The notes: generated from the sequence alone by a model not told the origin. A stretch of DNA of 64,000 nt from Alphaproteobacteria bacterium (GCA_017539265.1 JAFYHG010000030.1:67878-131877); one strand, 5' to 3'; positions 1-64,000 are shown, counted from the stretch's first letter. Numbers and translations are program-made.

Positions 1-621
1 ACGGGATTATTTGTGTATCCGCCCTTGATGGCTGCGGATATTCTACTGTATCACACGAATATGGTTCCTGTGGGATTGGATCAACAACAACATGTAGAGT
101 TGACGCGTGATTTGGCTCAACGTTTTAATAACCGATATGGAAAGACATTTACTGAGCCCGATGTTTATATTGCGCCGGTCGGGAATAAGATTTTAAACCT
201 GCAAAATCCGGCAGAAAAAATGAATAAATCAGACGGGCAAAATCTGGGTACGATATTTTTAATGGATGATTTGAAATTGGTGCGTCGGAAAATTATGTCC
301 GCCGTTACGGATAGCGAAACCGTCGTGCGCTTTGATGAAGTGGCAAAGCCAGGAATTTCAAATTTAATCAGTATCTTGTCGGCTATTACCGGCGAATGTA
401 TCCCAAGTATCGAAAATCGCTTTGCCGGTCACGGATATGGTGATTTTAAGCGGGCAGTTGCTGATGTGGTTTGTGATTTGCTTGAAAAAATTCAGGCGAA
501 TTATCGCCGTTTTAAAAATTCCGAATTATTGGATGATATCTTAAACAACGGGGCAGGTCAGGCACGCTTAATCGCATCGGAAACGCTAAATCGCACCAAA
601 CGGGTATTGGGATTGAGATAA
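1..621 (+). CDS. trpS: Tryptophan--tRNA ligase, C-terminal part (5' end outside window)
   Basis: Class I aminoacyl-tRNA synthetase that charges tRNA-Trp in the cytoplasm. The reading frame is open from base 1, where it reads TGLFVYPPLMAADILLY, a hallmark of the TrpS catalytic core, so the gene starts upstream of the window. The class I KMSKS signature appears as EKMNKSDGQ near residue 73 of the visible part, with Asn for the first Ser. The C-terminal helical domain, ending in a NRTKRVLGLR tail, is complete, and the stop is TAA at 619-621. A strong hairpin follows at once. The GTG at 13 is internal and not a real start. Confidence 0.95.
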   Translation, partial: TGLFVYPPLMAADILLYHTNMVPVGLDQQQHVELTRDLAQRFNNRYGKTFTEPDVYIAPVGNKILNLQNPAEKMNKSDGQNLGTIFLMDDLKLVRRKIMSAVTDSETVVRFDEVAKPGISNLISILSAITGECIPSIENRFAGHGYGDFKRAVADVVCDLLEKIQANYRRFKNSELLDDILNNGAGQARLIASETLNRTKRVLGLR

Positions 622-626
622 AAATA

Positions 627-655
627 AAGCGCCTTCATCAGGCGCTTATCTTTTA
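627..655. terminator. Intrinsic terminator between trpS and the convergent orphan
   Basis: The perfect 8-bp stem AAGCGCCT/AGGCGCTT with a 5-base loop (627-647) is followed by a T-rich run. It lies between two convergent genes, and A-rich sequence on its left side lets it work in both directions. Confidence 0.85.
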
Positions 656-657
656 TT

Positions 658-1224
658 TTAGCGGTTGATACATTGTTTCAAACCGGTTAAGGACATTTCC
701 CGTTTTTTTTGATTTGCGTATTCTTTCCAAGAATATTCAAGGTTTTCCACATTTTTTGAACCGGATATAAGTATTGTATTATCTTTAATTCCGGTCGCGA
801 GTCCCTTTAAATTTTCCTCTAATTCCCGTCTTTTATCATAGGATAAGTGATCTAAAGGTAAACGATATCCTCTATTTGTCTTTTTGTAGGCCTTCGGGTC
901 AATCCACTTAACAAATTCGTCAAAGCGCTCTTCCGGCAGTATTTTGCCATGCATGGTTGATAATGCTTTTTCAAATCGACCAAAAGTTTGATTTTCTTCC
1001 ATAATACGAAATTTTTGATCGGGGGTAAAAACTTGTGCATCGGGATTATCGGGTCGGATTAGTCGACTATCTGATGTTTTCCCGACAACTTCAACCAAAA
1101 CACCATATTTTTGTAATTGTCTTAATAGGGCAACGTTGGCCGGCGCCTCATACCCAAAAATAAGGCCGCCCTCGCGTTTATTTTCTTCGGCGATTGTTTG
1201 CCATGTGGTATTTGGGATTTTCAT
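658..1224 (-). CDS. Orphan soluble protein of unknown function
   Basis: About 188 residues and hydrophilic, with no signal peptide or membrane segment. I do not recognise a family. The start at 1224 (MKIPNTTWQT...) is chosen because AAGGAGG sits seven bases upstream; the longer frame to 1272 would run through the promoter. The N-terminal half (EGGLIFGYEAPANVALLRQL, then YGVLVEVVGKT) reads like an alternating alpha/beta fold. The C-terminal half is rich in Lys and Glu and ends in a basic tail (KQCINR). It is monocistronic, with its own near-consensus promoter, and converges on trpS. It belongs to a group of charged orphans in this window. Confidence 0.7.
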   Translation of the reverse strand: MKIPNTTWQTIAEENKREGGLIFGYEAPANVALLRQLQKYGVLVEVVGKTSDSRLIRPDNPDAQVFTPDQKFRIMEENQTFGRFEKALSTMHGKILPEERFDEFVKWIDPKAYKKTNRGYRLPLDHLSYDKRRELEENLKGLATGIKDNTILISGSKNVENLEYSWKEYANQKKREMSLTGLKQCINR

Positions 1225-1260
1225 TTTAGCCTCCTTGATAAATTCGAACCATATAGGGTT

Positions 1261-1288
1261 AGTATACCACATCTGGTTAAAAAGTCAA
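1261..1288 (-). promoter_or_regulatory. Sigma70-type promoter for the 658-1224 orphan
   Basis: Read on the minus strand, TTGACT (1288-1283) and TATACT (1266-1261) are separated by 16 bp, about 37 bp before the chosen start codon. Confidence 0.7.
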
Positions 1289-1339
1289 GCGCGGGCAGGG
1301 TGGTTTTAATGATAAAGTTTTTTAATCATCAGATTTTTA

Positions 1340-1368
1340 TTGCAATTTCTTTTTGCCTAACTTACAAT
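1340..1368 (+). promoter_or_regulatory. Sigma70-type promoter for the secreted proteins at 1403-2562
   Basis: TTGCAA (1340-1345) and TACAAT (1363-1368) are separated by 17 bp, 34 bp before the start at 1403. Confidence 0.6.
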
Positions 1369-1402
1369 AAGACCAATTTTAACGATTTTATCGGAGGAAT
1401 AA

Positions 1403-2080
1403 ATGAAAAAAATTCTATTATTTATTTTCGTCTTTTTTGCACTCCCCTGCATGGCGGGAAATCATGCCCGTGAATTTTTGCAGATTGTATTAAACAATAT
1501 GCAAGAAAATTATCAACACAGTATTGGTATCCCCTTGGGGCAATATTCCCTGTACGTTGATAAAGAGGGTAAAAGGGAGGCCGTCTATGATACCAGGACA
1601 GGTCAGCTTGTTACCGATCCGGTTAATCGCGGCAGTTATAATTATTTCCCTTATCGCCTGGGGATAAAGCATTTCCTGTATGACAGTTATCCATGGTTGA
1701 ATTTGGGGAATTCGCGTGATGATACCTCTACATATCAGGAACGTCTGGATGCCTGGTTGGATGATTTTGTTGTCTCTTTTGAAAAGGTCTGTCGTGTGAA
1801 GTCTTCTTTGTTGGATGCTTCAACTGTTTCATTTACCGAAGATAAAGTTTTTGCGGATTTGATGGAGGAAATTTTTGTTTCATTCCTATCGGATGAACGC
1901 ATGGAAAAATTACTTTCTTCAAAACCCTGTCAGATGTTTGATAAGTTTGAAAAAGGGAATAAAGCAGACCTTCTTTACCTGAAAAAAACATTAACGGATA
2001 ATTTTAAGGATACCCCTTTAAGTGAGGCAGAGGTCGATGAGCTTTATGCTAAAATGCCCCGTCCGAAAGAGTTTAAATAG
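1403..2080 (+). CDS. Secreted protein of unknown function
   Basis: 225 residues. The N-terminus (MKKILLFIFVFFALPCMAG) is a clear Sec signal peptide, with likely cleavage after CMA. The mature part is soluble, with many aromatic and acidic residues, and carries only two cysteines (in EKVCRVK and KPCQMF), which could form one disulfide in the periplasm. I recognise no domain. A strong Shine-Dalgarno (GGAGG) sits before the ATG. The next gene is also secreted and starts 32 bases downstream, so the pair is probably co-transcribed and functions in the envelope. Confidence 0.75.
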   Translation: MKKILLFIFVFFALPCMAGNHAREFLQIVLNNMQENYQHSIGIPLGQYSLYVDKEGKREAVYDTRTGQLVTDPVNRGSYNYFPYRLGIKHFLYDSYPWLNLGNSRDDTSTYQERLDAWLDDFVVSFEKVCRVKSSLLDASTVSFTEDKVFADLMEEIFVSFLSDERMEKLLSSKPCQMFDKFEKGNKADLLYLKKTLTDNFKDTPLSEAEVDELYAKMPRPKEFK

Positions 2081-2112
2081 GGTATTTTTGAATTAAAGCA
2101 TAAGGAGATGAA

Positions 2113-2562
2113 ATGAAAAAACTTGTCTTTCTTTTTTTGTTAATGCCTGTTTTCGCACGGGCAATGTGTTTGGAATTTTATTTTGATAAAGATGGCCAAT
2201 CACACAGTATTCAATGCGGTTCAAATAGACCGGAAGCCCAATGTTATAATGGAACTTATTGGAATGGGGAAGCATGTGAGAAAATTGAAATCATAAAAAT
2301 TTGTGAAGAGCAGGGTGGTCAATGGGAACAGGCCCAATTAAGGGGGGCACATATATCTGAGGCCCTTGAACCCGATACTTTAAGGAAAAGAAAGGCCATT
2401 ATTCACATGTGTGTTTGTCCGGATAAAAAAGTTTGGGACGGACGGAATTGTCGGTCGGATATTCCGTTAGCCAATCAATGCACAACCTTTTTCGGGGACG
2501 GGACTATCCGTATGACGGAAGAATTTTTCGGATCTAAAAATTGTTCCCGTATTTTAAAGTAA
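2113..2562 (+). CDS. Small secreted cysteine-rich protein with repeated C-x5-W-[ND]-G-x2-C motif
   Basis: 149 residues with a Sec signal peptide (MKKLVFLFLLMPVFARA). The mature protein has about twelve cysteines. Two segments share exact spacing, CYNGTYWNGEAC and CPDKKVWDGRNC, which is C-x5-W-[ND]-G-x2-C, and look like two copies of one disulfide-bonded module. Such a protein would fold only in an oxidising compartment, the periplasm or outside the cell. It follows the secreted protein at 1403 and overlaps the leader of the MFS gene. I do not recognise a named family, and host or surface interaction is only a guess. Confidence 0.75.
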   Translation: MKKLVFLFLLMPVFARAMCLEFYFDKDGQSHSIQCGSNRPEAQCYNGTYWNGEACEKIEIIKICEEQGGQWEQAQLRGAHISEALEPDTLRKRKAIIHMCVCPDKKVWDGRNCRSDIPLANQCTTFFGDGTIRMTEEFFGSKNCSRILK

Positions 2563-2579
2563 ATTTTAAAAGGCAATTC

Positions 2580-3764
2580 ATGGCGCAAGAAATAATTTTC
2601 GGTAAAAAATTCCTGTTGGCGTTTCTGTCACTTTTGACACAAGCTATTGTGATGTATGTTCTTATTACAACTATTTCCGAACATGCTACGACTTTGGGCG
2701 CTACGGCCACAGTTGCCGGTCTAATATCGGGAATTTATATTTTCGGTTCTCTTTGTTCCCGCTTTTATTCGGGACATGCAATGGAAACAATCGGTTGGAA
2801 AAAAATGGCTGTTTGGTCATCTTTGTTTCACTGTTTGGTGTGTGGCGGGTATTTTTTTGCCGATGGGATTGGGTCTCTTTTGTTTGTCAGATTTATCCAT
2901 GGATTAAGCTTTGGGGCTGCCTCTAATGCCGTGGCAACCATCGGGCGTTCTGTCCTTCCCAAAAGTCGATTTGCGGAAGGATGCGGTTATTTAATGTTGG
3001 CAACAACATTGGCGGTGGGTATCGGCCCTTTTATCGGAGGTCAAGTATATAATGTATTCGGCTCTAATGGGTGTTTTGTAACGGCAATGATAATGGAATT
3101 ATTATCATTGCTTGCCGTTTATTTTGTGGATGTTCGCCAACTTGATCCTGCTACCTGCGGAAAAATCAAACAAAAACAAATTCAATTGGACCCTCCCGTC
3201 GGAATTAATCGTTATATAGAGGTTAGGTCTTTACCGATTTCCTCCGTTTCGGCATTATGCGGTTTGGGATACGTGGGCATCATCACATTTGGTCGGTTGT
3301 TTGCTGCGTCGGAAGACCTGGTGAATGTTTTCTCTTATTTCTTTTTGATTTACGCTTTTATTTTAATTTTTTCCAGACCTCTGGCCGGTAAAATTCAAGA
3401 TAAATACGGCAATAAAATTATTTGTTATCCGGCTATTTTGGCCCAAGTTATCGGGTTGGGGGTATTGGCACTCTATCCTTCAATAATAACGGTTGTTTTG
3501 TGCGCAATCGGGTGCGGATTGGGATACGGAACCATACTGTCTGCCAATAATGCCATCGCATGTAAAGCGGTTCCGACCCATCGCCTCAGTTATGCTGTGT
3601 CTACCTATTACATGAGCTGTGATATCGCCTTTGGTTTTGGACCTGCAATTTTAGGATATTTGGTCTCTGAGACAAATAATTATCGGTTGATGTATGCGGT
3701 ATCAGCCCTTATTACTTTTTTGGCCCTGCCGCTGTGCATATATGCATTAAAGGGTAAAAGGTAA
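2580..3764 (+). CDS. Major facilitator superfamily (MFS) transporter
   Basis: About 394 residues with roughly 12 hydrophobic helices, the usual MFS length. The loop after helix 2 carries a motif-A-like GHAMETIGWKK, and the matching loop in the second half reads GKIQDKYGNKI, the internal two-fold repeat of the superfamily. The start at 2580 (MAQEIIFGKKF) has AAAAGG upstream; the TTG at 2541 overlaps the previous gene and is less likely. The acidic or polar residues expected in sugar or drug subgroups do not point to a substrate, so a drug or metabolite exporter is the best broad call. It sits 18 bases after the Cys-rich gene and may be in the same transcript. Confidence 0.85.
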   Translation: MAQEIIFGKKFLLAFLSLLTQAIVMYVLITTISEHATTLGATATVAGLISGIYIFGSLCSRFYSGHAMETIGWKKMAVWSSLFHCLVCGGYFFADGIGSLLFVRFIHGLSFGAASNAVATIGRSVLPKSRFAEGCGYLMLATTLAVGIGPFIGGQVYNVFGSNGCFVTAMIMELLSLLAVYFVDVRQLDPATCGKIKQKQIQLDPPVGINRYIEVRSLPISSVSALCGLGYVGIITFGRLFAASEDLVNVFSYFFLIYAFILIFSRPLAGKIQDKYGNKIICYPAILAQVIGLGVLALYPSIITVVLCAIGCGLGYGTILSANNAIACKAVPTHRLSYAVSTYYMSCDIAFGFGPAILGYLVSETNNYRLMYAVSALITFLALPLCIYALKGKR

Positions 3765-3806
3765 CCTGAAAATATTTTTTTAATCGTTATTCACATTAAA
3801 AAACAA

Positions 3807-3835
3807 TTGACTCTTGCCTTAATTAATGATACAAA
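3807..3835 (+). promoter_or_regulatory. Sigma70-type promoter for the glycosyltransferase operon
   Basis: TTGACT (3807-3812), 17 bp, then TACAAA (3830-3835), 38 bp before the start of the first glycosyltransferase gene. Confidence 0.6.
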
Positions 3836-3872
3836 TGAAACGTTAACACTATGAGTTGAGGAAAGGTTAATT

Positions 3873-4775
3873 ATGAAAAAACAGGGGATTGATATTTTTC
3901 TACTTATCCGCGATCAAGAGGAAGTCTATAGTGCATTTGTTACATTGGCCTCTGTTTGTGATCGGTTACAATCTATTTCTTTATATCAAGTTCATCTTTT
4001 CTCTTTGTTTGAGATATCTCAAGAAATTAAAGAAGAATTTCTTAATCTATCTGAAGCCCTTAATATTGATTTTCAAGTAATTGATAACATGGAAATCCCC
4101 AGTAACCGATTGAATTTACTGTTTTATATTTTGCAAAATTTTTCTTTTCGGGAACATGTTATTTACTTAAACAATAATATGTTGATTTTGTCTGATATTT
4201 CAGGTTTGTTTAAAAATAAAGGTACACTTCTATTTGCCAGAAAAGATGAAGAAAATTATTCCATTGATACAAATGTTATGTTGTTCAACCATAAAGAATG
4301 GCTTAAGGCATTTAGAAAATATCCGGCGCATAAAAAGCAAGTCTCTGCCGAGGTATGGAATGTATTGATGTGGAATAAAACTAAAGATATTACTTTATAT
4401 TATAATTATCCTGCCAGTCAATTTAACCATCTTTCAGATAGAAAAAAAATTAAGATATTACAGTATGACATGAAAAAACCATGGACAAATCCGGAAATCC
4501 CGTTCGGGCATTTATGGTGGCGATATTTACGGGGAAGTAATTTTTATGAAATCATTTTGTTCAAATGTATGCCTAAAAATTCTCAAAATAAAATAGTTTT
4601 TAAAAAAGTAAGCGTCCGGAAAGTGGCTCAGAAAAAACCGGATAAATTATATCCGTTGGCAAAGGAGTATATAAAGGAAGGCATATTGTATCTCATCACG
4701 GCCGGGGATCGGGCACAAGATCATAAGAATAAATTGATTTTATTACAACAAAAAATTTTTGAAAAGGCCGGTTAA
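3873..4775 (+). CDS. GT8-like protein with degenerate DXD motif
   Basis: 300 residues, resembling a bacterial family 8 glycosyltransferase (galactosyl/glucosyltransferase of LPS or capsule). The fold landmarks are visible: an N-terminal Rossmann-like half, the strand HVIYLNNNMLIL near residues 95-105, and the C-terminal KPWTNPEIPFGHLWWRYL segment typical of GT8. The metal-binding DXD that normally follows the strand (YLDxD) is NNN here (residues 100-102), so classical Mn-dependent transfer is doubtful. It is the first gene of an AT-rich three-gene operon, and its stop overlaps the next start (TAATG), implying coupled translation. It could be an inactive scaffold or use a different metal-site arrangement. 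Confidence 0.7.
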   Translation: MKKQGIDIFLLIRDQEEVYSAFVTLASVCDRLQSISLYQVHLFSLFEISQEIKEEFLNLSEALNIDFQVIDNMEIPSNRLNLLFYILQNFSFREHVIYLNNNMLILSDISGLFKNKGTLLFARKDEENYSIDTNVMLFNHKEWLKAFRKYPAHKKQVSAEVWNVLMWNKTKDITLYYNYPASQFNHLSDRKKIKILQYDMKKPWTNPEIPFGHLWWRYLRGSNFYEIILFKCMPKNSQNKIVFKKVSVRKVAQKKPDKLYPLAKEYIKEGILYLITAGDRAQDHKNKLILLQQKIFEKAG

Positions 4776-6478
4776 TGTTTCCAATTGTTTCTATAATTAT
4801 TCCCTGTTGTAATGCCCAAAAGTATTTAGAACAATGTTTGGATTCGGTCATTTTACAGACGTTTAAGGATATAGAGATACTGTGCATTGATGATTGTTCC
4901 ACCGATGAAACAAATTCAATTTTGAAGCAATATACCCTTAGGGATCATAGAGTTAAAATTATTTCATTAAACGGCGGTTATGGTACGGCTTCTTTAAAAA
5001 ATCTGGGATTAAAAAAAGCAAAAGGGAAATATATTTTGTTTTTTGATTCAGGTAATTTTCTTGAAAAAGATATGACTGAAAAATTATATTTCCAAGCGGA
5101 GAAAACAGGGGCAGATATCACTTTTTGCGGGTTTAATTGTTTTGATGACTGTGCGGAAAAAGCTCAAAACATAAATTGGGATATTAATCAAGGACTTTTG
5201 CCGAAACAAGATGTTTTTTCTTTGAAAAAAAGTGCAGCGAAGTTATGGAATTTAATCCCTCCTTTTACGGAAAATCAACTTTATCGACGAAAATTTTTAA
5301 TCAAAAATAAATTATCTTTTAAAAATATTAAGAGTTTTTATGATACTTATTTTACCAAACTGGCTTTCCTATTGGCCGGAAAGATTAGCTATGTCAATGA
5401 AAAATTAATGTATTATCGTATCAATCATCTTTCTGGTGGCATTAATCAGAAATCATATCTTGATGTCATTCGTATAATTTATGCCCTTCATTCATTTTTA
5501 TCAAAGGATAAAATTATTAAGAAATATCAAAGGCCTTTTTTTGAATGTGCGTTGTATATGATGGAAAGGACATTAAAAGGAGTTGGACCTAAACACGATT
5601 TATTACGTTCTTTTTATCTTAAATCACTCATTCCTAAGTTTTGGGGTAATTCTCAGATACCAAACGGCTATCCGCTTTTATTAGGGCTTGATACCATTAC
5701 TGATGATTTTAAACGTTTCTTTTCCCATGATAAAGGACACCTTATTCCTATTGTTTTTGCCACAGATAAGGTATCCGCTCCCAGATTGGGTGTTACTATT
5801 GAGTCGATTAAAAAGAATAAAAATTATTTTTATGATATTTATGTATTGCATGAAGACTTATCATCCGCTATGCAATTTAATCTATCGGGTTTATCTGAAG
5901 AAAATATCCGCGTGACGTGTGTAAACGTTTCGGATATGATTGAGAAGTATTTTCATAAAAATTTTATAAACCCTTTATTATATCGTTTTTTGATTCCGGA
6001 ATTATTTACCGAATATGAAAAAATTCTTTATTTAGACATTGATGTCTTGCCGCAGGAAAATTTTGAAGAAATTTTTAATCTTGATTTAGGGAAACAAGCT
6101 GTAGCGGGTATAAAAAAAGATGTAGATGAAATCTATGTGCGTAGCATACTTAATATATTGCCTTATTCTTTTATTGATTCCAGGATATTATTATTTAATG
6201 TCCCTATTTGTCAAAAAATGAATTTGATGAAACGTATAGCAATAAATATTTCGCTCTTTGACCAGATGGCATCTCCTGCAGATGATATCACAAATATTTT
6301 ATTCCGAAACGGCAGGATGATTTTGGATGAAAAGACGGGTTCTCTTTTTGATGTCGATACATTTAAACAGTGGTTATGCCTTTTGGAATTTCCGGTTCCA
6401 AAATGTTGGAAACTGGCCCGAGAATCATCTTTTTATGAAACTCTTCTCTGTCAGGTTCAGAAAGGAGAGATTGAATGA
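4775..6478 (+). CDS. Fused GT2-like + GT8 glycosyltransferase
   Basis: 567 residues in two domains. Residues 1 to about 230 are a GT-A family 2 domain, starting VSIIIPCCNAQKYLEQCLDS with the CIDDCSTDET nucleotide-binding stretch. Its DXD position reads DSGNF (residues 91-95) rather than DSDDF. Residues about 325-567 form a GT8 domain (IPIVFATDKVSAPRLGVTIES...) with an intact ILYLDIDVLP. So the GT8 half looks catalytic while the GT2 half has lost its second metal ligand. The start overlaps the previous stop and the end overlaps the next start (ATGA), so all three enzymes are made together. Likely role: assembling a cell-surface glycan. Confidence 0.8.
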   Translation: MFPIVSIIIPCCNAQKYLEQCLDSVILQTFKDIEILCIDDCSTDETNSILKQYTLRDHRVKIISLNGGYGTASLKNLGLKKAKGKYILFFDSGNFLEKDMTEKLYFQAEKTGADITFCGFNCFDDCAEKAQNINWDINQGLLPKQDVFSLKKSAAKLWNLIPPFTENQLYRRKFLIKNKLSFKNIKSFYDTYFTKLAFLLAGKISYVNEKLMYYRINHLSGGINQKSYLDVIRIIYALHSFLSKDKIIKKYQRPFFECALYMMERTLKGVGPKHDLLRSFYLKSLIPKFWGNSQIPNGYPLLLGLDTITDDFKRFFSHDKGHLIPIVFATDKVSAPRLGVTIESIKKNKNYFYDIYVLHEDLSSAMQFNLSGLSEENIRVTCVNVSDMIEKYFHKNFINPLLYRFLIPELFTEYEKILYLDIDVLPQENFEEIFNLDLGKQAVAGIKKDVDEIYVRSILNILPYSFIDSRILLFNVPICQKMNLMKRIAINISLFDQMASPADDITNILFRNGRMILDEKTGSLFDVDTFKQWLCLLEFPVPKCWKLARESSFYETLLCQVQKGEIE

Positions 6479-8157
6479 CAAAAACAATTTTAGTTAGTGT
6501 TGTTGTTCCTGTTTATAATGTGGAAAAATATTTGAATCAATGTTTGGATAGTATTTTATTTCAGACATTACAGGATATTGAAATTATTTGTGTCGATGAC
6601 GGATCAGATGACAGTTCTTTGGAAATTTTAAAAAAATATGCAGAAAATGATAATCGTCTGAAAATTATCCAACAAAAAAATCTCTATGCGGGTGTTGCCA
6701 GAAATAATGGCCTAAAACAAGCTCAAGGGAAATATGTTGTTTTTCTGGATTCTGATGATTTTTTTGAGCCGGATATGTTGGAATTGATGTATCAAAGAAT
6801 GGAAGAAACAGAAGCCGATATCTGTGTCGCAGATGCGGATTTTTATAATAATGAAGAAGGAACGTATAAAATTGCAAATCTGTTAAAATTAAGATTTTGC
6901 CCGAATGATACCTCTTTTACCCGAGAAGACTTGGGTGAAAATTTATACCAATTTTGTACACAAGTTGTTTGGACAAAGATGTATCGCCGCACTTTTTTGG
7001 AACAATACAAATTTCAATTTCAAGATTTAATCTGTAACAATGATACCGCTTTCGGATATTTGACACAATCTATGGCTCAAAAATTTGCGATTATACCAAA
7101 AGTTCTAACACATTATCGTCAAAATCACGGTGGGTCAATTACTTCCCACCGTAATAAGAATTGTGTGAATATCTTTTACGCCTATCAATATATTGTTTCC
7201 GAATTAAAAAGGTGGAAACAAAAGGATTTAATTCCTTTGTTAAATGCCAGTTATCAAGGTCATGTTCGCTATGAGGTTTCAAAATGTTCTTTAAAGGAAT
7301 ATATTTATCTTAAGACGCAGGCACAAAAATTGTTAGGTCATGATTTTCGGCTATTTAAAGAGTATTTTGAAATCCCCTTTGAAAATGTTAAAAAGGATGT
7401 CATTATATCTTTAACAACATATCCGGGGCGGATATTGTATGTTTATGATGCGGTGATGAGTTTGTTAAATCAAAATCTTAAAGTTGATAAGGTTATTCTT
7501 TATTTAGGGGCCGATAAGTTTCCTAATAAAGAAGCGGATTTACCGATGCGCCTGTTGGATTTGGTGGGGGATTATTTTGAAATTCATTGGGTGGAGAAAG
7601 ATTTACGTTCTTACACCAAGCTGATCCCCGCATTACTAGAGTATCCTGAAAATATTATCGTAACGGGTGATGACGATATTTTGTATCCTCGAAATTGGTT
7701 GAGAAAGTTATTGGTTTCATACCTTAAATATCCTAAAGATATTCATTGTCATCGGGTTCATAAAATTATATATAAAGATGGCCAAATTGCCCCATATATG
7801 AGATGGAAACACGAAGTCAACAAATCCAAGGAAAGCGGCATCAATCCGGATTACTTTTTGACGGGTGTCGGGGGTGTGTTATATCCACCCCATAGTTTAG
7901 ATGCCGAAGTTTTGAACAAAGAAGCTTTTACCCGTCTTTCTCCGACGGCCGATGACATTTGGTTTTGGGCGATGGCGCTTAAGAAGGGGACAAGGATTAG
8001 ATGTATTGAAAATGCCAATCCTAAATTATCATACGTGGCCTGTACACAGGAAAAAGAAAGTTTACTGACGCAGAATAATCAGCAAGGACAAAATGATATT
8101 CAATTACAAAATGTATTACAGGCTTATCCTGAAATTAAGCGATATTTGAATAGATAA
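6475..8157 (+). CDS. GT2 glycosyltransferase with a second C-terminal GT-A-like domain
   Basis: 560 residues. The N-terminal GT2 domain (VSVVVPVYNVEKYLNQCLDS, IICVDDGSDD, then VFLDSDDFFEPDM with intact DXD) covers about residues 1-220. From about residue 300 a second domain begins DVIISLTTYPGRI, with VILYLGADKFP and a DDD-containing TGDDDILYP. It looks like a second nucleotide-sugar transferase domain of the type found in capsule and LPS loci. The pairing suggests a bifunctional enzyme adding two sugars. ATGA overlap with the upstream gene. The AT-rich codon use of this operon differs from the housekeeping genes nearby, as is common for surface-glycan genes. Confidence 0.8.
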   Translation: MTKTILVSVVVPVYNVEKYLNQCLDSILFQTLQDIEIICVDDGSDDSSLEILKKYAENDNRLKIIQQKNLYAGVARNNGLKQAQGKYVVFLDSDDFFEPDMLELMYQRMEETEADICVADADFYNNEEGTYKIANLLKLRFCPNDTSFTREDLGENLYQFCTQVVWTKMYRRTFLEQYKFQFQDLICNNDTAFGYLTQSMAQKFAIIPKVLTHYRQNHGGSITSHRNKNCVNIFYAYQYIVSELKRWKQKDLIPLLNASYQGHVRYEVSKCSLKEYIYLKTQAQKLLGHDFRLFKEYFEIPFENVKKDVIISLTTYPGRILYVYDAVMSLLNQNLKVDKVILYLGADKFPNKEADLPMRLLDLVGDYFEIHWVEKDLRSYTKLIPALLEYPENIIVTGDDDILYPRNWLRKLLVSYLKYPKDIHCHRVHKIIYKDGQIAPYMRWKHEVNKSKESGINPDYFLTGVGGVLYPPHSLDAEVLNKEAFTRLSPTADDIWFWAMALKKGTRIRCIENANPKLSYVACTQEKESLLTQNNQQGQNDIQLQNVLQAYPEIKRYLNR

Positions 8158-8230
8158 AATTAAAGAATTTTAGGTCAAATTTTGAAAATAACTTGCTTTT
8201 TTTTTGTTTTAGGTGTATGAATATGCCCAA

Positions 8231-8305
8231 GACCCTATCATCTAACGGTTAGGATACGGCCCTCTCAAGGCCGGTACACGGGTTCAAATCCCGTTAGGGT
8301 CGCCA
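8231..8305 (+). tRNA. tRNA-Glu (anticodon CTC)
   Basis: 75 bases with acceptor stem GACCCTA/TAGGGTC, D-arm TCTAACGGTTAGGA, anticodon stem CGGCC/GGCCG around loop CTCTCAA (anticodon CTC at positions 34-36), T-arm CGGGTTCAAATCCCG, discriminator G and an encoded CCA (8303-8305). It reads GAG codons. It lies just after the glycosyltransferase operon and is followed by a terminator. Confidence 0.97.
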
Positions 8306-8311
8306 AAAATA

Positions 8312-8342
8312 AAATCCCCACATTTGTTGGGGATTTATTTTT
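8312..8342 (+). terminator. Intrinsic terminator after tRNA-Glu
   Basis: The 8-bp stem AAATCCCC/GGGGATTT (8312-8336) with a 9-base loop is followed by TATTTTT. Confidence 0.85.
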
Positions 8343-8358
8343 GCGATTTCTGGCAAGA

Positions 8359-8443
8359 ATTTTGAACCCGTAGGGTTCGGGCGTAGCCAACGCCGCAGGC
8401 GGCCTTTAGGGTGGAGGCGCGAATAAATCCTGTTAGGGCTGCT
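8359..8443 (+). repeat. tRNA-Glu-derived scraps and GC-rich hairpins
   Basis: 8425-8443 is a degenerate direct copy (15 of 19 bases) of the tRNA-Glu 3' end at 8286-8304. 8359-8371 is an inverted copy of the T-arm at 8278-8289 with one extra T. Between them lie short perfect hairpins: GAACCC-GTA-GGGTTC, GGCGT/ACGCC and GCCGC/GCGGC. The stretch is GC-rich in an AT-rich surrounding. The rest of the gene-free region (8444-8530) shows nothing I recognise. It could be a decayed second tRNA copy or the footprint of an element at the tRNA. Confidence 0.6.
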
Positions 8444-8530
8444 TTTTAAATTTACGAACTTTTGAAAAAATCCTTTAAAATCAATATCGATACTCCAGGA
8501 ACCTAAAACCACCATCCCAGAAATATTTAA

Positions 8531-9067
8531 TTATTTTATTATGGAGCATAATATAGCTATAATTAAGGGAATCCAAATGAAGCAACAAATACCAAATAAA
8601 AAAGATGATAAAAACACTTTTCCTTGTTTTCTAAGCAATTCTTTAAAAAGAACATATCTTAAAAGAGTAAATTGGATTGGAACTGTAACTATTGCAGGAA
8701 ACATTATAAGCATAAAATTCCATGCATTTATAGAGAGAAGTGCCATATATAGGCAAAATATACAGTTAAAAATAATCGCCCAAACACAAGTTCCTAGATT
8801 TTTAAGCCATTTTTTGGCAATAATACACAAGAAAATATTTAGTACACAAATGCCTAAAAAAGAAAATTGTATGAAATGGTAAATGGTATAAGAATGTACT
8901 TTACAGCCATCTGCACAAGTAACTCCAAACTCATCATTCAAACCAGTTAACAGATAAGCAATCAATGGAACAAGTAATGTGTAAATACAAAAAATCTTAA
9001 CAAAATTTATTTTCCATTTTAATCTCCTTTTTCTTATGCTAAGATATTTGCATAAATTTTGCAACAT
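8531..9067 (-). CDS. Small membrane protein of unknown function, start uncertain or frameshifted
   Basis: Up to 178 residues with about five hydrophobic helices, a short Cys-containing outer loop (GVTCADGCKVH) and no recognised family. The start is unclear. The ATG at 9067 has only a weak Shine-Dalgarno. A much better one (AAGGAG) lies before an ATG near 9017 that is out of frame and stops after six codons (MENKFC). Removing one A from the AAAA run just after that ATG would give MEINFVKIF... in frame with the rest. So this is either a frameshifted gene, an assembly error, or a gene using the weaker start. It begins 15 bases after the GNAT gene and may share its transcript. Confidence 0.55.
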   Translation of the reverse strand: MLQNLCKYLSIRKRRLKWKINFVKIFCIYTLLVPLIAYLLTGLNDEFGVTCADGCKVHSYTIYHFIQFSFLGICVLNIFLCIIAKKWLKNLGTCVWAIIFNCIFCLYMALLSINAWNFMLIMFPAIVTVPIQFTLLRYVLFKELLRKQGKVFLSSFLFGICCFIWIPLIIAILCSIIK

Positions 9068-9082
9068 TTAACCTAACAAAAC

Positions 9083-9616
9083 TTATTGATTTATTATCTT
9101 GGCGATATAGTATTCATGTTGCCATTGGTTATCAAAAAATCCTGTTTCTTTGGCGATACCCTCGATTTGATAACCAAATTTCAGATATAAGCCCAATCCT
9201 CTTTTATTATTATGTCGAACGGTTGCCCTAATGCGATGGACTTTTTTCTTAATGGCCCATTTTTCCAATTCTTTAAGCAAAATAGTCCCCAACCCCTGAC
9301 CGGTGTATTTTTCCAGTACACTTAGTCCAAATACGGCCTGAGGAACACTCCACGGATGATTTAATCCGCTTAAGGTAATAGAACCGTTTGCAATTATTTC
9401 TTTATCATTCCAAATACCCAAAAACAAGTCATTATCGGATTCATATTTTTGAATGGCTTTTTCTTTGTCTTTTTTGGGTTGACCGGGATATTGATTCGTC
9501 CAAACTGCCCCTTTTCCACGTGAAAATTTATCCAAAAAAGTCATCACTTCTTCGTAGTCTTTCCCCCGAATACGTTTTAAAGTTAGTTTTGAACCATCTT
9601 TTAAAGTGATTTTCAT
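9083..9616 (-). CDS. GNAT family N-acetyltransferase (RimJ/RimL-like)
   Basis: 177 residues, a single GNAT fold. The acetyl-CoA loop is visible as GQGLGTILL, after the beta-4 strand AVFGLSVLEKY. The later segment RATVRHNNKRGLGLYLKFGYQIEG is the usual strand 5-helix 4 region, where the Asn contacts the cofactor. These enzymes acetylate amines on small molecules or protein N-termini; the substrate cannot be read from sequence. The ATG has a strong Shine-Dalgarno (AAAGGAGG) and a good promoter. The gene diverges from the repeat protein at 9792. Confidence 0.88.
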   Translation of the reverse strand: MKITLKDGSKLTLKRIRGKDYEEVMTFLDKFSRGKGAVWTNQYPGQPKKDKEKAIQKYESDNDLFLGIWNDKEIIANGSITLSGLNHPWSVPQAVFGLSVLEKYTGQGLGTILLKELEKWAIKKKVHRIRATVRHNNKRGLGLYLKFGYQIEGIAKETGFFDNQWQHEYYIAKIINQ

Positions 9617-9633
9617 AATTCCTCCTTTCCTCT

Positions 9634-9662
9634 ATTATACGTGTTCTAAAACTAAATAGCAA
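9634..9662 (-). promoter_or_regulatory. Sigma70-type promoter for the GNAT gene
   Basis: Read on the minus strand, TTGCTA (9662-9657) and TATAAT (9639-9634) are separated by 17 bp, just upstream of the start at 9616. Confidence 0.7.
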
Positions 9663-9744
9663 CATAAAAAATCGTAAATTGCATACGATATCTGGATAAT
9701 TTTAATTTACACTTTTTTATATTTCCTCTGGAAGAGGTCTTTTC

Positions 9745-9772
9745 TTGACAATTTTCAAAAAAATGCTAAACT
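9745..9772 (+). promoter_or_regulatory. Sigma70-type promoter for the repeat protein at 9792
   Basis: Consensus TTGACA (9745-9750), a 16-bp spacer, then TAAACT (9767-9772), about 20 bp before the start codon, which leaves a very short leader. Confidence 0.6.
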
Positions 9773-9791
9773 AAAAGCATGGGAGCAAAAA

Positions 9792-11444
9792 ATGGAATTA
9801 TGGGATACTTTGAAAAATTGGGGTAAAAAAGCCATAGATGTGGCCGATGTGGTTATACCTGTTGTTCAACATCCCTTTGATACTGAAAAACGAGTAGAGG
9901 AGCGCGCAAAACGTGAGTCATATAAGAGAAAATATGGTTATCGAAAGGTAGTTGAAGACCACCTTAAAGATGTGGGAAAAAAAGCCATAGATACAGTTGA
10001 TGAAGTCGCCCCGATTGTACAACACCCTTTTGACAGTGAAAAAAGGGAACAAGAACGTAAAGCACGTGAAGAATACAAGAGGAAGTATGGTTACCGACGG
10101 GTAGCCGAGGATTACAAAGAAACGGCCGAAAGGTACGCAAAAGAAGCGGCGGAGAGAGCTAAACCTGTCGTTGATCGGGTTGTATCAGAATTTGAACAAA
10201 GTCCGCTAAAAGGGGTTGCCGATAAGGCCAGAGAAAATGTAAAAGAAGCAGCAGAAAGAGTTCAACCGGCAGTTGATTGGGCAACATCAAAATTTGAACA
10301 AAGTCCGTTAAAAATGGTTGCCGATAAAGCCAAAGAAAATGCAAAAGAAACGGTAGGAAGAGTTCAATCGGCAGTTGGTTGGGTGGCAGAACAAAGCCCA
10401 GCAAAGAAGGTTGCTGATAGAGTTGGGGAATTCTTTTATCCGTCTGAACCTGCAAAAACTAAACCGTCGGAATCGGATACGTCTTCGGATGTTCCACCCG
10501 CTGATTCTGCTAAGCCCAATGTTTCAAAGCCCCAACCTATACAACCGTCTAATCATTCTTCTATGTTGGCGTTTTCTGTAAATCAGACAGGATTATCCCC
10601 CGATAAGGCAGAAAAATATATTTTACCACTTTTGGGCAGGGAAAAAGGATTGGAGGAAATTTTAATTGGATTGAATGAACGGGGGCGGAGTGCATTTTTC
10701 CTCGATCGGTTAGGTAAAGAAATACAACGTTCTAATGATCCAAGATACATTTTTGCTGATCTTTATCGGGCGACAGCTGATGAAAAAGGAAAAATCCCCC
10801 AGAGTGTTAAGGATTCTCCTGCACTTGGTTCAATGATAAAGTTATTTAGAGATAATATTCCCGATAATGTTAAAAAGGCTATTCCTGAAAGTGAATTGGA
10901 TCTATTCCTGTTTGCCACTGCGGCTCGGGTAGCTGCCACCGAAGAAGGGAAAAAGGCGACTGTTGATGCGTTGCACCAATTACACCCCGATGCGGATTTT
11001 GCTAAAATAGCCAAAGAAGCGGGTATTGACAAGCTGATGGCTTATGAATCTTTAAACGAACTATCATCACGTCCACGCTGGAAACAGTATTATGATGAGT
11101 TTAACAAAGGGCTACAAACCGAAGATTCAGTACCAGCATCCCCAAAAGAAAACGTCTCCAATCCGTCGGTGCCTCAAACAGAAAATCCAACGGCGGAAGA
11201 AAAATCGCGGTTACCCTTGCAAGAAATGACGGAGACATTATCCGGCGGGATTTCGGCTACTTTAAAGGGGACAATTCCGCTTAAAATGACAACAGTCCCT
11301 GAAAAATCGGTTGCACAAAATGGGGGGATTAGCGGTCGTTTAAAAGCGATACAGGGGGAAGAAACTTCGCCTCATGAACCTGTTAAGCCTTTGGACAATA
11401 CACTTATGCAGGCCGCCGCTAAAAAACATTCTCATGTGGCTTAA
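9792..11444 (+). CDS. Multidomain repeat protein of unknown function
   Basis: 550 residues with no signal peptide or membrane helix. Residues 10-60 and 61-109 are a tandem duplication with a 51-residue period; both contain GKKAID, then VQHPFD, then a charged stretch ending YKRKYGYR. Next come three shorter helical repeats with FEQSPLK at 134 and 168 and a variant EQSPAK near 200, each leading into VADKA/VADR. A Pro/Ser/Lys-rich linker (about 215-255) leads to a folded alpha-helical domain (about 258-445), then another low-complexity linker and the basic end KKHSHVA. I recognise no family. The amphipathic repeats suggest membrane, chromatin or cytoskeletal binding; secretion as an effector is speculative. 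The promoter is close and the gene monocistronic. Confidence 0.75.
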   Translation: MELWDTLKNWGKKAIDVADVVIPVVQHPFDTEKRVEERAKRESYKRKYGYRKVVEDHLKDVGKKAIDTVDEVAPIVQHPFDSEKREQERKAREEYKRKYGYRRVAEDYKETAERYAKEAAERAKPVVDRVVSEFEQSPLKGVADKARENVKEAAERVQPAVDWATSKFEQSPLKMVADKAKENAKETVGRVQSAVGWVAEQSPAKKVADRVGEFFYPSEPAKTKPSESDTSSDVPPADSAKPNVSKPQPIQPSNHSSMLAFSVNQTGLSPDKAEKYILPLLGREKGLEEILIGLNERGRSAFFLDRLGKEIQRSNDPRYIFADLYRATADEKGKIPQSVKDSPALGSMIKLFRDNIPDNVKKAIPESELDLFLFATAARVAATEEGKKATVDALHQLHPDADFAKIAKEAGIDKLMAYESLNELSSRPRWKQYYDEFNKGLQTEDSVPASPKENVSNPSVPQTENPTAEEKSRLPLQEMTETLSGGISATLKGTIPLKMTTVPEKSVAQNGGISGRLKAIQGEETSPHEPVKPLDNTLMQAAAKKHSHVA

Positions 11445-11466
11445 TATTTAGATTTTTAATTTTCTG

Positions 11467-11495
11467 TTGCAATTTGGAAACCTTCTGAATATAAT
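11467..11495 (+). promoter_or_regulatory. Sigma70-type promoter for the gene at 11548
   Basis: TTGCAA (11467-11472), 17 bp, then a consensus TATAAT (11490-11495), 53 bp before the start codon. Confidence 0.75.
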
Positions 11496-11547
11496 CATAT
11501 CACTTATGGTTAATAATTTCACGATTGGATGATTTAGGAGGAAATAC

Positions 11548-12003
11548 ATGATTGAAAATGCAACAATGGATGATTGTGAAGCGATTTTGAAATTGGTTAA
11601 TAAAAATGCAGATAAGGGACTAATGTTGCCAAAGACTCCATATATGGTTTATAAGAACATTACAAATTTTTTGGTTTGGAAAGAAAGGGGACGTGTGGTC
11701 GGGTGTTGCCGGTTGGCCATTGTTTGGAATGATTTGGCCGAGATAGCCTCTCTCGCGATTAGCAAATCTTACCAAGGGAAGGGGATTGGAAAAAAATTGG
11801 TTCAGGCCTGCCTTCAAAAAGCTAAGGATTTAAAAATTAAACAGGTTTTCGTTTTATCATATCAGGTCGAATTTTTTAAAAAGTGTGGCTTTAAGGAAGT
11901 TCCACGGGAAAGCCTGCCATATAAGGTTTTTGGCGATTGCCTAAACTGTCCGAAGGTTAACTGCTGTGACGAAAAAGCATTGATATTGTCCTTGGATGTG
12001 TAG
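11548..12003 (+). CDS. GNAT acetyltransferase, ArgA/N-acetylglutamate-synthase-like
   Basis: 151 residues. The GNAT core is clear: EIASLAISKSYQGKGIGKKL holds the acetyl-CoA loop Q-G-K-G-I-G, followed by FFKKCGFKEV. The C-terminal CLNCPKVNCCDEKAL is characteristic of short stand-alone N-acetylglutamate synthases (first step of arginine synthesis), where it reads close to DCxNCPKFxxCDE. This supports an ArgA-type assignment over a generic GNAT, but no other arginine gene is nearby. AGGAGG lies before the ATG. The SAM-hydrolase-family gene downstream has its own promoter. Confidence 0.75.
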   Translation: MIENATMDDCEAILKLVNKNADKGLMLPKTPYMVYKNITNFLVWKERGRVVGCCRLAIVWNDLAEIASLAISKSYQGKGIGKKLVQACLQKAKDLKIKQVFVLSYQVEFFKKCGFKEVPRESLPYKVFGDCLNCPKVNCCDEKALILSLDV

Positions 12004-12046
12004 AGGGATCTGGCGGGTAAAACCGGTGCGGAAGCCTCAAAATCGC

Positions 12047-12075
12047 TTGACAAAAATTTTTTTTTTGATTAAAAT
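12047..12075 (+). promoter_or_regulatory. Sigma70-type promoter for the gene at 12101
   Basis: TTGACA (12047-12052), a 17-bp spacer that is almost all A and T, then TAAAAT (12070-12075), 25 bp before the ATG. Confidence 0.65.
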
Positions 12076-12100
12076 GGCGGCATATTTGAAAGGAATACAG

Positions 12101-12895
12101 ATGACTTTTTATATCGATTTTATCGCGGACTATGGTGCCACAACAGGAAATGATGATTTGGCTTTTTCCGAAGTTAATTGCAAATTGGCCGAAGAATTTT
12201 TAAAGCAATCCTTGGATCTCCCTATGATTAAGAATCTGTCCGTCAGACCTTTTAACACGGTCGAAACGGGTTTTGCCGTTGCGCAACTGGCCTGTAATTC
12301 TAAACTGGGAAAACGGCATATTATCTATCATAACACTGCCCCTCGTAAAGATAAATTGGATGCCAGATTAAACAACGCCGGCGAATTTTTGGCTGTTACT
12401 GAATTACCGAACGGAGTTCGTATTATCGGTGTTTTTGGCGGATATACGTTTGCATTTACCACGTCTCCGGTTTATCGTGTTAAATGTGCCGATGCCGGTT
12501 CTCAGTTCCGGTCTCGAGATGTATTTCCCCCTTGTGTCGCCAGTTTGGCCAAACACGCCGATAAGCCTTTATCCGCATGGGAATTATTGGGCGATCAGAT
12601 TACAGATGTTCCCACTATCCCAAAAAATACGATTTGCAGTATTGATGGTTACGGTAATTTAAAAACGACGATTGAAATGAATAACAATATCCGTTCAATT
12701 TCCATTAAAGGTATTACTTTCCCGATTGTTCAAGGTCAAGGCATCTTTTCCGTGCCCGACGGCCAATTGATTTTGGCACCCGGTTCTTCCGGTTGGAACG
12801 GCAATTATTTTACCGAAGTTTGTCTGCGTGGCGGATCGGCTTCAAAACTGTTTGACGGGCCTGTTCCGGGGGATGTCGTCACATTATTGGATTGA
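12101..12895 (+). CDS. SAM hydrolase/hydroxide adenosyltransferase family protein (DUF62-like), divergent
   Basis: 264 residues from the ATG at 12101, chosen for the AAAGGAA upstream. The family splits S-adenosylmethionine into adenosine and methionine. Recognisable landmarks are GSQFRSRDVFPPCVASL, matching the conserved G-R-D-x-F-x-P segment, IDGYGNLKTT for the usual ID-x-FGN strand, and a C-terminal APGSSGWNG like the family's PGS loop. The normal DPGVG near the active site is replaced by HNTAPRKD, and the N-terminal TDFG reads ADYG. This matches a bacterial subgroup I recall rather than the canonical enzyme, so the exact reaction is uncertain. Confidence 0.75.
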   Translation: MTFYIDFIADYGATTGNDDLAFSEVNCKLAEEFLKQSLDLPMIKNLSVRPFNTVETGFAVAQLACNSKLGKRHIIYHNTAPRKDKLDARLNNAGEFLAVTELPNGVRIIGVFGGYTFAFTTSPVYRVKCADAGSQFRSRDVFPPCVASLAKHADKPLSAWELLGDQITDVPTIPKNTICSIDGYGNLKTTIEMNNNIRSISIKGITFPIVQGQGIFSVPDGQLILAPGSSGWNGNYFTEVCLRGGSASKLFDGPVPGDVVTLLD

Positions 12896-12905
12896 TCGTA
12901 AAATA

Positions 12906-12926
12906 ATCTGTCCCTAACCGACAGAT
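12906..12926 (+). promoter_or_regulatory. Hairpin just before the phosphomannomutase-like gene
   Basis: The perfect 7-bp stem ATCTGTC/GACAGAT with a 7-base loop ends one base before the Shine-Dalgarno AGGAGG of the gene at 12942. There is no T-run, so a translational or mRNA-stability role is more likely than termination. Confidence 0.4.
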
Positions 12927-12941
12927 AGGAGGAATTTATAA

Positions 12942-13655
12942 ATGACCCTTTACGTATTTGATATGGACGGGACTTTAACAGAGCCGAGTCTACCGATGGC
13001 GGCCGATTTTTCCGCTATTTTCTATCGATGGCAGCAAACGCATAAATCCTATATTGCAACAGGGTCAAAATATGACAAAGTGGTCAAACAACTACCTCTT
13101 GAGGTTATCAACTCTTTTGCGGGAATTTATGCTTCCATGGGGAATGAGTTAGTCGTTAAGGGTAAGATTGCTTATCAGAAGAAATTTGAAGCTTCTCCGC
13201 TTCTTTATCAAAAATTGGAAGATTACAGGAAGAATACGGCCTATCCTTATGAGCGATATCCCAATTATATTGAAGAAAGACCCGGTATGATAAACTTTTC
13301 GGTTCTGGGACGTAATTGCCCTTACGCGGCACGCTTAAAATACACGGCTTGGGATCAGGTTTCTAAAGAACGGGAGAAAATGATGACGGAGTTGACGGAA
13401 CTGTTTCCTCAATATGATATTGCAATGGGCGGACCTATTTCTTTGGATATTACCCCAAAGGGCTGTGGTAAAGAGCAAATAGCTTATCACCTGCGGGAAC
13501 AGTATCCCGACGAGGAAATTATATTCATCGGGGATAAGACATTTGTCGGCGGAAATGATTATAAGTTAGCTCATGCCTTATCTTTGCTCCACAATACACA
13601 GGTTGTTCAGGTCAATTGCCTTAAAGATGTATTAAATTTTTTGGAAAACAATTAA
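12942..13655 (+). CDS. Eukaryote-type phosphomannomutase-like HAD phosphatase
   Basis: 237 residues of the HAD superfamily. The nucleophile motif FDMDGTLT is at residues 5-12. EERPGMINFSVLGRNC near residue 110 and GDKTFVGGNDYKLA near residue 198 are hallmarks of the PMM1/PMM2 class, which interconverts mannose-6- and mannose-1-phosphate; the usual forms are close to GMxNxSPIGRNC and GDKTxPGGNDxEI. Most bacteria use the unrelated ManB/AlgC type. A role making GDP-mannose precursors for the surface glycans is plausible. AGGAGG precedes the ATG, with a hairpin directly upstream. No other mannose gene is adjacent. Confidence 0.85.
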   Translation: MTLYVFDMDGTLTEPSLPMAADFSAIFYRWQQTHKSYIATGSKYDKVVKQLPLEVINSFAGIYASMGNELVVKGKIAYQKKFEASPLLYQKLEDYRKNTAYPYERYPNYIEERPGMINFSVLGRNCPYAARLKYTAWDQVSKEREKMMTELTELFPQYDIAMGGPISLDITPKGCGKEQIAYHLREQYPDEEIIFIGDKTFVGGNDYKLAHALSLLHNTQVVQVNCLKDVLNFLENN

Positions 13656-13698
13656 CCCTCTGTAAACACCGCTGTTTCCTATCTTAAACCGATTCTTG

Positions 13699-13727
13699 TT
13701 GACAGAAACGCCGTTTGGGATTATACT
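13699..13727 (+). promoter_or_regulatory. Near-consensus sigma70 promoter for 13749-14962
   Basis: TTGACA (13699-13704), a 17-bp spacer, TATACT (13722-13727), with the start codon 21 bp later. Confidence 0.8.
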
Positions 13728-13748
13728 GAAAGTATAGCGAGGTTTACA

Positions 13749-14099
13749 ATGAATCCACATGAACAAGATATACATGATAAATTAAGTACATATGATCCTT
13801 ATGGTCAAATGTCATTGCTTTTTGCAGGTATTGTTTCCACAGATACGCGCGATACATTTCGTTATAACGACAGTGTGCGTATTGCCTATTTTGAAGAAAA
13901 GTATCAGTATCCGCTGTCGGATACCGTAAAATCTTTTGTTTCGGAACGATTAGCAGCCCATCGGGGGGACAGGTTGCGTTGTATTTATAAGAAGATGGAC
14001 CGGGATGTTTTAATCGGAACGGTTCAAAAGGAAATTTTTAACCTCTATCAGCAACAAGCAAGAAAAATGTTGAATAATGTCCCTGATAAAGGGAGGTAA
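13749..14099 (+). CDS. Orphan soluble protein of unknown function
   Basis: 116 residues, hydrophilic, with no signal peptide, membrane helix or recognised motif. It reads as mostly helical, with a C-terminal basic and Gln-rich helix (QQQARKMLNN). It is transcribed from a strong promoter immediately upstream. The next gene starts two bases after its stop, so the two form one transcript and their products probably act together. Confidence 0.65.
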   Translation: MNPHEQDIHDKLSTYDPYGQMSLLFAGIVSTDTRDTFRYNDSVRIAYFEEKYQYPLSDTVKSFVSERLAAHRGDRLRCIYKKMDRDVLIGTVQKEIFNLYQQQARKMLNNVPDKGR

Positions 14100-14101
14100 T
14101 C

Positions 14102-14962
14102 ATGCGTTTGGATTGTAAAACTAAAGCCAATATCAGAAGTACCTTTGGAAAAGGTAAAGATGAGGCTGAAAGTTTTATCAATACTGTTGAAGGGCTCCAA
14201 TGGAATACCGTAGATGCGAATTTAGAAGCAGATCTAATGAAAAAGGAAAAACAAGGAGTCTATTCAATTAAACCGAATCGGGAGGACAGGATTGTTGTTC
14301 TGAAAAATATCGGGCAGGGTCCCAAAAATGTGGATTGTTGTTTTTTCCGTCAGACAAAGCACAGCGGGTCTGATAAAGAGTATCAAAATGCACTAGATGA
14401 GGCCGGCGATGAATTTAAACGAATAAAGAGAATTTTTGGAACTCAGGCGACTTTTGAACCACAAGACACTCAACAATTGGCTGCTTTACAACAGCAACAG
14501 ACTGCTCAACAACAACAAACTCAACAAACGCCTGATATTGATGACAGGACTCTTGCGGGTTATCAACAGGTTTTAACGTCTTTATATGGGGAATTGGGTG
14601 CTATAAATCAATGTGCCCCTGATTTTTCGGAAAAAGAGAGGTTGGATGAAGTAAAACGCCTCGTTGAAACTTATTTTCCCCCTGAACAAACGGGTAAAAA
14701 GAATTTATCGGCTTATCAAGGGATTTTGGCTGATGCGGAATTATCGAAAGATATGACCGATCCCGAATTGCGAGGAACGGTATCCGCGCTTATTTCTCAT
14801 GCACAGGAAAATCCAACTGATCATCTGGGACTCCAACAAACGCTGATGAGCCATTTACCGTTCTTTAAATCGCAAAACGCTACCCAAGATGCCGCGAAAC
14901 AACCTCAATTAAGTATTCTTGAACTGGCCCAACGTAGTGGTAAATTAGATTTGAAGCGGTAA
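14102..14962 (+). CDS. Orphan protein with a poly-glutamine linker
   Basis: 286 residues with no signal peptide. An N-terminal domain of about 115 residues (MRLDCKTKANIRSTFGKGKD...) is linked by a Gln-rich stretch (about 120-142, QQLAALQQQQTAQQQQ) to an all-helical C-terminal domain ending in a basic tail (KLDLKR). I recognise no family. The Gln codons mix CAA and CAG, so this is not a simple nucleotide repeat. The gene is coupled to 13749-14099 (two-base gap, GGGAGG before the ATG). The composition resembles the other charged orphans in the window. Confidence 0.65.
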   Translation: MRLDCKTKANIRSTFGKGKDEAESFINTVEGLQWNTVDANLEADLMKKEKQGVYSIKPNREDRIVVLKNIGQGPKNVDCCFFRQTKHSGSDKEYQNALDEAGDEFKRIKRIFGTQATFEPQDTQQLAALQQQQTAQQQQTQQTPDIDDRTLAGYQQVLTSLYGELGAINQCAPDFSEKERLDEVKRLVETYFPPEQTGKKNLSAYQGILADAELSKDMTDPELRGTVSALISHAQENPTDHLGLQQTLMSHLPFFKSQNATQDAAKQPQLSILELAQRSGKLDLKR

Positions 14963-14986
14963 CGGTAAATTAATTTAAACTTAATT

Positions 14987-15077
14987 TGGCGGGAAGATGG
15001 GGATTCGAACCCCAGATAGAGACAAGCCCTATAACAGATTTCGAGTCTGCCGCATTCGACCACTCTGCCATCTTCCC
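14987..15077 (-). tRNA. tRNA-Ser (anticodon CGA)
   Basis: 91 bases on the minus strand. Acceptor stem GGGAAGA/TCTTCCC, a D-arm with GGCAGAGTGGTCGAATGC, anticodon loop CTCGAAA (anticodon CGA), the long variable arm typical of tRNA-Ser, T-arm GGGGTTCGAATCCCC, discriminator G and an encoded CCA (14989-14987). It reads UCG codons. Confidence 0.96.
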
Positions 15078-15082
15078 GTATT

Positions 15083-15230
15083 CACTCTCAATCTGTTATC
15101 CGATCTTGCTGACGCAATCTCAACAGATATTGTCTGCTACGGGCTGTTAAAGGTCGCCCTCCGCATTCTCTCACCTTTGGTTCGATAACGAGTCTGCCGC
15201 TTATCATTCACTCTGCCATCTTCCCGTATT
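15083..15230 (-). repeat. Decayed tRNA-Ser-derived scraps upstream of tRNA-Ser
   Basis: 15190-15230 is a direct copy of the tRNA 5' part and flank at 15043-15082; the terminal 22 bases are identical and so is the 11-base anticodon-arm block GAGTCTGCCGC. Inside the 107-base spacer are further pieces: AACAGAT-ATT-GTCTGC (15122-15137), a shortened direct copy of the anticodon arm, and AATCTGTTAT (15090-15099), an inverted copy of its 3' side. AAAGGT/ACCTTT forms a hairpin. The remaining gene-free stretch, 15231-15382, is AT-rich leader for the kinase operon with nothing else visible. Confidence 0.7.
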
Positions 15231-15382
15231 TGTTTTAATCTGAATCGATATTACAGGTGTAATTTCGCCAGAAAACACTTTCTTTATACACGAATTTTTA
15301 GAAAAAAGCAATATGAAAGCAATTTTTTTCTGTTATTTTTATTTTTTTTGGATTATGATGTCAAAAAAAGAAAGGAGAAAAA

Positions 15383-17440
15383 ATGCGTTTTAAAACAGCT
15401 GTTTTCTATTTAAAAAGATATAAAAACATTATTTTGGCGCTTTTGATTTATACCATTGCTTTTTGCTTGGCCGAATTTATGGGGTATGAAACCGGTATGC
15501 GTTTAATCGGTCGGGATACGGCACTAGCCGAACTTTTATGTGTTTCATTTTCGCATACACTTTTTTTATACAGCACGATATTGTTTTTTAGTATGGCCTT
15601 GGTCTGCCTGTTTCGTATATTAGGCTTTTTTAGAAAAAAAGATATCGAAATTTTGCTTGAAAAGACAGCCAAAGAGTTGCGTCATGAAAATGAAGCATTG
15701 TTAATGCAAATCGGGGGATATTATTCGGTTATGAATCAGGCGCCGGCCGGTATGGTGATTACACGGGAAAATAAGGTCCAGAGTTGCAATATGGCTATGG
15801 CTCCGTTTTTATCGGTAAAGCCTAAAAGTGCCGTAGGACGAGATATTTCTTCCCTGTTTGCCATTCCGCATGAGATAGAACCCGTTGTAGAAAAAAATAA
15901 TATTATGCTTGAAAAAAAGAAAAATTGGACAACTCAATTACAATTGACAAAGCAGGATGGAGATAAAGTCCTTTATCAAATTACGGCTTTTCCGTTAAAA
16001 GAGTTTCGTCCTCAAGACGGTATTGTGTGGATGTTTCAAGATTTCGCCGCCGAAGCTTGGAATATTGAGCTTGAAAAATATTATCAGACTGTCTTTCGGG
16101 CACTAACGTTGTTGCATAGTTTTAAGGATAATGATGACGAATACGATTTGTTCCATCAAATCCTCAACGAAATTATCGGTATTTACGGGTTAAAAACGGC
16201 CTTCTTTTTAACTTACCATGATCGTCATTTAAAAATGAATTTTGTGGTCGGCGATGATCAGGATTTTCCAGATGTGAAACATGATATAGATTTAGGGGAT
16301 AAAAAACTTCAAAATATAGCCGTTGTTCAGGCTTTTATGAAGAAAAAGCCTATCGGTTTTCAGGACATACACGATATTCCTTATTATCGCGAATCGTTTC
16401 GACGGCGCGGTAAAACAACCGTTCTTTCAACCTATGCTTTTCCTATAATCATAGAAGGTAAAATTGAAGGTGTTATCAGTCTTTATGGACATAAGGTCGG
16501 TTTCTTCTCGGATAACCTGATTTTCCGGTTGCAACAGCTGCTATCAGAAATTTGTGAAAATATAGGAATTATTCGTTTACGTCGGCGTTCTCAACAAGCT
16601 ATTCACCAATATGAAGAACGCTTACGCTATCAAATTCATGAATTAGAAGAAAGTAAAAAATTGTTGCAGGAACAAGCTATCACCCTACAAGAAGCACGGG
16701 CTGCCGCGGAAAATGCCAATCGTTCGAAATCTGAATTTATCGCGAATATGAGTCATGAATTGCGTACGCCTCTGAACGCTATTCTAGGGTTTTCCGAGGT
16801 TATGACAACCGAAACTTTCGGGCCATTTCCCAAACAGTATAAAGAGTATATTCAATATGTTTATTCCAGCGGTCAATATTTGTTATCCCTCATTAATGAT
16901 ATTTTGGATTTATCCAGTCTGGAAGGAGGACAGCCGAAATTAAAAGATACGAATATTGAATTAAGTTCTCTTTTAAAAGGGGTTATTGAGGTCGTTAAGC
17001 ATTATCCCGGTGGTGATAATCGACAAATTTTGACAACCGTAAAACCCAAAAATTTAGGACTTCGACTTGATGAAAGATCACTTAAACAAATTTTGCTTAA
17101 TATGCTTTCGAATGCGATTAAGTTTACCAATGACGGCGGACAAATAAAGTTAAACATTACCCGCCTTTCGAACGGATCCGTAACGATTTCCGTCCAAGAT
17201 AACGGTATCGGTATTCCTAAGGATAAATTAGGTGTTCTCTTTCAGCCCTTCAGTCAAATTGAAAATGTGTTGACGCGTCGGCATCAAGGGACAGGTTTGG
17301 GATTGGTTTTAATTAAACGTTTAACCGAATTACAGCAAGGAACGATTCGATTGGAAAGTAAAGCGGGTCAAGGGACTAAGGTTATTTTAACATTCCCAGC
17401 CGATCGGGTTATTTCATTTCAAAAGGAGAAAAAACAATGA
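15383..17440 (+). CDS. Membrane-bound hybrid-free sensor histidine kinase (PAS, GAF-like, HisKA, HATPase)
   Basis: 685 residues. Two membrane helices (about 15-31 and 55-80) enclose only a short periplasmic loop. Then follow a PAS-like domain (about 108-230), a GAF-like domain (about 235-400), a coiled coil (about 405-450) and the kinase core: H-box NMSHELRTPLNAI with His458, N-box NMLSNAIKFT, G1 DNGIGIP and G2 GTGLGL. No receiver domain and no response regulator gene are present nearby, so the partner is elsewhere. The stop overlaps the start of a periplasmic binding protein gene (ATGA), which may supply the ligand input the short loop lacks. Confidence 0.92.
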   Translation: MRFKTAVFYLKRYKNIILALLIYTIAFCLAEFMGYETGMRLIGRDTALAELLCVSFSHTLFLYSTILFFSMALVCLFRILGFFRKKDIEILLEKTAKELRHENEALLMQIGGYYSVMNQAPAGMVITRENKVQSCNMAMAPFLSVKPKSAVGRDISSLFAIPHEIEPVVEKNNIMLEKKKNWTTQLQLTKQDGDKVLYQITAFPLKEFRPQDGIVWMFQDFAAEAWNIELEKYYQTVFRALTLLHSFKDNDDEYDLFHQILNEIIGIYGLKTAFFLTYHDRHLKMNFVVGDDQDFPDVKHDIDLGDKKLQNIAVVQAFMKKKPIGFQDIHDIPYYRESFRRRGKTTVLSTYAFPIIIEGKIEGVISLYGHKVGFFSDNLIFRLQQLLSEICENIGIIRLRRRSQQAIHQYEERLRYQIHELEESKKLLQEQAITLQEARAAAENANRSKSEFIANMSHELRTPLNAILGFSEVMTTETFGPFPKQYKEYIQYVYSSGQYLLSLINDILDLSSLEGGQPKLKDTNIELSSLLKGVIEVVKHYPGGDNRQILTTVKPKNLGLRLDERSLKQILLNMLSNAIKFTNDGGQIKLNITRLSNGSVTISVQDNGIGIPKDKLGVLFQPFSQIENVLTRRHQGTGLGLVLIKRLTELQQGTIRLESKAGQGTKVILTFPADRVISFQKEKKQ

Positions 17441-18501
17441 AAAAAATATGTTGGGTGCTTTTAAGTGTTGCCCTTTTATCGGCAACCGTTGTCTCGGCAA
17501 AGTATATTCAGAGCCAGAAAAAGCCTGTTGTTGCGGAACGTCCAGAGATTTGGAGAGGATGTGATGAATACGGAAAGGCCTTGAAAATCGCGACTTTTTC
17601 TACAAATCCGCCGTTTGGTTGGACGGAAATTCAAGAAGACCAATCGTTTGCACGAGGATTTGGAGTTGATTTATTTCGGAAGATTGCAAAAGAAAAAAGA
17701 ATTAACGTGCGTACTGTCGGTTTTAAATCGGATGCGGATATGCGTAAAGCCTTTGAAAGCGGTAAGATTGACATTTGGGTTGGTTCTTATTATGATCCTA
17801 AGATTCGCGGGGCAGGGCATATGTATATTACGCCTGCTTTTATTCCGAATGCGATTACGGTTGTCTTTTTAAAAAATAAAGCTCGTCCGATTAAAAGTTT
17901 TGAGGATTTAAAAGATCTTAAAGGTGCCGTGCGCCAGGATGAACAATTTTATCCCTATATTCGTTTATCCATACCTAAAGATTTGCAATTACAAGAGGTT
18001 TTTGATTCTAAAGAAGCCTTTACGAAATTAATTACCGGTGAAGTGGATTATCTGCTTTCTAGCCCTTATTCGGCTGAGGCTGAGGCTCGTCGTTTCAAAC
18101 TCAATCGTGATATTGAATTGATTTCAACGCCCTTATTGGGACAGGAACTCTTTGTCGTTTATTCCAGAAATTCACTGTGTCCGCAATATCGAAAGGATTT
18201 TGCAGAAGGCTTAAGAGAGAAAAGACAAGATTTAAATGCCCTTAAACGTTCCTTGATCGGCTTTATCGATACATGGGGTCAACGGTTTCGGGATGAACCT
18301 TCTTTGATTGATCAGCTAAAGGCAGAGGGAACACTCCCGAAAGATTTTGTTTTGGATACGAGTGTGAAAAAATCGGATGATGTGGCACAACAACCTAGCG
18401 CTTCTGCAGCAACATCCGACGCAGTAACCCAAGATGCATCCGCGGATAAACCTGATGATCCCGAACAGAGATCAGAAACAACATCGGACCAGAAAGAATG
18501 A
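17437..18501 (+). CDS. Periplasmic solute-binding protein, family 3-like
   Basis: 354 residues. A Sec signal peptide (MKKICWVLLSVALLSATVVSA) precedes a type II binding-protein fold of the amino-acid ABC transporter type: LKIATFSTNPPFGWTE, GFGVDLFRKIAKEK, DIWVGSYYDP. The C-terminal 55 residues are a low-complexity Ser/Ala/Asp/Gln tail. No permease or ATPase gene is adjacent. It overlaps the histidine kinase upstream and queA downstream by ATGA on each side. The context suggests a sensing role with the kinase rather than transport. Confidence 0.85.
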   Translation: MKKICWVLLSVALLSATVVSAKYIQSQKKPVVAERPEIWRGCDEYGKALKIATFSTNPPFGWTEIQEDQSFARGFGVDLFRKIAKEKRINVRTVGFKSDADMRKAFESGKIDIWVGSYYDPKIRGAGHMYITPAFIPNAITVVFLKNKARPIKSFEDLKDLKGAVRQDEQFYPYIRLSIPKDLQLQEVFDSKEAFTKLITGEVDYLLSSPYSAEAEARRFKLNRDIELISTPLLGQELFVVYSRNSLCPQYRKDFAEGLREKRQDLNALKRSLIGFIDTWGQRFRDEPSLIDQLKAEGTLPKDFVLDTSVKKSDDVAQQPSASAATSDAVTQDASADKPDDPEQRSETTSDQKE

Positions 18502-19538
18502 AAACTGACATTTTTAAATTTGATTTACCGGAAGGACTTATTGCCAATTATCCGGCAGAGCCCCGTGATTCGGCCAGACTTTTGCACATTTTACCTAATG
18601 GTTCTTTAGAGGATAAAATTGTTGCCGATTTGGATTCTTTGTTGCGTCCTGATGATGTTCTTGTTTTTAATGATACCAAGGTTATACCGGCGCGTCTTAA
18701 TGGTCATCGTGATTCGGCGCAAATTGAACTGACATTATTTAAACAGGAAAATTTATCCGATTGGACGGTGTTGGCCAAAAAAGCCCGTCGTTTAAAGGAA
18801 AATGATAAAATCGAATTTACTCCTGATTTTTACGCCACTGTTTTAAAGAAAAATGAAGCGGGGTCTGTTTTGATACGTTTTAGTAAGGCAGGAGCGGATT
18901 TGATGGCTGCCCTACATCAGGTTGGTATTATGCCGCTTCCCCCATATATTAAGCGTGAAAAAGGTGGTAAAGAATCCGATAAAGCCGATTACCAAACCAT
19001 CTATGCCCGATATGAAGGGGCTGTTGCTGCCCCAACCGCCGGGCTTCATTTTACCCAAGATCTTTTTAATCGTTTGGATAAAAAGGGAATCGAAAGATTG
19101 TTTTTAACTTTGCATGTCGGTGGTGGAACTTTTTTACCTGTGAAAGTCTCTGATACAGATAACCATAAAATGCATGCCGAATATGGTGTTTTAACTGAGG
19201 AGGTCGCCGATAAAATCAATGCGGCCAAGAGGGCAGGGCGTCGTATTATTCCTGTCGGTACCACATCACTTCGACTACTGGAATCGGCCGCAGATGATGG
19301 AGGCATTGTGCATCCCTTCTGCGGGGAAACAAGTATTTTTATTACCCCGGGTTATCATTTTAAAGTGATAGATGCGCTTTTCACAAACTTTCACTTGTCC
19401 GAATCAACGTTGTTTATGCTTGTTTGTGCGTTTGCAGGTATCGACCGGATGAAAGCGGCATACCACCATGCAATAAAGCAAAAATATCGCTTTTTTTCCT
19501 ATGGGGATGCCTGTCTAATTGAAAAGCAGGATGTTTAG
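18498..19538 (+). CDS. queA: S-adenosylmethionine:tRNA ribosyltransferase-isomerase
   Basis: 346 residues, the normal length. QueA transfers and isomerises the ribose of SAM onto preQ1 at position 34 of tRNA, making epoxyqueuosine. Visible family signatures are FDLPEGLIANYPAEPRDSAR at the start, FNDTKVIPARL, RYEGAVAAPTAGLHFT, LHVGGGTFLPV and the C-terminal TNFHLSESTLFMLVCAF. Translation is coupled to the binding protein upstream by ATGA. Its stop overlaps by four bases the stop of the convergent membrane protein. Confidence 0.97.
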   Translation: MKTDIFKFDLPEGLIANYPAEPRDSARLLHILPNGSLEDKIVADLDSLLRPDDVLVFNDTKVIPARLNGHRDSAQIELTLFKQENLSDWTVLAKKARRLKENDKIEFTPDFYATVLKKNEAGSVLIRFSKAGADLMAALHQVGIMPLPPYIKREKGGKESDKADYQTIYARYEGAVAAPTAGLHFTQDLFNRLDKKGIERLFLTLHVGGGTFLPVKVSDTDNHKMHAEYGVLTEEVADKINAAKRAGRRIIPVGTTSLRLLESAADDGGIVHPFCGETSIFITPGYHFKVIDALFTNFHLSESTLFMLVCAFAGIDRMKAAYHHAIKQKYRFFSYGDACLIEKQDV

Positions 19539-20230
19539 GTTTCTTTACTTGTCCATACCAGGCAAAAACTGGCTATTGCCGTTGAAATCAGAACACAAGT
19601 CAGCAAAGCAAATCCTTGCCCCGTGAACCTTAGAGCAATATTGATGGCCATTACGGAAATCCATCCGATAAAGGAAGCTCTGGTTATATTTTCCTTATCC
19701 GTTTTCTTTTTGCAGAACCATAATACGAAACTGCTTAGGATAGAAGTTGATACCTGTCCCAACCAGAAGATAAGCCATAACATAATTCCGCTTATGATAC
19801 AGGTATTTAAAATTGCCATGTGTATCAGCTTTGTTAAAAAAGAAGAGTTAATGATAATTTTTTCCTTGGGAAGCTGATATTCTTGGGTTTGATTGTTGAG
19901 GGTAAGCGAATAACTTTTCTTTGTTAAAATGATACCGTTTTCGGGTAATGTATCAAGGGTATCCCGCGTGGTATCGATTTTAAATAGGAAATCTCCGTCA
20001 GCAAATTTTTTCTCCCACACTTTGTTTTCGGGACGAACAATATTTTCATCTTGAATTTCAATTTCGGGAATTTCGTTTAAAAAGGTTTGAAAAACGGGAC
20101 GGGATAGCATATAGTAAAGCCAACTTCCTATTCCGATAACGATGAGTAAAACGATGATTAAAAAGTACAGGGATAATTTTAAAAAGCCTAATTTTTTCCC
20201 GTTTTGAATGTAGTTTGTTAAAATATCCAT
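19535..20230 (-). CDS. Membrane protein of unknown function, DUF1189-like
   Basis: 231 residues with one N-terminal helix (about 18-42), a soluble outer domain of about 90 residues (EIPEIEIQDENIVRPENKVWEK...), and three C-terminal helices. This one-plus-three arrangement, with a small extracytoplasmic domain ending in a strand-rich YSLTLNNQTQEYQLPKEKI, resembles DUF1189 membrane proteins, but the match is by layout only. AGGAGG lies before the ATG. It faces queA tail to tail. Confidence 0.6.
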   Translation of the reverse strand: MDILTNYIQNGKKLGFLKLSLYFLIIVLLIVIGIGSWLYYMLSRPVFQTFLNEIPEIEIQDENIVRPENKVWEKKFADGDFLFKIDTTRDTLDTLPENGIILTKKSYSLTLNNQTQEYQLPKEKIIINSSFLTKLIHMAILNTCIISGIMLWLIFWLGQVSTSILSSFVLWFCKKKTDKENITRASFIGWISVMAINIALRFTGQGFALLTCVLISTAIASFCLVWTSKET

Positions 20231-20255
20231 GATTTTCCTCCTGAATTATCTGCAT

Positions 20256-20282
20256 AAAAAAAGGGATAGAGAATTCTACCCC
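20256..20282 (-). terminator. Intrinsic terminator for the DUF2934 gene
   Basis: An 8-bp stem with one G-T pair (GGGGTAGA/TCTATCCC read on the minus strand, 20282-20263) is followed by seven T. It lies just after the stop at 20303. Confidence 0.8.
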
Positions 20283-20302
20283 TTCTTTTTTGGATTTAAA
20301 AA

Positions 20303-20575
20303 TTATTTTTTATTTCCATAGAACGGTTTTGCCACAACAGACGGTTTTAACGTCGATTTAATAGCCGGTTTCAAAGAAACTTTTTTGCTAGCTAATTTTG
20401 TTGAGGACGATTTTGACAAAGATTTTTGACTTCTTTGGTTATTGAAATTTGAACCATACAGTTGATGTTCTGCTTGGAACCAAAAGTCATTTTCCATGCC
20501 ATTCGGGCAACCGGCTTTTTGCCAGAGGTAATAAGCGGCTACACGGATATGTTCGTTGTTCATTTGTTTTGTCAT
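20303..20575 (-). CDS. DUF2934 protein with a basic C-terminal tail
   Basis: 90 residues. The first 45 match the DUF2934 pattern: HIRVAAYYLWQKAGCP, then NDFWFQAEHQLYG, corresponding to the family's I-x-x-x-A-Y-x-L-W-x-x-x-G-x-P and W-x-x-A-E-x-x-L. The rest is an unstructured tail rich in Ser, Lys and Pro, reminiscent of histone-H1-like or nucleic-acid-binding tails. The start at 20575 is chosen because of AAGGAG upstream. The function of DUF2934 is not established. Confidence 0.75.
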   Translation of the reverse strand: MTKQMNNEHIRVAAYYLWQKAGCPNGMENDFWFQAEHQLYGSNFNNQRSQKSLSKSSSTKLASKKVSLKPAIKSTLKPSVVAKPFYGNKK

Positions 20576-20671
20576 GGTTATACTCCTTTTTGTTAAAGAC
20601 AACATCCAATATAATATATTTTTTTTTCGATTGCAACACTTTATTTTATGTTTTTTTAAAAAAAATTAATT

Positions 20672-22003
20672 TTATTTTTCGGGGTCAAAAACACGCAATA
20701 CCGATAGAGGAGGTAGGGCTTTTTTATTCTTTAAATTTGTTTTAATTTCAATAAGTTGATTATTCTTCCCCGCCGAAACCGTTTCAAGATTTTTTTGTGT
20801 TTCTGCCTCACGAATTTCCGAAACGGTCAGTAAAATCGGATCAAATTCAAACGGGGACAAAGCCTCTAAAACTGTCCCGATTGATATCTTGTGTTTGACT
20901 TCTACGATCATGCGATTCGTTTTGTACCCCTTTACGACACCGGCAAAACGCCAATCACCATGACTGCCGGGATGATCATAATTCTGGGCTTCTGGGCCGG
21001 CATTTCCGTCTAAAAATCCGACCGTATAGCCGCGGGATTGTAGTGTCATTAATTCACGCATATAGGAATCGGGTTTCCACGAATCGGGATTTTGAAACCA
21101 ATCATCGATGGCTGCCCGATAAGTTCTGGCCGTAACGGCGGCATAATATTCAGATTTGTTCCGCCCTTCAATTTTAAACGAATCGAGTCCTACCGGTAAA
21201 ATTTCATTTAATCTGGGTAACAGGCATAAATCCCGAGAGTTCATAATATAGGTCCCATGTGTATCTTCATCGATTCGGAATAGTTGATCGGGACGTGTTT
21301 CCTCTTCTAAATAGTAAGACGATTCGGCATTGGGGGAGTTTAATTTACCTTCATATAATTTATATCTCCACCGACAGGTATGGGCGCAATTTCCTTTATT
21401 GGCGCTACGTCCCGTCATAAAGTTGGATAAAAGGCATCTGCCCGAATAACTGATACATAGGGCGCCATGAATAAACATTTCCAATCGAATATCCGGGCAA
21501 AGTTTTCTGATTTCTTTAATTTCAGATAAGGATACTTCACGTCCTAAAACACATAAAGCCGCCCCTTGTTCTTTCCAAAAATTAATGGTGAGTGATGAAC
21601 AAACATTGGCTTGTGTTGAAATGTGCCGTGGGATTTGGGGACATTTTTGTTTTAACAGATTAAAAACGCCCGGGTCTGCCACAATAACCCCGTCAGGGTT
21701 TAAATCATTTAAGGCTTGAACGAAACCTTCGACCTTGGGAATATCCTGATTATGCGTAAATAAATTAACCGTTAAATACACCTTTTTTCCTAACTTATGG
21801 GCATAGGCGATTCCTTCTTTCATCTCTTCCATTGTAAACGAAGTTTTATTCCGAAGAGATACGGCCGGCATACCGGCATAAACGGCATCTGCTCCGTATA
21901 AGAATGCGGTTTTAAGGCGTTCTAATGTTCCTGCCGGTAATAAGAGTTCCGGCTTTCGAACGGTTTTATTCATTGACCGGACTTTGATCTGTTTGTGCAA
22001 CAT
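20672..22003 (-). CDS. Peptidase U32 family protein, YegQ/TrhP-type tRNA hydroxylation factor
   Basis: 443 residues. The U32 signature is present near residues 177-212: EMFIHGALCISYSGRCLLSN, followed by SANKGNCAHTCRW, with the cysteines of an iron-sulfur or metal site. The N-terminal barrel begins PELLLPAGTLERLKTAFLYGADAVY. In enterobacteria TrhP and its paralogue hydroxylate U34 of tRNA using prephenate-derived chemistry; others in the family act in ubiquinone synthesis or as proteases. The start at 22003 has AAGGA close upstream, so the gene overlaps the EAL gene by 38 bases; an internal ATG at 21973 is the alternative. Confidence 0.88.
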   Translation of the reverse strand: MLHKQIKVRSMNKTVRKPELLLPAGTLERLKTAFLYGADAVYAGMPAVSLRNKTSFTMEEMKEGIAYAHKLGKKVYLTVNLFTHNQDIPKVEGFVQALNDLNPDGVIVADPGVFNLLKQKCPQIPRHISTQANVCSSLTINFWKEQGAALCVLGREVSLSEIKEIRKLCPDIRLEMFIHGALCISYSGRCLLSNFMTGRSANKGNCAHTCRWRYKLYEGKLNSPNAESSYYLEEETRPDQLFRIDEDTHGTYIMNSRDLCLLPRLNEILPVGLDSFKIEGRNKSEYYAAVTARTYRAAIDDWFQNPDSWKPDSYMRELMTLQSRGYTVGFLDGNAGPEAQNYDHPGSHGDWRFAGVVKGYKTNRMIVEVKHKISIGTVLEALSPFEFDPILLTVSEIREAETQKNLETVSAGKNNQLIEIKTNLKNKKALPPLSVLRVFDPEK

Positions 22004-22805
22004 GAGTCCTTAAAAAAGAAATCAGCATCGGTAAGGGCAGGGGCCTTGAAAATAAAAAGCCTTGTGCATAATCACAGCCGTTTTCACACAACCATTTTTC
22101 CTGTTCCGGTTTTTCCACGCCTTCCGCCAAAACGGATAAGTTTAACGAATGCCCCAATTCAATAATGGTGCGCATAATGGTTTGATTCGCTTCTTTTTCA
22201 AATAAGTCTCGAATGAACTCGATGTCAACCTTGATTTTATTGATGTTGATGTTCTTGATATAGTTAAATGAGGCATGACCGGATCCAAAATCATCAATGG
22301 AAATTCTAATCCCCATTTTTTTAAGGCCTTTTAATGTTTCAAGTTCAATAGGCTCTTTCCCGACAAATTTATTTTCCGTGATTTCGCATTCCAGATATTC
22401 TGGTAAAATGGCGTATTGTTCCAGATTTTTTTGAGCCGTTTCCACCAATTTCGGATCACGCAATTGAACGGCGGATAAATTGACCGACATAAACAAATCC
22501 GAAAATCCCAGAGTATGCAACTCACGCAAATCATTTAAGGTTTGACTGAACAAAAACGGTGTGAAAGAGTTAATCATGCCCGTTTCTTCCAAAATGGGAA
22601 TAAATTCGTTCGGGGGAATAATTCCGCTGGGGCTTTCCCAACGAATCAATGCTTCTACACCCTTAATTTTGCCGGTTTTCAAATCCCATTCCGGTTGATA
22701 ATAGAATACAAACTCATTATGGGTTAATGCCCGTTTTAAATCGGTTGTGCCGATAATTTTTTTCTTTTGGGCGAATAAATTCTTAACAGATTGTATAAAA
22801 GACAT
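21966..22805 (-). CDS. Stand-alone EAL-domain cyclic-di-GMP phosphodiesterase
   Basis: 279 residues, essentially a lone EAL domain with no GGDEF, PAS or membrane helix. The catalytic set looks complete: EALIRW, SVNLSAVQL, CEITENKF, ISIDDFGSGHAS, a Lys in INKIKVD, VLAEGVE and QGFLFSRPLP. It should hydrolyse c-di-GMP to pGpG in the cytoplasm. It is the first gene of a two-gene minus-strand unit with the U32 protein. No diguanylate cyclase is in the window. Confidence 0.93.
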   Translation of the reverse strand: MSFIQSVKNLFAQKKKIIGTTDLKRALTHNEFVFYYQPEWDLKTGKIKGVEALIRWESPSGIIPPNEFIPILEETGMINSFTPFLFSQTLNDLRELHTLGFSDLFMSVNLSAVQLRDPKLVETAQKNLEQYAILPEYLECEITENKFVGKEPIELETLKGLKKMGIRISIDDFGSGHASFNYIKNININKIKVDIEFIRDLFEKEANQTIMRTIIELGHSLNLSVLAEGVEKPEQEKWLCENGCDYAQGFLFSRPLPLPMLISFLRTHVAQTDQSPVNE

Positions 22806-22967
22806 AAAAAACCTCGCTTTGTTAAATTATCCTAAAACCTTTATACACATTTTTTTAGAAAAAAACATCTTTTTTTTAAAAAATGATACACTTTTTTTAT
22901 TTTTTTGGTTATAATGCCCCACAGACGAAACGCAAAAAAGTATTTTAAAGAAAGGAAAGTAAAGAAA

Positions 22968-24503
22968 ATGACAAGGCAAAAACCGGTTGTTTTATGTATT
23001 TTAGACGGATGGGGTTATCGGGCAGAAAAGGAAAATAATGCTATAGAGATGGCAAATACCCCTGTGTGGCATGGGCTTGTTCAAAAATATCCCACAGCCA
23101 TGATTCAAACATCTGGCCTGGATGTAGGACTCCCCGACGGGCAAATGGGTAATTCCGAGGTCGGACACACAAATCTTGGTGCCGGCCGAGTGGTTATGCA
23201 GGATTTACCCCGAATCGATTCGGCCATTAAAGACGGTTCATTGGCTAAAAATCCCGTTTTAACGGATTTAATCGAATCGCTTCAAAAAACAAATGGAACT
23301 TGCCATTTAATGGGGCTGTTAGGCCCCGGTGGTGTGCATGCTAAACAAGACCATATTGTGGCGTTAGCACGGATTTTAAATGATAATAAAATTCCTGTTG
23401 TGATACACGGTTTTTTGGATGGTCGGGATACACCGCCCGATTCGGCCAAAGGATTTGTGGCAGAACTTGAAAAAGATATTTCAGGTTTGCCTTTTGTTAA
23501 AATCGGTACAATTGGTGGCCGGTACTATGCGATGGATCGGGATAATCGGTGGGAGAGGGTGGACAAAGCTTATTTAGCACTTGTTAATGCTGATGCCCCG
23601 CGTTTTAATACGGCGGATCAAGCTATCGCCGAATCGTATCGGAATAAGGTTTTTGATGAATTTATGGTTCCTTGTGTTATCGGCGATTATCAAGGGATGA
23701 AAGACGGTGATGGCGTTATTATGGCGAATTATCGTTCCGATCGTGCACGTGAGATTACCCGTATGCTTTTGCAGCCTGATTTTGCATTAGCGAATCGCGT
23801 GCGCGTTGTTCGATTCGCATCGGCTGTCGCCATGACAGAATATTCGGTGGAGCATAATCAATGGATGAAAGTTTTGTTCCCGCCCGAGGATTTAAAAAAC
23901 ATTTTCGGTGAGGTGATTTCCAAAGCCGGTTTGACACAACTCAGAATCGCGGAAACGGAAAAGTATGCCCATGTAACCTTTTTCTTTAATGGTGGAAAAG
24001 AAACACTGTTCCCGTTGGAAGAGCGGATTTTGGTCCCCAGTCCTAAGGTAGCGACTTATGACCTTAAACCCGAAATGTCCGCGTATGAAGTGACGGATAA
24101 ATTGGTTGATGCTATTGATAATGATCGTTTCGATGTGATTGTTGTCAACTATGCCAATGGGGATATGGTTGGTCATACGGGCGTTTTAAATGCGGCTATT
24201 AAGGCTGCTGAGGCCGTGGACAGTTGCATTGGTCGCGTTATCGAATCGGTTAAGGCTAAAGGCGGAGTTATTTTGATTACCGCCGATCACGGTAATGCTG
24301 AACAAATGGTGGATCCGAAGACGGGTGCCCCTTATACGGCGCATACGGCAACACCGGTGAAGGCAGTTTTGGTTAATGCACCTCAAACTGTGACAGGCCT
24401 GAATGACGGTAGGCTTTGTGATATAGCGCCGACATTATTGGAATTGCTTGAATTACCGCAACCGTCCGAGATGGGAGGTCATTCACTTTTGAAAAAGGAT
24501 TAG
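22968..24503 (+). CDS. gpmI: 2,3-bisphosphoglycerate-independent phosphoglycerate mutase
   Basis: 511 residues, the usual size. It converts 3- to 2-phosphoglycerate with two Mn ions. The catalytic serine lies in GQMGNSEVGHTN; other marks are CILDGWGYR at the start, HGFLDGRDTPP and the metal-binding ITADHGNAEQM. The start at 22968 is chosen for the AAAGGA upstream; a consensus TATAAT sits at 22910-22915 with only a weak -35. It leads the run gpmI-envC-ctpA-rppH, a gene order common in alphaproteobacteria. Confidence 0.97.
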   Translation: MTRQKPVVLCILDGWGYRAEKENNAIEMANTPVWHGLVQKYPTAMIQTSGLDVGLPDGQMGNSEVGHTNLGAGRVVMQDLPRIDSAIKDGSLAKNPVLTDLIESLQKTNGTCHLMGLLGPGGVHAKQDHIVALARILNDNKIPVVIHGFLDGRDTPPDSAKGFVAELEKDISGLPFVKIGTIGGRYYAMDRDNRWERVDKAYLALVNADAPRFNTADQAIAESYRNKVFDEFMVPCVIGDYQGMKDGDGVIMANYRSDRAREITRMLLQPDFALANRVRVVRFASAVAMTEYSVEHNQWMKVLFPPEDLKNIFGEVISKAGLTQLRIAETEKYAHVTFFFNGGKETLFPLEERILVPSPKVATYDLKPEMSAYEVTDKLVDAIDNDRFDVIVVNYANGDMVGHTGVLNAAIKAAEAVDSCIGRVIESVKAKGGVILITADHGNAEQMVDPKTGAPYTAHTATPVKAVLVNAPQTVTGLNDGRLCDIAPTLLELLELPQPSEMGGHSLLKKD

Positions 24504-24508
24504 AATTC

Positions 24509-25705
24509 GTGCGTATTTTACCTCTCTTTTTGTTGCTTTGTCTTCCTGTGTCGGTGTATGCTGCTCCGACACAGGCGGACTTGCGACAATTAGAGCAGCA
24601 AATTCGCGCCGAACAACAATCCGCAACCCTTAATGCGCGTAAAGCCGAAGAACTTTCCAGCGAGGTTCGAAATGTCCAAAAGCAGATGATACAACTGGCC
24701 CGTACCGTTCAGGAGAGAGAAGAAGATTTAACGCGTCTTGAAAATCGCCAAATTCAAATGCAAGCGCGTGAAAAAGAGTTAGAACGAAATTTGTCCTTAA
24801 CCAATCGTCAAATGGTTCAAATAGCAACAGGGCTTCAAACGTTGGCGATTCGGCCGCCGGAATTAGCCTTAATGGAAGTTCAAACCCCTTTAAACACTTT
24901 GCGTAGTCGTATGTTGATGGGATACGGATTGCCTGTTGTCCAAGGAACGAATCGGCAAATTCGGTCGGACTTGGCCGAACTTTCCCGTTTAAAGGCAGAT
25001 TTACAAGAACAAATTGTTCAGATGCGTTTTGCACAATCCCAACTTTCCGAACAATCTGCTCAAATGGATCGTTTGTTGCAGCAAAAAGCAATGCTTCAGG
25101 CCCAATATCAGGTTTCGCATACTCAATCGCGCGAAAAAGTAAAAACTTTGGGGGCTCAGGCCAAAGATTTAAAAGATTTACTGGATAGATTAGAAAAGGA
25201 AAAGGCCGCCCGAATTGCTAAGCAAAAGGCCCTGCAACAACAGCAGCAGCAACAACAACGAATCGTTCAATCTGCCCCGGCACCTATCCAGGCGCCTATG
25301 CCTGTTTCTGCACCGCTTTCGGGACATTTTGCCAAGGCTAAAGGCCGGCTTCCTTATCCGATTCGGGGAACGATTATCGGCAGGTTCGGGGACACGACAT
25401 TGGGTGGTGCCCATAGTAAAGGTATTACCATTGCCGGTCGTTCTTCGGCCCGCGTGGTTGCCCCGTTTGACGGAACGGTGCTATTTGCTGGTCCGTTTAA
25501 GAATTACGGGCAAGTCATTATTTTGGATCATGGCGATTCGTATTTGACATTGCTTGCGGGGATGGAGGCCGTCAATCCTTCGGTCGGGCAAACGGTTTTG
25601 GCCGGTGAGCCGATCGGGCAGATGAAAATTGCCAAAGCCGAACTTTATATTGAAATTCGTCACGAGGGTCAAGTGCTGGATCCGACAGGTTGGTTTAAAG
25701 AATAA
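24509..25705 (+). CDS. EnvC-like murein hydrolase activator with degenerate LytM domain
   Basis: 398 residues with a GTG start (AAGGA nine bases upstream). A signal peptide (about 1-18) is followed by a long coiled coil (about 20-240), a short Gln-rich linker and a C-terminal LytM/M23 domain (about 290-398). The catalytic zinc ligands are not kept: the first motif reads GAHSKGITI without Asp, and the last H-x-H is IEIRH. That is the state of EnvC, which activates amidases at the septum rather than cutting peptidoglycan itself. Five bases after gpmI and 12 before ctpA. Confidence 0.88.
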   Translation: MRILPLFLLLCLPVSVYAAPTQADLRQLEQQIRAEQQSATLNARKAEELSSEVRNVQKQMIQLARTVQEREEDLTRLENRQIQMQAREKELERNLSLTNRQMVQIATGLQTLAIRPPELALMEVQTPLNTLRSRMLMGYGLPVVQGTNRQIRSDLAELSRLKADLQEQIVQMRFAQSQLSEQSAQMDRLLQQKAMLQAQYQVSHTQSREKVKTLGAQAKDLKDLLDRLEKEKAARIAKQKALQQQQQQQQRIVQSAPAPIQAPMPVSAPLSGHFAKAKGRLPYPIRGTIIGRFGDTTLGGAHSKGITIAGRSSARVVAPFDGTVLFAGPFKNYGQVIILDHGDSYLTLLAGMEAVNPSVGQTVLAGEPIGQMKIAKAELYIEIRHEGQVLDPTGWFKE

Positions 25706-25717
25706 AAGGAGAAAAAA

Positions 25718-27058
25718 ATGAAATATCGTTCTGGAATATGTGGTCTTTTGACAGGAACTTTGTTGGCTTCAGGCGTGTGGGCAACCCCCGTGGCACCTAA
25801 GGAAGAAAAAACACCTCCAAAGGATCCGTATGTGTTGATGGAAATGTTTGGGGCCATTTATAACGCGGTTAAAACCGAATATGTTGAAGAAACCGATGAT
25901 CAAAAGTTAATTGAAACGGCCATTGACGGTATGCTTTCGGCATTGGATCCGCATTCGGGATTTATGGATAACGAATCGTTTGAGGAAATAGAAACCCAAA
26001 CCAAAGGGGAATTTGGCGGTCTTGGAATAGAGGTCAGTTCTGAAAAAGGTTTTGTTCGTGTTGTTTCCCCGATTGATGATACACCGGCATTTAAAGCGGG
26101 ATTACAGGCCGGCGACTATGTCACCCACATTGACGGATTATCCGTTGTGGGATTATCGCTGAATGATGCGGTTAAGAAAATGCGCGGTAAAGTCGGCACT
26201 CAAGTAACTTTAACCATTTCCCGAAAAGATGCCGAACCTTTTGATGTAACCATTACGCGTGATATTATTAAGGTTAAACCCGTCAAATTTGAGGCAAAAG
26301 GCGATATTGCCTATATTCGGATTGTGTCCTTTAGTGAAAAGACCGCAAAAATGACGCGTGAAACCATTGAAAAATTGACCAAAGAAATCGGTCCGGATAA
26401 AATCCGCGGTGTTTTATTGGATCTTCGTAATAATCCGGGCGGATTATTAGATCAGGCCGTTGATGTTTGTGATTTGTTCTTGGATGGTGGTGAAATTGTT
26501 TCCACCCGTTCGCGTAAGCCCGAGGACACCATGCGTTATTCCGCTACAAAGGGCGATATGACGAACGGCTTGCCGATTGTAGTTTTAATTAACGAAGGAA
26601 CCGCATCCGCAGCCGAAATTGTTTCGGGTGCGCTTCAAGACCACCATCGGGCACTTATCGTAGGACTTAAATCTTTTGGTAAGGGGTCTGTTCAAACGGT
26701 ACGATCCATCCCCGGATTTGGTGGCATTCGTTTAACAATTGCACGGTACTATACGCCGTCCGGTCTTTCTATTCAGGCCAAAGGTATTACCCCCGATATT
26801 ACAATCCCGCGGGCCAAGATAGAGGAATTGCCCGTTATTAACGGTTTCGGTGAAGAAAATCTTCCGAAAGCCATTTCGTCCGAGGTCGGTAAAAAAGCCA
26901 GTGAAACAGATAAAATCAAATCCACCAAGGTTGCCGATACGCTCCGTAAATCCAAAGATGATAAAGAACAGGACGAGAAAGAAGACAAAACCGATTATCA
27001 ATTAGATCGCGCCATTGATATTTTGCATGCGGTTTATTTAACTCAAAAGAAGAATTAA
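25718..27058 (+). CDS. ctpA: Carboxy-terminal processing peptidase (S41 family)
   Basis: 446 residues. A signal peptide (about 1-22) is followed by an N-terminal helical segment, a PDZ domain (about 95-180, starting GLGIEVSSEKG) and the S41 protease domain. The catalytic serine is in NEGTASAAEIVSGAL and the lysine in GLKSFGKGSVQTV. It is periplasmic and cleaves the C-terminal tails of envelope proteins; in this gene context CtpA and EnvC-type proteins both affect peptidoglycan remodelling. The C-terminal 60 residues are a charged Lys/Asp/Glu region. Confidence 0.94.
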   Translation: MKYRSGICGLLTGTLLASGVWATPVAPKEEKTPPKDPYVLMEMFGAIYNAVKTEYVEETDDQKLIETAIDGMLSALDPHSGFMDNESFEEIETQTKGEFGGLGIEVSSEKGFVRVVSPIDDTPAFKAGLQAGDYVTHIDGLSVVGLSLNDAVKKMRGKVGTQVTLTISRKDAEPFDVTITRDIIKVKPVKFEAKGDIAYIRIVSFSEKTAKMTRETIEKLTKEIGPDKIRGVLLDLRNNPGGLLDQAVDVCDLFLDGGEIVSTRSRKPEDTMRYSATKGDMTNGLPIVVLINEGTASAAEIVSGALQDHHRALIVGLKSFGKGSVQTVRSIPGFGGIRLTIARYYTPSGLSIQAKGITPDITIPRAKIEELPVINGFGEENLPKAISSEVGKKASETDKIKSTKVADTLRKSKDDKEQDEKEDKTDYQLDRAIDILHAVYLTQKKN

Positions 27059-27070
27059 GGAGATCCGCTC

Positions 27071-27553
27071 ATGAGTAAAGGTTATCGTTCCAATGTCGGC
27101 ATGATGATTATCAATTCGGAAAAGAAAGTGCTTATGTGCACGCGTATTCATTCCGAAGGGCAAACCTATCGTTTGCAAATGCCTCAGGGCGGTATCGACA
27201 AAGGTGAAACGCCGACTCAGGCCGTTTATCGGGAAATGCGTGAAGAAATAGGTCTGTCGCATGAGGATGTACGTTTTATGGCCATGACGCGTAAATGGTA
27301 TAAGTATGATTTACCCGAATCTGTCCGACGTAAGAAGTCCATTCGGGGGCAGCGCCAAAAGTGGTTTTTGTTTTTGATGGTTTCCCCCGACAGTAAAATT
27401 AATTTTACAGCCTATGATGTTCAAGAATTTGTCGGATTTGAATGGGTAGATTTGGATAAAGTTAAAGATTCGGTTATAACATTTAAACAACCTGTCTATG
27501 AACAAGTTGTTGAAGAATTTCGTCCCTTTGTGGAAAGATTAAAAATAGGCTAG
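27071..27553 (+). CDS. rppH: RNA 5'-pyrophosphohydrolase (NUDIX)
   Basis: 160 residues, the usual size. The NUDIX box spans MPQGGIDKGETPTQAVYREM followed by REEIGL. RppH removes pyrophosphate from primary transcripts to start mRNA decay. The start YRSNVGMMIIN is typical. It follows ctpA after 12 bases (AAGGAG in the gap) and closes the operon. Its stop overlaps the stop of the minus-strand orphan by four bases. Confidence 0.95.
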   Translation: MSKGYRSNVGMMIINSEKKVLMCTRIHSEGQTYRLQMPQGGIDKGETPTQAVYREMREEIGLSHEDVRFMAMTRKWYKYDLPESVRRKKSIRGQRQKWFLFLMVSPDSKINFTAYDVQEFVGFEWVDLDKVKDSVITFKQPVYEQVVEEFRPFVERLKIG

Positions 27554-28260
27554 CCGCCGTAAGCTTCGCCCCGTAATTTTTTCATATAGGCCACCGACAT
27601 TTGTTTTTGTGTGGAATCCTTATGTCTGATACCTTCTTTGTTTTGGTCGGATTTATCGGCCCGTTTCTGTTCATATATTGTATCTGCCGGTACTGAGTTT
27701 TCTGCCAGCATTTTTTTCATGATGGAATTACTGTCTTTATTTGTTCTGCCTTTGGCTATAATTTTGGCATCTTCCGCCATGTGCAGGCTGTTTTCGGCAA
27801 TTTCATTTCCCAAGGCACCGTCCCGACCACTGGCCTTTAACTCTTTCATGGCCCGATCTGCATGTCCGCTTTGAATTTGTTTAACGGCATCTTTTTCCGT
27901 TGCCGATAAAGTCCGCTTTTTCATCTCATCGATTCGGCGTTTCATATCTTCGCGGGCTTTAGTTTCTTTTTTTATTTCGTTTAAAACCTTTTCCGAAACT
28001 TTTAAATTATGCTCCAGGGCTATTTGAACCAATCTCTTCTTTTCTTCGGGATTTTTTTCCTTTTTAATCCGATCTGCCAATTCTTTTTGTTCTTCTTTGC
28101 TTAAGGGTTTGCGTTCCTTAACGACTTCATTTACCTTACGCCGATCCTTTATGTTGCTTTCCATCCTGCGTTCAGGACGCTGAAAAGCAGGCCGATTCTT
28201 GGCGGCATACTTTTTGCGGGCATTAGCCTCAATTATCTTTTTGTTGTCGGTATCGACCAT
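27550..28260 (-). CDS. Highly charged orphan protein, mostly coiled coil
   Basis: 236 residues from the ATG at 28260 (AAGGAG upstream); the longer frame to 28461 runs into the divergent leader and is not believed. It is extremely rich in Lys, Glu, Arg and Ala, with long predicted helices (EERKPLSKEEQKELADRIKK and on). No signal peptide or recognised domain. It resembles the other charged orphans of the window. It converges on rppH and is monocistronic. Confidence 0.65.
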   Translation of the reverse strand: MVDTDNKKIIEANARKKYAAKNRPAFQRPERRMESNIKDRRKVNEVVKERKPLSKEEQKELADRIKKEKNPEEKKRLVQIALEHNLKVSEKVLNEIKKETKAREDMKRRIDEMKKRTLSATEKDAVKQIQSGHADRAMKELKASGRDGALGNEIAENSLHMAEDAKIIAKGRTNKDSNSIMKKMLAENSVPADTIYEQKRADKSDQNKEGIRHKDSTQKQMSVAYMKKLRGEAYGG

Positions 28261-28354
28261 GGGTAGACTCCTTCCCTTAATTTTATTATACATCTTTTTT
28301 GAATTTTGTCCAGAAAAAGATTTGCAATTTATTTTAAAAGTGGATATATTAAGA

Positions 28355-28408
28355 TATAATTTTAAAAACAGGGGAATAATTATGAGTACAATCAAAGAAA
28401 GTTTATAG
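28355..28408 (+). other. Promoter -10, Shine-Dalgarno and orphaned start before moxR
   Basis: TATAAT at 28355-28360 and a good Shine-Dalgarno (AGGGGAAT) precede an ATG at 28382 that gives only MSTIKESL before a stop. One extra base in the following TTT run would read MSTIKESFIELQNYMNTQ, joining the MoxR frame and matching a usual MoxR N-terminus. Confidence 0.6.
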
Positions 28409-28422
28409 AGCTTCAAAACTAT

Positions 28423-29343
28423 ATGAATACGCAAATTATCGGGCAAAAAGACTTGGTCCAAAAGTTGCTTTTGGCCCTTTTAAGTGACGGGCATTTATTG
28501 GTGGAAGGGTTACCGGGATTGGCAAAAACAAAGGCAGTGAAAGTCTTATCCGGAACAATTGATTCGGGTTTTCAACGGATTCAGTTTACTCCCGATTTAT
28601 TGCCTTCTGATATTACGGGTAGTGATGTCTATCGCCCGGAAGTTAACATGTTTTCCTTTAAAAAAGGACCTATTTTTAACAATTTGATCTTGGCTGATGA
28701 AATTAACCGTGCACCGGCAAAAGTTCAATCTGCACTTTTAGAAGCCATGGGAGAACGTCAGGTTACGGTAGGGAATGAAACCTATCGCCTACCGGATTTG
28801 TTCATGGTTATGGCAACCCAAAACCCGATTGAGCAAGAGGGAACCTATAACCTTCCCGAAGCGCAATTGGATCGGTTTTTGATGTATGTCAAAATTGCCT
28901 ATCCTGACGTGAATTCCGAACGCTTGATTTTAAAATTGGTCCAGGGCGAAGAAAAGAAACTTCCGCCGCCGGATTTTGAAAAGATTAAGCAAGATGAGAT
29001 TTTTGAAGCCCGCCAAGAAGTTTTGGATACTTATATGTCGCCGGAACTGGAAGAATATCTTGTTCAATTTGTTATGGCAACCCGTCATCCCGAAGCCTAT
29101 GGGGAAGATATGGCAAAATTGCTGCAATATGGCGTCAGTCCCCGTGGTACAATCGCGTTGGATTTGGTATCAAGAGCCAGTGCTTGGCTTTCGGGGCGCG
29201 ATTATGTCGTTCCCAAAGATATTCAAAATGCCATACCGGATGTTTTGCGCCATCGGGTTATTCTGTCGTTTGAGGCCAAATCGGCCCGCTTAACACCGGA
29301 TGACGTTTTGAATAAGTTATTGGAACGGGTACCGTTACCGTAA
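28423..29343 (+). CDS. MoxR-family AAA ATPase, N-terminus possibly frameshifted
   Basis: 306 residues from the first in-frame ATG, which lacks a Shine-Dalgarno. The Walker A region is VEGLPGLAKTK, Walker B is LILADEINRAP, and sensor 1 is in MATQNPIEQEG. MoxR ATPases act as chaperones, usually with VWA partners. Upstream in the same frame the codons read IELQNY, which belongs to the family N-terminus, but the good ribosome-binding site and ATG at 28382 are one base out of frame. Followed by DUF58 and DUF4381 genes as in other moxR operons. Confidence 0.92.
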   Translation: MNTQIIGQKDLVQKLLLALLSDGHLLVEGLPGLAKTKAVKVLSGTIDSGFQRIQFTPDLLPSDITGSDVYRPEVNMFSFKKGPIFNNLILADEINRAPAKVQSALLEAMGERQVTVGNETYRLPDLFMVMATQNPIEQEGTYNLPEAQLDRFLMYVKIAYPDVNSERLILKLVQGEEKKLPPPDFEKIKQDEIFEARQEVLDTYMSPELEEYLVQFVMATRHPEAYGEDMAKLLQYGVSPRGTIALDLVSRASAWLSGRDYVVPKDIQNAIPDVLRHRVILSFEAKSARLTPDDVLNKLLERVPLP

Positions 29344-29353
29344 AGGGGGAAAC

Positions 29354-30265
29354 GTGGCCGAAGAATACAGCCCTGTTTCTGTTGATGAATTAAGCCTGCG
29401 GGCCTTGCGTTTGCAGACACATGCGGTTGTTATTGAAGATTCCAAAAAGCAGGCTTACAGTAACACAGGGACTTCTAACTCTCCTTTTCGGACAAGGGGA
29501 TTGGATTTTCAAGAGATTCGTGCCTATCAACCCGGTGATGACGTTCGCCAAATTGATTGGCGTACAACAGCTAAGCACGGAAAGCCCTTTACAAAGCTCT
29601 ATACGGATGAAAAGGAACGTCCCGTTTATTTTATCTGTGATATGCGTTCACGGATGAAGTTTGCCAGCCACGGGGATTTTAAATCTGTCGTGGCGGCCCG
29701 AATGACGACTTTTTTGGCATGGTTGGTGGAAAAGAAAAAAGACCGTATCGGATCTGTTATTTTGATGCCGGATCAACTTAAATGTGTTGATTTGAAAGGA
29801 AATCGGGGTGTGAACGGTCTGATAGCGGATTTGGTAGCCGCCGGAACGCCTGATCCCGGTCAACCTGATCAAACAACTCTGGAGCAAGCCTTTATGTCTT
29901 TGGCACGAGGGGCAAAAAACGGGGCTATGATTTTTATTTGTAGTGATTTTAGTGATTTGACCCCTGAATCTTTGCAGGTTTTAAGTCGCCTCAGTACCCG
30001 TCGGACGTTGGCTTTAATTCATATCTATGATGAAATGGAAGCCCAAATGCCTTACGGTTTTTGGAATATGACCGACGGGAATCAAACGGCAAGTGTAGAC
30101 ATGACCAATCGGTCCGTTCGGGAATCTTTTGAAAAACCGTTCGCCGAGAACTTGGCAAAATTAAAAGAAACAATCGAGCATAACGGATGGGGATATTTAT
30201 CCGTCAAAACAACGGATAATTATTTGGAAAAATTGATGTCATATGTAAGGGAGGGATCAATCTGA
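29354..30265 (+). CDS. DUF58 domain protein
   Basis: 303 residues with a GTG start ten bases after moxR (GGGG upstream). The DUF58 signature is clear: TRGLDFQEIRAYQPGDDVRQ, then IDWRTTAKHGKP. The C-terminal half is a Rossmann/VWA-like fold (FICDMRSRMKF, IFICSDFSD), where metal-site residues are partly visible. DUF58 proteins accompany MoxR ATPases; their biochemical role is not established. The stop overlaps the next start (TGATG). Confidence 0.92.
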   Translation: MAEEYSPVSVDELSLRALRLQTHAVVIEDSKKQAYSNTGTSNSPFRTRGLDFQEIRAYQPGDDVRQIDWRTTAKHGKPFTKLYTDEKERPVYFICDMRSRMKFASHGDFKSVVAARMTTFLAWLVEKKKDRIGSVILMPDQLKCVDLKGNRGVNGLIADLVAAGTPDPGQPDQTTLEQAFMSLARGAKNGAMIFICSDFSDLTPESLQVLSRLSTRRTLALIHIYDEMEAQMPYGFWNMTDGNQTASVDMTNRSVRESFEKPFAENLAKLKETIEHNGWGYLSVKTTDNYLEKLMSYVREGSI

Positions 30266-30759
30266 TGGTTGATTTATCGGGGCTTCGTGATATTCATATC
30301 CCCAAGGAACCACCTTGGTGGCCGCCGGCCCTCGGATGGTGGTTGGTGCTGGGCGGGATTATTATTGCCACACTTATCGGTGTATTCTTTTTCTTTCGGT
30401 GGTATAATCATCCTAAGCAATTTGCACTTCGGGAGCTTAAAAAGATGCATCTCGAAATACCTAATATCGTGTTATTGGCCAGATCTGTTTCCTTATTATT
30501 AAAACGCATTGTTTTAATTCAATATCCGCGCTCAAAAGTTGCCACTCTTACCGATGAAAAATGGGTGGATTTCCTTATTAAAAAGACGGGAAATGCTTTT
30601 TCCGCTTCTCAATTAGATTTGCTGTCGCAGGCAACCTATATGCCCGAAAAAAATCTTCCGGCCGAGGATTCGGCAGATTTATACCGGGCAGCACGAACAG
30701 CCGTTATAAAACTTTTTGAAGGAAAACAAAATGGAAACAAAAGCACAAAGTCTTCATGA
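30265..30759 (+). CDS. DUF4381 single-pass membrane protein
   Basis: 164 residues. The N-terminus LRDIHIPKEPPWWPPALGWW is the DUF4381 signature, followed by one membrane helix (about 28-50) and a cytoplasmic helical domain. It normally sits between a DUF58 gene and a VWA (BatA-like) gene. Here no VWA gene follows; the next gene is a WYL-TerB protein. It overlaps the DUF58 stop by one base. Confidence 0.88.
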   Translation: MVDLSGLRDIHIPKEPPWWPPALGWWLVLGGIIIATLIGVFFFFRWYNHPKQFALRELKKMHLEIPNIVLLARSVSLLLKRIVLIQYPRSKVATLTDEKWVDFLIKKTGNAFSASQLDLLSQATYMPEKNLPAEDSADLYRAARTAVIKLFEGKQNGNKSTKSS

Positions 30760-31522
30760 AGCCATCGCTATGCTCAACCAAGGTCGTCAATTACCTTTGG
30801 CCGATATACAAACACCGCCACCACCGCCGAGTATTAAAGGTATTATGGATGGTTCCCAAGAAACAAATGCAGGCATATCATTGTTGGTTTCTATTAGATA
30901 TCGTTCTTTGTCCGATCATTTGAAAGATCGTGATGTTTTAATTCGACGGGTTATTCGCAATAAAAATGATTTGTATTTAGATGGTGTTGCCATGGATATT
31001 CGGGCACCTCGTTTAATTAAAGTAGCTCATATTTTAGAAATTCGGGATATTACTTCGGGTCGGGTTTATCAAGATCCTTTGGAGTTTATTGAAAATCGGC
31101 TGGGTGTTTCTTTACCTAAAACCCGGGTAAAAAAAGAGCCCAAAAATGAATTTCCGAAGGTAATAGAACGCACGGCACAAGAAATGACTGCCCTTATGTA
31201 TTTGGTCGCCATCGATGGTCAGCGTGATACAAGGGAACGAAAAGTTGTTTTTGATTATATCAAATCCAGAACCCTTGATTTAACTTATCCGGACACGGAT
31301 TTAAATGAATACTTGATTTCTTTGGCTCCCGATACGGAAAGTTTTTCGGTTGCTTTGGGGCAAATTCTGAAGAAAGAAAAGGATGTTGTTCAAAGGTTTA
31401 TAGAAGCGGTTTTGGATGTGATTATGATTGACGGTAAGGTTGATCCCCGCGAGCGCAGTTTTCTTGTCCGGTTAATGGATGTTTTGGAAAAGGACGGTTA
31501 TGAAATCACACTCCCGATTTAA
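30731..31522 (+). CDS. WYL-like plus TerB-like two-domain protein
   Basis: 263 residues from the ATG at 30731 (AAGGA upstream), overlapping the DUF4381 gene by 29 bases. Residues about 50-130 look like a WYL domain (IRYRSLSDHLKDRDVLIRRV, YLDGVAMDIRAPRLIKVAHI), a ligand-binding fold. Residues about 150-260 look like a TerB-type helical domain with two acidic motifs, YLVAIDGQRDTRER and VIMIDGKVDPRER. Both are by-eye matches. In place of the usual VWA genes it may be the effector or sensor of this MoxR system. Confidence 0.65.
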   Translation: METKAQSLHEAIAMLNQGRQLPLADIQTPPPPPSIKGIMDGSQETNAGISLLVSIRYRSLSDHLKDRDVLIRRVIRNKNDLYLDGVAMDIRAPRLIKVAHILEIRDITSGRVYQDPLEFIENRLGVSLPKTRVKKEPKNEFPKVIERTAQEMTALMYLVAIDGQRDTRERKVVFDYIKSRTLDLTYPDTDLNEYLISLAPDTESFSVALGQILKKEKDVVQRFIEAVLDVIMIDGKVDPRERSFLVRLMDVLEKDGYEITLPI

Positions 31523-32645
31523 AACGCCGGCTGTTTCCGTTATTGTCCCTGTCTATAACACAGCCCCATATTTAAGGAAGTGTTTAGACAGTCTCTTAAA
31601 TCAAACACTTACAGATATGGAAATTATCGTTGTGGATGACGGCTCAACCGATGGCTCCGATAAAATTATTGATGATTATGCCAAACGATTTAAGCGCATT
31701 GTCGCCATCCATAAAAAAAACGGTGGGGTGGCTTCTGTTTATAATGTTGCTCTACGTCGGGCCCGCGGTAAATATATCGGTATTATTGATTCGGACGATT
31801 GGACCAATAACAAAATGTTTGAAACATTATATGAAAAGGCAAAAGAAACAAGTGCAAATGTTGTTAAATCTTTTGCATATTGGCCGGAGCGTGAAAGAAA
31901 GCATAAAGGGAAACATACCAAAAGAATAGCGATTCCACTGAATAAATGTAATCGTTTAATAAAAGATCCATTGGAAATTTCTGAGCTGATCCAAGGTCAT
32001 CCTTGCCATTGGACGGCTATATACAATCATCGTTTTTTATCGAAAATTAAATTAAAGTTAACGGAAAAACCGAAAGAGAGTGCGGCAGATATTGAATTTA
32101 TTTATAAAGTTTGGCTTAATTTAAAATCGGTTTATGTTGTTCCCAAAGCTTTTGTTCATTATAGACTTGATCGGCCTAATGCCGAAAGAAATTCCAATGC
32201 GAAGATGTCTTTTCGGTTAATAAATGTTCATGAAATTGTTCGAGATTATTTCCTAAAGGAAAAAGCGGATAAAACTTTTTGGTATATCAAGACTCATTCC
32301 GAATTTTGCCATTTAAAATTTGAACTGCAGCAAAGGTGTTTGACCCGCCGGAAAGAGTTTATCGGGGAACTTTCAAAACTTTTCTGGGCGAACTTAGAAG
32401 AAGATCACTTTGTAACCGATTTTTTCTCTTGGAAAGATTTGTTTCTATACCATGTAATTGCCTGTTTCCCCTTTTTGTATTACTTAAATGATCTAACACG
32501 TTTTTGGATCACGCGTCCGGCGATTGGCGGATATGTTGCAAAATGGCGTCTGTTTGGTCTATGGCGCACGGAACGGCCCGGTAGGCTTGTGCCTAAAAAA
32601 TCTAAGCAAACAAAGTACTATATCTTAGGCGTTCGCGTTCATTAA
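31500..32645 (+). CDS. GT2 family glycosyltransferase
   Basis: 381 residues from the ATG at 31500 (AAAAGGA upstream), overlapping the previous gene by 23 bases. The GT-A core is complete: VSVIVPVYNTAPYLRKCLDS, IIVVDDGSTDGSD, ARGKYIGIIDSDDW. Residues beyond about 230 are a helical domain with no assignment. Likely transfers a sugar to a surface glycan. The overlap suggests it is made with the MoxR operon, though a functional link is unclear. Confidence 0.87.
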   Translation: MKSHSRFKTPAVSVIVPVYNTAPYLRKCLDSLLNQTLTDMEIIVVDDGSTDGSDKIIDDYAKRFKRIVAIHKKNGGVASVYNVALRRARGKYIGIIDSDDWTNNKMFETLYEKAKETSANVVKSFAYWPERERKHKGKHTKRIAIPLNKCNRLIKDPLEISELIQGHPCHWTAIYNHRFLSKIKLKLTEKPKESAADIEFIYKVWLNLKSVYVVPKAFVHYRLDRPNAERNSNAKMSFRLINVHEIVRDYFLKEKADKTFWYIKTHSEFCHLKFELQQRCLTRRKEFIGELSKLFWANLEEDHFVTDFFSWKDLFLYHVIACFPFLYYLNDLTRFWITRPAIGGYVAKWRLFGLWRTERPGRLVPKKSKQTKYYILGVRVH

Positions 32646-32713
32646 GGATATTTTTCAAAAAACAATCTTGCAATTTTTTTTATGATGTGTTAAGTTGAAA
32701 ACAGGGGTTAGAA

Positions 32714-33883
32714 ATGAGTCAAAAAAACGCAATCGTACGTTTTGTTTTGGAGCAGAAAAAATCGGCCGAAAAAGTGTCGACTGTTTTGGTGCGTATCTTA
32801 AAAAATAAAAAAACTTCAGATAATTTTTTGCATACCGTTATTCAAAATCCCCGTGATAATAAGGCTGCTTATCGCTTCTTTTGCAATTCTTTTAAGACCG
32901 CTACCGAACGGCGGCGGTGGTATGAGAATTATTTAGATGTTTATACCCGTTTTATGAATGCCCAAATGCGGTCGGCTAGCTGTATTGAAGATATGTTAAA
33001 AATTGTCCCTAATTTATCCCCCTGGACATTGGAACAGCGCTTTGAAACCATAAAAATCGGTTCAATTCCGCCTGCCTTTGTATCAGAGCTACATTTTATT
33101 TCATTACTGGCAAAAATTAATCGGTCAAGCGCTGTTACCCGATTTAAACAGATTAAGCGTTTAGAATGTCATCTATCTGATTTTCGGGCTGCTTTTCCCG
33201 AAGTTAAAAAAATAGATTGGTTTAATTTATCTGCCCGATCCCGTTTTTTAGGTCAGTTAATGCATGAAAAATGCGGTACCCCTTTTATTGTAAAGCAGGA
33301 TGGTCGCGCTTATCAAATTACCTTTTTGTGTAATCCGTATTCCAATAAAATGGTTTTTAAAGTTCAATCACCTGAAAAAGAAACCTTTATTTTAAAATTA
33401 AGTCCTTATTGCTTTTTGACTACCCCAAATGATCGTGTGCGCAAAGAGCATGAAAATATGGCCATTCGGGCAGATTCAACTTATTCGGATGCCTTGTTGG
33501 AATTTTATTTAAAATTGAACGATTGCCCGCATGCTCCTGATATTTTGTATTACCATTTTAATCATGAGGTTGCTCTCTATCGCGCCGCACAGGGAAAACC
33601 CTTCCACTCAGGGAAAAATAAAAACAAATATTTGGATTTTTACTCTTTTAATACCAAGGTTGTTTCCGATTCTATGCGCTTAGGTGTTTACGTCAATGAT
33701 ATTAATGCGGGCAATTTTTTAGTTTCAAAAGAGGATGGCTTTGTTAAAATTATAGATATCGGGCACGCTACATTTGTAAATCCTTTAACGCCCGAAGTTC
33801 CCGGCTTAACCTTTACCTTAGGTAATTTATGTGGCCGAGATTATATTTCCATAGCCGGTGTTTTGGAGGTTGAAGATGACTGA
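32714..33883 (+). CDS. Protein-kinase-like fold protein of unknown function
   Basis: 389 residues with no signal peptide. The N-terminal 190 residues are helical and unassigned. The C-terminal half carries a spaced kinase signature: FILKLS with Lys228 (VAIK-like), Glu245 in RVRKEHENMA (C-helix), VYVNDINAGNFLV with Asp329 and Asn334 (the D-x4-N catalytic loop), and KIIDIGHATF with Asp348 (DFG-like). The distances Asp329-Asn334-Asp348 fit the protein-kinase or small-molecule-kinase fold. No family is recognised. The stop overlaps the next start (ATGACTGA), coupling it to the PHP-GH77 enzyme, so a target in alpha-glucan metabolism is plausible. Confidence 0.65.
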   Translation: MSQKNAIVRFVLEQKKSAEKVSTVLVRILKNKKTSDNFLHTVIQNPRDNKAAYRFFCNSFKTATERRRWYENYLDVYTRFMNAQMRSASCIEDMLKIVPNLSPWTLEQRFETIKIGSIPPAFVSELHFISLLAKINRSSAVTRFKQIKRLECHLSDFRAAFPEVKKIDWFNLSARSRFLGQLMHEKCGTPFIVKQDGRAYQITFLCNPYSNKMVFKVQSPEKETFILKLSPYCFLTTPNDRVRKEHENMAIRADSTYSDALLEFYLKLNDCPHAPDILYYHFNHEVALYRAAQGKPFHSGKNKNKYLDFYSFNTKVVSDSMRLGVYVNDINAGNFLVSKEDGFVKIIDIGHATFVNPLTPEVPGLTFTLGNLCGRDYISIAGVLEVEDD

Positions 33884-36503
33884 TGCACTATATTTAAAAG
33901 CGTTGGCTAAAGGGTTAAACATTCAAGATACAAAATCCCTTTCCGTCATTATGGGACCGGATGAATTAAAGAAAACATTATCGGGGCTTACGCTTAAAGA
34001 TTTTGATGATGGTCGGCGGCTGATTACCCTGCATACGCATACAACGGCCTCTGACGGGCGGGTTGAGCCCAAGGATTATTTGGATAATGCCCTTAAATTT
34101 AAAAATAAATACGGATATCAGGAGTTGATATTGGCTGTGACAGACCATGACGACCTGTCGGGTTTGCCGATTATCCTTAAGAAAGCACAAAAAAATCCCG
34201 AAAAATATCGGGGCATACGCTTGGTTTTGGGTTGTGAACTCAGTGTCGCTTTGTTTGACGACAGGACTTTTCGGCCGGTTGATTTTGAACTCTTGCACTA
34301 TGGGATTAATCCGTTTGATAAAACGTATCAAAAGTGGCTTAAAGACCTTTGTTCGTTGCGCCAAAAGATGATACCTAAAATTTTTGATTATTTCCAAAAG
34401 AAGTATCCGTGGGTTCATTTTGATATGAATGAATTTTTTGGTATATATCCTCAAATGAAGAAGGGATTCGGGTGTTATCTGACATACAGCACACCGCGGT
34501 ATATTATCGGGAAATTAAATGATGCTTCTCAAAATGAATTTGTTTGGGATTATTTTCGGCGTCTTGGAACACCTTTTTCGGAAACACCGGATGTACCTTT
34601 TTGGCATACATTAGATGACGTAGTGAAACGCTTGAAACAACACGGTTTCGGATTTTTAAGTATGGCCCATCCTTATCGCGTGCATTTAGAGGGAAAAATT
34701 CGTGAATCCGGTATAGATTTTTTAAATTACTTTTTGAACGTGTTAAAACAAAAAGGTGTTGCCGGATTGGAAATTTTTTATATGAACTTGTATCAACCGC
34801 TTGCAAGGTCTTTTGATTATATGTCAAAAGGTTGTTCTCCGATTTCCGATACGGATAGATGGGTTAAAACCTTTTTGGATTTTGCCGATCAAAACGGTAT
34901 GATAAAAACCGGCGGTACGGACAGTCATTCTGATTTCTTGGCCGGTCGTAAACGGGAATTGACGATTCGCCTGACGGAATTATTGGATAATTATAAACCT
35001 CTTATTCGAGAAGGGTATCAAGTTTTGAATAAAGAGGTAACCTTGGGTATGCCGGCACCGTGTATGCCGCCCGAAAGTGCTTATCGGGATACGGGTATCG
35101 GTTCGGATGCGGGGGAAGGGGCCACGCGAATTGCCCGGTTCTTTGGCGGTCTTTTTGATAAGATACAATTAGGGCCTATGGGACGCACAATGCGGGAGGC
35201 CAAGCATTCCCCTTATGTGTCCGATATGGCACCTAACCCGTTTTTTATTCCGCTTGAAAAACTGGCAGAAAAGAATCTGATTTCTTCTAAAACACTGGAT
35301 GAAATTTATCAAATCCCCAAGCAAGACGGTTTTATCGATTTTGATATTGTCGAAAAGGTTTATGATAAAGCCCTTCATGAAGCGTATAAAACGTGTAAAA
35401 CTAAGAAATCATACGATTCGTTTGTTGCGGATTTATATAATGCTTGTCATCAAAAGTTACCCGCTAAATATATCGCCGATTTACAGGTGCGTATTCCCCC
35501 CGATACCAAGGGGTTGAAGCCGGATCTTTTCCTGTCCGATTATTCGTTAGGGGCGCCCCCGGATGCATTTTCTGCTTCGGCGCGTAATTGGCATTTTTCC
35601 GTATTTGACCCTAAGAAAGTATTTAATCCCGACGGTACATTGGGGCCGGCGGGAAAAGTGTGGCAAAGTTTATTGGATACAGCCCTTCAAAATGCGGCCG
35701 GCGGGCTTAGGATCGATCATTATATCGGCTTTGTCAATCCCTTTGTAATTTCAAATAATGATCCTGCGGATTGTGGACGGCTTTATTCTTCCGGTGATCA
35801 TCCGAATTTGAAAGCATATCTTAAATCTGATTTTTCGGATATTACGCGAAAAATTATTTTGGATACGGTGCAAAAACATGGTCTCACCCAACGGGATATT
35901 TATGTGGAAGATGTCGGGAATAGGCCGTTTGAATTGGATCCCGTCATGCGGGAATGTGGGCTCGGTAGGCTTCTTATCGCACAATTTTTGGAACCGGATG
36001 ATTGGAACCATATGTATCATTTATCGCGGGCCGGTGCAGATGATGTAGCGGTTTTGGATACACATGATACGCCTTCCATCCAAATGTTCTTTGATTCGCT
36101 TCCTGAAGATAAAAAAGCCAAATTTTCATGGATTTTGGCCATGGATTTGCGGTTTAATTATACGGATGAATTAAAGTCCACCACATGGCTGACCCGCATG
36201 ATGTGGGGGGCATTGATGGCTTCACCCGCCCAACGTGTTCAAGCCTTTTTCACCAGTTGGACCGGTCAAATCGGTCGTTATAATCAACCGGGAAATCCTG
36301 TTAAGTGGCATTTAAGGTGTGTGGCCGATTTTGAACGGCTCTATTTTGAAAATTTGGCGCGTGGCCTTGCTTATAATCCCTTTGATGCTATAGCCCTTGG
36401 TATTTATGCGCGTGGGGATGAATTCTATCGCAACCATGAAGATTTGGTGAAGCGTCTGCGTGCAGCCGAAGAAGAAATTTTATCTTTGGCACGGGAACTT
36501 TAA
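33876..36503 (+). CDS. PHP phosphoesterase domain fused to GH77 4-alpha-glucanotransferase
   Basis: 875 residues from the ATG at 33876 (GGAGG upstream). Residues about 48-360 are a PHP domain with metal ligands in TLHTHTTASDG (His53, His55), VTDHDD (90-93), LGCELSVAL, SMAHPYRVH and GGTDSHSDF. Residues about 405-875 match GH77 in order: LGPMG and SPY near the start, GAPPDAFSASARNW, GLRIDHYIGF (nucleophile Asp), IYVEDVGN (acid/base Glu), and VLDTHDTPS (third catalytic Asp). GH77 enzymes move alpha-1,4-glucan segments. The join is uninterrupted in one frame. Coupled to the kinase-like gene before it and 84 bases before glgB. Confidence 0.88.
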   Translation: MTDALYLKALAKGLNIQDTKSLSVIMGPDELKKTLSGLTLKDFDDGRRLITLHTHTTASDGRVEPKDYLDNALKFKNKYGYQELILAVTDHDDLSGLPIILKKAQKNPEKYRGIRLVLGCELSVALFDDRTFRPVDFELLHYGINPFDKTYQKWLKDLCSLRQKMIPKIFDYFQKKYPWVHFDMNEFFGIYPQMKKGFGCYLTYSTPRYIIGKLNDASQNEFVWDYFRRLGTPFSETPDVPFWHTLDDVVKRLKQHGFGFLSMAHPYRVHLEGKIRESGIDFLNYFLNVLKQKGVAGLEIFYMNLYQPLARSFDYMSKGCSPISDTDRWVKTFLDFADQNGMIKTGGTDSHSDFLAGRKRELTIRLTELLDNYKPLIREGYQVLNKEVTLGMPAPCMPPESAYRDTGIGSDAGEGATRIARFFGGLFDKIQLGPMGRTMREAKHSPYVSDMAPNPFFIPLEKLAEKNLISSKTLDEIYQIPKQDGFIDFDIVEKVYDKALHEAYKTCKTKKSYDSFVADLYNACHQKLPAKYIADLQVRIPPDTKGLKPDLFLSDYSLGAPPDAFSASARNWHFSVFDPKKVFNPDGTLGPAGKVWQSLLDTALQNAAGGLRIDHYIGFVNPFVISNNDPADCGRLYSSGDHPNLKAYLKSDFSDITRKIILDTVQKHGLTQRDIYVEDVGNRPFELDPVMRECGLGRLLIAQFLEPDDWNHMYHLSRAGADDVAVLDTHDTPSIQMFFDSLPEDKKAKFSWILAMDLRFNYTDELKSTTWLTRMMWGALMASPAQRVQAFFTSWTGQIGRYNQPGNPVKWHLRCVADFERLYFENLARGLAYNPFDAIALGIYARGDEFYRNHEDLVKRLRAAEEEILSLAREL

Positions 36504-36587
36504 AAAAATCATTTTTGTTTCGTTTTTTTCTTTCCTTTTTCCTAAAAATCGTGCTATATAGATGGGGTAATCAGAAAAGGGACAGAA

Positions 36588-38834
36588 ATGGGACTTATTT
36601 TAGAATCATCACAGGTTGAATCATTGGTCAAAGGTAACTATCAAGGTGATCCGTTTGCCGTTTTGGGCATGCATCAAGGGCAGAATCTTGAGGGTAAACA
36701 ATCCCTCTATATCCGCACTTTGCAGCCGCAGGCCAAGAAGGTTGAGGTTATTCGTATCGATACTGGTGCGAATTTAGGGGAAATGCGTCGCGTCCATGTT
36801 TATGGACTATTTCAAATGGATATGACGGATGAGCTTTCCTTTTTTCCGTATCGTTTTAAAATCACGCTTTATAATGATCAGGTTTATGAAGCCGAAGATG
36901 TTTATCGCTTTTTGCCGGTTCTGGGGGAATTGGATTTATACCTTTACGGCGAAGGTAATCATATGCAAATTTACCAAAAGTTGGGGGCGCACCTGATAAC
37001 CCATCAAGGAGTAGAAGGCGTTTCTTTTGCCGTTTGGGCACCCAATGCCAAAAGGGTAAGTGTCGTCGGTCTTTTCAATGATTGGGACGGTCGGCGTCAT
37101 ATGATGCGTCCGCGTGGCAGTTCCGGGATTTGGGAATTGTTTATTCCGGGGATGAAAGAGTGGGATATTTATAAGTATGAACTCATCGGTGCCCAAGGTC
37201 GTCTTATGCCGCTTAAATCCGACCCATTCGGCTTCGCCTTTGAAATGCGCCCCAAAACAGGGAGTCTTGTGTTTAACGGCGGTCGTTATCAATGGTCGGA
37301 TGCCGATTGGATTCAAAACGGTCGGGCAAAGGCCAATGCGCTGGCTTCTCCGATTTCTGTTTATGAAGTGCATTTGGGATCATGGCGGCGTAACAGTTTG
37401 GAAAATAATCGGTGGTTGACCTATCGTGAAATGGCGCGTGAACTTCCCGAATATATCAAACAAATAGGTTTTACTCATGTAGAGTTTTTACCTCTGGCCG
37501 AGTATCCTTTTGACGGCAGTTGGGGATATCAAATCACGGGGCTTTATGCGCCGACAAGCCGTTACGGTACGCCGGATGATTTTAAATATCTGATTGATGA
37601 ACTGCATCGGGCGGGTATCGGTGTTATTATGGATTGGGTACCGGCTCACTTCCCGCGGGATGCGTTCGGTTTGGCCGATTTTGACGGAACGGCGCTTTAT
37701 GAGCATGCAGATCCGCGTAAAGGCGAACACAAAGATTGGGGCACAAAGATTTACAATTATGGTCGTAAAGAGGTTTCTAATTTTCTAATTGCCAATGCTC
37801 TTTTCTGGGTGAAGGAGTACCATATTGATGCCTTGCGTGTAGATGCGGTGGCCAGTATGCTCTATTTGGATTATTCCCGTAAAGATGGTGAATGGATCCC
37901 CAATCAATATGGTGGCCGTGAAAATTTGGAGGCAATTGCCTTCCTGCGCCGTCTGAATGAAGTTGTCTTTGCCGAAGGGCAGGGGGCAACCACTTTTGCC
38001 GAAGAATCAACCGCTTGGCCGATGGTGTCGCGCCCGACCTATGTCGGGGGATTAGGGTTCGGTTATAAATGGAATATGGGGTGGATGCATGATACGCTTC
38101 ATTATATGTCCGAAAATCCAATCCACCGGAAATACCATCACAATGAATTGACGTTCAGTTTGCTTTATGCTTTTTCGGAAAACTTTATTTTGCCGCTGTC
38201 CCATGATGAAGTGGTGCATGGTAAAGGCCCAATGATAGATAAAATGCCCGGTGATATGTGGCAAAAATTTGCTAATTTAAGGCTATATTACAGTTATTTA
38301 TTTACTCACCCGGGTAAAAAATTGCTCTTTATGGGGGATGAATTTGCTGTTCGGACCGAGTGGCGTTTTGCCGACAGCTTAGATTGGGGGCTTTTGAAAA
38401 AAGAACGCCATCGGGGTGTCCAAAAAATGATATCTGATTTAAATGCCCTCTATAAAAAGACACCTGCGCTTTATGAAAATGATTTTGAATCCGGCGGGTT
38501 TGAGTGGGTAGAGGGTAATGATTACGAAAATTCATGCTTTACCTTTATTCGCCATGATAAAAAGAATAATGAATCACTGGTAGTGGCTTGTAATTTCACG
38601 CCCGTCCCACGATATAATTATCGTATCGGTGTAAATGAATCGGGTATCTATCGGGAAGTTTTCAATTCTGATTTAAAAATTTATGGCGGTTCCGATGTGA
38701 AGAATGAAGGGGATATCCAAACGGAAGAACCCGGTTGGAATTTTAAAAAGTATGATATTCAAGTCGTATTGCCGCCGCTAGCTGTTGTTTGTTTTAAACT
38801 GGATTGTATGGGGATTAGTCGAAAGAGGGAATAA
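36588..38834 (+). CDS. glgB: 1,4-alpha-glucan branching enzyme
   Basis: 748 residues, usual for GlgB with its N1 and CBM48 domains. It makes alpha-1,6 branches in glycogen. Visible marks are DPFAVLGMH at the start, SFAVWAPNAKRVSVVGLFND in the CBM48, the GH13 barrel with YEVHLGSWRR, DWVPAHFP, ALRVDAVASM (nucleophile Asp), FAEESTAWP (acid/base Glu) and LPLSHDEVVHGK. The next gene starts immediately after the stop. Confidence 0.97.
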   Translation: MGLILESSQVESLVKGNYQGDPFAVLGMHQGQNLEGKQSLYIRTLQPQAKKVEVIRIDTGANLGEMRRVHVYGLFQMDMTDELSFFPYRFKITLYNDQVYEAEDVYRFLPVLGELDLYLYGEGNHMQIYQKLGAHLITHQGVEGVSFAVWAPNAKRVSVVGLFNDWDGRRHMMRPRGSSGIWELFIPGMKEWDIYKYELIGAQGRLMPLKSDPFGFAFEMRPKTGSLVFNGGRYQWSDADWIQNGRAKANALASPISVYEVHLGSWRRNSLENNRWLTYREMARELPEYIKQIGFTHVEFLPLAEYPFDGSWGYQITGLYAPTSRYGTPDDFKYLIDELHRAGIGVIMDWVPAHFPRDAFGLADFDGTALYEHADPRKGEHKDWGTKIYNYGRKEVSNFLIANALFWVKEYHIDALRVDAVASMLYLDYSRKDGEWIPNQYGGRENLEAIAFLRRLNEVVFAEGQGATTFAEESTAWPMVSRPTYVGGLGFGYKWNMGWMHDTLHYMSENPIHRKYHHNELTFSLLYAFSENFILPLSHDEVVHGKGPMIDKMPGDMWQKFANLRLYYSYLFTHPGKKLLFMGDEFAVRTEWRFADSLDWGLLKKERHRGVQKMISDLNALYKKTPALYENDFESGGFEWVEGNDYENSCFTFIRHDKKNNESLVVACNFTPVPRYNYRIGVNESGIYREVFNSDLKIYGGSDVKNEGDIQTEEPGWNFKKYDIQVVLPPLAVVCFKLDCMGISRKRE

Positions 38835-39653
38835 ATGCAGGTCAATTTAGAAGATAAAGTTGTTCGTTTCGTTGTTCAAGAATATGTGAACGCTATTGTG
38901 AATTTTAAAAATCAAGCCGAACTTGATTTTGATACCCACAAATTAATTCACACGTTTCAGGTTGTCGCCGTTGCACAAAAATTGGTTAATTTGGCGCGTC
39001 CAAAATTATCCTTAAAATTAGCGCGTCAAATTTTAAATGCGGCGGTTTTACATGATGTCGGTCGGTGCCATGAATTTGAAAACGGAAAGCAAAAGAAACA
39101 CTTTAATCACGGCGTTGAAGGCTCTGAATTAATTAAGAAAAAATTCCCTAAATTTACTAAAGAATATTTGGCAACACGGCTTCATAATAAAGAGCCATCT
39201 GCCGCCGATCCGGTTGAGGCTCAACCCGTTTTAGATTATACGCGTGATGCCGATATTTTGGGAAATTTGGAATATAATATTGCTCAAATGCCGATTTTTT
39301 TAAAGCACATATTGCAACAATATCCGCAAACAGAAACAGCCATGATTATCAATCAGGAAATTCTTCGTTCGGCCAAGGAAAGGCATTCCTGTTGCTATCA
39401 GAAAATGGAAAAATTTGATTTTCTGGATATGATGTTGGCGCAACTGGCGTGGATTTATAATTTACGGACGCGCTCAGGTTTTCTGCTTTCCAAAAAGGAA
39501 AAGTTATTTCCGCGCTATCGGGAAGTTATTATTTCTGAGGTATTACCGATTATAAAAGGAACCCAAGCACAAAGAAAACGAACCGAAAAACAAATTAGAG
39601 AACTGTTCCCTGATGATATGTTTTTAGAGGAGTTTAAAAAGCATGGCGTATGA
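38835..39653 (+). CDS. HD-domain phosphohydrolase-like protein
   Basis: 272 residues. HD ligands are in the expected order: His39, VLHDVGRCHE (His73, Asp74), FNHGVEG (His92), LATRLHNKEP (His117) and DYTRDADILGN (Asp138/140). HD proteins hydrolyse nucleotides, cyclic nucleotides or phosphate esters; the substrate is unknown. The C-terminal 110 residues form an extra helical domain. It sits between glgB (no gap) and glgX (11-base overlap), so it is made with the glycogen enzymes and is probably part of their control. Confidence 0.85.
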   Translation: MQVNLEDKVVRFVVQEYVNAIVNFKNQAELDFDTHKLIHTFQVVAVAQKLVNLARPKLSLKLARQILNAAVLHDVGRCHEFENGKQKKHFNHGVEGSELIKKKFPKFTKEYLATRLHNKEPSAADPVEAQPVLDYTRDADILGNLEYNIAQMPIFLKHILQQYPQTETAMIINQEILRSAKERHSCCYQKMEKFDFLDMMLAQLAWIYNLRTRSGFLLSKKEKLFPRYREVIISEVLPIIKGTQAQRKRTEKQIRELFPDDMFLEEFKKHGV

Positions 39654-41667
39654 AGTATTGGGCGGGCTACCCTATCCGCTGGGGGCCAATTTTGATGGAG
39701 AAGGGGTCAATTTTGCCCTGTTTTCCGCCCATGCCGAACGGGTTCAGGTTTGCCTGTTTAACCGAAACGAAAGAGGGGAAGTTCGTATTGATTTACCCAA
39801 ATACACCGATGAAGTTTTTCATGGCTATATTAAGGGATTAAAACCCGGTCAACTCTATGGATACAGGGTTTATGGTCCCTATGAACCGGAAAAAGGGCAT
39901 CGCTTTAATCCGTATAAGTTGTTGATAGACCCTTATGCCAAAATGTTGACGATGCCGATTATCGGTCATAATTCTATGTTGGGGTATCGGGTTGGTGATG
40001 CAAGGGAAGACCTGTCGTTCAGTCGCCTGAATTCTGCACCTGTTGTGCCAAAGTGTGTCGTGTGTGCCGATGATGATTTCGATTGGGGCACTTTAAAAAA
40101 GCCGAAAAGCCCATGGGATTCCGAAGTGATTTATGAAACACATTTAAAGGGTTTTACGGCTCGCCACCCCGATATTGATGCGGAACTCAGGGGTACCTTT
40201 GCCGGTATGTCCACGCCGAAAGTAATTGAGTATTTTAAAAGCCTTCAAATTTCTGCCGTGGAATTATTACCGATTGCGGCTTTTATGACGGACGGATTTT
40301 TGTTGGATAAAAATTTAACGAATTATTGGGGGTATGATCCGATTGCTTTTATGTCCCCGCATGCCCTTTATCTGTCCGAGCGTAAATTGGCCGAATTGAA
40401 ACATATGGTTCGTGTTTTCCATGAGGCCGGTATAGAGGTTATTTTGGACGTTGTCTATAATCATTCCGGTGAAGGTAATCATATGGGGCATACTTTATGC
40501 TATCGGGGGATAGATAATTCGTCTTATTATCGGTTAAATAAGGAAAATCCCCGCTATTATGATGATACGACGGGGTGCGGTAATTCGTTAAATTTGGGGC
40601 ATCCGCGGACGCTTCAACTCGTGATGGATTCCCTCAGGTATTGGGCCAAGGTTATTCGTGTGGACGGTTTCCGATTTGATTTAGCCACAACCCTTGCCCG
40701 TAACAGTGATAACCAATATGCGATTAACAGTGACTTTTTAACCACCGTTCAGCAAGATCCGATTTTACAGCGTCAAAAATTGATTGCCGAACCGTGGGAT
40801 CTGGGGGTTGGCGGGTATCAGGTCGGCTCTTTCAGACCCGGATGGGCTGAATGGAATGATAAATTCCGCGATACTGTTCGCCGTTTTTGGACGGGTGCAG
40901 AAAATCAGGCCGCCGATTTTAAGAATCGCATGACCGGTTCGCCTGATCTTTATGATAAACAAGGTCGTAAACCATGGGAAAGCGTTAATTTTATTACGGC
41001 TCATGACGGATTTACATTACAGGATTTGGTGTCCTATAATCAAAAGCATAATGATGCCAACGGTGAAGATAATCGTGACGGATCGGATACCAATTACTCT
41101 TGGAACAGCGGTGTCGAAGGCGATACAAATAATCCGATTGTATCGGCTTTGCGGGAACGTCGGGCCAGATGTTTGATGGCATCACTTTTGCTTTCTTTCG
41201 GAACACCGATGATTTTAGGTGGAGATGAGGTTTTAACAACCGCTTTCGGTAATAACAATACCTATGCGCAAGATAACATTTATTCATGGATTAATTGGCC
41301 GGATGTCGGAGTGGTCGGTCAGCGAATGTATGATTTAGTCTGCCGGCTAATGCAAATTCGGCATCAATACACAGCCCTAAAACAGGATGATTTTAGAACC
41401 GGTTCCGATTTAATTTGGTATCGCCCTGATGGGGCACCTATGGAAAGTGGCGATTGGCATAGTTATGTCCGGGCACTTTCTTGTCGGGTTCAAGGGGAAG
41501 AAGATGCGCTCTTTTTTATCTTTAATGCCTATGATAAACCGTTGCCGTGGCGATTGCCTGATGGTAAGTGGCAGTTGATTTTAGATACGACAGATGAGGC
41601 TTCTTTTGCCCGTGGAAAAGGTTTTGCTCCGGCGTGGAGTGTTTTGGTTTTTAAACAAAAGGATTAG
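39643..41667 (+). CDS. glgX: Glycogen debranching enzyme
   Basis: 674 residues. GlgX cuts alpha-1,6 branches of limit dextrin. Marks: PLGANFDGEGVNFALFSAHA at the start (CBM48), VYGPYEPEKGHRFNPYKLL, DVVYNHSGEGN, RVDGFRFDLA (nucleophile Asp), IAEPWDLG (acid/base Glu) and NFITAHDGFTL. All catalytic residues appear intact. With GlgB and the GH77 domain it gives branching, debranching and disproportionation in one locus; glgA, glgC and glgP are not in the window. Confidence 0.96.
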   Translation: MAYEVLGGLPYPLGANFDGEGVNFALFSAHAERVQVCLFNRNERGEVRIDLPKYTDEVFHGYIKGLKPGQLYGYRVYGPYEPEKGHRFNPYKLLIDPYAKMLTMPIIGHNSMLGYRVGDAREDLSFSRLNSAPVVPKCVVCADDDFDWGTLKKPKSPWDSEVIYETHLKGFTARHPDIDAELRGTFAGMSTPKVIEYFKSLQISAVELLPIAAFMTDGFLLDKNLTNYWGYDPIAFMSPHALYLSERKLAELKHMVRVFHEAGIEVILDVVYNHSGEGNHMGHTLCYRGIDNSSYYRLNKENPRYYDDTTGCGNSLNLGHPRTLQLVMDSLRYWAKVIRVDGFRFDLATTLARNSDNQYAINSDFLTTVQQDPILQRQKLIAEPWDLGVGGYQVGSFRPGWAEWNDKFRDTVRRFWTGAENQAADFKNRMTGSPDLYDKQGRKPWESVNFITAHDGFTLQDLVSYNQKHNDANGEDNRDGSDTNYSWNSGVEGDTNNPIVSALRERRARCLMASLLLSFGTPMILGGDEVLTTAFGNNNTYAQDNIYSWINWPDVGVVGQRMYDLVCRLMQIRHQYTALKQDDFRTGSDLIWYRPDGAPMESGDWHSYVRALSCRVQGEEDALFFIFNAYDKPLPWRLPDGKWQLILDTTDEASFARGKGFAPAWSVLVFKQKD

Positions 41668-41669
41668 TA

Positions 41670-42401
41670 ATGGAGAAGCATAAAAAATCATATATAATCA
41701 GTAGTTTTGAGGTCGATGTTCAATCAAAACTTCGCTTGCATAGCCTCTTTAATCTCTTTCAAGATATAGCCGATGAACACGCTGAAAAAATTGGTGTCGG
41801 GTACACCTTTTGCAGGGAAAATGGTGTCGGTTGGGTTGGAAGTGCTTATCATGTCAAAATTAACCGCTTGCCAACCTGGGGTGAAGAAATAACAATTGAA
41901 ACATGGCCATCGGCTTCCACGGCGGCCAGTGCTATTCGTGATTTTAAGGTTACGGATAAAGAAGGCTCAGTTCTGATTTTAGCGACCAGCCAATGGGTTT
42001 TGATTGATGTGGTGCGCCTGCGTCCGCTACCGATTGCCAAGCACTTGCCCCATTATGATGTTGTCCCCGAACGTATGCTAGCCTCTGATTTTGCCAAAAT
42101 TCCGGCCCCGACGGGGGAAACTTCCACTCTTTCTTTCCCTGTTCATGCGGATGACATTGATTTGAATAATCATGTGAATAATGCCCTGTATCCGACTTGG
42201 GCTCTGGACGGTTTTTCCGAAGAATATTTGAATGCCAATCGTGTATCCGAACTTAAGATTGATTTTAAGCGTCCGGCAAAATTTGGCTTTAATATTTCAC
42301 TTAAAACTTATCAAATAGGTCGTCAGAGCACCTCTCTTATCACAAGTGCGGACGGTACCACCGAATATGCCCGTGTGCAAATAGATTGGCTTCCCCGATG
42401 A
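41670..42401 (+). CDS. Acyl-ACP thioesterase (FatA/FatB-type)
   Basis: 243 residues, a double hot-dog fold. It releases fatty acids from acyl carrier protein. Marks: SYIISSFEVDVQSKLRLHSL at the start, FQDIADEHAEKIGVG, and DDIDLNNHVNNALYPTW, which holds the Asp-Asn-His catalytic set. Two bases after glgX and coupled to hflX (ATGA). A link between lipid release and glycogen is not obvious; co-transcription may be fortuitous. Confidence 0.92.
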   Translation: MEKHKKSYIISSFEVDVQSKLRLHSLFNLFQDIADEHAEKIGVGYTFCRENGVGWVGSAYHVKINRLPTWGEEITIETWPSASTAASAIRDFKVTDKEGSVLILATSQWVLIDVVRLRPLPIAKHLPHYDVVPERMLASDFAKIPAPTGETSTLSFPVHADDIDLNNHVNNALYPTWALDGFSEEYLNANRVSELKIDFKRPAKFGFNISLKTYQIGRQSTSLITSADGTTEYARVQIDWLPR

Positions 42402-43663
42402 GTTTGGCTGTTGTCCTTTATCCCTATTTAAAAGATGAAGTCGGTATCCGGTCCCCTGATGCAGTTTTGGCCGAATCCGTTGCCTTAACGCGAGCCATTG
42501 ACTTAGATGTTTCTCATGCCGAGGTTATCCCCTTGCGTGAGATTAAGGCCAATGCTTATTTGGGAAAAGGAACAATTGCGCGTCTTTCTTCTTTCCTTCA
42601 AGGGGTAGAGGTCGTTATTATGGCCTGTCGTCTTTCCCCTTTGCAACAACGGAATTTAGAAAAAGAGTGGCATACCAAGGTTATTGATAAAACTGCCCTA
42701 ATCCTTGAAATTTTTGGTCAGCGTGCCCGCACGCGTGAAGGAGTTCTGCAGGTAGAGTTAGCACATTTAACTTATGCCCGTTCTCGCCTTGTTCGATCTT
42801 GGACACACTTGGAAAGACAACGGGGGGGGAGCGGTTTTTTGGGTGGCCCCGGTGAAACACAAATTGAATTGGATCGCCGATTGCTTGATGATGATATTAC
42901 CAAAATTAAAAAGGAACTCTCTGAGGTCAAAAAAACGCGGGAACTTCATCGTCGTGCCCGTCGGCGGGTTCCGTATCCGATAGTGGCGTTAGTTGGATAT
43001 ACCAATGCGGGTAAATCAACTCTATTTAATCGGCTGACACGCGCGGACGTAATGGCAAAGGATATGTTGTTTGCTACCCTTGATCCCACGATGCGACATT
43101 TAAAACTTCCCCGTGGGACGGATATTATTTTATCGGATACGGTGGGTTTTATTTCCGATTTGCCGACCGAACTTGTGATGGCTTTTCGTGCAACACTTGA
43201 AGAAGTCCTTGAAGCCGATGTGATTGTTCATGTGCGTGATTATGCCCATCCTGATACAAATGCTCAAAAGCAGGATGTAGAAAATGTCCTTTCGGATTTA
43301 GGTGTTCGAGATAAAGTGGATAAAGGTTTGATAGAGGTTTTAAACAAAATAGATTTATTGTCCCCCGAAGAGCAAAAACGCATTTCAACACAAAAGGCCC
43401 GCCACCCTGATGAATTTCCGATTTCTGCGATTTCGGGGCAGGGGATTGATGCTTTTTTAAATCGGGTGGAATTGGAACTGATGCGGGATAATCATCTTTG
43501 TCATTTGTCCTTACCGATTGAGCGGGGGGATTTACTGGCGGCTCTTTATCGTAAAGGGCAGGTTATTGCCCGTCGTGATTATCAAAAAACAATATCTGTT
43601 TCCGTTTATTTACCCCCGGCCGAAATCGCCCATTATCAACCTTTTGAAAGAAGAAAGAAATGA
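42398..43663 (+). CDS. hflX: GTPase HflX (ribosome-associated)
   Basis: 421 residues. The N-terminal HflX domain includes GKGTIARL, QRARTREGVLQVELAHLTY and GSGFLGGPGETQIELDRR. The G domain has Walker A GYTNAGKST, DTVGFISDLP and NKIDLL. HflX splits stalled or hibernating ribosomes under stress. The ATG at 42398 overlaps the thioesterase stop (ATGA) and is preferred to the TTG at 42386. Overlaps the next start by four bases. Confidence 0.96.
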   Translation: MSLAVVLYPYLKDEVGIRSPDAVLAESVALTRAIDLDVSHAEVIPLREIKANAYLGKGTIARLSSFLQGVEVVIMACRLSPLQQRNLEKEWHTKVIDKTALILEIFGQRARTREGVLQVELAHLTYARSRLVRSWTHLERQRGGSGFLGGPGETQIELDRRLLDDDITKIKKELSEVKKTRELHRRARRRVPYPIVALVGYTNAGKSTLFNRLTRADVMAKDMLFATLDPTMRHLKLPRGTDIILSDTVGFISDLPTELVMAFRATLEEVLEADVIVHVRDYAHPDTNAQKQDVENVLSDLGVRDKVDKGLIEVLNKIDLLSPEEQKRISTQKARHPDEFPISAISGQGIDAFLNRVELELMRDNHLCHLSLPIERGDLLAALYRKGQVIARRDYQKTISVSVYLPPAEIAHYQPFERRKK

Positions 43664-43998
43664 CAACAATTGCCCGATTTACGAAGAATAAAGAAGATTT
43701 TATCTGTGCTGTTTGTGGTACACATGTTCACGGCAACGGATATACCAATCATTGTCCCAAGTGTTTATCCAGTCTTCATGTAGATATCAACCCCGGTGAC
43801 AGGGCTTGTGATTGCGGTGGTATTATGTTTGCGGTAGAATTAGAGCATAAAAACGGTCGTGATATTATTCTGCATCGTTGCCAAAAATGCGGTTTTGAAC
43901 GCAAAAATCAAACAGCCCCAGATGATGATTTTAATGCAATTCTTGCCCTTTCAAACGGCACAATGGACGCCTATTTACAAAAAATTAAAAAGGGATAA
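43660..43998 (+). CDS. RNHCP-domain zinc-ribbon protein
   Basis: 112 residues. It reads FTKNKEDFICAVCGTHV, then TNHCPKCLSSLHVDINPGDR and two more Cys pairs (CDCGG, CQKCGF), the layout of the RNHCP domain, with Thr in place of Arg at its first position. Four Cys pairs could bind two zinc ions. Function not established; other members are found near HflX-type genes. The last gene of the glycogen-hflX operon, coupled by ATGA and followed by a terminator. Confidence 0.82.
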   Translation: MTTIARFTKNKEDFICAVCGTHVHGNGYTNHCPKCLSSLHVDINPGDRACDCGGIMFAVELEHKNGRDIILHRCQKCGFERKNQTAPDDDFNAILALSNGTMDAYLQKIKKG

Positions 43999-44026
43999 AA
44001 AACATCCCCTTGAAACAGGGGATGTT
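43997..44026. terminator. Terminator between convergent operons
   Basis: Perfect 10-bp stem AACATCCCCT/AGGGGATGTT with a 6-base loop (44001-44026). On the minus strand it is followed by a T-run, so it ends the orphan gene at 44040 best; on the plus strand the T-run is weak. Confidence 0.85.
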
Positions 44027-44039
44027 ATATAACAGACAT

Positions 44040-45050
44040 TTACCTTTCCAGAACTTCTCTTCTGATTTCCGCATCCTGTTTGTTTCTATTATTCGGATTA
44101 TTTCTGGCATCACGTATAGCTTCACGATATTGATGAATATTTTGAACCTTTACTTTCTGTCCTTTGGCTTTTTTATCCCAATATGCGGCATTATCTTGTG
44201 CTGCTTGGGTTCCCAATGCATTTGCCACTTCTTGACTATTTAAGGCCAAATTCCCTTTTGATAAGGACTTTGTTGTTCCCTCCAACAGTTTTCCTGCTTC
44301 ATCAAGTCTCACTTCACGCATTAAAGTAGCAGATAACGCACCGGCACACAATCCTAAAAATTCCTTGTTGTTCTTTAATGTTTCAAGTTTTTTTCTGCCC
44401 TCTTCTGTGTTCACATTAATCCCATGTTTAATTGCAAATTCTGCAACGGCACCGTATTTTTCGACCAAAGTATTTTTTAATACATCATCAAAGCCTTTTG
44501 TCTTTTCTTCATATTCTTTTTTAAGGCGTTTGGCTTCTTTTCTGTGATGAACGGCCCAATTGCTGATGGCTTCAAAAATGAATGCGATAGAGCCCAAAGC
44601 CATATTTTGACCGATTTCGTCGGCGGTATTACCGCTTAATGCCTCTTTTAACTTGCCTTCCAATGTCTTCCAAAAATTATCTTCGGCATCGGGGTTTAAG
44701 AAACTTTTTCCTTTTCCTTCGAACTCACTGGCCGATACAATGACCGAATTGACAAGCGGTTTCGGTCCTCCTTGAGCTTGTGGTTGAGGCGGCTGCGGCG
44801 CATTTTGTGGTTGCGGGGTGCGTGGCGGTTGCCCGCTACTTCCGGGATTTGTATTCGGATCTCTTGGCACACTGCCTTCATCCACCTTACCTGTCGTCGG
44901 ATCGACAGCCTTTGTTGTATCTTTTACCTCAGGAGTGGGCACAACATCGCCTTCCCTCAATACACTGCCTTCACCCAATTTGGCCGCAGATTCTGCCTGT
45001 GCCTTTTCGTTATGTTCTTTTGCTAATTCTTCATAATTAACTGTTGCCAT
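44040..45050 (-). CDS. Orphan protein with Pro/Gln-rich N-terminal region
   Basis: 336 residues with no signal peptide. Residues 20-110 are low complexity and Pro/Gln/Asn-rich, with two EGSV[LP]R copies (LGEGSVLREG and DEGSVPRDP). The rest is helical and charged, with one moderately hydrophobic segment (ALGSIAFIFEAISNWAV) that could touch a membrane. It ends in a basic tail (EIRREVLER). I recognise no family. A perfect consensus promoter and AGGAGG suggest high expression. Confidence 0.68.
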   Translation of the reverse strand: MATVNYEELAKEHNEKAQAESAAKLGEGSVLREGDVVPTPEVKDTTKAVDPTTGKVDEGSVPRDPNTNPGSSGQPPRTPQPQNAPQPPQPQAQGGPKPLVNSVIVSASEFEGKGKSFLNPDAEDNFWKTLEGKLKEALSGNTADEIGQNMALGSIAFIFEAISNWAVHHRKEAKRLKKEYEEKTKGFDDVLKNTLVEKYGAVAEFAIKHGINVNTEEGRKKLETLKNNKEFLGLCAGALSATLMREVRLDEAGKLLEGTTKSLSKGNLALNSQEVANALGTQAAQDNAAYWDKKAKGQKVKVQNIHQYREAIRDARNNPNNRNKQDAEIRREVLER

Positions 45051-45080
45051 GAGGATATCCTCCTTTCTTATTCTACTTTG

Positions 45081-45109
45081 ATTATAGCATAGTTTCCCGT
45101 TTTTGTCAA
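45081..45109 (-). promoter_or_regulatory. Consensus sigma70 promoter for the 44040-45050 orphan
   Basis: Read on the minus strand, TTGACA (45109-45104), 17 bp, TATAAT (45086-45081): both hexamers match consensus. It lies just after the stop of the upstream orphan. Confidence 0.88.
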
Positions 45110-45114
45110 ATTTG

Positions 45115-45747
45115 TTATTTTAAGCCCTTCAAAAATTGGGCTAATTTTTGATTTTCCGCTATGGCTTTGGCGGGGGAAAGGATTTCTTTACCGCTGGCAT
45201 CTCGCGCTTTAATCGGTGAAAAGAACGCCGGATTCGTGGTTAAAACCTGCCAGGCTGTTTTTTGATCTTTTTTGAACATTTTAAAATAGTTCCGGATTAA
45301 GGCTTTGGCATCTACATGAAATTTTTCTTTTTCAATTTTTTCCGTATAGTATTGAACCAAATCTTCTATATTTCTTTCCTGCATTTTCAAATCATATAGA
45401 ATTTCTTTTAATTTGTCTGAAATTTCTTCATCTTCTTCCTTTATATGGGATTCTTCAACATCTAATCTCAGTTCCAAAAAGTCATACAATAAATTCTGCC
45501 AAAAATCTTGCCCCTCGTATGATTCTTTTACGATCTTGATTTGCTTATCAAATGAAATGTTTTTAAGGGAACTGAGACCCATCAAATAAGCTGCTACCGC
45601 TTCCATTTCTGTTAAAGCTTTTTCTGTCGGAAATTCGGCGACGCCCATTTCATTGGGGTTAATGCTTAACACCGGTGCCGCACTTAAGACCGCTTTTTGT
45701 GCGTAAAAACGTTGATACATTTGAAAAATATTGTCTGAAACACTCAT
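45115..45747 (-). CDS. Orphan soluble protein of unknown function
   Basis: 210 residues, charged and helical, with an acidic coiled stretch near 95-125 (ESHIKEEDEEISDKLKEIL) and a basic C-terminal tail (KLAQFLKGLK). No signal peptide or recognised family. AGGAG sits before the ATG. It has its own promoter, and the next orphan downstream has a separate one, so the two are regulated independently. Confidence 0.65.
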   Translation of the reverse strand: MSVSDNIFQMYQRFYAQKAVLSAAPVLSINPNEMGVAEFPTEKALTEMEAVAAYLMGLSSLKNISFDKQIKIVKESYEGQDFWQNLLYDFLELRLDVEESHIKEEDEEISDKLKEILYDLKMQERNIEDLVQYYTEKIEKEKFHVDAKALIRNYFKMFKKDQKTAWQVLTTNPAFFSPIKARDASGKEILSPAKAIAENQKLAQFLKGLK

Positions 45748-45772
45748 TATAAACTCCTCTATTGACAGGTTG

Positions 45773-45800
45773 ATTATACGCCAATTTTTAAAATAGTCCA
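45773..45800 (-). promoter_or_regulatory. Sigma70-type promoter for the 45115-45747 orphan
   Basis: Read on the minus strand, TGGACT (45800-45795), 16 bp, consensus TATAAT (45778-45773). Confidence 0.6.
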
Positions 45801-45811
45801 GAAAAATCTGA

Positions 45812-46138
45812 TTATTTTTTTATTTTTATTTCAATTCCCAAAACACCTTCTTTTTTTTGTTTCTCTAAAGGGTAAAATTTTTCCATTGTTTCAACTAATT
45901 CTTTCTGTGTGTTAAAACCGGTTTTTGAAATGGGAATAAGTCCGGATAATTCATGAAAATCCTGTGCCCGATGTAAAGCAATTACTTCTCCGATAAAATA
46001 ATCCGCGGCATTATCCAAATTTTCAAAAATGATTTTATCGCCTATTTTTATTTTTTTTCGTTTTTCATCAAACAGGCGCAGCTCAATTGTTTTTACACCG
46101 TTTTTTAATAAGTTATAGTATTTTTTCTGAACTTTCAT
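45812..46138 (-). CDS. ASCH-domain protein
   Basis: 108 residues, a single ASCH domain: KKYYNLLKNGVKTIELRLFD followed by KIKIGDKIIFEN is the classic start of the fold, related to PUA domains. ASCH proteins bind RNA or nucleotides, and some hydrolyse acetylated nucleosides. The function is not determined here. It lies between the orphan at 45115 and the divergent GNAT gene. Confidence 0.82.
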   Translation of the reverse strand: MKVQKKYYNLLKNGVKTIELRLFDEKRKKIKIGDKIIFENLDNAADYFIGEVIALHRAQDFHELSGLIPISKTGFNTQKELVETMEKFYPLEKQKKEGVLGIEIKIKK

Positions 46139-46153
46139 TTTATAAAATCTTCC

Positions 46154-46182
46154 TTGATAAAATTTAAAAACTGTGATACATT
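46154..46182 (+). promoter_or_regulatory. Sigma70-type promoter for the GNAT gene at 46203
   Basis: TTGATA (46154-46159), 17 bp, TACATT (46177-46182), 20 bp before the ATG. Confidence 0.5.
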
Positions 46183-46202
46183 ATAGCGAAAGAGGATATC
46201 AG

Positions 46203-46721
46203 ATGCAAGTTCTAATTTATTCGGCATATCATAACGGGCACAAGGCCCTTTATCGTGATCTTTATGAAATGACTAAGTCCATAGAGGAAAATTACCCCCG
46301 CTATCGGGATTGGTATTATCATACTTTTTTGGAAGACTTAAAAAGAGGAAATAGGGCTTATGCGGTGGCCGTTCATCGTGCTGATTTAGCCGGTTGTTGT
46401 CTGATGAAAGATACCCCAAAAGAAAAAAAGATTTGCACGTTATTCGTGCCGCCCAAGTATCAACGTCAAGGTGTTGGGACAGATTTGGTTCGTGCGGCCG
46501 TTAGGAAGTTGGGGACTGCTTTTTCTCTGACTGTTCCTTTAACAAAATTACCTTCTTTTTCTCCGTTTTTGACAAGACTCGGTTTTCAAATGGATATGAT
46601 CCCATTCCAAAATGATAACACACCAAAAGAAGCTTTGTTCACAAGGTCTTCTCCGCAACCGATTCAACGGGCGCATATTCTTTTACCTGTCGATAACAAT
46701 AAATCCCGCCTTATTTCTTAG
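46203..46721 (+). CDS. GNAT family N-acetyltransferase
   Basis: 172 residues from the ATG at 46203 (GAGG upstream). The GNAT core is CTLFVPPKYQRQGVGTDLVR, with the acetyl-CoA loop Q-R-Q-G-V-G, then FLTRLGFQMDM. Substrate unknown. Its stop overlaps the stop of thpR by four bases. Confidence 0.82.
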   Translation: MQVLIYSAYHNGHKALYRDLYEMTKSIEENYPRYRDWYYHTFLEDLKRGNRAYAVAVHRADLAGCCLMKDTPKEKKICTLFVPPKYQRQGVGTDLVRAAVRKLGTAFSLTVPLTKLPSFSPFLTRLGFQMDMIPFQNDNTPKEALFTRSSPQPIQRAHILLPVDNNKSRLIS

Positions 46722-47269
46722 ACAAGCATTAGGGGAAATTCTTCAATCTCTTTATAGTATTTGCCTTCACCGTTTTCTCGTGCAATGCTTTGGTAGAGGA
46801 TAAAAGAAGTTGCTTCAAATTCGGGTGTATGGAATAAATTATTGCGTCCGATATATTCAAAAACATCTTGCCTTGTTGCGCCAAAAAGTTTTCCCAACGT
46901 TACATGGGGCACAAATTTAAACTTATCGGCTTGACCGGCACCGGCTTTTTTAACGGCCGAATCGATTTTTTGTTGCAATTCCCGAAGGGCTTTATCTTTA
47001 TCGACGCCGGCCCAAATATGGTGCGGTATACCGCCGCGTTCAAAGTATCCGATGCCTTTTAAAGCAAAATGAAATGCCGGAAAGCGAATATAGCGCAGTT
47101 CCTTTAAAACTTCTTCTGCCACGGGTTCCTCTAAATTTCCGATAAAGCGTAATGTTAAATGCATTTTTTTATCCGGTCGCCACAGGGCCGCCGGTAAGCC
47201 TTTTTGAAGGCTTTGCAACTCTTTTTTAACGTTTTCGGGCAAATCTATACCAACAAATAGCCTAATCAT
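46718..47269 (-). CDS. thpR: RNA 2',3'-cyclic phosphodiesterase (2H family)
   Basis: 183 residues. The two H-x-T-x motifs of the 2H superfamily are MHLTLRF and PHVTLGK, and the start MIRLFVGIDLPENVKKEL is typical. ThpR opens 2',3'-cyclic phosphate ends of RNA. The start at 47269 has AAGGAG seven bases upstream. It diverges from def. Confidence 0.93.
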   Translation of the reverse strand: MIRLFVGIDLPENVKKELQSLQKGLPAALWRPDKKMHLTLRFIGNLEEPVAEEVLKELRYIRFPAFHFALKGIGYFERGGIPHHIWAGVDKDKALRELQQKIDSAVKKAGAGQADKFKFVPHVTLGKLFGATRQDVFEYIGRNNLFHTPEFEATSFILYQSIARENGEGKYYKEIEEFPLMLV

Positions 47270-47281
47270 TAAAAATCTCCT

Positions 47282-47310
47282 TTGCATTTTGAATAATTTT
47301 AGTATATAAT
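47282..47310 (+). promoter_or_regulatory. Sigma70-type promoter for def-fmt-truA
   Basis: TTGCAT (47282-47287), 17 bp, consensus TATAAT (47305-47310), 26 bp before the def start. Confidence 0.75.
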
Positions 47311-47336
47311 ACCCGAAACGAAAAGGAAAGAAAAAA

Positions 47337-47858
47337 ATGTCAAAATTACAAGTTTTAGAAATCCCTCATCCGATTTTGCGCGAAACCGCCGCACATGTTG
47401 AGGTCGTTACCCCCGAAATTCAAGAGCTTCTTTCAGATATGTTGGAAACAATGTATGCCACAAATGGTGTGGGGCTAGCGGGTAATCAAGTCGGAAAACT
47501 TTTGCGTGTGGTGGTGGTTGATTGCGGGGATGAAAAGCCCGATCCCATCAAAATGGTGAATCCGGAAATAATTTCCCATTCCGAAAATAAGATTTTGCAT
47601 AGTGAAGGTTGCCTGTCTGTCCCGCGCGAGTATGCGGATGTTGAACGCTTTGAAACCGTAACCGTGCGGTACTTGGATGAAAACGGAAAGGAACAAACCC
47701 GTACCACCGATGGCTTACTTGCGATTGCTTTTCAGCATGAGATTGATCATCTTGACGGTCATTTGTTTATTGACTATTTGTCGCAATTAAAACGTCATCG
47801 GCTTTTAAAACATTTGGAAAAACGGCGTAAAAAGGAAGCCCAAGAAGCGGAGGAATAA
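47337..47858 (+). CDS. def: Peptide deformylase
   Basis: 173 residues. Removes the formyl group from new proteins. The three family motifs are GVGLAGNQVG (slightly changed from the usual GxGLAAxQ), EGCLSVPREY with the metal Cys, and QHEIDHLDG with the HExxH. It leads def-fmt-truA, and fmt follows without a gap. Confidence 0.96.
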   Translation: MSKLQVLEIPHPILRETAAHVEVVTPEIQELLSDMLETMYATNGVGLAGNQVGKLLRVVVVDCGDEKPDPIKMVNPEIISHSENKILHSEGCLSVPREYADVERFETVTVRYLDENGKEQTRTTDGLLAIAFQHEIDHLDGHLFIDYLSQLKRHRLLKHLEKRRKKEAQEAEE

Positions 47859-48776
47859 ATGAAAGTTATTTTTATGGGAACGCCCGATATTGCGGCCTCT
47901 GTTTTGAAACGCCTGGCTTCCGCTCATGAGGTTATTGCCGTTTATACACAACCGCCGCGTCCCGCAGGTCGTAAGATGCAATTACAGCCATCTCCCGTGC
48001 AACAGGTTGCCGAATCGTTGGGAATTCCCGTTCATGCGCCTTTGACCCTTAAAACGTCTGAGGCTCAGGCTGAATTTGCGGCTTTAAATGCAGATGTTGC
48101 GGTGGTATGTGCTTATGGTTTGATACTGCCGAATGCGGTTTTAAAAGCGCCTAAAATGGGTTGTATCAACATTCATGCTTCACTTTTACCGCGTTGGCGG
48201 GGGGCTGCCCCAATTCAACGGGCGATTGAAGCCGGTGATTCCGAAACGGGTATTACCATTATGCAAATGGATTCGGGGTTGGATACGGGGGATATGCTAT
48301 TGCGCGGTATCGTATCGATTACGCCCGATATGACGGCTGGGGAATTATATGATAAACTGACCCAAATGGGTGGCGATTTGATATTAAAAACCTTGTCTGA
48401 AAGGCCTATGCCTATCCCCCAACCGAGTGAAGGTGTTACCTATGCCGAAAAAATAAAGAAGGAAGAGGCTTTAATTGATTGGACTCTGCCTGCCAATCGG
48501 ATAGAACGGTTAATTCGGGCATTTAATCCGTTCCCGGTGGCTTATTTTATGAATGGGGAAGAGCGGATTCGTGTTTTTCGGGCCGAGGTTGAAGAGGATT
48601 CTTCCCATTCCGAACCCGGCACTGTTTTGGATGATAAACTCTTAATTGCCTGCGGTAACGGTTCGGCATTACGGTTGACTGTTTTGCAACGGGCAGGGAA
48701 GACAAAAATGCCGGCCAAAGAACTTTTAAAGGGTTGGACGCTTCCTAAAGGAACAAAACTGTGCGATATAAATTAA
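47859..48776 (+). CDS. fmt: Methionyl-tRNA formyltransferase
   Basis: 305 residues. Formylates initiator Met-tRNA with 10-formyl-THF. Marks: VIFMGTPDIAASVLKRL, the catalytic region INIHASLLPRWRGAAPIQ (Asn and His), and DSGLDTGDML. The C-terminal OB-like domain is complete. Its 3' end overlaps truA by 16 bases. Confidence 0.97.
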   Translation: MKVIFMGTPDIAASVLKRLASAHEVIAVYTQPPRPAGRKMQLQPSPVQQVAESLGIPVHAPLTLKTSEAQAEFAALNADVAVVCAYGLILPNAVLKAPKMGCINIHASLLPRWRGAAPIQRAIEAGDSETGITIMQMDSGLDTGDMLLRGIVSITPDMTAGELYDKLTQMGGDLILKTLSERPMPIPQPSEGVTYAEKIKKEEALIDWTLPANRIERLIRAFNPFPVAYFMNGEERIRVFRAEVEEDSSHSEPGTVLDDKLLIACGNGSALRLTVLQRAGKTKMPAKELLKGWTLPKGTKLCDIN

Positions 48777-49495
48777 CCATAGAATATGACGGTACTCCTT
48801 TTTGCGGTTGGCAAAAACAACAGGGACAATCCAGCGTTCAAGAATCTCTGGAAAAAGCGCTTCAAACGGCGCTGCGTCATTCGGTTGAATTAGTCGGCAG
48901 CGGTCGCACCGATACCGGTGTTCACGCCTTGGGACAGGTTGCCCATTTTGATACGGAAGTGCCGGTTGATACCTATAAATTAAGGGAATCTCTAAACGCT
49001 CTTGTGCGGCCGGATCCTATTTCCGTTCGGGATATTGTCTCTGTCCCCGATACTTTTCATGCACGTTTTTCCGCCAAGCAAAGGGCGTACCTGTATCGGA
49101 TACAAAATACACGCTTTCCGCCGGCACTTCAAAATAATCGGGTTTGGTGGTTTGTGCACCCCTTGGACGAAGAAAAAATGCAACAGGCCGCTAAAATTCT
49201 TATCGGAAAACATGATTTATCTACTTTTCGTGCGGCGGGATGTCAGGCTAAATCCCCCTTAAAAACAATCGATGAAATAAGCGTCAGACGTGTCGGAGAA
49301 GAAATCTTAGTGGAAATTAAGGCTCGTTCTTTTTTATATCATCAGGTTCGTAATATTGTCGGAAGCCTTGTTTATGTCGGTTGCGGAAAGTGGAGTATAT
49401 CTGATTTTGAATCTGCTTTTAAGGCTTGTGATCGCACACGGGGTGGTGAAACCGCACCTGCTCATGGCCTCTATTTCATGTCTGTTTTGTATTAA
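48761..49495 (+). CDS. truA: tRNA pseudouridine(38-40) synthase
   Basis: 244 residues. The catalytic Asp lies in GSGRTDTGVHALGQVAHFDT; other marks are YDGTPFCGWQKQ and FLYHQVRNIVG. Overlaps fmt and ends one base from the convergent DUF2155 gene. Confidence 0.97.
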   Translation: MRYKLTIEYDGTPFCGWQKQQGQSSVQESLEKALQTALRHSVELVGSGRTDTGVHALGQVAHFDTEVPVDTYKLRESLNALVRPDPISVRDIVSVPDTFHARFSAKQRAYLYRIQNTRFPPALQNNRVWWFVHPLDEEKMQQAAKILIGKHDLSTFRAAGCQAKSPLKTIDEISVRRVGEEILVEIKARSFLYHQVRNIVGSLVYVGCGKWSISDFESAFKACDRTRGGETAPAHGLYFMSVLY

Positions 49496-49496
49496 G

Positions 49497-49943
49497 TTAA
49501 ATTTCTTTTAATTCTTCAACGGCAACCGGTTTAACGGCCATAGTCGGCGGTTGAACTTTCTCAATTTTTGGGGTATTGGAATCACCCGGGATACATTCTA
49601 AAACCCAAATATCCCAAATCGGATGCTCCATTGCCGAAATAGCCGGATTTGATGAAAACATCCAACCGTTAAATACAGTACTTAAATCATCGTCTTTTGT
49701 GTTTTCTTCAATCATCAAAAAAGCGGCATTTTCCGGCATTTCTTCCGGTGGTTTCTTAAGGCATCTTTCAGGCGTAATTTTCAAATTCCCCATGTTTAAA
49801 GTTTCCCCGATACGGGCTTCTATTGTGTTTGTTCGGCCTGTAATTTTATCCACGCTGCGTAATAAAACCGAACTACAATCAATGTCTGCCGCCCAAACGG
49901 GGCAGATGCTCAACATTAAAATTCCTGTAATTAGTCGTTTCAT
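49497..49943 (-). CDS. DUF2155 secreted protein
   Basis: 148 residues with a signal peptide (MKRLITGILMLSICPVWA). The C-terminal half carries the DUF2155 signature: FNGWMFSSNPAISAMEHP, then IWDIWVLEC, with two conserved Cys pairs. Common in alphaproteobacteria beside mlaD-like genes; function unknown but likely in the envelope. One base separates it from the MCE gene upstream. Confidence 0.88.
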   Translation of the reverse strand: MKRLITGILMLSICPVWAADIDCSSVLLRSVDKITGRTNTIEARIGETLNMGNLKITPERCLKKPPEEMPENAAFLMIEENTKDDDLSTVFNGWMFSSNPAISAMEHPIWDIWVLECIPGDSNTPKIEKVQPPTMAVKPVAVEELKEI

Positions 49944-49944
49944 G

Positions 49945-50388
49945 TTATTTCATCGATAAGAAAATAAATTCGGATACATTGTCTTCCAAAGACTTATAAT
50001 TTCGGGTTTGCTGTAGTTTATCCCCGTTTTTTAAAATTGCTTGACTTTTCCCGGGTTCCAAACGCACATATTTGTCCCCCATAATACCGACATCGGCAAT
50101 GGCTGCTACCGTATCGATCGGCAGGTTAATTGAAGAGTCAATGTTTAATAAGACTTCCGCCGTATAATCCTCTTTATTTAGGCGTGTTTCCAAAACCGTT
50201 CCGACCTTAATCCCTGAAATCCGCACATCGGATCCGGCCTCCAAGCCTCCTACCTTTAAAAAGTTGGCCGAAATAATGTTGCCGTCAATTTTCTTTGTAT
50301 CGATGCGTGAGGCCGCCGTGAATAGAAATACACCCGCAAAAATTAATACAAAAAAACCTAAAATCGTTTCAACCGGATTTTTTTTCAT
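49945..50388 (-). CDS. MlaD-like MCE-domain protein (second of a tandem pair)
   Basis: 147 residues: one N-terminal membrane helix (about 9-28) and one MCE domain (SANFLKVGGLEAGSDVRISG, IKVGTVLETRL, GIMGDKYVRLEPG). MlaD forms hexamers that carry phospholipids between the membranes with the MlaFEB complex, whose genes are not in the window. Short, without the long C-terminal helix of some relatives. The start overlaps the upstream MCE gene stop (ATGA). Confidence 0.9.
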   Translation of the reverse strand: MKKNPVETILGFFVLIFAGVFLFTAASRIDTKKIDGNIISANFLKVGGLEAGSDVRISGIKVGTVLETRLNKEDYTAEVLLNIDSSINLPIDTVAAIADVGIMGDKYVRLEPGKSQAILKNGDKLQQTRNYKSLEDNVSEFIFLSMK

Positions 50389-50969
50389 AAAACCTCCTGT
50401 GCTTCTGGCTCTGTTATTGTTTCTTGTTCTTTTACTGTTTCTGGTTCTGGTTCTGCTACTTCTGTTTCTGGCTTGGGTTCTGCTTCGGATTTAGCGGCGT
50501 TTTTTAGTGCCTTTTCTTTATCCTTTTTGTCCTTCATATAAAGGTTGACTTTATCCAATAATTCATTCAAAATCAGGGCATCTTGCGTATAGGAAAAATG
50601 TTCCCCCGATTTTAATAATTCTTCCTCCCCACCCGGCAGAATTTCAATGTGTTTAGCCCCCATAATGCCGTCTGTTTCGATACTGACCGACGAATCGGCC
50701 GGAATATCCAAAGGCTTATCGAAAACCAGTTGTACCACTACCTGATAACCATTGTCGGCCAATTTTTGCTTTCCAATTTGGCCCACCCGAATACCGGCTA
50801 ACCGTACTTCACTATTGGGAAGCAGTCCGTCTGCCTTTGAAAAAGTGGCGTTTAATGTAAAGCGGCGACCGGCTTCTTGCCTGACGGATTTTCCGTGTAC
50901 AGCTGAAAGCAGTATGGTTAACATTAAAGTTAACAATGCCCCAACAACAATTTCTTTATTTATTTTCAT
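50385..50969 (-). CDS. MlaD-like MCE-domain protein (first of a tandem pair)
   Basis: 194 residues: an N-terminal membrane helix, an MCE domain (ATFSKADGLLPNSEVRLAGI, RVGQIGKQK, GIMGAKHIEILPG) and a 50-residue tail of Glu, Pro and Lys (EPKPETEVAEPEPETVKEQE). It clearly pairs with the next gene, so the two may form a mixed hexamer or two rings. The start at 50969 has GGGA upstream; ATGs at 50978 and 50987 are alternatives. Confidence 0.88.
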   Translation of the reverse strand: MKINKEIVVGALLTLMLTILLSAVHGKSVRQEAGRRFTLNATFSKADGLLPNSEVRLAGIRVGQIGKQKLADNGYQVVVQLVFDKPLDIPADSSVSIETDGIMGAKHIEILPGGEEELLKSGEHFSYTQDALILNELLDKVNLYMKDKKDKEKALKNAAKSEAEPKPETEVAEPEPETVKEQETITEPEAQEVL

Positions 50970-51017
50970 ACATCCCATTTCAAACAATTTTTATTCATTT
51001 GTCAAGTAAAAAATAAT

Positions 51018-51046
51018 TTGACCTTTGTGTCTTTTTGATTTATCTT
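51018..51046 (+). promoter_or_regulatory. Promoter placing transcription start at the M48 gene ATG
   Basis: TTGACC (51018-51023), 17 bp, TATCTT (51041-51046). Only six bases separate the -10 from the A of the ATG at 51053, the normal distance to +1, so the mRNA may begin at the start codon. Confidence 0.55.
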
Positions 51047-51052
51047 AAGACT

Positions 51053-52360
51053 ATGCGAAAGTTTTTATTCTTTTTGTGGTTGCTGTTTGTCTGCCTGATT
51101 TCAGCAGGTGCGAACGCCATATCTATCATTCGTGATACCGAGGCAGAGGCATGGCTTACCCATGCGGTTCGGCAAATTTTTGGGGCTGCCGGTTTGGATC
51201 CCGATAATGCCGAAGTCGTGATTGTTAATGACCCCAGTATCAATGCTTTTGTGGCCGGCGGTCAAACAATCTTTATCCACACGGGTCTTATTTTAAAAGC
51301 TCAAACGCCGGATGAACTCATGTTTGTTCTTTCTCATGAAACGGGACATATTGTGGGCGGCCATGTTACGCGCGGATATCAGGAATTAAAGAATGCCCAA
51401 ACCACAGCCCTTATTTCAACGGTGATCGGTGGCGTGTTGGCTGTGGCCGGCGGACGTCCCGATGCCGGTATTGCCATCATGGCCGGCGGACAAATGTCCA
51501 GCGTGGGTCTTTTTACCAAGTATCGCCAGACCGAAGAAAGTTCTGCCGACCGAATCGCTGTTGATATTATGAATAAATTAGGCTACTCCATGAAAGGCTT
51601 TGAAGGCGTTATGAAGTCCATCAAGGCGGAAGAACGCCTCAACAGGCAATCCGAATATTCCTATTTGCGAACCCATCCCATGACCCAAACCCGTGTTGCG
51701 GAATTGGAACGCTTTTTAAAGTCGTCCAAGCCCGTTCATCAGGACTTATCTTTTGATCTTATGCGGGCGAAACTCTACGGCTTTTTGGAACTGCCCGAAA
51801 AGACATTTAAATTGTATTCCGGAAATACATTACCGGATTTATATGCACGGGCTATTGCAAATTACCGTAAGAATGATTTTAAAAAAGCCTTTCAAATTTT
51901 GGATGATCTCTTGTTAAAACAACCGGATAATCCTTATTTCCACGAACTTAAAGGTCAACTTTTCTTTGAAACCGGAAAATTAAAAGAAGCCGCCGAAAAC
52001 TATAAAAAAGCATTTGAATTAAAGTCCGATTCGGGGCTGATTGCGTTATCTTATGCCCAGGTTCTCTTGGAAATCGGGGGTATTGCCAATGCCCGAAAGG
52101 CCGAAGATCTTTTGCATTATGTAGTGCAAGAGGATATTGATTCGACTTTCGGGTGGCAATTACTGGCCAAGGCTTATCATGGGCAAAAGAAATCCCTAAA
52201 TGCTGACTATGCCATGGTAGAGTATTTTAGGGCTTTGGGCACGCCTGTGGGTTTAGAGCAGGCTAAAAAACGCGCTCAAAAAATTAAGGATTCTTTCCCG
52301 AAGAATTCAATTACTTATCAAAGATTACAAGATATATTGGAGGTTCAACAATCACTATGA
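51053..52360 (+). CDS. M48 family periplasmic zinc metalloprotease with TPR repeats (BepA-like)
   Basis: 435 residues from the ATG at 51053. A signal peptide (about 1-21) is followed by the M48 domain with HETGHIVGGH (HExxH) and the third ligand in ESSADRIAVD. TPR-like repeats follow (about 245-430). BepA-type proteases degrade or assemble outer-membrane proteins. No Shine-Dalgarno precedes the ATG. The stop overlaps the next start (ATGA). Confidence 0.93.
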   Translation: MRKFLFFLWLLFVCLISAGANAISIIRDTEAEAWLTHAVRQIFGAAGLDPDNAEVVIVNDPSINAFVAGGQTIFIHTGLILKAQTPDELMFVLSHETGHIVGGHVTRGYQELKNAQTTALISTVIGGVLAVAGGRPDAGIAIMAGGQMSSVGLFTKYRQTEESSADRIAVDIMNKLGYSMKGFEGVMKSIKAEERLNRQSEYSYLRTHPMTQTRVAELERFLKSSKPVHQDLSFDLMRAKLYGFLELPEKTFKLYSGNTLPDLYARAIANYRKNDFKKAFQILDDLLLKQPDNPYFHELKGQLFFETGKLKEAAENYKKAFELKSDSGLIALSYAQVLLEIGGIANARKAEDLLHYVVQEDIDSTFGWQLLAKAYHGQKKSLNADYAMVEYFRALGTPVGLEQAKKRAQKIKDSFPKNSITYQRLQDILEVQQSL

Positions 52361-53040
52361 TTAAACGTTTCTTATTTTTATGTGTTTTATTTTTCTCTTG
52401 TGGCGTTTTTGCCGTGTCTATGGGGGAACGACGTGCTTTGTCCATTCCAAAAGGTCAGGATGACAATATGCCGCGCCTTGTGCATCATTTAACGGATAAC
52501 ATACCCGATAAGACAGAACAAGCCAAGGCCATTGCCGTTTGGATTGCCTCTCATATTGCTTATGACCATGATTTAAACAGCACTTATCGGATTGCATCTT
52601 CCAAAGCAGGTCAATCGGGGGATGATGTTTTTAAAAATCGAATCGGTATTTGTTCCGGTTTTTCGGATCTTTATGAAAAGATGTTGCGTCAAGTCGGTAT
52701 CAGAAGTGAAAAAGTTTATGGCTATGTGGTTGAAAATGCACCCACCCAGACCAAAGCCAAACTTATGGTCAAGAAAGAAAAAATCGGTCACGTGTGGACA
52801 AAAGTGCATATTCCCGGTCGCCTACCGCTTTTGGTGGACACTACCTGGATGGCTCGCGGCAGTTTTGGTGGTACTAAAAAAAGACACTCTGAAATGGCCC
52901 GTAAACGGGAAATTCGTCAAAATAAACGGGAAAATAAATCTTATGCCCATAATATGAAATATTTTGACTTTGACTATGCTGATTTAATGAATCAGGGCGA
53001 ATATCGTTTTTCAACAATGCGACAACTCATCAAAAAATAA
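52357..53040 (+). CDS. Secreted transglutaminase-like cysteine protein
   Basis: 227 residues with a signal peptide (MIKRFLFLCVLFFSCGVFA). The transglutaminase-core triad is visible: Cys in RIGICSGFSDLYEKM, His in GHVWTKV, Asp in LLVDTTW. Such enzymes act as proteases or in cross-linking of the envelope. The C-terminal 60 residues are strongly basic and Arg/Lys-rich. Coupled to the M48 gene by ATGA, so the two probably work in the same envelope process. Confidence 0.86.
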   Translation: MIKRFLFLCVLFFSCGVFAVSMGERRALSIPKGQDDNMPRLVHHLTDNIPDKTEQAKAIAVWIASHIAYDHDLNSTYRIASSKAGQSGDDVFKNRIGICSGFSDLYEKMLRQVGIRSEKVYGYVVENAPTQTKAKLMVKKEKIGHVWTKVHIPGRLPLLVDTTWMARGSFGGTKKRHSEMARKREIRQNKRENKSYAHNMKYFDFDYADLMNQGEYRFSTMRQLIKK

Positions 53041-53041
53041 A

Positions 53042-53066
53042 TCCCCAAATCATTGGGGACTTATTT
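53042..53066. terminator. Terminator after the transglutaminase-like gene
   Basis: 7-bp stem TCCCCAA/TTGGGGA with a 4-base loop (53042-53059), then TTATTT on the plus strand and A-rich sequence before it, so it may also end the minus-strand lipoprotein message. Confidence 0.75.
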
Positions 53067-53073
53067 CATTATC

Positions 53074-53173
53074 TTACTTATCTACGCACTGCGGGCACGG
53101 ATCGTTCGGATCAGGACACGGGCACACGGGCTTTTTCGGCGCCGGAGCCAAATCTTTGTCCTTTTTATAGGTA
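53074..53173 (-). other. Out-of-frame Cys/Pro-rich tail of the lipoprotein gene
   Basis: Just past the lipoprotein stop, the next frame reads on for about 33 codons to a TAA at 53076-53074, encoding KKDKDLAPAPKKP and then CPCPDPNDPCPQC. The composition matches the Pro-rich end of the lipoprotein. One base fewer near 53174-53183 would join them as TTWWDTYKKDKD. Confidence 0.6.
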
Positions 53174-53722
53174 TCCCAGCCATGTTGTCGGTTCCGGTTT
53201 TGCCGGTGGCGGTGTTTGTTTTACCACAACCGGTTTCGGTTCCGGCAAGGGAGCCTCTTCAATAACATCCACAATTTCATCATCCCACGCATCATTGGCG
53301 CATGCATCACAAGCCGGTGTCGGTTCTACGGGTTTTATCGTTTCTGTTGGAACAGGGGGAACCACAGGTGCCGGAACAGGAACCAAACGTTCTTCTGTTT
53401 CGATTACAATCACACGCTCTGTTTTATAAGTATCTGTTTCCTTATCGTATGAAGTTTTTGTTTCATTTTTCACAACGGCAACGGATTTTCCGTTTTCAGC
53501 CACCTCGGTCGCATATGTTTTCGGATGTGTATTTTTATAGGTATTGACCAGACAATTCCGATAAAGTTCGTGGTCATCGGTTGACGGACAACCAAATTCA
53601 TGCCGATAAGCCGTATGGTGTTCTTCACGTGTTTGGGCAGCCGAATCGACATCGGGATCGAACCCGAACATACAACCCGACAGAGCAAGGGTAGAGCCTA
53701 AGATAAGTAATGATTTTTTCAT
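53165..53722 (-). CDS. Lipoprotein with Pro-rich C-terminal region, probably truncated by frameshift
   Basis: 185 residues. The lipobox LALSGC (Cys17) marks a lipidated envelope protein. The mature part has two further Cys pairs and a C-terminal half rich in Pro, Val and Glu (VPVPAPVVPPVPTETIKPVE), likely an extended spacer. The frame ends at TTWLGYL, but a compatible Cys/Pro-rich tail continues in another frame (53074-53173). No family recognised. AGGAG lies before the ATG. The tolB gene is upstream. Confidence 0.75.
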   Translation of the reverse strand: MKKSLLILGSTLALSGCMFGFDPDVDSAAQTREEHHTAYRHEFGCPSTDDHELYRNCLVNTYKNTHPKTYATEVAENGKSVAVVKNETKTSYDKETDTYKTERVIVIETEERLVPVPAPVVPPVPTETIKPVEPTPACDACANDAWDDEIVDVIEEAPLPEPKPVVVKQTPPPAKPEPTTWLGYL

Positions 53723-53801
53723 ATTTTCTCCTTTATTTTTTGAATGCTATAATTTCCTCATAAAACTTTTTTTCATAAAAAGCAACACTTTTATTTATTT
53801 T

Positions 53802-55109
53802 TTAATGTAAAAGTGGTGACCATGCCGGTCCCGAAGCATCTTCCGGTGTCGGTAAAATCTGTTCATTATACCCCGTTATGTCAATAGAATAGAGCCTTAC
53901 ACCGCCGTTTCGACCACTGTCATCCCAGGGTGTTTGTTTAAAATATGCCAATACTCGTCCATTGGGTGCCCAGGTCGGTGCCTCAACCATAAATCCGTTT
54001 GTAATCAATCGTTCACCCGTTCCGTCGGGGCGCATAACACCAATATGGAAAACACCGTCTTTTATTTTTGTAAAAGCAATATAGTCTCCGCGTGGTGACC
54101 ACACGGGCGTAGCATAGCTACCTTCACCAAAACTGATTCGTTTTACGTTATTACCGTCCGAATCCATTACATAAAGCTGTTGTTTTCCGCTGCGGTCTGA
54201 GTTAAAGACGATTCGTTTTCCGTCCGGAGAATAACTCGGTGAGGTATCAATGGCCGGATGATTTGTTAGCTTCTTCTGCTCTTTGGTTCTTAAATCATAT
54301 GTATAGATATCTGAATTACCGTGGCTGGCCAAACTCATAATCAATTTTGTTCCGTCCGGTGAAAAACGGGGGGCAAACGACATTCCTTTAAATTGTCCGA
54401 CCATTTCCGTTTCGCCTGTTTGAATATTCATAGTATAAACTTGCGGATTGCCGCCTTTATAGGAAAAATAGGCTATTTTCTGCATTGTCGGTGAAAATCT
54501 GGGCGTTAAGGCCATTTTGTTTCCGTCACTTAAATACCGAACATTGGCGCCATCTTGATCCATAATGGCTAATCTTTTTGTGCGGTTGCTTTGGCGGCCC
54601 GATTCGGACACAAAGACGATTTGTGTATCAAAATACCCGCTTTCTCCCGTAACGCGTTCATAGACCGAATCGGCGATCATATGGGCGATTTTGCGTTTAG
54701 AATCGGCTGCTGTTTTTAAGACTTTGGCATCCATTTGATTTTGGGCAAATACATCCCACAGGCGGTAAGAAACCTTAATTTGACCATCGGGTGTTACGGA
54801 AACATCTCCGTTTAATAGAGCATGTGCCTTAATGGCTTGCCAATCGGCAAAGACGGGCCTTGTATTGATATTTTTCATCTGTTGGATATAGGCATCCCGA
54901 TTAATCAATCTGAATAATCCTGTTCGCTCTAAATCGGCAACCACAATATCCGTAACTTCTTCTGCTAAATCGGTTTCGCCCGTAAAATAGGGAACTGCTA
55001 TCGGTGTCGGTTCCGATACGGCCCCCGACACGTCAATCCTAAGTTCTGCCATTGCCGTTCCGGTCAAAAATAAGCCGACAATAAAGCAAAAAATCTTTTT
55101 TATATTCAT
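53802..55109 (-). CDS. tolB: Tol-Pal system beta-propeller protein
   Basis: 435 residues from the ATG at 55109 (AAGGAG upstream). A signal peptide ([21 protein letters not shown]) is followed by the N-terminal domain (about 25-150) and a six-bladed propeller with repeats such as [31 protein letters not shown] and [12 protein letters not shown]. It is periplasmic and links Pal to TolA in outer-membrane constriction. Other tol genes are not in the window. Confidence 0.97.
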
Positions 55110-55169
55110 TTGTAATACTCCTTCTTTTGCCAGTATTTCACAAAATTTTACGAAATTCAATGAAAAAAG

Positions 55170-55198
55170 TTGCTAAAGTTTTCTTTTATTGCTATGAT
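55170..55198 (+). promoter_or_regulatory. Sigma70-type promoter for bamD
   Basis: TTGCTA (55170-55175), 17 bp, TATGAT (55193-55198), 29 bp before the ATG at 55227. Confidence 0.65.
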
Positions 55199-55226
55199 GA
55201 CAATATTTGATGAAGGGAAACATATT

Positions 55227-55967
55227 ATGAAAAAGACATTATTGCTTGGTTTAATGATACCTACCTTGGGGCTTTTGGGATGTGCCAATGATAAAAATTT
55301 GGAAGGTCTCAGCCCCGAACAACTTTATTTGGGCGGATATCACGCTTTTCAAGATACCGATTATGAAAAAGCGGCCGAATATTTTGATGAAATCGAAAAA
55401 CAGCACCCGTATTCCGAATGGTCCGAACGGGCTCAAATTATGGCGGCCTATTCCTACTATAGGAAAAATATGTATGATGATGCTCTGTTGACCTTGGAAC
55501 GTTTCATTCAATTACACCCCGGTAATAGAAATACGGCATATGCCTATTATTTAAAAGGTCTTTGCTATTATGAACAAATGTCCGATGCTGCACGGGAACA
55601 ATCCATGACTCAAAAGGCTCAAGATACCTTTAACGACTTGATTGCCCGTTATCCCGATTCGGTTTATGCCAAGGATGCTCGCACTAAGATGGGTGAGATG
55701 ACCAATCACCTGGCTGCCCAAGAAATGACGGTTGGGCGTTATTATTTAAAGAATACGGATTTGGTTGCAGCGGCTAATCGGTTTAAAGCCGTAATTGAAG
55801 GATATCCCGATTCGAATCAGGTGCCCGAGGCTTACTATCGCCTGACAGTCTGTTATTTGATGATGGGCGCGGATAAAGCGGCCCTTAAAACCGGTCGCAC
55901 AGGCCTCAAAAAATATCCCGATAGTACGTGGTCCCAAAAGATAACGGATTTAATAAAGGATAAATAA
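55227..55967 (+). CDS. bamD: Outer-membrane assembly lipoprotein BamD
   Basis: 246 residues from the ATG at 55227 (GAAGGGA upstream). The lipobox LGLLGC is followed by five TPR-like repeats: PEQLYLGGYHAFQDTDYEKA, KQHPYSEWSERAQI, QLHPGNRNTAYAYYLKGL and so on. The essential partner of BamA in inserting beta-barrel proteins. recN follows after three bases, an arrangement often seen in alphaproteobacteria. Confidence 0.95.
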   Translation: MKKTLLLGLMIPTLGLLGCANDKNLEGLSPEQLYLGGYHAFQDTDYEKAAEYFDEIEKQHPYSEWSERAQIMAAYSYYRKNMYDDALLTLERFIQLHPGNRNTAYAYYLKGLCYYEQMSDAAREQSMTQKAQDTFNDLIARYPDSVYAKDARTKMGEMTNHLAAQEMTVGRYYLKNTDLVAAANRFKAVIEGYPDSNQVPEAYYRLTVCYLMMGADKAALKTGRTGLKKYPDSTWSQKITDLIKDK

Positions 55968-55970
55968 AGA

Positions 55971-59749
<3,779 letters not shown>

Positions 59750-59751
59750 TC

Positions 59752-62418
59752 ATGGCAGAACAAAGAAATTCACGTTATGCACCGGCTGCGCCTAAACAAG
59801 GCGACAGTGATTTGTATGCCCAGATTGCGGCTGGTGATCAGGAAGAAGAAAAGGCATCGCGCGCCAAATCCTCTTTCGTCATGAATTTGATGGTAGAGTA
59901 TATGCGCTTGATGTTGCTGATCGATTCTAAACGGCGTCAATATCAGAAATTGTTCCGAATTTTAGGCGGAATCTGGGCAATTTTAATGATTCTGCTTTAT
60001 CTGACCGGTTTCGCCATGCTTTTGATTTTAATTGTCAGCTATATGCGTTTCCCGACGGAAATTAAAAATTATCTGGAAAGAAACGGTGTCGTTTTTGAAG
60101 AAATGCAAATTCCCGGTTATATTATCTCCCAGGTGGAAATCAAAGGATTGCATGACAAAGGAAATACCTATCGAATTGATACCCTCAGTATTTCTTCCAC
60201 ATTTGCGGACTTTTTGAATCGACGTGCCCGAAATGTGTCGGCAAAGGGTGTACGTTTTACTCTTGATCCTATGGGGCAAAATGCAGAAAATCCTTTACAA
60301 ATTCTGTCGCGACTCCATCAGGGAAACGGTAAATCAGACCTGAAAATCGATATGCTTAAAATATCGGATGCCGTCATTACCGTTAAGGGCAAGGATTATT
60401 CCATTCCTGTTTCGTTGTCTCTGGCCGGAATTTACGGCAACGAAACAAATATTGGCGGTTATCTTAGTATTAATGAACCTTCTTTGAAACTTGGGGGGCC
60501 GTTGACGATTCGAAATGAAAAAGGAAAAGTTCAATGGGATTTAAATGTGAATGACGGCCAAGTTTCTTTCCCTGGTCGGCCCTTGGAAAAAATGAAAGGT
60601 ACCATAGGTATTCGAACAGATCATCTTAAAATTCATTCATTGACGGCCGATTTATCCTTCTTAGCCAATCAAGATCGCCGCGATATTAAATTATCTTTAG
60701 ATAAGAAAAAAGATCTGTTTTCCGGCTCATTGTCCTTAAAATGGCTTGATGTTTCAAATGCTTCAAAACCTGTTGAACGGACAAAACTTGATTTCATTTT
60801 GTCGGATTTAAAATTGTCGCCCAATGGAGGTATTCAGACTCAAAGTCCTGTTCGGATGAGTTTGACAACAAAATATTCATCCGAACTACAAATTATTGCG
60901 CTATCCGGTTCTCTTACGGGTAATCTTTCCTGTCAGTTATTTGATTCGTGCTCGTATCAATTGGATAAGGCGGCCCTTTTGTCGGCAAAGAAAGTTGCGG
61001 TTCGTAATCGCGGAACCGAAATCACAAACAGGTCTCGTTTCCAATTTTCTTTAGAACCGGTGAAAAACTTGGTTGATGTCTCTTTTAAGACTGGGCGAAT
61101 GAATTTTGATTTTAAAACAAAGAATTTTATTTTTAACGGTGAGGAAACGGAAAGCAAAAATTCCCATTTGTTTAAGGCTGCTCTGGCCGATGTTTCCGGC
61201 CATTTGAACCTTTGGGACAAAGATATTTTAGCTTCTCTATCTTTAAAGGAATTCAGTTATCAAAATCCATCTATGTCTTTGGATAATGGGCGGTTAAAAG
61301 TAGATAATATTTTTGATGATAATGGGCATATTTATCTTAATTCTTCCAAAGTTGTTCTTAGAAATAATTCTCAAATCAAAGTCCCGTTTTCTCTGACATA
61401 TTCCAAAGATAAAGGTGTTGCCGGTATTACGACCCTACTTGAAAACAAACGTATTCAACTCTTGTTTGGCGGTACTTTTGATTGGGTTAACGGATACATC
61501 AACGGTCAAGTGGTTATTCCAACTATTGATTTAAGTTCTTTAAGACAACCACTTAATCGAATTTCTGATTTAGTGCCGGCCACATTTAAGAAAACAACCG
61601 GCAGAGTATCTGCCTACGGGCATTTGTCCGGAAACCTGTATTCGGAATTAAAAGGACCCTTATACGTTTCTTTATCGGATTTCGGGTTTGAAACAGATCA
61701 ATTGAAAATTCAAAATTTGAATGCGGCTTTGTCGGCACAATCCGTTCGACCCATTGTGACGGATCCGGACCAAAAGATTTACATCGGTTCCATAGAATCT
61801 TTCTTACCGATATCAGACGTTGATATTACCCTGAAGGCAGAAGACAATTATGCCCAATTGAGGGAATTATCCGCTAATGTGTCGGGTATTCGCCTATATG
61901 CCGGTGAAACCGTTGTTCCGTATAAAAATATAGGAACGCTTATCTACCTCAGAAATAGGGATGAAGACTTAACGGATATTACCAAAACGGTTCAAATAAA
62001 AGATTGGAAGAATAACGGTTCCGTTCGCGGTAGTATCTTATTCCCGGTTGAAATTAAGGATATGTCTTTAAATGTTCGTAATGCGATTTTGCAAGTATTT
62101 GATGCCGAAATGGAATATACGGGACCTGCCAAAAACAAGCCCGCTTTCATGGGAAAGAATACAAAGTTTTCTGTTACTTCCGGAACGGTAACGATTGATA
62201 CTTTGGCTCAAGACGGCACCAAGGATAATAAGATATCCGTTTTATTAGATACGGTTTTATTGCCTTCTCGACTTAAAAAGACTCTTCGCCATGTTTTCTC
62301 GGGAAAATTATCGGATGTCATGACATTCCGTTCTTCTCCTGCTGCTCATGTCTCACCTGATTTAATGTCTCAGATTCGTCATATTCAAAATCAGGCAGAT
62401 AAATTTCGGGTAAAATAA
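59752..62418 (+). CDS. Large membrane-anchored AsmA/YdbH-like protein
   Basis: 888 residues. One helix (about 70-98, GGIWAILMILLYLTGFAMLL) anchors a long beta-rich periplasmic body, after a short charged cytoplasmic N-terminus. Repeats such as SLSLAGIYGNETNIGGYLSI and the C-terminal SILFPVEIKDMSLN are like the AsmA-clan proteins (TamB, YhdP, YdbH) that bridge the membranes and move phospholipids. By-eye only. Three bases after ligA (GAGGGGAT upstream). Confidence 0.7.
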   Translation: MAEQRNSRYAPAAPKQGDSDLYAQIAAGDQEEEKASRAKSSFVMNLMVEYMRLMLLIDSKRRQYQKLFRILGGIWAILMILLYLTGFAMLLILIVSYMRFPTEIKNYLERNGVVFEEMQIPGYIISQVEIKGLHDKGNTYRIDTLSISSTFADFLNRRARNVSAKGVRFTLDPMGQNAENPLQILSRLHQGNGKSDLKIDMLKISDAVITVKGKDYSIPVSLSLAGIYGNETNIGGYLSINEPSLKLGGPLTIRNEKGKVQWDLNVNDGQVSFPGRPLEKMKGTIGIRTDHLKIHSLTADLSFLANQDRRDIKLSLDKKKDLFSGSLSLKWLDVSNASKPVERTKLDFILSDLKLSPNGGIQTQSPVRMSLTTKYSSELQIIALSGSLTGNLSCQLFDSCSYQLDKAALLSAKKVAVRNRGTEITNRSRFQFSLEPVKNLVDVSFKTGRMNFDFKTKNFIFNGEETESKNSHLFKAALADVSGHLNLWDKDILASLSLKEFSYQNPSMSLDNGRLKVDNIFDDNGHIYLNSSKVVLRNNSQIKVPFSLTYSKDKGVAGITTLLENKRIQLLFGGTFDWVNGYINGQVVIPTIDLSSLRQPLNRISDLVPATFKKTTGRVSAYGHLSGNLYSELKGPLYVSLSDFGFETDQLKIQNLNAALSAQSVRPIVTDPDQKIYIGSIESFLPISDVDITLKAEDNYAQLRELSANVSGIRLYAGETVVPYKNIGTLIYLRNRDEDLTDITKTVQIKDWKNNGSVRGSILFPVEIKDMSLNVRNAILQVFDAEMEYTGPAKNKPAFMGKNTKFSVTSGTVTIDTLAQDGTKDNKISVLLDTVLLPSRLKKTLRHVFSGKLSDVMTFRSSPAAHVSPDLMSQIRHIQNQADKFRVK

Positions 62419-62439
62419 GGGGGGTATTTAAAAAAAGAC

Positions 62440-62468
62440 TTGCAAATGGAAAGAAAATCGTGTATAAA
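62440..62468 (+). promoter_or_regulatory. Sigma70-type promoter for rpmF-plsX
   Basis: TTGCAA (62440-62445), 17 bp, TATAAA (62463-62468), 63 bp before rpmF. Confidence 0.7.
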
Positions 62469-62531
62469 TAAAACCCGTTTTAAAGTATCGGTTTTGCCGA
62501 TAGAGTTTAATTTGAACAAGAGAGTGTAAAA

Positions 62532-62723
62532 ATGGCAGTACCTAAGAAAAAGACATCAAAGTCTAAAAAGAATATGCGTCGGTCACATTTGGCATTAGGC
62601 ACAAATGCATGTGTTGAATGTCCGAACTGTGGTGAACTGGTTCGCCCGCATCACGTGTGCGAATCCTGCGGCACATATAACAAGAAAGAAGTTCTTGTTA
62701 AAAAGAAGAAAGAAGAAAAATAA
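62532..62723 (+). CDS. rpmF: Ribosomal protein bL32
   Basis: 63 residues. [20 protein letters not shown] is the classic start, and the zinc ribbon is [18 protein letters not shown]. The C-terminus is Lys-rich. Upstream of plsX, the order conserved in many bacteria. Confidence 0.97.
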
Positions 62724-62745
62724 TTCACGGGGAGGGGTTTGACCT

Positions 62746-63792
62746 TTGAGTGATACTTTAATCATATCCATAGATGCAATGGGCGGTGATAATGCGCCTG
62801 CTGCGATTATTGAGGGTGTTTCCAGGGTTGCTAAGTCTGATCCCTCCGTGTTTTTCTTTCTGTATGGGGATGAGGCTAAGATTGAGCCTTTAACCAAACA
62901 ATACGGATTAGCTCCCGACCGGTATAAGATTCATCATACCACCCAGATCGTTAAAGCGGACGATAAACCGTCTGCCGCGATTCGGAACGGTCGGGAAAGC
63001 AGTATGTGGAAGGCAATTATGTCCGTTCGTAACGGCTATGCTGGTGCGGTCGTATCGGCAGGTAATACGGGGGCGTTAATGGCAATGAGTAAAATTTGTC
63101 TCGGCACCTTGGCCGGTATCGATAGGCCTGCCATCGCAGCTGTATTGCCGACTGTGGAAGCGCCTGTTGTTGCTTTGGATTTGGGTGCAAATGCCGAATG
63201 TAATTCCCAAAATCTGGTTGAATTTTCAATTATGGGGCATGTTCTTTATCATGTCCTGTTCGGTGAGGCTAAACCTTCCATCGGGCTTCTCAATATCGGT
63301 TCCGAAGAGACCAAGGGGCGTGAAGAAATCCGTGAGGCTGCCGGTGTTTTAAAAGGTTTTGGCGATAAAATCAATTTTTACGGTTTTGTGGAAGGCAATG
63401 ATATTTGCTTGGGGCGGACACATGTGGTCGTGTCGGATGGTTTTTCCGGTAACGTAGCGCTAAAGTCAATTGAGGGAACGGCAAAATTTGCCGCTAAATG
63501 TTTTAAGCAGGCTTTTAAAGGTTCTATTCTCGGGAAAATAGCCCTTTTATTTGCCAGTTTCGGTTTATTGAAACTGAAAAGAAAGATTGATCCGCGTCGG
63601 TATAACGGTGCCATGTTTGTTGGGCTTAACGGTATTTCGGTTAAAAGTCATGGTGGGGCGGATGCTTTTTCGTTTGCTTGTGCGGTAGAAAATGCAATTC
63701 GTATGGCGCGTAACAATTTGTGCGATAAGATTAAGGATGAACTTTCCAATATCATGGAAGAGGCCGAGGAAATTATCGCGGAAGAAAAATAA
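62746..63792 (+). CDS. plsX: Phosphate acyltransferase PlsX
   Basis: 348 residues with a TTG start (GGGGAGGGG about eight bases upstream). It makes acyl-phosphate from acyl-ACP for phospholipid synthesis. Marks: ISIDAMGGDNAPAAIIEG, SAGNTGALMAMS and LLNIGSEETKG. The usual downstream fabH is replaced by an unrelated gene. Confidence 0.96.
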   Translation: MSDTLIISIDAMGGDNAPAAIIEGVSRVAKSDPSVFFFLYGDEAKIEPLTKQYGLAPDRYKIHHTTQIVKADDKPSAAIRNGRESSMWKAIMSVRNGYAGAVVSAGNTGALMAMSKICLGTLAGIDRPAIAAVLPTVEAPVVALDLGANAECNSQNLVEFSIMGHVLYHVLFGEAKPSIGLLNIGSEETKGREEIREAAGVLKGFGDKINFYGFVEGNDICLGRTHVVVSDGFSGNVALKSIEGTAKFAAKCFKQAFKGSILGKIALLFASFGLLKLKRKIDPRRYNGAMFVGLNGISVKSHGGADAFSFACAVENAIRMARNNLCDKIKDELSNIMEEAEEIIAEEK

Positions 63793-63816
63793 CATAACAG
63801 AAGGGAAGGATTTACT

Positions 63817-64000
63817 ATGGATAATGAACATTTTAAGCACGTTGTGTTTTTGTATGCTAAAGCCAAAGGGTATCAGTTGTCCCCTTATGCCGATCGGATT
63901 ATTAACCGGTGTTTAACGGCTTGCGGCGGTCATTGTCCGTGTGATGTATCGCGGGGATATTGTCCGTGCGGCGAACACGAAAAAGAAATCGCCGAACAAG
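63817..64000 (+). CDS. Ferredoxin-thioredoxin reductase catalytic-chain-like protein, 5' part
   Basis: 61 codons are visible before the window ends (GGAAGGA upstream of the ATG). The sequence has CGGHCPCDVSRGYCPCGEHE, two CPC-type pairs as in the catalytic subunit of ferredoxin-thioredoxin reductase, which uses an iron-sulfur cluster to reduce a disulfide. The third Cys pair would lie outside. The spacing between the CPC pairs is shorter than in plant FTR, so the call is tentative. Confidence 0.5.
   Translation, partial: MDNEHFKHVVFLYAKAKGYQLSPYADRIINRCLTACGGHCPCDVSRGYCPCGEHEKEIAEQ

Follow-up and report, generated by a model that had tools for sequence, protein, structure and literature searches.

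A PHP phosphoesterase-GH77 fusion and its kinase-like neighbour as a candidate phospho-sugar module of gut Alphaproteobacteria

Introduction

What might a phosphoesterase be doing on the same polypeptide chain as a 4-alpha-glucanotransferase? The phosphate carried by glycogen and starch has been studied in depth in plants and animals (glucan dikinases, laforin); among bacteria, no kinase/phosphatase pair tied to a glucan transferase is known to us. The DNA treated here, called the window, is a stretch of 64,000 nucleotides from an Alphaproteobacteria bacterium (GCA_017539265.1, JAFYHG010000030.1:67878-131877), in which a single gene joins a PHP domain to a GH77 domain. A preliminary description made from the sequence alone had noted this pairing and suggested that the PHP domain removes a phosphate from the glucan or from a regulator, or senses a phosphorylated ligand and gates the transferase. 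It took in neither the kinase-like gene that overlaps the fusion gene by 8 bases nor the split, three-gene form of the system found in relatives.

Results

The fusion gene and its domains

The fusion is indeed one chain, encoded by a single reading frame (Table 1), and both of its domains pass their Pfam cut-offs: Glyco_hydro_77 (PF02446) with E 1.1e-31 and 110.7 bits against a cut-off of 25, and PHP (PF02811, residues 52-129) narrowly, with E 3.1e-6 and 28.0 bits against 26.4. The PHP assignment is backed by a fold search with the AlphaFold model of the fusion (pLDDT 80, pTM 0.68). Against the PDB, this model recovers both folds, matching GH77 crystal structures (9u5l, a Thermus amylomaltase, E 1e-12, TM 0.67 by target) and PHP structures (9etk, the V. 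cholerae RNase AM, E 2e-9, TM 0.64; also 3e0f and 2yb1), and a PHP profile search hits 9etk, 7ug9 and 2yb1. When the architecture was sought across genomes, the fusion was seen in at least ten separately assembled ones, a recurrence that rules out an assembly or frameshift artefact as its source. A promoter/terminator scan gave scores no better than those of shuffled sequences.

Table 1. Features of the window, in positions counted from its first nucleotide
Feature	Position	Strand	Basis or remark
K, putative kinase-fold protein of 389 aa, outside all Pfam families	32714..33883	+	8-base overlap with 5' end of fusion gene
PHP-GH77 fusion protein, 875 aa	33876..36503	+	one uninterrupted ORF
PHP domain, residues 1-373, including N-terminal preface and large cap insert	33876..34994	+	PF02811
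GH77 domain, residues 374-875, short atypical type	34995..36500	+	PF02446, tree
R570, gate (250s) loop; usual residue Gln	35583..35585	+	column scan, PMC4705983
D614, predicted GH77 catalytic nucleophile (GGLRIDH)	35715..35717	+	invariant in alignments
E678, predicted GH77 acid/base (YVEDVG)	35907..35909	+	invariant in alignments
D731, predicted GH77 transition-state stabiliser (DTHDT)	36066..36068	+	invariant in alignments
K810, end of gatepost (460s) loop; usual residue Asn (GNW to xKW)	36303..36305	+	column scan
GlgB, glycogen branching enzyme	36588..38834	+	NCBIfam NF003811, 1011 bits vs cut-off 741
GlgX, glycogen debranching enzyme	39643..41667	+	TIGR02100, 900 bits vs cut-off 641

The statement that both domains look complete, with PHP metal ligands and three GH77 catalytic acids in place, stands. 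The PHP motifs are H53-T-H55, D60, T-D90-H91-D92, E121, A-H265-P and D349-S-H351; every His, Asp and Glu among them is invariant in 6/6 fusions, as are R612/D614, E678 and H730/D731 of GH77, and the PHP ligand motifs (HxH..D, DHD, E, AHP, DxH) hold across 12 fused and split members. Judged by these residues, both halves look catalytically intact. NCBIfam equivalog models score them far below their cut-offs (MalQ, 60.8 against 556; malQ TIGR00217, 33.7 against 205.65; RNase AM/RNM for the PHP half, 37.1 bits against 375), which marks both halves as divergent in sequence. The GH77 half is classed as a member of the 4-alpha-glucanotransferase family with predicted activity; it has R570 in place of the +1-site Gln usual in the gate loop, a residue that is a specificity feature and is not required for GH77 family membership. 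A first PHP tree had long branches and weak support, and its deep order is used for no reading here. Elsewhere in its genome, the window organism encodes a separate RNase RNM-like protein.

The upstream gene K

Pfam Pkinase scores K at 12.7 bits, below the cut-off of 31.7, and a fused homologue of K reaches 19 bits. The AlphaFold model of K (pLDDT 85, pTM 0.87) found protein-kinase folds in nearly all of the Foldseek matches listed, the best being the UbiB/ABC1-like Rv3197 (E 4.6e-4, with a low TM of 0.28), and the K profile aligns to the catalytic loop of CK2 (E 0.005). Among 33 family members the catalytic-loop Asp, the Asn at Asp+5 and the DFG-type Asp are universal and the beta3 Lys is present in 30; the Lys at Asp+2 of Ser/Thr protein kinases is absent in 32/33 and present in one, and only 27-40 residues lie C-terminal to the DFG-type Asp. 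The short C-terminal part and the missing Lys make K lean, on sequence, towards a small-molecule or atypical kinase. Profile searches with maltokinase (Mak/Pep2) models gave no match to K. An anti-phage defence reading was rejected, there being no PADLOC match and no K relatives in phage, plasmid or viral-contig records.

Glycogen genes around the module

The pair formed by K and the fusion gene stands ahead of glgB. The malQ gene of the classical glgB-glgX-malQ operon, intact in two relatives (L054 and L140), is missing 3' of glgX in the window, and the window organism, with a 1.47-Mb gut-type alphaproteobacterial genome, has a single GH77. As the only GH77 of the cell, next to glgB and glgX, the K-PHP-GH77 module has therefore taken the place of MalQ in this organism. 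GlgB occurs in nearly all genomes with either GH77 type, classical or short. GlgE was found in 0/43 genomes of the window organism's family, in a search whose control was positive, and this absence excludes the GlgE/maltokinase pathway as such.

Distribution and history

Alphaproteobacterial relatives were sorted into four states by their K, PHP, GH77 and MalQ content. (i) K with the PHP-GH77 fusion, the state seen in the window, occurs in nine genomes. (ii) In six others, K, PHP and GH77 are three adjacent and mostly overlapping genes. (iii) Short GH77 stands alone in eight genomes, plus those of family f22. (iv) A classical MalQ of 740 residues, in a glgB-glgX-malQ operon, is found in four named genomes and others. 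Two genomes are peculiar: G011 lacks K and has a fusion whose PHP cap is partly deleted, and G281 has adjacent PHP and GH77 genes with K not found, in an incomplete genome where the contig is 3 kb. Classical MalQ and short GH77 never occur together (17 versus 22 among the 39 genomes with GH77). Whenever a genome has both K and a PHP of the fusion type, the two genes are adjacent; there is no K in the genome with the deleted PHP cap (G011) or in those whose GH77 is solo. Loss of either K or PHP nearly always goes with loss of the other. Being fused is not essential, given that the same proteins occur unfused, fusions formed on more than one occasion and in either order, and short GH77 persists alone in several lineages.

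When 84,980 species genomes were scanned with a GH77 alignment (a single-protein query of the same kind of scan gave no matches), hits came from gut and rumen Alphaproteobacteria and from one Candidatus Gastranaerophilales contig, L103, where K is followed by a reverse-order fusion, GH77-PHP, of 1026 aa. In a second Gastranaerophilales genome, L134, each of K, PHP and GH77 has a gene of its own. In this order 285 of 286 sampled genomes match the fusion query, with a GH77 frame of 620-680 aa among the matches listed, and K-family proteins occur in 53. Some of the K genes in this order pair with PHP and no GH77, and there K is joined to a nucleotidyltransferase domain (PF00483, E 1.8e-8 and 8.4e-9); K-PHP is therefore a pair in its own right. 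A single-protein query of the PDB with the K-nucleotidyltransferase fusion returned only a chance match to an antibody. Other K relatives in Gastranaerophilales lie next to genes for phosphoglycerate mutase (iPGM) and no longer have the beta3 Lys; K may thus serve other roles as well.

In the GH77 tree, the short alphaproteobacterial enzymes all form the sister group (97/88) of the two triad enzymes of Gastranaerophilales; these cluster with GH77 enzymes of that order and are remote from classical MalQ. The K tree has nearly the same branching order within the triad, from which it follows that the genes travelled as a group. The most parsimonious scenario begins with a split triad and needs a single transfer between the phyla, at least two fusion events, one of them in reversed order, and the loss of K together with PHP on several occasions; which way the transfer went we infer from the nesting of the tree.

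Acceptor-site substitutions that track K

All GH77 columns were ranked by how well they separate K-bearing from K-less enzymes. K810 came first, with Lys in 17/17 K-bearing and 1/27 K-less enzymes (the others have Asn, Ser, Ala or Gln), and R570 second, with Arg in 17/17 against 2/28 (the others Gln, one Thr). The exceptions to the pattern, G011 and G015, both lack K, have fusions as their closest relatives and keep R570. Gln-336 of AtDPE1, which occupies the position of R570, contacts the +1 acceptor sugar (PMC4705983). Of five phylogenetically independent pairs, three changed in the predicted direction at R570 and four at K810, with none opposite, counts that fall short of significance and are tempered by shared ancestry. 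Two extra positive charges in the gate and gatepost loops, in two phyla, are what phosphate recognition near the +1 sugar would need, although R570 and K810 could instead serve domain contacts.

Discussion

We propose a module of three functions, in which K would add a phosphate, PHP would remove it, and GH77 would act in between. K would phosphorylate a sugar or short malto-oligosaccharide; GH77 would take the phosphorylated sugar at +1, as acceptor or as leaving group, as its Arg and Lys substitutions suggest; and PHP would dephosphorylate the product or any phospho-sugar left unused, as its intact metal ligands and its RNase AM and nucleotide-bisphosphatase relatives would allow. For the middle step there is a natural precedent: the kinase AcbK makes acarbose 7-phosphate, and AcbQ, which belongs to GH77, elongates it (PMC10146171). 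In favour of the proposal we count the adjacency of K to PHP in all K-bearing relatives with such a PHP, the recurrence across phyla in split and reversed form, and the rank of K810 and R570 in the column scan; against it, the R570 kept in the K-less G011 and G015, the missing K of G281, and the K relatives beside iPGM without a beta3 Lys. On balance the proposal seems to us credible, though somewhat short of probable: we observe the architecture, the intact active sites, the co-inherited triad, its mutual exclusion with MalQ and the two substitutions, and we infer the substrate, direction and biological purpose.

The main rival, and a serious one, is regulation at the protein level: K would be a protein kinase acting on GH77 (or on GlgB or GlgX) and PHP its dedicated phosphatase, together an on/off switch of glucan remodelling. 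Protein phosphatases with a PHP fold are known (CpsB/YwqE), a phosphatase that stays bound to its target would be well served by fusion, and the partners of K vary (GH77, nucleotidyltransferase, iPGM) as if K regulated whichever enzyme adjoins it. Against it, in the alignment of K-bearing and K-less GH77 no Ser, Thr or Tyr column tracks K, being conserved with it and relaxed without it, and the columns that do discriminate are an Arg and a Lys in substrate loops. K moreover lacks the Asp+2 Lys and a full C-lobe, and the nearest PHP relatives act on nucleotides and RNA ends; we think this reading rather unlikely. It is improbable, in our view, that the GH77 is an ordinary amylomaltase with a passenger, PHP having a housekeeping or sensory role, K being active elsewhere and the genes only travelling together. 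Chance would hardly produce at least two independent fusions (one reversed), the shared loss of K and PHP and the correlated changes at the acceptor site, even though short GH77, alone in at least eight relatives and in family f22, evidently needs neither K nor PHP, and glycogen genes are there whichever GH77 type is used.

A route akin to that of GlgE would put the chemistry on GH77 itself: K would make maltose 1-phosphate or another sugar 1-phosphate, GH77 would move the glycosyl unit to a glucan and free the phosphate, or run backwards as a phosphorylase, and PHP would clear surplus sugar phosphate. Retaining phosphorylases and GlgE belong to the same clan as GH77, the positive charges in the +1 and gatepost loops fit a need to bind phosphate, and with no true GlgE in the family's genomes no other enzyme would do the job. 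To our knowledge, however, there is no GH77 phosphorylase, the retained acid/base and nucleophile fit ordinary transglycosylation equally well, and K is no Mak/Pep2 by profile. Even with the precedent of MalQ, which supplies Pep2 with maltose for GlgE (PMC11046441), we consider this route quite improbable.

Returning to the phospho-sugar module, its fullest form would be a phospho-glucan pathway made up of a new kinase family, a GH77 tuned to phosphate, which might act as a phosphorylase or as a counterpart of GlgE, and a PHP phosphatase fused to it; this pathway would have passed between Gastranaerophilales and gut Alphaproteobacteria and ousted classical MalQ. We offer this as a tentative possibility. 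The phosphate role envisaged in the preliminary description gains support from K and from the K-linked Arg and Lys in the gate and gatepost loops, neither of which it contained, but the fusion as such is not the crucial feature; the phosphate may sit on a glucan, a small sugar or a protein. If the proposal is true, bacterial glycogen metabolism would have a concrete phospho-sugar step, a kinase family that no Pfam model covers would have a role, and the charge of a GH77 active site would be seen to shift as a kinase is gained and lost.

Comparison with known systems

The PHP, GH77 and kinase folds are each known; what looks undescribed is their association, the K family and the acceptor-site change linked to it. 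A full-text search of the open-access literature found no paper on the PHP-GH77 pairing, in agreement with the preliminary description, to whose author no characterised protein of this kind was known. The PHP half shares its fold, the motifs HxH..D, TDHD, E, AHP and DxH and a cap insert with RNase AM/RNM (YciV, TrpH) and the 3',5'-nucleoside bisphosphate phosphatase 2yb1, but its cap and N-terminal preface are longer, and it scores about 37-38 bits against RNase AM/RNM-type models with cut-offs of 375-400. HMMER aligns its invariant E138 where the His of the HIVG motif stands in the RNase AM clade, in a register that is uncertain. The GH77 half has the fold, the catalytic Asp-Glu-Asp and the gate and gatepost loops of amylomaltase/MalQ/DPE1 (EC 2.4.1.25), from which it differs in its great divergence, in the replacement of Gln by Arg at the +1 site and of Asn by Lys in the gatepost loop, and in being fused to PHP; within its own bacterial family it replaces the classical enzyme of 740 aa. 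Other fusions of GH77 are known, GlgB-MalQ and GlgX-MalQ (Neisseria suica, PMC11046441; NCBIfam NF011082), in which the partners are glucan enzymes, whereas in the window the partner is a phosphoesterase. Pep2/Mak with GlgE likewise pairs a kinase with an alpha-glucan transferase and is coupled to MalQ in some Actinobacteria (PMC11046441), unlike the family studied here, which lacks GlgE and whose K matches no maltokinase model. In the acarbose cluster, too, a GH77 enzyme (AcbQ) works on an oligosaccharide that a partner kinase (AcbK) has phosphorylated (PMC10146171); as described, this system belongs to secondary metabolism and has neither the PHP nor the fusion of the K-PHP-GH77 module.

Genes around the module

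Two features of the window lie on either side of the module of the kinase-fold protein K, the PHP phosphoesterase and GH77. The HD-domain protein is absent between GlgB and GlgX in the two same-genus operons compared (L054 and L140), and the upstream row has no conserved adjacency to the module in relatives.

Window features around the K-PHP-GH77 module
Feature	Window position	Placement
HD-domain protein	38835-39653	between GlgB and GlgX
MoxR ATPase, DUF58, 164-aa protein, TerB-like protein (consecutive)	28423-31522	upstream of module

The module in L043 (G018), with three adjacent genes, has a K gene broken near its 5' end (around 6185-6400), with in-frame stops and the match divided over two frames; this may be gene decay or an assembly error. 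Its PHP and GH77 genes, unlike the K gene, are intact.

K-family proteins of Gastranaerophilales

The module with a reversed fusion (GH77-PHP, L103) is adjoined by a protein in which calpain-like protease motifs were seen by eye (L103:9113-10579). Many K, PHP, iPGM and GH77 proteins of this order (L103, L134, L153-L158) start with a similar N-terminal stretch, closed by a motif like ISFK/ITFG and in some proteins accompanied by a predicted-looking membrane helix; it may serve to target the proteins.

At three loci (L153, L154, L155), K-family proteins have a single iPGM gene or a pair of them as neighbours. Because Thr replaces the beta3 Lys in these K proteins, they may be inactive or work differently. 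In L158-L161, a nucleotidyltransferase domain (PF00483) and a K domain share one protein of 880-930 aa, most of these fusions being adjoined by a PHP gene; with PHP, they are a second K-PHP system, one without GH77.
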